Origin: a virus
Length of the DNA: 31,823 nucleotides
IMG/VR virus record: IMGVR_UViG_3300025598_000111
Location: 1-31,823 of that record
Reading direction: 5' to 3' (one strand)
This document shows positions 1-31,823 of this stretch, in pieces. The translations under genes were made by a program, and so were the position numbers. How positions within the stretch are numbered: position 1 is the stretch's first letter; every line of letters starts with the position of its first letter. Below the pieces are notes generated by a model. It did no database searches. It was not told where the DNA came from and worked only from the letters and a program-made list of their open reading frames with translations.

Positions 1-220
1 CAGTAACAGTAATACTTGAACCAGAAACAACAGCATAACTAATAGCGGTAAGAAGACCTCCTGCTCCACCGCCACCGCCAGCAACATAGGGGTATCCTGA
101 TGCATATCCCCCACCACCACCCCCACCTGCCACAACCAAATACTCCACAGTTGCAGTAGGCAAAGATCTAAGAGGATTTAATGTTCCAGTAACCAGACCC
201 GCAATATAGCTTTGACTCAT
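1..220 (-). CDS. Third polyglycine adhesin, C-terminal part outside window
   Basis: An ATG at 220, with AAGGA ahead, opens a frame that runs off the window. The 73 visible residues start MSQSYIAGLVTGTLNPLRSL and continue ATVEYLVVAGGGGGGG, a second glycine run, GGLLTAISYAVV and GSSITVT. This is the same opening as the two adhesins at 230-1714 and 1718-2575, so at least three paralogs stand in tandem. Gap to the previous stop is 9 nt. Confidence 0.75.
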   Translation of the reverse strand, partial: MSQSYIAGLVTGTLNPLRSLPTATVEYLVVAGGGGGGGYASGYPYVAGGGGGAGGLLTAISYAVVSGSSITVT

Positions 221-229
221 TTTTATTCC

Positions 230-1714
230 TTAGAACGTCACAGTTCCACTTGAAGTCCAAGTGTACACACGATTCTTGTATCCTAGTCCTGTTGCAAATG
301 GGGATAGTTGATTCCAAGTGGGTGAACCTGTAAATGATGCAGTAAATGAATTTGAAGAGCTATCCGCAACATAAGCACCTGATACTGTATTAACAAGTAA
401 TTGTGTATTAGTTATAGCTGTTAAAGGCGCAGTTGGAACGGTAAAGTTGCTTGTATAAAGAGCAGTTCCTTTTATAAATCTTGCATTAGATAGATAGCCA
501 GTAGCGTAGTATGATCCATCTTGCCTCCCGCCAAAACACAAATTTGAAGTTCCATTAGTAATTGTGCCACCTGTTGTAGTTGCAACTTGTATTCCGTTTA
601 CAAATAGGCGGTCAGTTCCACTACTTCTTGTCCAAGCAATATGTGACCAAGTATTATTTGCAACTGCACTTGATGCAGATGTCATCGTGTTTCCACTTAC
701 ATTGTTATTTAAAACCCCAGTTGATGTATTTAATGTTAACTGATACTCTAAACCAGTTGCACTATTCCATTTACTAAAAAAATGAAAATATGTATTTGTT
801 GCCGTTGGGTAAATCCAAGTTTCTAAAGTAAAGTCTCCAGTTGCCAACTGAAGCGCAGTGTTGTTTGCAAAAGAAAATAAGCTACTTCCATTAAAGTAAA
901 CACTACCACTACCACTTGTAGAAGCAGTATATGTTCCTGTTAATGCTGATGGTGCGTTATAGGTGTCTGGGTATGAAATGATGACGATGCCTGAACCACC
1001 TGCACCACCATTACCTGTATTTTGAGAACCTCCACCACCACCTCCTGTATTGGTTGTTCCAGCAGTACCAGAAGAAGAACCTGCCGCACCGCCGCCACCT
1101 ACACCTCCAGAACCCATTGCCGTTCCAGAACCACCACCGCCACCTGCATATGTTGTTACTGTTCCAGAAATTGCACTTGCAACACCAGCACCACCATTTG
1201 CACCTACGCCTGAAATTCCATTTAAACCTATAGTTCCTGCACCGCCACCGCCTCCAGAACCAGAACCAGTAGATGAACTTCCACCAGCATTTCCTTGCCC
1301 ACTTACGCCAGAACCACCAGTTGATCCTGAACCAGCATACTGGCTAGCACCGCCACCAGAACCGCCTGATTGACCCGGCAAAGTACCCGGCCCTGAACCT
1401 GCACCAACAGCCGCTCCACCACCTGTAGCTGTAATTGAACCAAATACAGAGTTTGCGCCATTTGATGCTTGAGATGCACCACCTGCGCCCACAGTTACAG
1501 TAATTGAAGAACCAACAGTAATTCCAGATAATCCAACAAGCAAACCGCCAGCACCGCCACCGCCTGCATCATAAGTTGACCCTTGACCTTTTCCACCTGC
1601 TCCACCACCTGCTACAACAAGGTATTCAACTGCGGGGGTTGTCTGTGAGCCTGTCCAAGCCTTCTGTATCAAGCCTTGTAACTGTTGTTTAAGAGAAAAG
1701 ATTCCATTAGGCAT
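230..1714 (-). CDS. Polyglycine adhesin with LamG-like domain
   Basis: Residues about 29-250 repeat the layout of the neighbouring adhesin (VEYLVVAGGGAGG, GSSITVTVGAGG, NSVFGSITATGGG, SGIVIISYP). Residues about 265-435 are a concanavalin/LamG-like domain: GSVYFNGSSLFSFANNTALQ, DFTLETWIYPTATNTYFHFF, NTWSHIAWTRSSGTDRLFVN and LSNARFIKGTALYTSNFTVP. Such domains often bind sugars. The end GYKNRVYTWTSSGTVTF matches the neighbour's C-terminal strand. The protein therefore looks like the neighbour with a LamG domain inserted before its last strands. It probably recognises surface polysaccharide. Confidence 0.8.
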   Translation of the reverse strand: MPNGIFSLKQQLQGLIQKAWTGSQTTPAVEYLVVAGGGAGGKGQGSTYDAGGGGAGGLLVGLSGITVGSSITVTVGAGGASQASNGANSVFGSITATGGGAAVGAGSGPGTLPGQSGGSGGGASQYAGSGSTGGSGVSGQGNAGGSSSTGSGSGGGGGAGTIGLNGISGVGANGGAGVASAISGTVTTYAGGGGGSGTAMGSGGVGGGGAAGSSSGTAGTTNTGGGGGGSQNTGNGGAGGSGIVIISYPDTYNAPSALTGTYTASTSGSGSVYFNGSSLFSFANNTALQLATGDFTLETWIYPTATNTYFHFFSKWNSATGLEYQLTLNTSTGVLNNNVSGNTMTSASSAVANNTWSHIAWTRSSGTDRLFVNGIQVATTTGGTITNGTSNLCFGGRQDGSYYATGYLSNARFIKGTALYTSNFTVPTAPLTAITNTQLLVNTVSGAYVADSSSNSFTASFTGSPTWNQLSPFATGLGYKNRVYTWTSSGTVTF

Positions 1715-1717
1715 AAT

Positions 1718-2575
1718 TTAAAACGTAATCGTTCCTGATGCGTTGAAGATATATATGCGATATGGCCCTGCAATATACGTTGTGGGTGATCCTGTTGTTG
1801 ATGTGGCTTGGGATAGATAAGATGGGTATCTGATGACTACGATTCCTGAACCGCCAGTACCACCTACAGCACCATTTGTTCCATCACTTAATGATCCGCC
1901 GCCACCACCACCTGTGTTAGCAAATCCTGTTTGACCATTTGAAATGGCAAGTGATCCACCAGATGATCCACCAGAACCACCGCCTGCAACACCATATCCT
2001 GATATGTTGGTGTTGACTGTTCTTCCACCACCACCACCGCCTCCAGCATATTGAATAGGTGAACCTGTAATGCTAGAAACAACTCCAGTTCCGCCATTTC
2101 CTGCAACTAATAAAACTGAGGCAGTACCAACAGAACCTGCTCCACCACCACCACCCGTTGTATATTGTGAACCAGAACCTGCACCACCATTGTTACCTTG
2201 ACCAGATGTACCTGTTCCTGCTGTTCCTGTATATCCTGCGCCACCACCTGAGCCACCTGATCCTGCTGAACCAGTACCATATCCTCCACCACCGCCGCCA
2301 ATTGCAGTTATAGAACCAAAAACAGAATTTGTTCCATTTGTTCCTGTGGCCCCATTACCACCTGCACCTCCTGAGCCTAAAGTTACTGTAATGGAAGAAC
2401 CTATGGTTACAGGATATCCAGTTGCAGTTAGTAATCCACCTGCGCCTCCGCCGCCTCCCCAATAACCACCACCACCCCCACCTCCAGCGACAACAAGATA
2501 CTCTACCGTTGTGACAGGGTAGTTAAGCCCAGTAAATTGTTCGGAAACAATACCGCCTGTGTATCTTAAAGACAT
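1718..2575 (-). CDS. Polyglycine adhesin-like tail tip protein
   Basis: The 285-residue protein begins with a short leader then VEYLVVAGGGGGGG, after which glycine-rich runs alternate with conserved strands: GSSITVTLGSGGAGG, NSVFGSITAIGGGGG, ITGSPIQYAGGGGGG and SGIVVIRYPSYLS. It ends YRIYIFNASGTITF. Repeated glycine runs fit the polyglycine type II helix sandwiches known in T4-type gp38 adhesins, which carry receptor-binding loops between the runs. It lies 3 nt from the next gene; ribosome site is weak, suggesting translational coupling. Confidence 0.75.
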   Translation of the reverse strand: MSLRYTGGIVSEQFTGLNYPVTTVEYLVVAGGGGGGGYWGGGGGAGGLLTATGYPVTIGSSITVTLGSGGAGGNGATGTNGTNSVFGSITAIGGGGGGYGTGSAGSGGSGGGAGYTGTAGTGTSGQGNNGGAGSGSQYTTGGGGGAGSVGTASVLLVAGNGGTGVVSSITGSPIQYAGGGGGGGRTVNTNISGYGVAGGGSGGSSGGSLAISNGQTGFANTGGGGGGSLSDGTNGAVGGTGGSGIVVIRYPSYLSQATSTTGSPTTYIAGPYRIYIFNASGTITF

Positions 2576-2578
2576 GGT

Positions 2579-2989
2579 TTAACCTATGGTTTCAAGGCAA
2601 GCTACAACAGAAATAGCACTAGCTGTACCGGCAATCACGCCCAAGCTCTGATTTTCAGTTACATAAATTGGAGTTGTTTTATCGTTAATTACCAAAGAAG
2701 CATTTGGTGGTACGCTGATTTGGTAAGCAATGTAGTGAGCAGTTCCTGATGCGTATGTCGCATTGTCAGAAATAGCTAAAGTCACAGTTGCCGCACTACT
2801 TGTGTAATTAGAAGCAATGATGGTTTCAATCTTATTTACATAATTGGTAGCAGGAGTTAAGCCTGTCAAAGACGTAGTTCCTGACGTACCTGTAGAGTAT
2901 GTCCAAGATGTTGTGGCAGAAGTTCCGGGACTGATGTAAGCAGTAGAACCGTAAATGTACGTTAGAGCCGCTATATTAGGTACTGACAT
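2579..2989 (-). CDS. Small beta-sandwich-like fiber-region protein
   Basis: The 136-residue protein includes WTYSTGTSGTTSLTGLTPAT, ATVTLAISDNATYASGTAHY and IAYQISVPPNASLVINDKTT. The VPPNASLVINDKTTPIYV block with SLGVIAGTASAISVVACLE resembles small jelly-roll or Ig-like virion proteins. AAGGAAAT precedes the ATG. It stands between the long fiber and the glycine-rich adhesins and may join them; function not recognised. Confidence 0.55.
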   Translation of the reverse strand: MSVPNIAALTYIYGSTAYISPGTSATTSWTYSTGTSGTTSLTGLTPATNYVNKIETIIASNYTSSAATVTLAISDNATYASGTAHYIAYQISVPPNASLVINDKTTPIYVTENQSLGVIAGTASAISVVACLETIG

Positions 2990-2998
2990 GATATTTCC

Positions 2999-5900
2999 TT
3001 AAAAACCAAGAGTGAAGGTGATAGCCATTGCTTTGGCTTGAGTTAGACCAGATGAAATAGTTGCCCATGTACCATCGCCTCTTAAATAAGTGGTTGATGA
3101 TGGTGTTCCAGTTACCGCACCTGACAAAGCAGTTACACTAGAAATTATTGTTCCAGACGTAGGCAAAGTAACAGAAGTGTTACCAGTAGCCACAAAAGTC
3201 TGAGTAAATGCACCAGAGTGTGTGACGTTTCCTGCGATAGTAATGGTATTAGAGCCATTGTTTACTCCTGTTCCACCATAAGTACCGGTTATTAAACTGC
3301 CATTCCAAACGCCTGTAGTGATAGTTCCTACAGCCGTAAGACTTGAAGTTACAACAGTTGAATTAAGGGTTGTTCCTGTTAATGTTCCAGCCGCCGCAGT
3401 TACAGTACCTGAAGCACCTAAACTAATTGACGTTCCATTAACAGTTACAGATGAATTAGCCAACTGTGCATTGGTAATTGTTCCACTCAATGCAGTAGTA
3501 GGAATGGTGTTTGAAGCACTCATTGCTCCAGTACCGTTACCATATACATAACCAGTTAATGTGGTTGCTCCAGTACCACCCGATGCAACACCCAATGTAC
3601 CGGCAAGAGTAATTGCGCCGGTTGAGCTAGTGTTAGGTGTTAGACCAGACAATGAAGTTTGGAATGATGTAACTCCACCTGTTGATGCGGCCCATGTTGG
3701 AACACCACCGGATAAAGTCAATACATAACCATTAGTACCTGCTGAAAGTTTGCTAAGTGTATTTGTAGCTGATGCGTACAAAATATCACCAGTCACATAA
3801 GATGTTTGACCTGTACCGCCATAAGTAGCGCCTACTGCGTTACCGTTCCATGTGCCATTGGTATATGATCCCGCCCAACTTAATGTATTGGTTGACCAAC
3901 TAGCATTTGATGGTGCATCAAAATGATAATCCCATGTACCGGCTGAATTTCCATTGGTTAAAAGAATTAAAGTTGTAAATCCGCCGGAAGGAATGGAAAT
4001 AACCAAAGTTGACGAACTGTTATTAACAGTTATTGCGCCGGAAGTTTGATTGTTATTAAAAGTGTAAGTTGCACCAATTGGCAAAGTTGTTGCATTGGGT
4101 AACTGATATGTTTGTCCACCCGATCCAGTTACTACCCAGTTGTAGTTTGAACTTGCTGTTAATGTTGTTGTTGTACCTGCCGCCGCAACATTGCTAAATG
4201 TGTTAAAAAATACATTAGCTGAAGCGTTAGCATTTGCATCACGCAAGACAACACTACTAGCGCCAGAGCTAGAAGTAACACCTGTTCCTCCGTTTGCAAC
4301 CGGCAATGTGCCTGTTACACCTGTTGTCAATGGCAATCCAGTTGCATTGGTCAATGTTACCGATGAAGGCGTACCCAAAGCAGGAGTTACCAAAGTTGGA
4401 CTTGTAGACAAAACTACATTGCCTGAGCCTGTGGTGCTATAACTTGTTCCCCAAGCTGATCCGGTGCTATTTGGAATACCTGCGGCAGGGTAAACCATTG
4501 GAGATGTGTTTGCAATCGTAACTGCTGTTCCACCGTTATAGCTTGTACCTGACAAGCCTGTTCCAATAGTCAAAGCGGCAAGATTAGATCCAAGTGATAT
4601 TCCAGAGATTGTGCTATTTGCCAATTGAGCATTGGTAATAGTTCCGCTTAACGATGTGGTTGGAATAGTTGTGTTTGCGGTTACATTGCCTGAACCATTT
4701 GCATACATATAACCGGTCAACCCAGTTACAGCAAGATTCGTGGTTGTTAAATTGGTAAAAGACTCTGAGTTAGAGCCGGGAATTTTCTCCCAAACACCAC
4801 CGCTAAAAATAGCCCAATCACCTACAGACCAATTAGCAATACCATTCAAAGATGTTGTACCGGCAACAGAAACAACATAGTAATAACCTTGTGTTCCTAC
4901 GCTAGAAGTTAATGTTGGGTTGTTTGTTGATGCGTTCCAAGTGCCTTGATAAGAAGGCGCATTAGTTGATGCAGTCGAAATTGAAGTAACTTGACCTTGA
5001 GCATTGACGGTAACAACTGGAATTACAGAAGCTGAACCATAAGTGCCGGCTGATACACCTGTGCTTGAAATAGCAATAGTGACTGCTGATGCACCTGTAT
5101 AGCTTGTCCCACTTAAACCAGTTCCAATTGTCAAAGCATTTGGATTTGCGGCAGTAATTGTTCCCGATCCACCTAGTGCAATATTTGTTCCATTAACTGT
5201 TAATGAACTATTTATAAGACCGGTGTTTGGCAATCCTGTTGCATTTGTTAAAGTCAATGCAGAAGGCGTTCCAAGATTAGGAGTAACTAGAGTAGGGCTT
5301 GTGGTCAATACAATACCACCTGATCCGCTTACAGAATTACTCAAAGCGGTTAATACACCTGTCCCTGTTGTTGTAGTTGTTGGAGACGATCCTGCTCCAC
5401 CGCCAATCATTAAGGAATTAGCAGTCAATACACCGCTAGAAGCCCATGTGCTTGCAGAACTAAAGTAAGGAATTCCTCCTGACGTTCCGGCAACAGTTAA
5501 AGCCAATGTGCCTGAAGTTGTAATGGGAGAACCCGATACAGAAATTAAGCCACCAGTAAATGATTGAGCAACAGAAGTAACAGTACCGCCACCGCCACCG
5601 GATACTGGATTCCATACAAATGAAGAACCATTCCATTCAAGATAAGTTGATGCAGTTGTAGGAGCTGTTATAAATCCAGTTGCACCTGCTCCTGTTTGGT
5701 AATTAATTTGATTAGCTAAACCTCCGGCAACATTGGTTGCTGTTCCTACAGTTACTGAGCTTAAAGAAGTTTGACCTGTACCACCATTAGCTACCGGCAA
5801 AGCAGTTCCGCTATAACTAATTGCCAATGTGCCTGATGTGGTAATTGGAGAACCTGATATTGAAAGAAAACTTGGTACAGTTGCGGCAACAGATGTAACA

Positions 5901-7345
5901 GTTCCACCGCCGGAAGCAGAAATAGAAATACTACCTACTCCATTGGTAATTGAAATTCCTGATCCTGCGGTTAATGTTGACAATGCATAACCAGATCCAT
6001 TACCAATTAACAGTTGACCATTTGAAGGGGTAGTGGTTATACCAGTACCACCATGATTGCTTGCAATAGTCGTTCCGTTCCATGTACCAGTTGAAACTGT
6101 ACCCAAGTTAGATGTGGTTGCAGTTAATGTGGTAAATGTTCCTGCGGCGGCTGTTGTTCCACCAATTGCAGGAGGACTTGCAAGATAAGTTGTAAAGCCT
6201 GTTCCGCTAACTGTAGAAGATGCAGACAATGTAGTAAACGCACCTGTGTTGGCGGTTGTGCTTCCTATGGAAGGAGGTGAAGCTAAATATGTACTAAATC
6301 CAGTACCGCTTACAGTTGACGATGCAGACAAAGTTGTAAACGCACCGGTGCTTGCTGTTGTATTGCCAACAGGCGTATTGTTTAAACTATCAAGAGTTAA
6401 TGCAACTCCAGAAATTGAACCGCCTGTAATATTTACATTATTTGCATTTTGCGTTGATATTGTTCCCAATCCAGTAATTGATGTATTGGGAATTGTTGTG
6501 CTAAATGTAGCGACACCACTACCATTTGCGTACAAATATCCTGTGTAATTACTTAATGTAAATGTTCCACTTGCAGATAATGTAGTAAATGCACCTGTAC
6601 TTGCCGTTGTGTTACCAACTGGTGTGTTATTTAAACTATCTAATGTTAAAGATACGCCAGTAATTGTTCCACCAGTAATAGATACATTATTGGAATTTTG
6701 AGTTGCAATTGTTCCCAATCCGCTAACTTGTGAAGTTGTTATTGAAATTAACGTATTAGTAACCGACGTTACTTGACCTTGAGCATTAGTGGTAAATACA
6801 GGAACAGTTGAAGCAGTACCGTATGTTCCTGCTGTGCCTGTTGGTGTAATGCTAAATTGATACCCAGTTAAAGTTAATCCAGTTCCTGCGGTATATGTAT
6901 TTCCTTGATGTGCATCTGCATAAGCCTTGTTAACAATGTCAGTAGGATTTACTGGAGCAGTTGTAATTTGACCGGTAGGAGCTGTGACGTTTGTAAATGA
7001 TCCTGAGTACAAGCCATTTTCTAAACCATAGGTTTGAGTAAATGCGGCGGCAGTACCGGCAGTCATAAAGTTAATTACAAAGTCACCAATGTTCCATTGA
7101 TTAGCAACAGTACCTTCTTGACCACGGATAACAGTTAAAACGTCACCGGTAATATTTGTACATTGAACAACTTCAGTAATTAAACTGTTAGTTGAATTGA
7201 CCAAAGTCAAGTTAATGGCTTGACCTGATGCGGGAGCTGTGAAATACGATCCTGTACCTGCCGCAACCTGAATAGTTGTTTGGGTATTATTTACAGGTGC
7301 GGCTAAAGCTGTTTGAGCTTGGTTATCAAATAAAAGGATCGTCAT
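2999..7345 (-). CDS. Giant repetitive tail fiber, 1448 residues
   Basis: Residues 1-105 form the adaptor shared with the short fiber (LTVIRGQEGTVANQWNIGDF). The shaft is built of Thr/Ser/Gly/Asn-rich beta modules with few charged residues. Recurrent blocks include TGAFTTLSAS (at least four times), TLDSLNNTPVGNTTASTGAF (twice), NLGTPSALTLTNATGLP (twice), LSGTITNAQLANS (twice), GTGLSGTSY and GGTGxTxL. Non-repeat domains are YQGTWNASTNNPTLTSSVGT to NWSVGDWAIFSGGVWEKIPG, and WVVTGSGGQTYQLPNATTLP to NGNSAGTWDYHF, both seen in other fibers. The C-terminal LRGDGTWATISS to ITFTLGF lacks an obvious auto-cleaved chaperone. It should be the main long fiber that binds the host surface. Confidence 0.85.
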   Translation of the reverse strand: MTILLFDNQAQTALAAPVNNTQTTIQVAAGTGSYFTAPASGQAINLTLVNSTNSLITEVVQCTNITGDVLTVIRGQEGTVANQWNIGDFVINFMTAGTAAAFTQTYGLENGLYSGSFTNVTAPTGQITTAPVNPTDIVNKAYADAHQGNTYTAGTGLTLTGYQFSITPTGTAGTYGTASTVPVFTTNAQGQVTSVTNTLISITTSQVSGLGTIATQNSNNVSITGGTITGVSLTLDSLNNTPVGNTTASTGAFTTLSASGTFTLSNYTGYLYANGSGVATFSTTIPNTSITGLGTISTQNANNVNITGGSISGVALTLDSLNNTPVGNTTASTGAFTTLSASSTVSGTGFSTYLASPPSIGSTTANTGAFTTLSASSTVSGTGFTTYLASPPAIGGTTAAAGTFTTLTATTSNLGTVSTGTWNGTTIASNHGGTGITTTPSNGQLLIGNGSGYALSTLTAGSGISITNGVGSISISASGGGTVTSVAATVPSFLSISGSPITTSGTLAISYSGTALPVANGGTGQTSLSSVTVGTATNVAGGLANQINYQTGAGATGFITAPTTASTYLEWNGSSFVWNPVSGGGGGTVTSVAQSFTGGLISVSGSPITTSGTLALTVAGTSGGIPYFSSASTWASSGVLTANSLMIGGGAGSSPTTTTTGTGVLTALSNSVSGSGGIVLTTSPTLVTPNLGTPSALTLTNATGLPNTGLINSSLTVNGTNIALGGSGTITAANPNALTIGTGLSGTSYTGASAVTIAISSTGVSAGTYGSASVIPVVTVNAQGQVTSISTASTNAPSYQGTWNASTNNPTLTSSVGTQGYYYVVSVAGTTSLNGIANWSVGDWAIFSGGVWEKIPGSNSESFTNLTTTNLAVTGLTGYMYANGSGNVTANTTIPTTSLSGTITNAQLANSTISGISLGSNLAALTIGTGLSGTSYNGGTAVTIANTSPMVYPAAGIPNSTGSAWGTSYSTTGSGNVVLSTSPTLVTPALGTPSSVTLTNATGLPLTTGVTGTLPVANGGTGVTSSSGASSVVLRDANANASANVFFNTFSNVAAAGTTTTLTASSNYNWVVTGSGGQTYQLPNATTLPIGATYTFNNNQTSGAITVNNSSSTLVISIPSGGFTTLILLTNGNSAGTWDYHFDAPSNASWSTNTLSWAGSYTNGTWNGNAVGATYGGTGQTSYVTGDILYASATNTLSKLSAGTNGYVLTLSGGVPTWAASTGGVTSFQTSLSGLTPNTSSTGAITLAGTLGVASGGTGATTLTGYVYGNGTGAMSASNTIPTTALSGTITNAQLANSSVTVNGTSISLGASGTVTAAAGTLTGTTLNSTVVTSSLTAVGTITTGVWNGSLITGTYGGTGVNNGSNTITIAGNVTHSGAFTQTFVATGNTSVTLPTSGTIISSVTALSGAVTGTPSSTTYLRGDGTWATISSGLTQAKAMAITFTLGF
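6173..6660 (-). repeat. Divergent tandem modules in the giant fiber
   Basis: Two copies of a block encoding TLDSLNNTPVGNTTASTGAFT lie near 6569-6650 and 6321-6402, about 248 bp apart, and further copies of TGAFTTLSASSTVSGTGF-like units follow to about 6173. Copies differ at many third positions while the protein stays alike, indicating old duplications held by protein-level selection. Confidence 0.65.
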
Positions 7346-7360
7346 ACATACCCCAAGCGA

Positions 7361-7633
7361 TTAAAGGATTGAATAAGTATCTGCAACAGCTCCGGTAAAC
7401 TTTACCGTTGTCACAGGGAAGTTCAAAACATAATAGATTTGACCTGTTTCTGATCCTGTGGGTGTGACTGCGGCGTAATAAGTTGTACCACCATCCAAAG
7501 ACAATTGAATTGCTCGCCCTCCTGCCGCAGAATTCAAAACAAGGGTTGCAGGGTAAACAAGATTAGGCAAGCTAACCACGGATGTGGTTGCGGCTAATGT
7601 GCCGGTAATTGGTGAACCATAATTGTATGACAT
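7361..7633 (-). CDS. Small beta-rich protein between two fiber genes
   Basis: The 90-residue protein (LPNLVYPATLVLNSAAGGRA, IQLSLDGGTTYYAAVTPTGS, YYVLNFPVTTVKFTGAVADT) is predicted to be all beta. AAAAGGAAAC precedes the ATG. It is encoded between the two fibers, 12-15 nt from each. It may decorate a fiber or link it to the baseplate; no family recognised. Confidence 0.55.
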   Translation of the reverse strand: MSYNYGSPITGTLAATTSVVSLPNLVYPATLVLNSAAGGRAIQLSLDGGTTYYAAVTPTGSETGQIYYVLNFPVTTVKFTGAVADTYSIL

Positions 7634-7645
7634 GATGTTTCCTTT

Positions 7646-8566
7646 TTAAAAACCAATAGCAGTCCAGTAAACACCATGAATTGTTGATGTTGTACCCGCT
7701 GTGTCTTGTATTTGGATTTGTGATGAAGAATATGGACCAATACCCAAAGCACCACCTGTGGGTACACCGCCTGATGCATAAGTCGCACTACCCGATAAAA
7801 ATCCATTGGGCCATGCAATTGGAAGGGTTACAACTGTTTCATTACCACCGCCGGTAACATTAGTTTCACCCCATTGAAAAATTAAACCATTGGAAAATTT
7901 TGTATATCCATTACCTGTAATGCTTGATGGTGTTGAAGGATTGTTAAATAGCCAAACATTGAATGCTGAAACGTAAGTCAAATTAACAGGATAATTGGCA
8001 ACAGGTATTTCGCCACCAGTCAATGCAACATTATTACCTTTGACAATATTAACTGCTGTTAATGTAGTTGTTCCCAAAGTCATTGTAAGAGTACAAGCAC
8101 CGGTATTTGCATATCCTGAGTTAACAATAATAGTCATTCCATTTGGAACGCTTGTTAAATTTGAAGGTATGGTAACGGCAAGTGCATTGGCTGTCCCAGT
8201 TGCATTTCCAACTGTATACGATCCACCTTGAAGCTGTTCGGACTGAACCAAATCAGTCATAACACCGGCAGTATCAAAATGACCTACAATATCATTTAGC
8301 ACAAAGGCTTGAGCTGTTGTGCCTTCTTGACCTCTTACAACAGTAAGGGTATCTCCTGATCTAGCGGTGCAATTGCAAATTTCAAAAACTGATGACGATG
8401 AAGCACTAACCAAAGTGATCTTAAATGCTTGACCTGTAGTTGGATTTGGAAATAAAGCTCCTGTTCCGGAAACCACAGTTATTGTCGTTTGCGTACTTGT
8501 AATGCCGGAAGCCAATGTACTTTTTGCATTATTAGAGAAGATTTGTGCTGAATATGGAATCGTCAT
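7646..8566 (-). CDS. Short tail fiber with shared N-terminal adaptor domain
   Basis: The 306-residue protein starts MTIPYSAQIFSNNAKSTLAS. The frame extends 20 codons upstream, but AAGGA stands ahead of the ATG at 8566 and the longer form would run into the previous gene. Residues 1-105 (TQTTITVVSGTGALFPNPTT ... LTVVRGQEGTTAQAFVLNDI) are a relative of the first 105 residues of the 1448-residue fiber at 2999-7345, so both probably plug into the same baseplate socket. The C-terminal part, FSNGLIFQWGETNVTGGGNE, followed by a short beta domain, resembles receptor-binding tips. Confidence 0.75.
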   Translation of the reverse strand: MTIPYSAQIFSNNAKSTLASGITSTQTTITVVSGTGALFPNPTTGQAFKITLVSASSSSVFEICNCTARSGDTLTVVRGQEGTTAQAFVLNDIVGHFDTAGVMTDLVQSEQLQGGSYTVGNATGTANALAVTIPSNLTSVPNGMTIIVNSGYANTGACTLTMTLGTTTLTAVNIVKGNNVALTGGEIPVANYPVNLTYVSAFNVWLFNNPSTPSSITGNGYTKFSNGLIFQWGETNVTGGGNETVVTLPIAWPNGFLSGSATYASGGVPTGGALGIGPYSSSQIQIQDTAGTTSTIHGVYWTAIGF

Positions 8567-8574
8567 AAAAATCC

Positions 8575-9273
8575 TTAATAACTGACTGTGTAAGTATACT
8601 GGAACGGTAAGAATAAAACACCACATTGAATCGCAGATTTCAAAATTGGTGAAATTTGTATATTAGGAATTGTGATTGTTATTGCCGATCCAGACGTATA
8701 AGTTACGCTCACATTGTAGGTTTGGTCAATTTTTGGACTAACTCCATTGGCTCCATATAAGAACCGATAAACCCTGCGTTTCAACCAAGCAGTTGTATAT
8801 TCAAAACCATCACCTTTGTAAAAATTCCAAGTGATAATTCTTTTGTAATAGTCATCCGTTACAACATAATTTGTTGAAGAAGTTGTACTTGCTGTTTGTG
8901 AATATTCAGAAGTATTATAGGGAGTGGTATTGTAAACAAACAAATTGTTTGTCGGTGTTCCAGCTCCTAAACTTGGCCTTTCAATGCCGTACAAACTTGC
9001 TCCCACCCAATCCAATAATGGTGCGCTTAGTTGAGTATAGTTGGGTAAATTAAGGGTATTGAGTGAATCTAAGTATGATTGAGCAGTAGTATTATAGGCA
9101 GTAAAAAAAGCCTGAATGTCCGATGTGGTTTCAACTAAATAAGGTTCACCTGCAATAGCTTGACCGGCAACGCCATATCCTGCAACACCAGACTGAGCAG
9201 GATTCTGCGATGTAGTCTGTGAAGTGCTTGAGTATTGTTGGTATAAATACGCAGGTAATATGGTTTCAATCAT
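8575..9273 (-). CDS. Baseplate wedge / tail protein I-like (DUF2612-like)
   Basis: The 232-residue protein follows the J-like gene by 2 nt. LSAPLLDWVGASLYGIERPS (83-102), DDYYKRIITWNFYKGDGFEY and LKRRVYRFLYGANGVSPKID resemble DUF2612/tail protein I-type wedge proteins that connect the baseplate to fibers. The C-terminal ILKSAIQCGVLFLPFQYTYT forms the last strands. Position between J-like and fiber genes supports the role of fiber attachment. Confidence 0.75.
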   Translation of the reverse strand: MIETILPAYLYQQYSSTSQTTSQNPAQSGVAGYGVAGQAIAGEPYLVETTSDIQAFFTAYNTTAQSYLDSLNTLNLPNYTQLSAPLLDWVGASLYGIERPSLGAGTPTNNLFVYNTTPYNTSEYSQTASTTSSTNYVVTDDYYKRIITWNFYKGDGFEYTTAWLKRRVYRFLYGANGVSPKIDQTYNVSVTYTSGSAITITIPNIQISPILKSAIQCGVLFLPFQYTYTVSY

Positions 9274-9275
9274 TT

Positions 9276-10469
9276 TTAACCCTGTGTAATAGTGATGTTT
9301 GCGCTAGTCGCTGAAATTGTGAAATAGCTTTCAGGGTCACCAGAAATCAAACCTGTTCCCGATGCAGGAGGTACGACTGTTCCATTAATGGATACAGTAA
9401 AAACCATTCTTGATAAGGTTTGAGGAGGAACAATACTTGCAATCGCGGTTTGAAAAACAGTTTGTAATTCAAATAAATTAATTGGCTGACCCACATAAAT
9501 GCTATTGATATAAGCGGCTAAAGCGGGAATTCCAAGTTGGGCAACGGCAGTTGGGGAAACGTAATTTAATGAATTAGTATTCCAAGTCAAAGCTATAGTA
9601 ACGGCTTGTGCAGGAGGATTAACGTAAGTAATGGTATAGGAATCAGGGTAATCATAAATGGTAACCGTTTCATTCCTAGCTGTTGTGCTTGATCCAACTA
9701 ATATAGAAATGTCAGGGATAGAATTAAAGATAGCACCGGCTACTTGGTAGGGATCACCACCACCACAAATGACTTCCCATTGATTTGTGGAAACTTCTCT
9801 TACGGCAACTAATCTTGGCTGAACACCACTAACATTACCAAGTTGAGTTTTAATCAAAGTTGGCATACCTGTTGCCGTAGCCAAACCTGCTTGAATAACT
9901 TGAGCTTGATAAGACTGAAGGCTTTGAGCTGTAGCACCGGCAAGACCGGCATTAGGGTTTGTCACAGTTAAGGTAAACCCTGTAGCAACAGATGTTACCA
10001 ATTGAGTGACAGTATTGGCAGGAACGGCCCAAGAACCGGCTGTGGTTGCCAAACAATAGAGACTTGCACTTTGACCAGACGATCCAATGATGCCGCCATC
10101 TTGTACTGTGTATTGATGCGTTCCGTCAGAAACTGTAAATCCTACTGGAATTACATAACCTGCCAAACCACTAAAAACAACATAAACAGAAGTATTAGAA
10201 CCAACACCTTGCTGAACTCCATAAACCGCCCCCAGTTGATACAAAATAAAAGCGTTAGCAGTATATGGGCTAATGCTATTGACCAAATCAACAAATGTTT
10301 GATCTTGAATGACTACAGCTCCTGCGGCTGTTGAAGCCAAATCTTCAATCAAAGAGCCAGGTAAATTAGCAGTAAGTCCGGGAGATAAAGCTGTTGCCGC
10401 CGCTATTTCTTGATTCAATAGGGCAGTTGGGCTTGTAGGGATTGCTCCTGCGGTAGTTAAGGTAGGCAT
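9276..10469 (-). CDS. Baseplate J-like protein (gp47-like wedge)
   Basis: The 397-residue protein shows the J-like signature in order: LPGSLIEDLASTAAGAVVIQ near residues 36-55, FILYQLGAVYGVQQGVGSN, then the beta domain with VFSGLAGYVIPVGFTVSDGT and SWAVPANTVTQL, and SLQSYQAQVIQAGLATATGM where relatives have the E-S-D-x-x-Y/R segment. The C-terminal part PTAVAQLGIPALAAYINSIY is also typical. GGAG precedes the ATG. It forms the wedge with the gp25-like and tail protein I-like neighbours. Confidence 0.85.
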   Translation of the reverse strand: MPTLTTAGAIPTSPTALLNQEIAAATALSPGLTANLPGSLIEDLASTAAGAVVIQDQTFVDLVNSISPYTANAFILYQLGAVYGVQQGVGSNTSVYVVFSGLAGYVIPVGFTVSDGTHQYTVQDGGIIGSSGQSASLYCLATTAGSWAVPANTVTQLVTSVATGFTLTVTNPNAGLAGATAQSLQSYQAQVIQAGLATATGMPTLIKTQLGNVSGVQPRLVAVREVSTNQWEVICGGGDPYQVAGAIFNSIPDISILVGSSTTARNETVTIYDYPDSYTITYVNPPAQAVTIALTWNTNSLNYVSPTAVAQLGIPALAAYINSIYVGQPINLFELQTVFQTAIASIVPPQTLSRMVFTVSINGTVVPPASGTGLISGDPESYFTISATSANITITQG

Positions 10470-10481
10470 TGGATAACTCCG

Positions 10482-10805
10482 TTATGTTGCAACTGTTGTT
10501 TGAATTGTAGTGCCATTTTGCAAAACTGCACTAATTGCGTATGTGGGCTGAGGGGTTGTGCTCTGACTTGTAATGGCCAAACTAGCAAAATATGGAGCAT
10601 ATTGATTTTGCGTATTGTTAACCGCTAAGTTAGGAGCAATTTGATTGATTACAGATTGTTGAGCAGGTATGCCGTAGTTACCGTAAAAAGGGCTTTCACC
10701 TAAATTCAATCTCAAAGTTTGAGCCACGGTAGCCAAGTAAATATAGCTTGTGTCTGTAATAGTTGTCCATTTTCCTGTTTTGGGATCTATTCCATAACTT
10801 CTCAT
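10482..10805 (-). CDS. Baseplate wedge protein, gp25-like
   Basis: The 107-residue protein includes YIYLATVAQTLRLNLGESPF (23-42), YGNYGIPAQQSVINQIAPNL and YAPYFASLAITS. The LRLNLGESPFYGNYGIP core is typical of gp25/gpW-type wedge proteins of simple myoviruses (the LGE...G...G pattern). It starts within the spike stop (4-nt overlap) and is followed by the J-like protein, the conserved order spike, gp25, J. Confidence 0.7.
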   Translation of the reverse strand: MRSYGIDPKTGKWTTITDTSYIYLATVAQTLRLNLGESPFYGNYGIPAQQSVINQIAPNLAVNNTQNQYAPYFASLAITSQSTTPQPTYAISAVLQNGTTIQTTVAT

Positions 10806-11416
10806 ACAACACCCCCAGAATTAGCGCTACCCACTTGAACATTTTTGTGCTCGTGAGCCAAAAAGTTTCTGCCGTTAATAGTTACGTTTGTTCCATTAAT
10901 GGTTACATTGCCACCAGTTAATGTAATACTTGCCGAACCTTGAGCCAAAGATATTTCGGTAGGAGTGATTGTAACAACAGCGCCACTTGCGGTGTCTCTT
11001 AAAACAACTCCATTTGGTCCATAAATTGTGACTGCGTTAGCATCAACAGAAGACCAATTTTTATTGCCAATAGGTACAAATACCAATCCGCCAAGATTGC
11101 TTGGTTCTTCAAGGGGAGCTAGACCAGACCCCAAGCCGGAAACGCCACCAAGTACGGTATCTGCTGAAATGCAAAATCCCTTGTCTCCAACTTGAATAGG
11201 AAGTCGAATATATTCACTTCCGATAACTGGACAAGTGACTTGTGGAATTGTAAGAACACCACCAGTATCAACATCAAAAGCAACAGTTACTATAGCTCCA
11301 GAGACGGCAACAATGTGACATGGATATTTTTGTCCTTGTCTTTGTTGATTATCCGCAATCTTGCCTTCAGCAAAATTGTTAATGGATATTGCAAATGGTA
11401 GTTTTTGTGAAATCAT
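10802..11416 (-). CDS. Baseplate central spike (gp45/gpV-like) with HxH tip
   Basis: The 204-residue protein has an N-terminal OB-type domain (IVAVSGAIVTVAFDVDTGGV, then LPIQVGDKGFCISADTVLGG), followed by a triple-stranded beta-helix made of Thr/Val/Ile repeats (SASITLTGGNVTINGTNVTI). It ends RNFLAHEHKNVQVG then SANSGGVV. The HEH histidines match the metal-binding apex of membrane-piercing spikes, where three chains bind iron. The short length suits a simple baseplate without a separate PAAR tip, and none is seen nearby. Confidence 0.82.
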   Translation of the reverse strand: MISQKLPFAISINNFAEGKIADNQQRQGQKYPCHIVAVSGAIVTVAFDVDTGGVLTIPQVTCPVIGSEYIRLPIQVGDKGFCISADTVLGGVSGLGSGLAPLEEPSNLGGLVFVPIGNKNWSSVDANAVTIYGPNGVVLRDTASGAVVTITPTEISLAQGSASITLTGGNVTINGTNVTINGRNFLAHEHKNVQVGSANSGGVV

Positions 11417-12399
11417 GGCATCACCGGTATTGTGCAGTCAACAATAGTACACCAACTGTTTGCATCTGCTTGACGGCTATTTCCAACATGACGAATATTT
11501 AAAATTTGAAACACACCTTGAAAAGCAATATTGTTTCTGTTTTGACCAAAAGTTGCGGGACTATTGGTTATTGGAGATCCTTTTGGAAAAACAATTTTAT
11601 CCATGATATTTAAATCACCACGCATAACTAATTTGGCTTGAATAGTGCTTACGTCAATCCAAGTCAAATTACCAATAATATCTGTAAATTTTACGTTGAC
11701 AATATTTGTTTCCGCTGTTCCGTCAGTTATAAGAAAACCTTGATTTGTTGATGCAATAGAAGCTCCCAAATAACCAATAGTTTTAATAATTTGTTTGCTT
11801 TTTTTATTTATGTATTTTGAAAATGATGTAATATTGTCATACTGCCACGATTGATCTTGGTTATAAATTAAATTAGAACTAAGAGATCCATAAATAGGCA
11901 CGTTGGGATAAGCTATACCTAAAGATTGCCTAATTGCATTTTCTAATGTTGTACCTGCTTTCCAAGTAAAGCCAAAATTAACTTCATCAATAGGCGATAC
12001 ATAAGTTAATCCAACAATTACAAAATTTAAATTAACTTCTGTTCCTTGCCAGTTTCCAAAACATTGCAATATTGTTCCGTCTATAATTTCACCGGCTTGT
12101 TTGGGGTCAGCAAAAGGCAATCCTTTTGACATACCAACTGATATTTGTATGCGAGCATTGTTGTAATTTGCTGATTGATTCAAATCTTCAAAAGAAACAC
12201 CATGAACTGTTAACAAACCATTTTGAGACGGTTGATGATATAAATTTTGAAATATGTCTAAGTCAACCCTAAGAGCCGATCCATTGTCTATTCTGTTTTG
12301 ATAATTTTGACTGTTGTTAGCTAAAGACGAAAACGTAACAGGCACAAATTGAATTGTGCTTTGACTTGATGGGCTAATGGTTATGCTGTAATAACGCAT
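11413..12399 (-). CDS. Baseplate hub protein (gp27/gpD-like)
   Basis: The 328-residue protein shows LRVDLDIFQNLYHQPSQNGL, TVHGVSFEDLNQSANYNNAR and KAGTTLENAIRQSLGIAYPN, a pattern of hub proteins whose domains form the ring holding the spike. The C-terminal GVFQILNIRHVGNSRQAD, with CTIVDCTIPVMP, is also typical. It overlaps the spike gene by 4 nt (ATGA), and hub-spike adjacency is conserved in Mu- and Pam3-type baseplates. Confidence 0.75.
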   Translation of the reverse strand: MRYYSITISPSSQSTIQFVPVTFSSLANNSQNYQNRIDNGSALRVDLDIFQNLYHQPSQNGLLTVHGVSFEDLNQSANYNNARIQISVGMSKGLPFADPKQAGEIIDGTILQCFGNWQGTEVNLNFVIVGLTYVSPIDEVNFGFTWKAGTTLENAIRQSLGIAYPNVPIYGSLSSNLIYNQDQSWQYDNITSFSKYINKKSKQIIKTIGYLGASIASTNQGFLITDGTAETNIVNVKFTDIIGNLTWIDVSTIQAKLVMRGDLNIMDKIVFPKGSPITNSPATFGQNRNNIAFQGVFQILNIRHVGNSRQADANSWCTIVDCTIPVMP

Positions 12400-12668
12400 T
12401 ATGGAGTAATGATAAAACTCTTATTACTCACTCGATAAACCATTGTTGAAGTTGTAAAATATCCAAACAATAAATTAATATCTGAGTCATCAGGTGAGCC
12501 AATAATAGGACGAGTAACAATCAAATTGCCAAAAGTATCATAGATAGAAAAGAAATATCTTGATCCTGCGGCATTCCATGTGCAAATACAAACATAAGTA
12601 ACCCCATCTAAAACAGGATTAAATTGAAAATTTGCTAACGGTGATGGGTTAAAAAGAATGGTAGTCAT
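12399..12668 (-). CDS. Baseplate plug-like protein (DUF6983-like)
   Basis: The 89-residue protein (LANFQFNPVLDGVTYVCICT, then WNAAGSRYFFSIYDTFGNLI and SDINLLFGYFTTSTMVYRVS) has the size and beta pattern of the small plug proteins encoded ahead of the hub in simple myovirus baseplates. The NAAGSRYFFSIYD run is the most characteristic part. It is linked to both neighbours by one-base TAATG overlaps. Family assignment is from memory of the pattern, so moderate. Confidence 0.6.
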   Translation of the reverse strand: MTTILFNPSPLANFQFNPVLDGVTYVCICTWNAAGSRYFFSIYDTFGNLIVTRPIIGSPDDSDINLLFGYFTTSTMVYRVSNKSFIITP

Positions 12669-13303
12669 TATTCATACCATCCTAATTTGTAATTTGGTGC
12701 GGTACTGTTCCAACTTAATGCTGTTGGTGTGGGTAATCCATTTTGGAATTTATTCATTAAATTGCCCAAAACTTGTTGTGCGCCCTGTTGCGTTATCAAT
12801 GGTTGCGTAAAATCCCATTGATATAAAAATTGCACTTGTTTATCACTTGATGTGCTTACGTCACGAATACTAGTCAACAAGCAATTTGTGTAAGTATATG
12901 CAGGTGTTAAAACTGTAAATGTACCGCCTGTCAAAATGTGTGTATCCAATTGACTTTTTAGTGCAGTAAAAATTGAATTTTTGATTGTGTACCCACCATT
13001 GTTTTGAGCCGGTGCTATCATCACCAAGCTAATTTTCAAAGGCATTTGTATCACAGCATTAGCCGCCATTGTTAGGCTTGCAAAAGGATATTCAGCGATT
13101 TGCCAATCCTCAAGACTACCGCCTGACATAACTCTATACTCGGCAAAATATTGTCCGGTACTGCTGAATGAATTGCTCAATTGTTCTGTTAAATTAACAA
13201 TAGGCAAAATATTGTTTGGATAATTTGCGGCTATCCCATTATTTAAAATAATAGGTGAAACCTCATAATTGTATGAAAAATTAGCTTGTGCAGAATTTAA
13301 CAT
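12668..13303 (-). CDS. Baseplate / tube-initiator region protein
   Basis: The 211-residue protein begins MLNSAQANFSYNYEVSPIIL and includes SLEDWQIAEYPFASLTMAAN (63-82), ISLVMIAPAQNNGGYTIKN, and QVQFLYQWDFTQPLITQQGA. Similar sequences lie after the tape measure in Bcep781-like and related myoviruses. By position it should cap the tube at the baseplate, like the tube initiator of Pam3 or a gp48/gp54-type protein. The exact match to those families is inference. TAATG junctions join it to both neighbours. Confidence 0.62.
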   Translation of the reverse strand: MLNSAQANFSYNYEVSPIILNNGIAANYPNNILPIVNLTEQLSNSFSSTGQYFAEYRVMSGGSLEDWQIAEYPFASLTMAANAVIQMPLKISLVMIAPAQNNGGYTIKNSIFTALKSQLDTHILTGGTFTVLTPAYTYTNCLLTSIRDVSTSSDKQVQFLYQWDFTQPLITQQGAQQVLGNLMNKFQNGLPTPTALSWNSTAPNYKLGWYE

Positions 13304-14847
13304 TATGAACCTTTATTGGCATTTGGTAGACTTGCCGCAGATGCAACAGCATTTCCACCTGTGTTATTGGTAATCATAACTTTAATTTCATTGGCTGAAT
13401 ATTTAGATTTCCCGCTTTCGACTTTAGAAATTACCGCCAACAATGAAGACAAAACATTTGGATCTTGTAAATTTAAATGTTCAGTTGCCTTACGTCCAGT
13501 TTGTTGCTCAACAGCTTTAATATAGGCTTTTGTGTCGTTTTCATTTTTAGGCGCATAAAGACTAATGATGTCTTGAATGGTGTCTAATTTTTTGTATCCT
13601 GCTGCTTTTGATTTTCCAGTTGCGTACAGAGTTAACTGTTCTGCCAAGGCTTTAAAACCTTCTCTGTCAGATGCAAATTTTGCAAAACCACCTTCACCTT
13701 GGGTTGCTCCTGCTTGTCCAACATAGCGCAAATTTCCGGGGTTAAAATTTCTTTCAGCTAAAGATTCACCACCAAAAAACTGTCTTACAGCTCCCTTGGT
13801 GCGTTCCCATTTTTGAGTACCTTCTTTTTCTTCCTTGGTTTGTGTTAACCCAAAGAATCCGGTAATGTTTTCAATAATGGTAGCCATGCCTTTTAAAGCA
13901 TCTAGAAAATATGTAATATCCTCTTTTAATTCATCAACTTTTAAATTAGTTAAAAAATCTTTAACCATTTCACCAACAGCTTCAGAGAATTCAATTAATT
14001 TAGGAATTAATGGTTCTAAAGTTTTTATTAGCGATGTTTCCAATACTTGACCAACTTTTTTCAATTGAACTAGAAAATCTTGCCATTCACGATTAACGGC
14101 ATCAGTTGTTTCTAGTTCTTTTGCATCTTGTTGATTTTTGGCAATGGCTTGATTTAATTCATCTTCTTTTAGTTCAGATAAACGCCTTAAATCTTGAATG
14201 TTAAATATTTCCGTTAATCCTGTTGCTTTTGCATAATTTTCAGTCTGCCCTCCAGCTCTAAATTGCTTAACAGCATTGCGAATAATATTAGGCAATAAAT
14301 CAACAGGATTTTGTCCGGCACTACCGCCAAGTCTGCCAATCAATGATTGACGAGCCAAGTCACTTTTGACATCAGCAATATTTGACAATACTTGTGTTGG
14401 ATCAAAATAACGACCAAAGTTTGTTTCTGTAGCTCTTAGTTGACCAGTAGAAACGCCCAAACCCTGCGCTTGCCTTCTGTAATCACTAGCACTACCTGCA
14501 ACTCCTGCCAAGCCAAAACCGCCACCAATAGCGCCCAATGTAGCCCATTTAGCGATGGATACTGCGCCACTAGCAAGATTGCGAGCAATGTTGGCTGTTG
14601 TATAACTTAATTCTTTAAAAACAACTAAATTGTCTTTTGATATTTTTTCAAAGTTTTTTAGTTGAGTGACTAGATCTTTAACGCCCTTGATTTGAGCGTC
14701 TACCTGTTTGGTCATTTTTTGTGACCAAGGCAAAGGGTCTATTTTCTTTAAACTTTCAACGGACGATCTAAATTTGGCAAAGTCTTTCGCAAACGCTTGA
14801 AACTTTTCATCTAATACATCTATTTCAATAACTGATTTGGTTGCCAT
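13303..14847 (-). CDS. Tape measure protein with lysozyme-like C-terminal domain
   Basis: The 514-residue protein follows the chaperones. Residues 10-90 and 225-330 are long charged helices, a hydrophobic glycine-rich stretch lies at about 95-120 (WATLGAIGGGFGLAGVAGSA), and residues 363-478 form a peptidoglycan-hydrolase-like domain: ERNFNPGNLRYVGQAGA, FAKFASDREGFKALAEQL, then TIQDIISLYAPKNENDTKAY. That NPGNLRY...F..GF..L pattern is seen in virion lysozyme-type domains. It would set tail length and locally open the cell wall during injection. At roughly 1.5 angstrom per residue it implies a short tail, well under 100 nm. The stop shares one base with the next ATG (TAATG). Confidence 0.82.
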   Translation of the reverse strand: MATKSVIEIDVLDEKFQAFAKDFAKFRSSVESLKKIDPLPWSQKMTKQVDAQIKGVKDLVTQLKNFEKISKDNLVVFKELSYTTANIARNLASGAVSIAKWATLGAIGGGFGLAGVAGSASDYRRQAQGLGVSTGQLRATETNFGRYFDPTQVLSNIADVKSDLARQSLIGRLGGSAGQNPVDLLPNIIRNAVKQFRAGGQTENYAKATGLTEIFNIQDLRRLSELKEDELNQAIAKNQQDAKELETTDAVNREWQDFLVQLKKVGQVLETSLIKTLEPLIPKLIEFSEAVGEMVKDFLTNLKVDELKEDITYFLDALKGMATIIENITGFFGLTQTKEEKEGTQKWERTKGAVRQFFGGESLAERNFNPGNLRYVGQAGATQGEGGFAKFASDREGFKALAEQLTLYATGKSKAAGYKKLDTIQDIISLYAPKNENDTKAYIKAVEQQTGRKATEHLNLQDPNVLSSLLAVISKVESGKSKYSANEIKVMITNNTGGNAVASAASLPNANKGS

Positions 14848-14856
14848 TATTTACTC

Positions 14857-15111
14857 TTAGAAGATTGATTTTTTTTCAATTGCTTGGATTAAATGCCTTT
14901 GACGATAATGTTGTGCATCTACCCATTTACCGCCATTTTCTTTTATGAACTCATAAAAACCTTCATTGCTTAAATAGTCTAGGATATAAGCGATGATTCC
15001 GTTACTTTCTTTCCAGTAACATCTGTTTTGGTCAATGTCGGCAAACCAGTTTGATACGCCATACAGTCCAAGGATGTAACTACCCAATGCCGTAAATTCC
15101 CCGCCATTTCT
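14857..15111 (-). CDS. Tail assembly chaperone C-terminal extension, made by -1 frameshift
   Basis: After a -1 slip at codon 151 of the upstream gene, the new frame is open for 84 residues: RNGGEFTALGSYILGLYGVS, then NWFADIDQNRCYWKESNGII, ending HLIQAIEKKSIF. The full fusion would be 235 residues. No ATG or ribosome site exists for this frame (its first candidate is a TTG without Shine-Dalgarno), which argues for frameshifting rather than separate initiation. This matches the lambda G/GT arrangement conserved across tailed phages. It ends 9 nt before the tape measure start. Confidence 0.82.
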   Translation of the reverse strand, partial: RNGGEFTALGSYILGLYGVSNWFADIDQNRCYWKESNGIIAYILDYLSNEGFYEFIKENGGKWVDAQHYRQRHLIQAIEKKSIF

Positions 15112-15563
15112 AAAAAAGAAACTCTGAAGTCCCTTGGAGCGACCTTGGATATTGCAGTAAAAAAAACGAGAGAACTCATCACCTCCGCTTCTTCATCTTC
15201 ATCAATGATTCCACGTTTGATTGCCAAATCAAATGGCAAAGTTTCCCATCCATTTTCACCGCAATAAATGACATTAGTTAATCTAATGATTTCATTGATT
15301 AAACCAAATTTAACTCCACTTGGGCCGTCCCATGTGCCAGACTGAGTTGCAATTGATTTCAATGAGGGATAAGCAAGCCTTGGTGCGGATAAGGCAACAT
15401 GGCTTGGATTATCACTTTCAAAACATTGACTAAAGACTTTTCCAAGCTCTAGATAAAATTGTTCAAAAATCTCACGACTAACAGCGGTTGAGTGAATGTG
15501 TACTGTTCCGTAGTCTGTCGTTTGAATTTGCACCACTAAATTCAAATTTTTGTTAATTTTCAA
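14979..15563 (-). CDS. Tail assembly chaperone, short form
   Basis: The 194-residue protein lies between tube and tape measure, the fixed place for the tail assembly chaperones that coat the tape measure during assembly. It starts at a TTG, supported by GCAGGAG 8-9 nt ahead and by tight packing after the tube stop; no ATG is available there. Notable segments are REIFEQFYLELGKVFSQCF, GPSGVKFGLINEIIRLTNVI and a conserved-looking KVAPRDFRVSFLEMAGNLRH. At codons 149-151 the frame reads TCT TTT TTA, forming the U UUU UUA slip heptamer. Ribosomes that do not slip make this form. Confidence 0.82.
   Translation of the reverse strand: MKINKNLNLVVQIQTTDYGTVHIHSTAVSREIFEQFYLELGKVFSQCFESDNPSHVALSAPRLAYPSLKSIATQSGTWDGPSGVKFGLINEIIRLTNVIYCGENGWETLPFDLAIKRGIIDEDEEAEVMSSLVFFTAISKVAPRDFRVSFLEMAGNLRHWVVTSLDCMAYQTGLPTLTKTDVTGKKVTESSLIS
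15111..15117 (-). promoter_or_regulatory. Programmed -1 frameshift heptamer U UUU UUA
   Basis: The minus strand reads TTTTTTA here, and in the zero frame its codons are (TC)T TTT TTA, exactly the X XXY YYZ pattern. U UUU UUA is a known efficient slip site. The -1 frame has no stop between this point and the end of the extension at 14857. Both P-site Phe and A-site Leu tRNAs can re-pair after the slip. Confidence 0.85.
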
Positions 15564-15565
15564 AT

Positions 15566-16012
15566 CTATGCTCCTGCGGCAAATAACTCAGCATTAATAG
15601 AATAAACACCACGCAAGCGAACAACTAAACCGGCTTGTGTTCCATCAAAAGCAACTTCTTGAATGCTTTGTAAAACACAGTTGTTCAGTTGGAATGGAGA
15701 TAAAGTAACTGTATCGGGATAAATCGTAACTGATCCCAATGTAGTGTTTAACTCAATTTGTTGCTTGTATGCGTTAGCCAATGCTTGTGTTCTGACCAAA
15801 TGCATTGTGACTGTTCCATAAATATATGGTTCAGGGCTTGTGACCGCACCAGTTAAGGTGTTAATTAGCAATGCAGTATCACCATCAAATGCCAAGCTAA
15901 TCGCTTCTTTAGAAAGATACGATGCTGTAACATTTAAGTTTTGATAGTCAGCATAAAACACACTAGCAAGTAGTCTGTTTAACGTGCCTTGTACAACTTG
16001 TGGATTTGCCAT
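15566..16012 (-). CDS. Tail tube protein
   Basis: The 148-residue protein begins ANPQVVQGTLNRLLASVFYA and continues ASYLSKEAISLAFDGDTALL, TGAVTSPEPYIYGTVTMHLV and a final VRLRGVYSINAELFAAGA. This resembles tube proteins of Bcep781-like myoviruses, which stack as hexameric rings inside the sheath. The size, order (sheath, tube, chaperones, tape measure) and strong AAGGAG site agree. Its TAG stop is 2 nt before the TTG start of the chaperone gene. Confidence 0.85.
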   Translation of the reverse strand: MANPQVVQGTLNRLLASVFYADYQNLNVTASYLSKEAISLAFDGDTALLINTLTGAVTSPEPYIYGTVTMHLVRTQALANAYKQQIELNTTLGSVTIYPDTVTLSPFQLNNCVLQSIQEVAFDGTQAGLVVRLRGVYSINAELFAAGA

Positions 16013-16022
16013 TCTTTACTCC

Positions 16023-17342
16023 TTATGTTGGGATATTACTTGCTGTCAAGTAAATAGTGATTGAGGAGAATCCACGTTGGGGGACAAACGTCAAACTCAA
16101 TCCCTTGTAAATACCTGCGGCATAATCGCTAGGATTCTGTGTCACATAAGTATTGAATGGAATTGCACCAACAGACGCAGGACTTAAAATCAATCCAAAA
16201 GCAATACCATTGTTTGTAGTCGCTTGAGCAACTTTTTGCAATGCATTGATACCGGCTTGATTGTAGTAAAGCGGATTAGTGGATGAATTACTTCCATTAA
16301 TAATAGCGGCAGATAAGCTAATAGCAACATTAATTGCAAGCCAATCAACTGCATACCAATAATTGAATGTGTTCAAATCCATGAACGTACCACCCTCAAT
16401 CAGCGTATTGCTGATTTGACCTTGAGAACCTGTGTAAATGTAATTTACACCTGCGGCAAGTAAAGCGGTTTGTTGAGTATTTGTTAATGTGCTGTATGAA
16501 GTCACACCATAGACAAAACTATATTCAAGAGGATTTGCCAAGTTACTTGCGCTAGGGTTGTAACTTAATGTAGTCCAGAAAATAGCGGCGGCATCAAATT
16601 CAGTAACTGGTGCAGTTGGCGTTTGAAGCGTTGCAAGAACTGATTTAATACCTGCCCATGTTGTATAAGTTGCAAGTGTTGTTGTGACATAAAAATATGT
16701 CTGAGCCGTTGTGCTTGTGTACTGATTAGCCATTGCGACGGCTGTTGATTCAGTATTCCAAGTTTGTGGCAACAAGTAACTGTAAAACTTAAATGTGGAT
16801 GAAGTAATAAATGCTTCTAAAGCTGTCACACCTTGAGCAGGTGTTCCTACTCCAAGCTCTAGTACATACACCGGAGTTGTAGAACCTTGAGCAAAAAACG
16901 TAGTGCCCATTGCCAAAAGCTCTTGAGTATCTTCCAAAGAAAACGTACTGCTTGCAACAACAGTTGCCGTTCCGGGATTAGACGCAAGAGCATAAGTTAA
17001 TGTATACGTTCCAGTTGAAGTAATTGTGTATGTTCCGTTATAAGCATTTGCTGTGCTACCGGAAACCAAAACACCTGAAATAATACCTTGCAGTATGTCA
17101 CCTGTTGGGATGCCATGTGCTGTGGTAGTTGTAACGGTTACAACAGAGGATGCCCAAGTAATACTACTAATTGCATTAGCTGATTTTAAGATTGTGGTCA
17201 AATCAGATAATTGAGTTAGCAGTTGATAAGTACCTGCCGCCAAGGTTGTTGCACCTTGAGATACAAAAGCACCTGTTTGTTGCAACTTTGATGGCGCACT
17301 TGCCACCTGTTGCTTAACAATGACATTTACGATATTGGGCAT
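16023..17342 (-). CDS. Contractile tail sheath protein (DUF3383-like)
   Basis: This 439-residue protein is the contractile sheath. N-terminal IVNVIVKQQVASAPSKLQQT and AFVSQGATTLAAGTYQLLT match the DUF3383 sheath family, as do the central FYVTTTLATYTTWAGIKSVL, the YNPSASNLANPLEYSFVYGV block, and the C-terminal FVPQRGFSSITIYLTAS. Residues about 57-130 look like an inserted beta domain (TTAHGIPTGD ... NAYNGTYTITSTGTYTLTYA), a module found in unrelated phage proteins and likely exposed on the sheath surface. AGGAGG precedes the ATG, giving strong translation, and the tube gene follows 10 nt on. It establishes a myovirus. Confidence 0.88.
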   Translation of the reverse strand: MPNIVNVIVKQQVASAPSKLQQTGAFVSQGATTLAAGTYQLLTQLSDLTTILKSANAISSITWASSVVTVTTTTAHGIPTGDILQGIISGVLVSGSTANAYNGTYTITSTGTYTLTYALASNPGTATVVASSTFSLEDTQELLAMGTTFFAQGSTTPVYVLELGVGTPAQGVTALEAFITSSTFKFYSYLLPQTWNTESTAVAMANQYTSTTAQTYFYVTTTLATYTTWAGIKSVLATLQTPTAPVTEFDAAAIFWTTLSYNPSASNLANPLEYSFVYGVTSYSTLTNTQQTALLAAGVNYIYTGSQGQISNTLIEGGTFMDLNTFNYWYAVDWLAINVAISLSAAIINGSNSSTNPLYYNQAGINALQKVAQATTNNGIAFGLILSPASVGAIPFNTYVTQNPSDYAAGIYKGLSLTFVPQRGFSSITIYLTASNIPT

Positions 17343-17354
17343 GATGCCTCCTGA

Positions 17355-17672
17355 TTAGTTGTAGCTTACAGAAACAACTTGACCTGTACCTACCATGTAA
17401 GTGATTCCTGATTTGCAGGGAAAATCAATTGTGTATGTTCCAACTGTGTTGGGGATTGTGGCTACCAATTTGGCGGCTACTGCTCCTCCAGTTGTTGCTG
17501 AATCATAAATACCACCGGCGGCTGATCCTGCTGTAGTCACGTTGACTTTAGCAACACGACCTTGCGATGCCTTGATAACTGTATTTGCTGAAAGATTCAA
17601 AGCACTACTAATGCCTTGAGCTGTGATTGCCGCACCATTGATAATTGCGGGTAAACCTTGTCCAACTGCCAT
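17355..17672 (-). CDS. Small beta-rich structural protein next to sheath gene
   Basis: The 105-residue protein is dominated by Ala, Gly, Val and Thr with alternating strands (AKVNVTTAGSAAGGIYDSAT, AKLVATIPNTVGTYTIDFPC, ITYMVGTGQVVSVSYN). This pattern is common in small phage surface proteins. AAAGGAG stands at good spacing before the ATG. It could be a decoration protein of head or tail; its place between the neck protein and the sheath leaves both open. Confidence 0.55.
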   Translation of the reverse strand: MAVGQGLPAIINGAAITAQGISSALNLSANTVIKASQGRVAKVNVTTAGSAAGGIYDSATTGGAVAAKLVATIPNTVGTYTIDFPCKSGITYMVGTGQVVSVSYN

Positions 17673-17683
17673 AATATTCTCCT

Positions 17684-18676
17684 TTAGGCGGGGGTTAAAT
17701 GAATAAACGCTTCTTCAATTAATTTGCGAGCAATATTATTAACAGTTGTTTGATAATAACTGACCTCAAACGTAATTGACTTTTTCATGGCAATGATGCC
17801 AAACTCAGGTTGAGTAACTTTCTCATCTTGAATGATTGGCATATTCATCATACCGATATTATCAGTATTCATGCTATATTGGAACACATAATTGACAAAA
17901 TTTAAAGCGTCATGGTTTCGTAAACCAAAGATGCTGATTTTGACTGTATCTTTGGTTAATTGATATGGATTTGATTCGTAATCCAACAATGGAAATTGCT
18001 GTAATGCAGTTGTTGATGAAGGAGATATATCAACAGAAGCATAAGGAGGAGCTACGTTTTGTCCAACCAAATAACTTGGATACATTGGAAAAAATTGATT
18101 TAATGTCAGCCAAATTGGTAAACTATTAGAAACAACAGGTGTAATAGTATCAAAATCAGTCATTGAGTTGATGAGTTGTGTATTCATAATCGAATACAAA
18201 GAGTCACCACGATAATGATAAAGATCTGCTTGCTTGTAATAGTTCTCTCTGCGACTAAATGCAAATTTTAATTCTTGATATGAAGCTACATATATTAAAT
18301 TTGGACTTACAAGGTTAAAATCTTGAATTAGTTGAGGAGAAGTAAAAATAACATGGTTGTAAGCAGTTGTTCTTTCTTCCAACTGATGCATTACAGTATT
18401 AAAGTGAAAACTTCCATTTACTCTTACTTGTTTTGCTGGAATAGGGTTTGCACCTTTGTTATTAAATTCCGAATAGTTATATTGGGCGGCATTGTAAATA
18501 GCTGTCTCGTTCAAAAGACTAGCATTTACCCAATATACATAACCATCAATGGGAAGTATTAGCTTTACGTAAAGAGTAAACGTAACTGTTTCATTACCTG
18601 AAATCGTGTGTAGACCATCAGCTAAACCAGAGCCTAATTGTGTCTTAGCGCCAATCGTTTCTTCTACTGATGCCAT
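17684..18676 (-). CDS. Virion structural protein, neck/tail region, family not recognised
   Basis: The 330-residue protein is rich in Tyr, Asn and Phe, with alternating beta and loop segments (FTLYVKLILPIDGYVYWVN, then QLEERTTAYNHVIFTSPQLI and VKISIFGLRNHDALNFVNYV). It starts at a TAATG junction with the neck protein and is followed by a small beta protein and the sheath gene. Its position fits a tail terminator or a neck-wall protein, though tail terminators are usually nearer 150-200 residues. I did not find a family motif and leave the role open. Confidence 0.55.
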   Translation of the reverse strand: MASVEETIGAKTQLGSGLADGLHTISGNETVTFTLYVKLILPIDGYVYWVNASLLNETAIYNAAQYNYSEFNNKGANPIPAKQVRVNGSFHFNTVMHQLEERTTAYNHVIFTSPQLIQDFNLVSPNLIYVASYQELKFAFSRRENYYKQADLYHYRGDSLYSIMNTQLINSMTDFDTITPVVSNSLPIWLTLNQFFPMYPSYLVGQNVAPPYASVDISPSSTTALQQFPLLDYESNPYQLTKDTVKISIFGLRNHDALNFVNYVFQYSMNTDNIGMMNMPIIQDEKVTQPEFGIIAMKKSITFEVSYYQTTVNNIARKLIEEAFIHLTPA

Positions 18677-19083
18677 TAGTCAACCCATGACTTAAAAGAG
18701 GCTTGCAACACACCAGAATCAATAAATGAAGGTCTTCTTGGACCTACTTTTCTTTTGAATCTAATACTTTTACCCATTAAAGCGGCTTTAGTAGGTACAC
18801 CTTCAACACCCAACTTAGCCATTTCTTCAATATCAAGAAAATGTCTAAAATCTTTATCGATAGCACTTTCAGCAGAAGCAAATGGGTTTTTAACTTTGCC
18901 ACCTTGCAATACAGTTTCTAAAGCTCCTGCTACGCTATCGGTCAAATGTGATGAAATGTTTTTAATATTGCTCTCAGCAAATTTTGAAAACAAACCATAC
19001 TTTTCTTCAAGAATCATTGCCACGCCATAGGTAGTATTACCTTCGGGTTCTGGCACGTCAATGACACCTAAATGCAATTTCAT
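18676..19083 (-). CDS. Probable tail completion / neck protein (HK97 gp10-like)
   Basis: The 135-residue protein ends with RFKRKVGPRRPSFIDSGVLQ plus ASFKSWVD, which resembles the C-terminal P-x-[LF]-[IV]-D-[ST]-G-x-[LM]-x-x-S motif of gp10-like neck proteins. Earlier segments (GVAMILEEKYGLFSKFAESN) are helical. A TTG 12 nt upstream is in frame, but the ATG at 19083 overlaps the previous stop as ATGA and is preferred. Such proteins join the head connector to the tail terminator. Confidence 0.6.
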   Translation of the reverse strand: MKLHLGVIDVPEPEGNTTYGVAMILEEKYGLFSKFAESNIKNISSHLTDSVAGALETVLQGGKVKNPFASAESAIDKDFRHFLDIEEMAKLGVEGVPTKAALMGKSIRFKRKVGPRRPSFIDSGVLQASFKSWVD

Positions 19084-19538
19084 GTAAGACCCCAAAGCGT
19101 ACCAATAGATTGCATAAATCCCAATGCAGTTCTGCCGTATGGGTCTTTAATTCTTTGTAAATCCATCATTGATAGGTTTTGTAATCCATGACCAATAGTA
19201 AGAGATTCGCTTGTTGAAACATCAGATGCGCTATTAATTACACCTGCTGTAAAATTGTTGATGCCGTAGGCGTTTCGAGCTGTAGCAAAGAAATTTTGAC
19301 CTGGCTGATCTTGTTGAAATTGCAACAATTGAGAACCTGCCCAGTTATAAACAGTCAACGTATAAATGTCAGGTATTGTTGATGCAAAATCTTGCGGTAC
19401 AACATCTAATGCAATGTTGAAAGCATAGTTATATCCAGCATCAGTTGGCGGTATAACAATTGAAGTTAACCCCATCACCGCTTGCGCCCAAGCAATGAAA
19501 CCTGCTAATGTGGGAGGATTAGTAATGGGGTCACTCAT
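19080..19538 (-). CDS. Probable head-tail connector / adaptor protein
   Basis: The 152-residue protein (IPPTDAGYNYAFNIALDVVP, then YTLTVYNWAGSQLLQF and NLSMMDLQRIKDPYGRTALGF) is compact and acidic. Its helical segments and its position between the head genes and the tail completion protein fit the head-tail adaptor of a myovirus. I do not recognise a defined family motif, so the function is inferred mainly from order. The stop overlaps the following ATG by 4 nt. Confidence 0.6.
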   Translation of the reverse strand: MSDPITNPPTLAGFIAWAQAVMGLTSIVIPPTDAGYNYAFNIALDVVPQDFASTIPDIYTLTVYNWAGSQLLQFQQDQPGQNFFATARNAYGINNFTAGVINSASDVSTSESLTIGHGLQNLSMMDLQRIKDPYGRTALGFMQSIGTLWGLT

Positions 19539-19550
19539 AATTTCATTCTA

Positions 19551-20063
19551 TCAAGATTTTCTTGGTCTGCCACGACTTTTCATCGGAGATAAACCTTCTT
19601 TGACAACTTCAATAGTTTGTTCAAATTTAGGTTCTGTATCTGCCAAATTTTTCTTTTCTTCAACCACTTCAACTTCTAAACCTGATTTGGTTTTTAAACC
19701 CAATTCTTGTGCTTTTTCTGAAATGATCTTGTCAGACACCACAGCAGTTATTTTTCTAGCCTCTAAAGCCTGTTCAATGGCTTCTTGATCCTTTTGTGAA
19801 AGACCTTGTTCGATGGCATTGACATTGATTGGCTTGTCAATTCGATAAGTCAAACCACCAAAACCTTTTTTTATGCTTTCAACAGGTTGCATTCCATAAA
19901 TGCTATGTTGTTTGACGATTGCATCGACTTCATCTTTTGAATGATTAAGCTCGATTTGTGCTCCTGAACGAATATGGTGAGAAAACGCTTTTACGTTTTC
20001 AGGAAGCATATAAGTAAACAGGAACTCTTGTTTTGTACAGTTAGCGACATAAAGTTTCATCAT
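19551..20063 (-). CDS. Head/neck-region protein with AT-hook-like C terminus
   Basis: The 170-residue protein starts MMKLYVANCTKQEFLFTYML, a globular N-terminal region with IRSGAQIEL and KGFGGLTYRID, then a charged helical stretch (QKDQEAIEQALEARK). It ends SRGRPRKS, which resembles an AT-hook (RGRP core) that binds the minor groove of AT-rich DNA. It is the first gene after the RNA structure and terminator, with AAAAGG ahead of two adjacent ATG codons. Its place before the connector proteins suggests a head-completion or DNA-associated virion protein; this is inference. Confidence 0.65.
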   Translation of the reverse strand: MMKLYVANCTKQEFLFTYMLPENVKAFSHHIRSGAQIELNHSKDEVDAIVKQHSIYGMQPVESIKKGFGGLTYRIDKPINVNAIEQGLSQKDQEAIEQALEARKITAVVSDKIISEKAQELGLKTKSGLEVEVVEEKKNLADTEPKFEQTIEVVKEGLSPMKSRGRPRKS

Positions 20064-20078
20064 TAAACCTTTTCGGAA

Positions 20079-20126
20079 TGCAAGGACGGATGATGCGGCT
20101 TCCTTGTGAGAAACCCCGCCCTTGCA
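20079..20126 (-). ncRNA. Structured 5' leader / RNA element before neck genes
   Basis: On the minus strand the outer arms TGCAAGGGCGG (20126-20116) and CCGTCCTTGCA (20089-20079) pair over 11 bp with one G-U. Inside, GGTTTC (20115-20110) and GAAGCC (20102-20097) form a second 6-bp stem, also with one G-U, around TCACAAG; a 7-nt bulge separates the stems. On the plus strand both G-U positions become A-C mismatches, so the fold belongs to the minus-strand RNA. The element ends 16 nt before the ATG of the next gene, just ahead of AAAAGG. It may be an mRNA processing or stability element, or may control translation; no known family is recognised. Confidence 0.55.
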
Positions 20127-20131
20127 AAATC

Positions 20132-20159
20132 AAAAGACTCGGCATCACACGAGTTTTTT
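20132..20159. terminator. Bidirectional terminator-like hairpin
   Basis: ACTCG (20137-20141) and CGAGT (20150-20154) form a 5-bp core with an 8-nt loop. A and T runs on both sides extend pairing to about 10 bp on the plus strand (one G-U), followed by a T run. On the minus strand the stem is followed by CTTTTG, a weaker U-tract. It lies directly after the stop of the small Ala/Pro-rich gene and would end head transcription before the neck genes, or stop antisense transcription from the low-coordinate side. Confidence 0.55.
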
Positions 20160-20162
20160 TAA

Positions 20163-20465
20163 TCATTGTCCTGTTGTTGCTGGGTCAGCGGCAGGTACAG
20201 GTGCAGGTTGAGCTTCAGTAGTAGCATCAGGAGTTACAACAGGTGCATCAGCAGGTGTTGCAACAGTAGTATCTACTACAGAAGCAGTTGTTGGATCAGC
20301 TACAGGAGCAGAATCAACAACAGGAGTTGCTACAGGAGCAGGATCTACGGCAGGAGCTTCATCAGCAACAGTTGTAGAACCAAAACCGGAAACATTGGAC
20401 ATAAAATCACGTACTTCTTGCATAAATGATTTTAAATCGTCTTCAAGCGTTTTCAAGCCAAACAT
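20163..20465 (-). CDS. Small Ala/Pro/Val/Thr-rich protein of unknown function
   Basis: The 100-residue product has an amphipathic N-terminal part (MFGLKTLEDDLKSFMQEVRD) and a low-complexity acidic tail built of Ala, Pro, Val, Thr and Asp (VDPAPVATPVVDSAPVADP and similar). An upstream in-frame TTG would add four residues, but GGAG at 7-8 nt from the ATG at 20465 supports the shorter form. It stands alone between two hairpins right after the capsid gene, so it may be highly expressed. A head-fiber, linker or capsid-inner role can be imagined, but I recognise no family. Confidence 0.6.
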   Translation of the reverse strand: MFGLKTLEDDLKSFMQEVRDFMSNVSGFGSTTVADEAPAVDPAPVATPVVDSAPVADPTTASVVDTTVATPADAPVVTPDATTEAQPAPVPAADPATTGQ

Positions 20466-20485
20466 TTTTTTCTCCAAAGAAAGAA

Positions 20486-20512
20486 AACCCCAAGCCTTTT
20501 GAGCGAGGGGTT
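20486..20512 (-). terminator. Terminator-like hairpin after major capsid gene
   Basis: Read on the minus strand, AACCCC (20512-20507) pairs with GGGGTT (20491-20486). Inside the loop GCT and GGC can add three pairs (one U-G) around CAAAA. The stem is followed by TTCTTTCTTT, a broken U-rich tract. It lies 24 nt after the capsid stop and just ahead of the ribosome site of the next gene, so it could be partly read through or could protect the capsid mRNA 3' end. Confidence 0.55.
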
Positions 20513-20535
20513 AATTTGCAAAGAAACTTTAAACC

Positions 20536-21561
20536 TTAATATGCGGCTGACAAAATGGTTAGAGCTTCAGGACGAATACCCCAACCAGAAGTTGTACGCA
20601 TTGTATACAGAGTAGTAATACCACCATCAGGAATGGGAGTAGGAATCTCTGTAGGTGCTGATACATCGGTCAACATCAAGCTAGTAGCTGTAATATTGGG
20701 TGTCAATGTAGCAAATACGTTGGTGTTGATACGATTATTGGCTTTAGGAATCTTGAGTTCAGGAGCAATTAAAAGAATTGCATCTGTACCACCAGTACCT
20801 TGACCAATCAATGTGTCATCAGCGGCGAAGCTAACGTCATCACCACCTGCCCACTTAGCAACAGTTTCAACCAAACCTGCGGCTGTTTCAACACCAGCAC
20901 CAATACGTTGGAATTGAGTCAAAGACACAACACCAGAGTAAGAGATTTGGCTAATAAAACGTTGAGGTGCAAGAAACACTAAACGCAAAGGTTGACCAAT
21001 TTGGAGCGTACGAACTTTCAAAGCGCCAATCAGGTTCAACATATATTGAGCCAATTGACCTGAATCCCATGTAGAGTATCCAGTATTGCCGTTTGTATCT
21101 GCACCCAAGGACACAGCAGTTGCGCCAGATGTATTAATCAAACCTTCGCCATTGGCAGGGTTAAATCCATACAACAGAGCATTACGCATTTGTTGAGCGA
21201 TACCTTGTCTAGCGGCTAAACGCATTGCTTCAGGCAATGCATAACCCCAAACGCCAGTAGCGGCTTCATCAAAATTGTCGTACTGAGCACGAGTTTGCAT
21301 ACGATACGTAGCTGTGCTAATCATTGAAGGAATAACCGATGCGCTAGGCAATTGGTTAAACTGTGATTGATTAGCTTGTACTTGTGAAGTAAGCTGAATT
21401 TTTTTAGCATAAACATACAAGTCTGCTTCACCCAAGCGAGGCATGGGATTTTCAGTAGCAAGTGTTGTAAATGCTCCAGAAGCCAACGAATACTGCATGA
21501 TGAGTTCAGGCATCATAAAGTGGGGGTTGACTGTTACAAATGACGGTGCAAATCCTGACAT
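20536..21561 (-). CDS. Major capsid protein (DUF2184-like)
   Basis: This is the shell-forming protein, 341 residues. It matches the DUF2184 capsid family: TYRMQTRAQYDNFDEAATGV (about 84-103), EAMRLAARQGIAQQMRNALL (about 110-129), YGFNPANGEGLINTSGAT, LVFLAPQRFISQISY, DDTLIGQGTGGTDAILL (about 248-264), and DVSAPTEIPTPIPDGG with SGWGIRPEALTILS near the C terminus. AAGGAG precedes the ATG at ideal spacing, consistent with very high expression. The gene is followed by a terminator-like hairpin, separating it from the tail genes. No N-terminal delta domain is obvious, so the separate scaffold encoded upstream would be required. Confidence 0.92.
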   Translation of the reverse strand: MSGFAPSFVTVNPHFMMPELIMQYSLASGAFTTLATENPMPRLGEADLYVYAKKIQLTSQVQANQSQFNQLPSASVIPSMISTATYRMQTRAQYDNFDEAATGVWGYALPEAMRLAARQGIAQQMRNALLYGFNPANGEGLINTSGATAVSLGADTNGNTGYSTWDSGQLAQYMLNLIGALKVRTLQIGQPLRLVFLAPQRFISQISYSGVVSLTQFQRIGAGVETAAGLVETVAKWAGGDDVSFAADDTLIGQGTGGTDAILLIAPELKIPKANNRINTNVFATLTPNITATSLMLTDVSAPTEIPTPIPDGGITTLYTMRTTSGWGIRPEALTILSAAY

Positions 21562-21578
21562 AATTTATTCTCCTTAGT

Positions 21579-22199
21579 TTAGATTAGGCACAACGCCACG
21601 TTTTGCGTATAAATCCAATTAGCAAAACCTGTACCGCTTGAATAGCTAACAGTTTTATTGCCAGTTGTGCTTACTGCAAGAACTTTAACAGGAAGTGCGG
21701 GCTGAGTACCGGGCTGTGTTGTTGTTACCCAATTGTTTGTGTAATCAAAATACACAGTTGTACTGACCAATGTTCCTTCAATTGTCAAAGAATTAGGATC
21801 AATGATTAAAGGAATTCTTGCGCCAGAACCAAAACGGTAGTAATTGACTGACATTCCGGGTGTAAACAACGGAGCAGTTGACTGAGGTGTTGTAATACCT
21901 GCGTATGCTTGGTTGTAAACAGAAATACCAGTTGGAGCGGCAGAACCTGTTGCAAGAGCGATTGTGCTACCCAATGTATTAGTTCCGGGCTGACTTGTAG
22001 CGGCAGGACTAAATTCTTGAATAGGCAAACCACCCCACATTGGGCTAGTTGCGGCTGATGAATAAACACCACCTGCTAACCAAAATTTAACGGCTGGATC
22101 GTCTTGTGCATCACCTTGAGTGTAACCCTGTGAATTAACATTGAACAAACCTGCCGCATTGGTAGTCAGCATTGGGCTGATTGATACTGAATTAGACAT
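21579..22199 (-). CDS. Probable capsid decoration / head-stabilising protein
   Basis: The 206-residue protein is rich in Ser, Thr, Ala and Gly and lacks charged helices, consistent with an all-beta structural protein. A recognisable segment is KFWLAGGVYSSAATSPMWGG (residues 43-62), with a later beta-rich PGTQPALPVKVLAVSTTG. It sits between the scaffold and the major capsid protein, each separated by 13-17 nt with good ribosome sites (AGAGG ahead of this ATG). That position is where cement proteins are found in many phages. The call rests on location and composition, not on a firm family match. Confidence 0.6.
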   Translation of the reverse strand: MSNSVSISPMLTTNAAGLFNVNSQGYTQGDAQDDPAVKFWLAGGVYSSAATSPMWGGLPIQEFSPAATSQPGTNTLGSTIALATGSAAPTGISVYNQAYAGITTPQSTAPLFTPGMSVNYYRFGSGARIPLIIDPNSLTIEGTLVSTTVYFDYTNNWVTTTQPGTQPALPVKVLAVSTTGNKTVSYSSGTGFANWIYTQNVALCLI

Positions 22200-22212
22200 A
22201 ATCTTTTACCTC

Positions 22213-23064
22213 TTAGCGTTGATTGTTAGCGGTGTGAAACTGAGTAGCTCTCATTGGAGGTACTTTGAAGTCATCAAGCCAAGCACTCATAGAACCACGG
22301 TATTTAGTGATTGTACGACCGCTAGAGTCTCTTGATTGAATAGCAATCAATTGATCGCCAGAAACATGACTAGATGTTTTTGCGGCAGTCATTGCGTCGT
22401 TGATAATTTGTTTTTCAGCTAAGTCAAGCAATTTAGCATCTTTGATTGATGCCAAATTAATGTCTTTGAAGCTGTCGGAATAGGCTTGAAGACCACGCAA
22501 CAGACGTTTACGATAAGCCATCAAACTTTCACCTTGTAATGGGCGTGAAGCTGATTTACCAAAAGCGGCTAAAACTGAATCACACTTAGCTTGCATATCT
22601 GCATACTCAGCGGCTTCTTCGTCTTTTTTCATAGCCATTTCGTCATCATCGTCCATTTTGGCATCGTCATCATCAGGTTTTATTTCGCCTGCTGGTCCAT
22701 GCTCAACAGGATTTGAACCCATGTAATCTTTACGTTTCATGGAATCGTCATCATCTTTACGATGTCTTTTCATATCATCGTCGTCATCTTTCATTTCCAT
22801 TTCATCGTCATCTTTGCGCTTTTTATCAGCTTTTTTCATAACGTGCTTGGGAGATTCCATATTTTTTTCTTCCAAGTCTTCATCGTCCATGCGCATATCG
22901 TCATCGTCTTTGCGCTTTTTGTCAGCGGCAGTAACGAGTGGAGGTGCGGGAAGGTTTTTTTCCATCTCATCAACTCTCACGCTAATGCTATTGAGAGCCG
23001 AAAGAATGGCATCTAGTTTATCGCCTTGAGCATCTGCTTTCGGCTCTACTTTATTTTCTGACAT
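22213..23064 (-). CDS. Probable nested scaffold protein, internal start
   Basis: An in-frame ATG at codon 422 of the large protein is preceded by GAGG with an 8-nt spacer, which is a better ribosome site than the one at the gene's own start. It falls exactly at the boundary between the protease domain and the acidic, lysine-rich scaffold part. The product would be 283 residues, starting MSENKVEPKADAQ. Nested protease/scaffold genes are established in other phages (lambda C/Nu3 is the classic case), where extra scaffold is made without protease. That this start is used here is inference from site quality and position. Confidence 0.6.
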   Translation of the reverse strand: MSENKVEPKADAQGDKLDAILSALNSISVRVDEMEKNLPAPPLVTAADKKRKDDDDMRMDDEDLEEKNMESPKHVMKKADKKRKDDDEMEMKDDDDDMKRHRKDDDDSMKRKDYMGSNPVEHGPAGEIKPDDDDAKMDDDDEMAMKKDEEAAEYADMQAKCDSVLAAFGKSASRPLQGESLMAYRKRLLRGLQAYSDSFKDINLASIKDAKLLDLAEKQIINDAMTAAKTSSHVSGDQLIAIQSRDSSGRTITKYRGSMSAWLDDFKVPPMRATQFHTANNQR

Positions 23065-24327
23065 ATCAGATACCTCATTGTTAGTTAATAAAACGCCTTT
23101 GGGTTCGCCACCCTTGTCCCATACTCCTTTAGAACCTCTAGCTTCAGTAACGATAGCTATATGATCTAAAAGAAATGGTACACCTTCGATTAAGAGTGGC
23201 TCTCCATTCTCAGTCGTAAGTGTAGTGTTGCCTGCCGTTTGGTCAAAAACGACAGATGGGCTAGTGCTAACTTCTTGCGATAAGATTGTATTGACTGCAT
23301 CTTGATCGTAAATTTTAGCAATACCCCAAACCTCATCACCTTTGATATAAGGCAGAATAATACTTCCAACTGCCCTATCTTTAAATTCTTTAGAGGTTAA
23401 AACTGCTGACTCAGGATGATCCATCACAACAATTAAACCGTTACATCTTTTCAAAAACTCATCGTTTAAGTAAATACTAGAATCACGCCAAACGTGTTCT
23501 CCTATACTTGAACGATATGCTAAACCTGTTCCAGTTATTCTAATCGCCAATAACATGACGTTAGCATACATTTGAGGACTTGGCAATAAATCACATTTAA
23601 CTAATTCAGCATAGTCGAATTCTGTTTTAGCTAAAGCAATTTTAAACGCTACATCAAGACCTGGGTGTAATGGCAATGGAGGACGATCAGGACTGCACCA
23701 ATCGTAGCCAGTAGATTCGTAATTAAGAACAACATTTTCTTTTTTAATGTTTTTTGCAACATAAGTGCAAAACTGACCATCGTCGTGAAGTACTTCTAAA
23801 GGACCTTTGTAATCAATTCCAGTTTCTTCTTTACATTCTCGTCGTGCGGCTTCTTCAAGTGTTTCTCCATTTGGCAATTGATGTCCGCCCGGAACACACC
23901 ATGTATTTGGAAAATCGCCACCACCTGATCCTCTGCGAATCAATAGTGTTTCGCCTTCTGGTGTAAGAAACATAATTCCTGAAGCTCTACCAAATGGACC
24001 ACCTTGATTGTCGATTGGCATTGCATCTGATTTGATTTCACCAAATCTAGGTACTACTTCGTCGGCTTTTAAACCAACAATTGATCTACTTAATTCTGCT
24101 AATTTAGCAGACAATCCTTGTAGTTCTTTTTGAACTGAAGCACTATCCCAATCAGGTTCACTACTATCAGTTTTTTCAATAGGCAAAGCTAGTAATGATG
24201 GTGCTTCTAATGTATCTTGAGTAAATTCTTTGCCAACAGATTGCGGTATTCCTACTTTTTTAGCGAAAGCAGGATTGTGAGCCACAGCTCGCATTAGCTT
24301 CTCTTGTTTTTCAGATACTGCTGGCAT
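22213..24327 (-). CDS. Fused Nudix hydrolase / DUF2213 prohead protease / scaffold
   Basis: This 704-residue protein holds four parts. Residues 1-38 carry a short conserved phage leader (AVAHNPAFAKKVGIPQSVGK). Residues 110-245 are a Nudix hydrolase fold with the box at 147-171; E155, R163, E164, E167, E168 and G170 fit the consensus, with one extra residue between the Gly and first Glu. Residues 265-415 resemble the DUF2213 prohead protease: IGEHVWRDSSIYL, VMDHPESAV with His304, VSTSPSVVF with candidate Ser354/356/358, LLDHIAIV with His389, and ARGSKGVWD. Residues 422-704 are scaffold-like, with KKRKDDDD-type charge repeats at 468-570 and a helical C-terminal part. The protease should cleave scaffold and perhaps capsid protein; Nudix substrate is unknown. 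No clear Shine-Dalgarno precedes the start. Confidence 0.85.
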   Translation of the reverse strand: MPAVSEKQEKLMRAVAHNPAFAKKVGIPQSVGKEFTQDTLEAPSLLALPIEKTDSSEPDWDSASVQKELQGLSAKLAELSRSIVGLKADEVVPRFGEIKSDAMPIDNQGGPFGRASGIMFLTPEGETLLIRRGSGGGDFPNTWCVPGGHQLPNGETLEEAARRECKEETGIDYKGPLEVLHDDGQFCTYVAKNIKKENVVLNYESTGYDWCSPDRPPLPLHPGLDVAFKIALAKTEFDYAELVKCDLLPSPQMYANVMLLAIRITGTGLAYRSSIGEHVWRDSSIYLNDEFLKRCNGLIVVMDHPESAVLTSKEFKDRAVGSIILPYIKGDEVWGIAKIYDQDAVNTILSQEVSTSPSVVFDQTAGNTTLTTENGEPLLIEGVPFLLDHIAIVTEARGSKGVWDKGGEPKGVLLTNNEVSDMSENKVEPKADAQGDKLDAILSALNSISVRVDEMEKNLPAPPLVTAADKKRKDDDDMRMDDEDLEEKNMESPKHVMKKADKKRKDDDEMEMKDDDDDMKRHRKDDDDSMKRKDYMGSNPVEHGPAGEIKPDDDDAKMDDDDEMAMKKDEEAAEYADMQAKCDSVLAAFGKSASRPLQGESLMAYRKRLLRGLQAYSDSFKDINLASIKDAKLLDLAEKQIINDAMTAAKTSSHVSGDQLIAIQSRDSSGRTITKYRGSMSAWLDDFKVPPMRATQFHTANNQR
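22739..22960 (-). repeat. KKRKDDDD-type charge repeat in scaffold
   Basis: Within the scaffold part the segment ADKKRKDDD occurs at residues 468-476 and again at 500-508, with a looser RHRKDDDD copy at 521-528. At DNA level the copies share the run tttgcgctttttntcagc near 22814 and 22908. Alternating lysine/arginine and aspartate blocks suggest a flexible polyampholyte segment in the core-forming scaffold. Confidence 0.6.
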
Positions 24328-24330
24328 AAA

Positions 24331-25134
24331 TTAATTTAAAGTAATTTTGGAAGATTGTAATGCCAATTCACCTTTTGGTGTCAACAAATCTTTTATGTTT
24401 CTTAAATTATAAATGTATTGGTAATTACAACGACAAAAAACTTCTTCGCCCGGTTGAGTAATTTGATCTGTATATCCATTGACAGCTTTTACCAAACCTT
24501 TTTTATGTGCCCAAGAATCACGAATAATATATGTTTTTTCATCTCGTTCTTTGTGATCTTTTCTGTAATGATAGTCTGGTTGTCTCCAATGAGAATGCCA
24601 TTTAGCGGCTATTGCTCCATTGTCGATTGCAACTATGTCATTTATGTTTGAAACAAGTTTATGAGTTTGATCTATTACAACTCTACGTTGATCAAATCTA
24701 ATACTTGTCAAAGACTTTTTAATATCTTTTTTAGTTTTGTTTTTGTCTTGAGCTTTAGTTCCACCAATAGGAATAGATGTGGCCCAACCTTGAAATCTTC
24801 TTAATGTATTACTAATGGCTTCTTCACGATTCATTTTTATTAAATTTGCGGAAGTCATTATTCTTCTATCAAGCTCTGATCGTAGTTTTGGCTTTAATCT
24901 TTCAATATCATACTTAGAGACATTTTTGTTTATCAAACCGCCTTTAACAGTTAACCGATTAAAAGCATTTGTCATTGATTTAATCATTTCCTGTTCAATA
25001 ACTGAATCAGGAATCATGTTATTTATTGCGGCAATCCTAATTGTCTCCATCCATTGCTGAACTCGCTTTTCTGAATCAAAGCCATGTTCCATCATATCGT
25101 TGATGGCTTCAGTAATAACTTCAAAAAAAGTCAT
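24331..25134 (-). CDS. Mu gpF-like minor head / head morphogenesis protein
   Basis: The 267-residue protein is mostly helical for its first 130 residues, then shows the C-terminal block of the Mu F-like / SPP1 gp7 head morphogenesis family: FDQRRVVIDQTHKLVSNIND, then AAKWHSHWRQPDYHYRKDHK and a closing EEVFCRCNYQYIYNLR with the CRC cysteines. This class sits inside the capsid near the portal. Gene order portal, small protein, F-like, protease is the standard head order. The start overlaps the previous stop by 4 nt (ATGA). It is shorter than many relatives, with a compact N-terminal region. Confidence 0.78.
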   Translation of the reverse strand: MTFFEVITEAINDMMEHGFDSEKRVQQWMETIRIAAINNMIPDSVIEQEMIKSMTNAFNRLTVKGGLINKNVSKYDIERLKPKLRSELDRRIMTSANLIKMNREEAISNTLRRFQGWATSIPIGGTKAQDKNKTKKDIKKSLTSIRFDQRRVVIDQTHKLVSNINDIVAIDNGAIAAKWHSHWRQPDYHYRKDHKERDEKTYIIRDSWAHKKGLVKAVNGYTDQITQPGEEVFCRCNYQYIYNLRNIKDLLTPKGELALQSSKITLN

Positions 25135-25418
25135 TTTAATTTAGCAAGTTTTTCTTTAATAATAGAAATATCAGCTTTTAACAATCTAGTTCTAGCAAAA
25201 GCAAATGCTTTATCTTTAGGAGGATTTGTTTCTAAACTTTTCAATTCGCTTTGATATTCTTTTAATTTTTTTTCCAAAAATTCTTTTGAATCTGCATCAT
25301 CTTTAGGCTCAATATCAGAATCACGAGCAACTCTGTAGTTACGATCTTTAAGATATTCTTTAGCTAAATCATCATTAGCAAGAATAAGTTCGTTCGTGTC
25401 AAGTTTTTTAAATAACAT
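25131..25418 (-). CDS. Small charged coiled-coil protein of unknown function
   Basis: The 95-residue product begins MLFKKLDTNELILAND and has a strongly charged second half (EFLEKKLKEYQSELKSLE, then ADISIIKEKLAKLK) that should form a helical hairpin or coiled coil. I do not recognise the family. A TTG six bases upstream is also in frame, but AAGGGA is well spaced from the ATG at 25418, so I chose that. It lies between the portal and the Mu F-like head protein and overlaps the latter by 4 nt, so a head-assembly role is plausible from position only. Confidence 0.65.
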   Translation of the reverse strand: MLFKKLDTNELILANDDLAKEYLKDRNYRVARDSDIEPKDDADSKEFLEKKLKEYQSELKSLETNPPKDKAFAFARTRLLKADISIIKEKLAKLK

Positions 25419-25420
25419 AA

Positions 25421-26833
25421 TCAATCCCTTGGTGATGGTTCTTTCAATTCTTCCATTGGAGTTGGAGGTTCGTAATCTTTAAGATCATCAATATCCATAT
25501 CCAAATGACTTTGAAACATATTTGGCATTTCATTCAAATTGTCTTGTGCCCATTCAATTAACCTAGCTCTGTTCATTGGATCAACAGCAGGTAACATTGT
25601 ACGAAGCATTTCTGTAATACCTTTTAGTTTAATATCTTCAACTTTTACTTTTTCTGATTCGGGTTCTTCCATCAAACTTTCCCAATTGGCTTCAAATTTA
25701 TTTTGCCAATGGTAAAAGGCTTCTTCATAGGTTTTATTACCATACGCTTCAGGATATTTGTTTTTAATTGCTTCAAAAAATTCTCTATTCCAAGCTCTGT
25801 GTTGAATAATCTTATCAAAGAATTTATACAAACTGTGCATTTCTTCTCTTATGCCGTCTATGTATTGAACGATGGCTTTTGCATCTTCACTACCTTCACC
25901 AAATCCTTGAGTAAACGCTTCGTCTTTCAATAACAATGCCGGAACATCACTAGCCGCCGCTACGTTAGCAATGATGTTGTCTCTTGCTGTAGTCATTGCA
26001 GTTGAAGTATTATTTAAATCAATCGCTTCAATTTCTTCATCGATGTCAATTGATAATACATTACCTGTTGCACCTTCTTGAAGGTAAGTACGTTTAATAC
26101 CTGCCGCAGTTTGCATTAAACGATTGACAATCGATCCTGCTGGTTTTTGTTTTGCAATTAACAAACCTGCTTTAAATGTAACCAAATCATCTGTAATCAT
26201 AGATTGAACAAACGACTTTAATGGATACAAAGCTCTTTGGAATACTGATCTTCCTGTAAATCCAAATGCAGATTGTTGAAACGATAAGTAAATAGGTGTT
26301 CCATTAAACAATACTACTGCACGACTTGGATGGTATGGTTGACCTGCCGCAGTTGTGTAAGCTAAAGGCTTTTGGAAATCTGGCGCATTTGGGTTTTGAT
26401 TCGTAACAATAGAACCTGCCAAATTTAAAGGATCAAGCTGATTAAAATAAAGATTGAGATCAGGTAGCTTCCAAGGATCGATAGGTTGGTCAGTTGGAAT
26501 GTTATCTGCACCATATACAATAGCAGAAGCACCATAGACACGTTTTAAATACATTGTGTCTCTAATGTGTGCAGTTGCTCCTAAGTTTTCCCATTCCTTA
26601 TTAAATGCGTCCACAAGCATATCTTTAGGTTCGGCATCAACAGTAATTACTCTAGGTTTGGATAAAGCTAATTTAATTGGCTTTTCGACTAACTTACCAC
26701 CTAAAGGGTGAAATTCCCAAATGAGCTTACAAAGTTGATAACCTATATCAGAGCCTGGTACGATTTGTTCTGCTGAAAGCAAATCCATTAACTGAGAACC
26801 TATCGCAGTACTTGTGATCGATGTATAACTCAT
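25421..26833 (-). CDS. Portal protein (DUF1073-like)
   Basis: The portal forms the ring at one capsid vertex through which DNA enters and leaves. The 470-residue protein resembles the DUF1073 portal family: MDLLSAEQIVPGSDIGYQLC at the N terminus, RVYGASAIVYGADN (about 102-115), FTGRSVFQRALYPLKSFVQS (about 195-215), the LSIDIDEEIEAIDLN strand block (about 255-270) and PALLLKDEAFTQGFGEGSEDA (about 300-320). A long acidic helical tail (SEKVKVEDIKL...) follows, as is usual for the crown/clip side. AAGGAT precedes the ATG. Its position directly after the large terminase is standard for tailed phages. Confidence 0.9.
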   Translation of the reverse strand: MSYTSITSTAIGSQLMDLLSAEQIVPGSDIGYQLCKLIWEFHPLGGKLVEKPIKLALSKPRVITVDAEPKDMLVDAFNKEWENLGATAHIRDTMYLKRVYGASAIVYGADNIPTDQPIDPWKLPDLNLYFNQLDPLNLAGSIVTNQNPNAPDFQKPLAYTTAAGQPYHPSRAVVLFNGTPIYLSFQQSAFGFTGRSVFQRALYPLKSFVQSMITDDLVTFKAGLLIAKQKPAGSIVNRLMQTAAGIKRTYLQEGATGNVLSIDIDEEIEAIDLNNTSTAMTTARDNIIANVAAASDVPALLLKDEAFTQGFGEGSEDAKAIVQYIDGIREEMHSLYKFFDKIIQHRAWNREFFEAIKNKYPEAYGNKTYEEAFYHWQNKFEANWESLMEEPESEKVKVEDIKLKGITEMLRTMLPAVDPMNRARLIEWAQDNLNEMPNMFQSHLDMDIDDLKDYEPPTPMEELKEPSPRD

Positions 26834-26842
26834 TTTTATCCT

Positions 26843-28132
26843 TTAGAAACCATACTTATCACCAACACCAATAGCTATTCCATAAGTAAAGCAGTCTAAC
26901 AAATCATCAGCTCTTTTGTAAGCATCTTTGTCACCAATTTTAAAATTAGTTACTTGAACAAGTAAATGATTTCTTGTTGTGTTTTTGAATGTTACTACTT
27001 TGTCAAAAGCATATTGACTGATTTTAACCTTTTCCTGATGAAAATGACCAGACACACTAATTGCTCTTTCATCTTTTCCAACTGAAGTTAATTTTGAATC
27101 AATAGGATGAGTATTCCAACCTCTTGTTCGTCCTTGTTGTAATAGTATAGCTCCTGTACTTGCATCTTCAATAAACAATCCAACATCACCATGTCTGGCT
27201 TGAGTCAACTTTGCAAGTTCTTCTAACCGCATAAACACATTTGGAATATAGGCTTCAAGTAAAGCACCATCTATTTGTAATACATCGTAATCTAATATTA
27301 CCAATGGATGACCATAATACTTATTAAGACCAAAGTAAACTACAGCAGTACCATCGTGATCTTGACCACCTTTGATTGCTGTGTCCATAACTGCAAACAC
27401 CCCTGTAACTTTCTCAGGATAAGGTACTGGCAATCCATTTACCAATAGTTTATCAATAGAGAAAAATGCTTGGCCTGCCCAATCTACAAATTCAGCTAAA
27501 TACTCTTGTTTGTAAACTAATGGATGGTTTTCTTTTTCAAGTTTTGCTAATTCTTCTTGAGGAAGATAAGGGTTTGCATGGGTTGGAGCATGATGGTCAA
27601 TAAACCCTAATGAAGAATCTTCACCAATACGATAAAAAAAGTTTTCTTCATCTATTCCATTTGGTGTACTTAAAACCCAACAATCTCCACCGTAATCAAG
27701 CAAAGTAGGCTTAATACTTGTATTCCAAATGTGAAGCATATTGGATTTTGTAAATGCCGCTTCGTCAATGATAACTCTATGATATTTTCTACTTCGACCT
27801 GCTCTATCGTTTTCTAACGTCCAAAAGTCTACTCTACCACCACCTTCAACATTAAAAATGCCATCGATCTTACTAGCTGATGTTTTTACTTCGTGAAGCA
27901 TATCAGCAATTTCGTTATAGGCTTCAGCAAGAATCTTGTATTGAGGAACAAACCAACCTACTCGTTTACCTTCTACTGCATATTCACAAGCAAGCATTTC
28001 AGCCATTAATGTTTTGCCATATCTTCGTCCACAACGTACTCTATTGAACCTACCAGCGTTGTTAAATATTCTCCATTGATCTGCATGAGGTATTGGCAAA
28101 TCAACCATTGTGGATGTTTCTAGATCATGCAT
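26843..28132 (-). CDS. Terminase large subunit (ATPase-nuclease)
   Basis: This is the DNA-packaging motor. The ATPase part shows a Walker A-like CGRRYGKT near residue 35, a GWFVPQYKILAEAY segment, and Walker B YHRVIIDEAAF. The nuclease part has VFAVMDTAIKGGQDHDGTAV with the first acidic residue of an RNase H-like site, VGLFIEDAS in the middle and DDLLDCFTYGIAIG near the C terminus. A GTG 15 nt upstream (28147) is also in frame, but I prefer the ATG at 28132: it overlaps the small-subunit stop by 8 nt and has AGAGGTGG about 11 nt ahead, while the GTG has its purines directly abutting. Length (429 residues) is typical. Confidence 0.93.
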   Translation of the reverse strand: MHDLETSTMVDLPIPHADQWRIFNNAGRFNRVRCGRRYGKTLMAEMLACEYAVEGKRVGWFVPQYKILAEAYNEIADMLHEVKTSASKIDGIFNVEGGGRVDFWTLENDRAGRSRKYHRVIIDEAAFTKSNMLHIWNTSIKPTLLDYGGDCWVLSTPNGIDEENFFYRIGEDSSLGFIDHHAPTHANPYLPQEELAKLEKENHPLVYKQEYLAEFVDWAGQAFFSIDKLLVNGLPVPYPEKVTGVFAVMDTAIKGGQDHDGTAVVYFGLNKYYGHPLVILDYDVLQIDGALLEAYIPNVFMRLEELAKLTQARHGDVGLFIEDASTGAILLQQGRTRGWNTHPIDSKLTSVGKDERAISVSGHFHQEKVKISQYAFDKVVTFKNTTRNHLLVQVTNFKIGDKDAYKRADDLLDCFTYGIAIGVGDKYGF

Positions 28133-28481
28133 CTTTGTTAAACCCACCTCTGATTACAATTACTTTCTTACCATCTATGTTTGATTCATCATGGTTTTCT
28201 CTCCAACGACCTTGAGTCTTTAAAAAGAAAAACATTGAAGCATTGTCACCATTTCGAGCTTTGTTGAATAAACTTTGAGCAATCGTAGCAATAGCATCAG
28301 CCTTACCCAAGTCTTGTTCTCGTCTGTAATATTCATTAAGAGTAGGCACACTTATGTCTAGCTTGTCTGCTATTTGCTTTTGTGTAAGACCTACTCCTGA
28401 TAATGCTTTGACAAGTTTTCTACTTGCTTCAGATGGTACATGAGCTGGTCTACCTCGAGTTTCGACTTTTTCTTCTTCCAT
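28125..28481 (-). CDS. Terminase small subunit (HTH)
   Basis: The 118-residue protein has a charged N terminus (RGRPAHVPSE), a helix-turn-helix around residues 31-52 (GLTQKQIADKLDISVPTLNEYY) and a conserved DNA-packaging style block at 60-95 (AIATIAQSLFNKARNGDNAS, then MFFFLKTQGRW). This arrangement is common in small terminase proteins that bind the packaging site and hand DNA to the large subunit. It overlaps the large terminase, which supports the role. The sequence ahead of the ATG at 28481 is very AT-rich with no strong Shine-Dalgarno match. A general phage HTH regulator is the main alternative, but the position argues against it. Confidence 0.8.
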   Translation of the reverse strand: MEEEKVETRGRPAHVPSEASRKLVKALSGVGLTQKQIADKLDISVPTLNEYYRREQDLGKADAIATIAQSLFNKARNGDNASMFFFLKTQGRWRENHDESNIDGKKVIVIRGGFNKDA

Positions 28482-28512
28482 CTTTTATAACTTAAAAATA
28501 ATACTTATAGAA

Positions 28513-29175
28513 TCATCGAATACTCATGTATTTGTGTGTTTGTAAAGAAATTTTCCATCCATTTAAAATTGCTTGGTCTATACACAATTTCGTAGCTGAT
28601 TTACTTTGACTGATTGGTTGTAACCAAATAGTTTGATTAGCAGAAGTATTAGGGATTATTTTTAATTTTAGTTTATTAATGTCTGCTAACTTTCCTACTG
28701 GGAATTTGATCTCATTCACTCGTTTGAAGTTATCCAAATATACTTCAGTTCCTCCAGCCATGTCTAGTTTAGGGCTTAATGTAATAAATGAATCTTTGTG
28801 TGCTTTGATTTCTTTAATTCCAGCAGTTTCGATTTGTACTGTTCTATTAGAATTGATAATTGCAGTAGTAAGTCCAGTTAGATCATAGATAGATGGTTCT
28901 CCTCCAGTAATCACAATATGTTTTGCTTTGTAGGTTTTCAACAACAACATTATTTCTTCAACAGACATTTTTGAATACGTATCTTCATCTTCTGTCTTTT
29001 TGACCATATTAATGATAGGGATTAATTTATTGGTCATGTGCCAAGTATGTTTTGTATCACACCAATGACAACCTACAGGACAACCTTGCAGTCTAATAAA
29101 TACTGATGGTGTTCCGGTAAAACTTGCTTCACCTTGAATTGTTTCAAATATTTCGTTAATTGGATATTCGTTCAT
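28513..29175 (-). CDS. queE: 7-carboxy-7-deazaguanine synthase (QueE), radical SAM
   Basis: QueE rearranges CPH4 to 7-carboxy-7-deazaguanine using a 4Fe-4S cluster and S-adenosylmethionine. The 220-residue protein starts with the family's NEIFETIQGEASFTGTPSVF block, followed by the cluster motif GCPVGCHWCDTKHTW (Cys32, Cys36, Cys39), VITGGEPSIYD for SAM binding, and LQTHKYMSIR at the C terminus. Length matches bacterial QueE. It begins with a 4-nt overlap with queD and is the last gene of the modification block. The next gene, the small terminase, starts 31 nt on with no hairpin between, so modification and packaging genes may share a transcript. Confidence 0.93.
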   Translation of the reverse strand: MNEYPINEIFETIQGEASFTGTPSVFIRLQGCPVGCHWCDTKHTWHMTNKLIPIINMVKKTEDEDTYSKMSVEEIMLLLKTYKAKHIVITGGEPSIYDLTGLTTAIINSNRTVQIETAGIKEIKAHKDSFITLSPKLDMAGGTEVYLDNFKRVNEIKFPVGKLADINKLKLKIIPNTSANQTIWLQPISQSKSATKLCIDQAILNGWKISLQTHKYMSIR

Positions 29176-29627
29176 TTAGATGGTCCTGTATAAATAGCTG
29201 AATTAGCTCCATGTTCAAATACTTCAACTGAAACCAATCTAACTCTTGGTTTATAAAAGTTTTCTTTTAACCATTGATTAGTCATGTCATAAGCTATCTC
29301 AGCAAACTTTTCACAACCATTGTCAGGAACAATCACCAAATCTAATACTCCAAGCTCTTGACCTTGTTTAAAGTAATCTAAATGCGGATCGTCTACTGCT
29401 ACAACTACTTTATGATCGAACATATTTTCAATTTGAGCTTTTAAAGTTTTAAGACCTCCAAAGTCAACTACCCAATTACGTTCGTCTAATACATCTGACT
29501 CAAATGTTAATTTAAAGCCTAAAGCATATCCATGAATTTTTTGGCAATGAGAATGTGCTTTCCATTGTCTAAAGGCGGCAGAGATACCTATATGGTTTCC
29601 ATAAGTCTTAGTTGATTGATAACTCAT
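29172..29627 (-). CDS. queD: 6-carboxy-5,6,7,8-tetrahydropterin synthase (QueD)
   Basis: QueD makes 6-carboxy-tetrahydropterin (CPH4) from dihydroneopterin triphosphate. The 151 residues include KAHSHCQKIHGYALGF with Cys28 and His32 (the usual HGH is HGY here), NWVVDFGGLK (51-60), FDHKVVV (70-76), GCEKFAEIA (104-112) and VEVFEHGANSAIY with Glu138. The DFGGLK, FDHK and EHG blocks are diagnostic of the PTPS/QueD family. The start ATG shares four bases with the FolE stop and is preceded by GAGG; the stop shares four bases with the QueE start. Coupling to folE and queE supports the same pathway. The variant HGY motif is probably a subfamily trait, since other zinc-ligand candidates (His25, His27, His32) are present. 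Confidence 0.9.
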   Translation of the reverse strand: MSYQSTKTYGNHIGISAAFRQWKAHSHCQKIHGYALGFKLTFESDVLDERNWVVDFGGLKTLKAQIENMFDHKVVVAVDDPHLDYFKQGQELGVLDLVIVPDNGCEKFAEIAYDMTNQWLKENFYKPRVRLVSVEVFEHGANSAIYTGPSK

Positions 29628-30277
29628 TTGACTAACCTCAAGAATTCATTTTTTAAATCTCTATTGTTTTCAAATTGACCTCTCATAACTAATGTAGTCA
29701 TCTTTGTTTCTGTTTCTTTAACTCCACGCCATGTCATACATTGGTGAGTAGCTTCCATTAAGATTGCCAATCCTTTAGGTTCAATCATAGATTCAATAAT
29801 GTCTGCAAGTTGAACAGTTGATTCTTCTTGTATTTGTGGTCTAGCCAAGACCCATTCAGCTAACCTTACGAATTTACTAATACCAATTACTTTATCGCTT
29901 GGCAATATACCAATCCAAAGTTTTCCAGTAATAGGTACAAAGTGATGACTACAAGCTGAACGAACAGTTATAGGTCCTAATGTATATATTTCGTTGAGAC
30001 TTTTAGCATTTGGAAAGTCTGTAATGGTAGGCATTTGTTCATATCTACCTTTAAACACTTCACGAACATACATCTTTGCAATACGTTGTGGAGTTTCATA
30101 AGTATTATGATCGTTTTCAGAATCAATTACTAATATATCTAATATTTCTCTAAACTTAACTTCTAATGCTTCTTGAATTGAATCAATATCATTTTTAGAC
30201 AAGTATTGTGAAATGTTATCGTTGGCGAAGTAAGTTCCACCAGCTTTAGTAATTTTGTCAATGATTTTAGTAGACAT
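29624..30277 (-). CDS. folE: GTP cyclohydrolase I (FolE)
   Basis: FolE converts GTP to 7,8-dihydroneopterin triphosphate, the first step towards 7-deazaguanines and folate. The 217-residue protein carries SACSHHFVPITGKLWIG (Cys109, His111, His112), KVIGISKFVRLAEW, then ARPQIQEESTVQLA, and THQCMTWRGV with Cys180. Cys109, His112 and Cys180 match the zinc ligands of bacterial FolE. The frame extends 16 codons further upstream to 30325, but I place the start at 30277 because AAGGA lies just ahead of that ATG and the longer form would overlap the previous gene by 59 nt. Its stop overlaps the queD start by 4 nt (ATGA). With QueD and QueE it forms the pathway to CDG. Confidence 0.93.
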   Translation of the reverse strand: MSTKIIDKITKAGGTYFANDNISQYLSKNDIDSIQEALEVKFREILDILVIDSENDHNTYETPQRIAKMYVREVFKGRYEQMPTITDFPNAKSLNEIYTLGPITVRSACSHHFVPITGKLWIGILPSDKVIGISKFVRLAEWVLARPQIQEESTVQLADIIESMIEPKGLAILMEATHQCMTWRGVKETETKMTTLVMRGQFENNRDLKNEFLRLVK

Positions 30278-30608
30278 TGTATTCCTTAGTAATAGTTGCT
30301 CCACATTCGTTGTCTTCACTAACACTTGCTGTGAATGTTCTATAATACTTAGAAGATAAATCTTCAGAAAGTTTTCGAGCCATCATTTCACAACTCATAT
30401 TGTTCATTTCGCCATCTTTGAAAAATTGTTTTCCTTCATCAATTAGATCGTGAAATTCAATTTCTCGATCATCGTGATCTACAGGACAACGAAGCTCAAC
30501 ATAAAAGTTATGACGATGACGATTTTTTAAATAGTCTCTATGTTCGGTTGCATCTTTCCAATGATGAAATCCTTCAAACGAAAAACGAACAAAAATTTCT
30601 GCTTTCAT
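30267..30608 (-). CDS. Small QueD/PTPS-fold protein without catalytic Cys, in DpdA cluster
   Basis: This 113-residue protein has the zinc-binding layout of the 6-pyruvoyl/6-carboxy-tetrahydropterin synthase fold: FEGFHHW (His15/16), HRHNFYVEL (His31, His33), NNMSCEMMA (69-76) and SEDNECGA with Glu98 near the C terminus. In QueD a catalytic Cys lies a few residues before the HGH motif; here the segment between His16 and His31 contains no Cys, and the other Cys residues (41, 73, 102) are elsewhere. A separate, more usual QueD is encoded two genes on, so this copy is probably not the CPH4-forming enzyme. It may bind a pterin or deazaguanine intermediate or assist DpdA; that role is inference. 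It is joined to DpdA by a 4-nt overlap and to FolE by an 11-nt overlap. Confidence 0.7.
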   Translation of the reverse strand: MKAEIFVRFSFEGFHHWKDATEHRDYLKNRHRHNFYVELRCPVDHDDREIEFHDLIDEGKQFFKDGEMNNMSCEMMARKLSEDLSSKYYRTFTASVSEDNECGATITKEYNVY

Positions 30609-31501
30609 AATGGCATCCTATGGTCAGTTTCTAATACTTTCTCAACTTCTAATATCGACTGTCTCCAGTTAATCAAATCTATTTTGCAATTGTTTGCACA
30701 GATTTGAACAGTTTTTTTATAACTTTTTTCTGGATCGTTTAGATCATAACGGAATACTCTTTCTTCTACAGAATCCCATGCTTTTAAACAAGCTCTTGTT
30801 GGCATATCCATCCATCTAACTGTTGAAATCCAACTAGAAGAATCACAACTGTTTAATGGAAAAGCATTTGAATGTTCATTAGGCGTCATTCCCAAACAAT
30901 GTATCCACAAATTAGGATACTTTCTTTTTCTTTCCCACATTGTTGCTAGTAATCGTTTTCTAGTTTCATTTTGAGCTTGTACAACATTACCTAAACAAAT
31001 GCGATCATATCGTTCAGCCAAGTAATCAAAGTAGTCCCATCCATCTACCAATGGGTGATAAACAGGAATTGGATTAAAGCCTAACTTATGAAGCCGATCT
31101 CTAGTCTTGATTTTGTTATCTTTACCACCTTGATCGATTTCAATATATCCCCAAGCTCTATCTCCAATTTCTTTTACTATTCGAGTGTATTTGTCAAACA
31201 AATTGTCAAAACCATCAATTTCAGTTGGAGACAATGCTAATACTTTGTCCATTGATATGTTATTAGCTCTTGAATGTTGCATTGTTAAATTAAACACTCC
31301 TGAGTCAATAAATACTTTTTTACCTCGACTTACTGCATCAAGAAGAAACTGCTCATCGTCAGCATTATGAATTTCATTGACCGCAGTTAATATATGATCG
31401 TAGTAATCACATACATCTTGTTTGTTAAAATAAGATGGAGAACCTGCTAAAAAATAAACATTTTGTTCTTTGTAATCCCATACGCCACCAGTATTAATCA
31501 T
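30605..31501 (-). CDS. dpdA: DpdA-like 7-deazaguanine DNA transglycosylase (TGT family)
   Basis: The 298-residue protein resembles phage DpdA, a relative of tRNA-guanine transglycosylase that swaps guanine in DNA for a 7-deazaguanine base. Visible motifs in order are FIDSGVF (about 64-70), the barrel strand GYIEIDQGG (118-126), CLGNVVQAQN (169-178), WIHCLGMTP (199-207) and NSCDSSSW (217-224). By analogy with TGT the Asp in the last motif (D220) is the likely nucleophile and D66 the likely base-recognition acid; this is inference. It overlaps the following QueD-like gene by 4 nt (ATGA) and sits at the head of a block with FolE, QueD and QueE, which supports a DNA rather than tRNA target. An archaeosine/queuosine-type tRNA enzyme is less likely because the protein is short and lacks the PUA domain and a clear TGT zinc site. 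Confidence 0.82.
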   Translation of the reverse strand: MINTGGVWDYKEQNVYFLAGSPSYFNKQDVCDYYDHILTAVNEIHNADDEQFLLDAVSRGKKVFIDSGVFNLTMQHSRANNISMDKVLALSPTEIDGFDNLFDKYTRIVKEIGDRAWGYIEIDQGGKDNKIKTRDRLHKLGFNPIPVYHPLVDGWDYFDYLAERYDRICLGNVVQAQNETRKRLLATMWERKRKYPNLWIHCLGMTPNEHSNAFPLNSCDSSSWISTVRWMDMPTRACLKAWDSVEERVFRYDLNDPEKSYKKTVQICANNCKIDLINWRQSILEVEKVLETDHRMPL

Positions 31502-31823
31502 TTGCTTTCCTTACCGAAAGTGTACCGTTAATATCTTGGTAACGATCTATGATAAGTGAAGCAATGTATGTATCTGGCTGAACAATAACCAACTTAAAAT
31601 CTTTTGCTTTTTTAGCTAAAGCAGAATAAATACCAGCATAAGGCAATAACAAACAATCTTCTTGATTTAATTCTTTGATCCACAAAGGCCATTCTCTTAA
31701 AACGTCAGCACAAATTAAAACGTGCTTGTCGCCAAGAATCCATTTATCATGTTTTTCAATTTGATTTCTTGGTTCGTCAATTGAAACATCTAACTTGTCT
31801 AATACACTTTCTTTTTCTACTTG
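31494..31823 (-). CDS. Degenerate DNA methyltransferase-like protein, 5' end outside window
   Basis: The frame is open to the window edge, so at least 109 residues are visible and the true start is missing. Two blocks resemble N4/N6 DNA methyltransferases often fused to ParB-like domains in phages. The first, DKWILGDKHVLICAD, matches the family's W-x-LG-[DE]-H-x-L-x-CGD entry motif. The second, LLPYAGIYSALAKKA followed by VIVQPDTYIASLIIDRY, matches the motif I/C-terminal block DPFxGSGxTLxAA...D-x-x-Y-x-x-x-x-x-R[WY]. The stretch that should lie between them, with the target-recognition region and the DPPY catalytic motif, is reduced to about 16 residues, and the motif I Asp and Gly residues are altered. 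I infer a catalytically dead remnant or a repurposed binding protein. Its stop overlaps the DpdA-like start by 8 nt, so it is translated with the modification island. Confidence 0.55.
   Translation of the reverse strand, partial: QVEKESVLDKLDVSIDEPRNQIEKHDKWILGDKHVLICADVLREWPLWIKELNQEDCLLLPYAGIYSALAKKAKDFKLVIVQPDTYIASLIIDRYQDINGTLSVRKAND

Follow-up and report, generated by a model that had tools for sequence, protein, structure and literature searches.

The stretch of DNA analysed here (the window) is a complete IMG/VR record of 31,823 bp. Toward its right end lies a minus-strand operon encoding FolE, QueD, QueE and a DpdA-type transglycosylase, with genes that overlap or almost touch (Table 1). 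Read from the right end of the window on the minus strand, the order is the end of a ParB-domain gene, DpdA, a 113-aa gene, FolE, QueD, QueE, the small and large terminase subunits, and the portal. The operon stops at the terminase small subunit gene, and the structural genes come next. The listed GTG start of FolE overlaps the preceding gene, and its real start may lie further downstream. Elsewhere in the window, the presence of tail sheath and baseplate genes points to a phage with a contractile tail, and one large open reading frame joins a Nudix-like stretch to a following head-maturation-protease-like stretch. A DNA-level search for the packaging genes among annotated phages returned no match.

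Table 1. Features of the window, with the matches on which each assignment is based
Feature	Position	Strand	Match
ParB_N-domain gene, 3' part	31494..31823	-	ParB_N 2e-7 in the complete 246-aa relative (contig L004, 6375-7115)
DpdA-type guanine transglycosylase, 298 aa	30605..31501	-	phrog_887 4e-26
113-aa QueD-fold protein, no QueD catalytic triad	30267..30608	-	phrog_17812 1e-18
FolE, GTP cyclohydrolase I	29624..30325	-	Pfam PF01227 1e-47
QueD, 6-carboxytetrahydropterin synthase	29172..29627	-	Pfam PTPS 1e-17; phrog_2389 9e-42
QueE, 7-carboxy-7-deazaguanine (CDG) synthase, radical SAM	28513..29175	-	NCBIfam TIGR04322, 263.8 bits (cut-off 200)
Operon, QueE to DpdA	28513..31501	-	
Terminase small subunit	28125..28481	-	phrog_12540 1e-14; phrog_309 3e-11
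704-aa protein, Nudix-like and head-maturation-protease-like	22213..24327		phrog_1198; phrog_2229
Tail sheath and baseplate genes	9276..17342		

FolE, QueD and QueE make up the complete precursor gene set of DpdA-based phage 7-deazaguanine DNA modification. A first-pass annotation of this DNA had described a CDG-making modification operon without QueC, and this description holds: all four named genes are present on the minus strand by profile matches, and no QueC was found in the window record. Its gene list, correct for these four, had passed over the 113-aa gene between dpdA and folE as well as the ParB-domain gene that is cut off by the window end. The first-pass annotation had also envisaged a queC or other finishing gene just beyond that end. 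Six viral contigs overlapping the cluster were fetched, the longest of which (43,137 bp, completeness not established) is 98.8% identical over the cluster. In this contig the cut-off gene is completed as a 246-aa ParB_N protein next to dpdA, and upstream of it lie unrelated replication and recombination genes, including, by inspection, those for an ERF-like recombination protein and a DUF932-like protein. A search of all 43,137 bp found no QueC. Its location just beyond the window is rejected, and the contigs that extend further show that truncation of the record does not account for the missing gene. The candidate for a finishing gene lies instead inside the window, as the 113-aa gene.

According to its AlphaFold model (mean pLDDT 96), the 113-aa protein adopts the QueD fold, the best PDB match being E. 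coli QueD (4ntk; E 2e-6, TM 0.73-0.79). It scores below the Pfam PTPS cut-off (15.6 against 22.4 bits), while a profile comparison of its family with QueD gives E = 2e-8, and the single match in a PDB sequence search is a QueD/PTPS homologue (E = 0.026). Across 72 aligned members from viral contigs, His15, His31, His33, Arg48, Glu51, Ser72-Cys73-Glu74, and Glu98-Asp99 are invariant. In a HMMER alignment, His15, His31 and His33 fall on the zinc histidines of QueD, and Glu98 on its substrate-anchoring glutamate. The protein thus shares fold, zinc ligands and anchoring residue with the QueD/6-pyruvoyl-tetrahydropterin synthase family (PF01242), but the QueD catalytic Cys and Asp-His dyad are absent from all 72 members, with an invariant Leu in place of the Cys and a deletion of the loop that holds Asp-His. 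Judged by these losses, it is a QueD-fold protein that is unable to carry out the QueD reaction in the usual way. Zinc histidines and an anchoring Glu kept in the absence of the catalytic residues fit the binding of a guanine-like ligand together with a different chemistry.

The family is a single continuous set by sequence. When viral contigs were searched with the degenerate motif H[DN]DR[ED]IEF, 120/120 of the stretches fetched proved to be members of this small family. One contig (L199) encodes an in-frame fusion of DpdA with the small domain. In Chryseobacterium phage MA9V-3 (L020, 5461-6339), the small domain follows an endonuclease VII-like domain in one protein, and in Vibrio phage Bakedbeans (L025, 5122-6270) it is fused to a preceding domain of some 260 aa with no assigned identity. 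In the large phages L013, L015, L017 and L019, a glycosyltransferase-like gene is found close to the small gene, which suggests a sugar-decorated 7-deazaguanine.

The distribution of the small gene mirrors that of queC. A search of viral contigs with the DpdA family of the window yielded 72 loci, 61 of which have the small gene only and five queC only; none has both, where an overlap of 4.2 would be expected (hypergeometric P 3e-5, a value that ignores the kinship of the loci). The QueC identity of the five proteins is borne out by Pfam, and whole-contig searches confirm the exclusion in both directions. The two genes also share a position: the slot directly downstream of dpdA holds the small gene in 63 of 67 cases and queC in 6 of 6. 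Beyond this set, full-length QueC was not found in 41 other small-gene records, though 33 of them have full-length QueE, while eight annotated phages fetched for their QueE all match QueC (seven extensively, one partially) and lack the small gene. The single exception is Vibrio phage D479, where the small gene coexists with a QueC-like paralogue at another place in the genome. On the DpdA tree, the small-gene and QueC states switch between two times (counting well-supported branches) and five times, and a sign test over the five switches gives p = 0.5; this phylogenetic test is weak because the switches are so few. QueF was also considered as a finisher. No QueF exceeded the cut-off in nine small-gene contigs, ACP17 or phiST, one contig having a partial match below it; phi38:2 and immuto, both of which carry QueC, do have QueF. 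Replacement of QueC by the small gene in the operon is well supported by these gene distributions, and its presence in the QueC slot in the great majority of the loci speaks for an enzyme that shares the substrate of QueC. The earlier proposal that the visible genes either end at CDG or depend on host QueC is accordingly not sustained, as a conserved fifth operon gene takes the place of QueC.

Dependence on the host was examined through related prophages that carry the small gene, found in Streptomyces, Kitasatospora, Amycolatopsis, Pseudonocardia, Haloactinopolyspora, and Bradyrhizobium. If host QueC turned CDG into preQ0, DpdA would insert the latter to give dPreQ0. Some hosts could supply the enzyme, as the Bradyrhizobium host has a true QueC and so does a gammaproteobacterial MAG host. 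However, QueC was not found in nine actinobacterial host genomes, which returned only short partial PP-loop matches inside frames of 540-970 aa, and completion to preQ0 by the host therefore cannot explain the family. It also leaves the mutual exclusion of QueC and the small gene unaccounted for, and is very unlikely as the route taken here. To judge from these genomes, the small-gene family is independent of host QueC.

The DpdA of the window retains the catalytic Asp residues of TGT/DpdA enzymes. Asp66 (in DSG), His149, and Asp220 (in CDSSSW) are invariant over 42 relatives, and the conserved Asp, His, and Asp are shared with the DpdA proteins of CAjan and VpKK5. Its AlphaFold model is a TIM barrel with TGT among the PDB matches; in a sequence search of the PDB, only SarX was matched, and was set aside as chance. 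A conserved histidine marks DpdA1 and is missing from DpdA2 (PMC6884629). His149 falls on this histidine, aligned with its equivalents in CAjan and VpKK5; these two proteins, at 23-25% identity, lie on a long branch outside the DpdA family of the window. A ParB-domain gene overlaps dpdA or lies directly upstream of it in 69 of the 78 loci of this family, among them loci with QueC and loci with the small gene. The C-terminal half of the ParB-domain protein is conserved and resembles a DNA methyltransferase remnant that lacks the DPPY motif. Bacterial DpdA operates together with a partner, DpdB; the ParB-domain protein may play the corresponding part here, and the conserved pairing suggests that a DNA-handling protein assists this branch of DpdA. 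Several operons (L217-L220 from Streptomyces and Kitasatospora, also L182 and L185) have two tandem dpdA genes with one small gene. For the ParB-dpdA pairing, as for the type of QueD described below, no published description was found in the limited literature covered.

The QueD of the window is unusual in its zinc site. It keeps Cys28, Asp71-His72, and Glu138, but two of the three zinc histidines are replaced (AAF, HGY). The small protein has all three, and a residue table over the relatives finds this zinc-poor QueD solely alongside the small gene. Both observations would suit a heteromeric CPH4 synthase, in which the small protein joins the zinc-poor QueD as a subunit and makes good its defective zinc site, the base being dCDG or host-made dPreQ0. 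On the other hand, the small gene accompanies a fully canonical QueD in most loci of the DpdA family and occurs in phages where no QueD was detected in its vicinity; mixed sites would still fall short of a complete Cys and zinc set, and the exclusion of QueC would go unexplained. Chiefly on account of the canonical QueD found beside the small gene, a split-active-site QueD is very unlikely as the function of the family.

A pathway can be proposed from this gene content. FolE, QueD and QueE would convert GTP to CDG, which the small QueD-fold zinc protein would hold through its retained Glu and zinc site. It would then most likely strip the carboxyl group to give 7-deazaguanine, and DpdA, probably aided by the adjacent ParB-domain protein, would exchange part of the guanine in DNA for this base. 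The probable reading is that the small protein takes CDG as its substrate in the place of QueC, most likely decarboxylating it, and that DpdA inserts 7-deazaguanine. Reportedly, a CDG decarboxylase named DpdL has been predicted and 7-deazaguanine itself (dDG) has been found in phage DNA; to our knowledge, the DpdL decarboxylase is predicted yet unproven. The small gene co-occurs with CDG-making genes and DpdA, without QueC, as would be expected of DpdL, and its product is probably a DpdL-type CDG decarboxylase. The predicted product thus shifts towards 7-deazaguanine, given a QueC-replacing gene in the operon whose relatives reside in nine actinobacterial hosts without QueC. We infer that the resulting dDG would protect the phage DNA against restriction.

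Two other end products have to be weighed. DpdA might insert CDG itself, with the small protein as a carrier or activator. FolE, QueD, QueE and DpdA suffice for this base, dCDG is reportedly a known phage base, and the DpdA-small fusion is also compatible with a role in delivery; yet a gene sitting exactly in the QueC slot in 61 of the 72 loci speaks against it, and with this conserved replacement in the operon, charged CDG ranks below 7-deazaguanine as the end product. We consider dCDG unlikely. Nor is decarboxylation the only chemistry conceivable. The glycosyltransferase gene beside the small gene in several large phages is a counterpoint that hints at further or different chemistry, and it is about equally unlikely that the small protein converts CDG by a non-decarboxylating reaction to an undescribed 7-deazaguanine, in large phages perhaps a sugar acceptor. 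The invariant Cys73-Glu74 and Glu98-Asp99, with the zinc triad, would permit other reactions, and glycosyltransferase-like genes adjoin the small gene in ACP17, X1, BUCT-ZZ01, and Phosso. However, no gene of this kind stands next to it in the operons of the window and its close relatives, and the small family is one continuous sequence set. More broadly, and only tentatively, a family of QueD-fold phage enzymes may have repeatedly replaced QueC beside DpdA and make a different, possibly undescribed 7-deazaguanine, inserted by a two-component ParB-DpdA machine distinct from 9g-type DpdA; as a whole, this scenario is unlikely.

The type of 7-deazaguanine in phage DNA decides which restriction enzymes are escaped. 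The swaps between QueC and the small gene allow the base to be predicted from the genome by a simple rule, and offer a direct route to testing the predicted CDG decarboxylase.

Among known systems, the Enterobacteria phage 9g/Seuratvirus type shares FolE, QueD, QueE and DpdA, together with the conserved Asp, His, and Asp of the latter. These phages pair DpdA1 with QueC or Gat-QueC and carry dG+ or dPreQ0 (PMC6884629). They differ from the window in having QueC and lacking the small gene, and phage-encoded QueC, the mark of the preQ0/G+ branch, was not found in the window or in related contigs of 43 kb. In CAjan and VpKK5, unlike in most loci of the family of the window, the gene directly upstream of dpdA does not encode a ParB protein. 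A parallel in layout is Mycobacterium phage Quesadilla (NC_051584), whose ParB-TGT-QueC-QueD-QueE-FolE-TerS-TerL cluster has the same layout and genome position as the operon described here, with ParB followed by DpdA and then the finishing gene; it differs in having QueC in the slot of the small gene, and the shared DpdA stretch is approximately 33% identical. The phages of the DpdL/dDG type are alike in that their operon makes CDG, has DpdA, and lacks QueC, although the DpdA of the window is only 23-25% identical to the 9g type and its gene is accompanied by one for a ParB-domain protein. Cellulophaga phages are said to be among those studied for such bases. The small gene is found in Cellulophaga phiST, phi19:2, and phi13:1, as well as in Acidovorax ACP17, whereas phi38:2 lacks it and encodes QueC and QueF instead.
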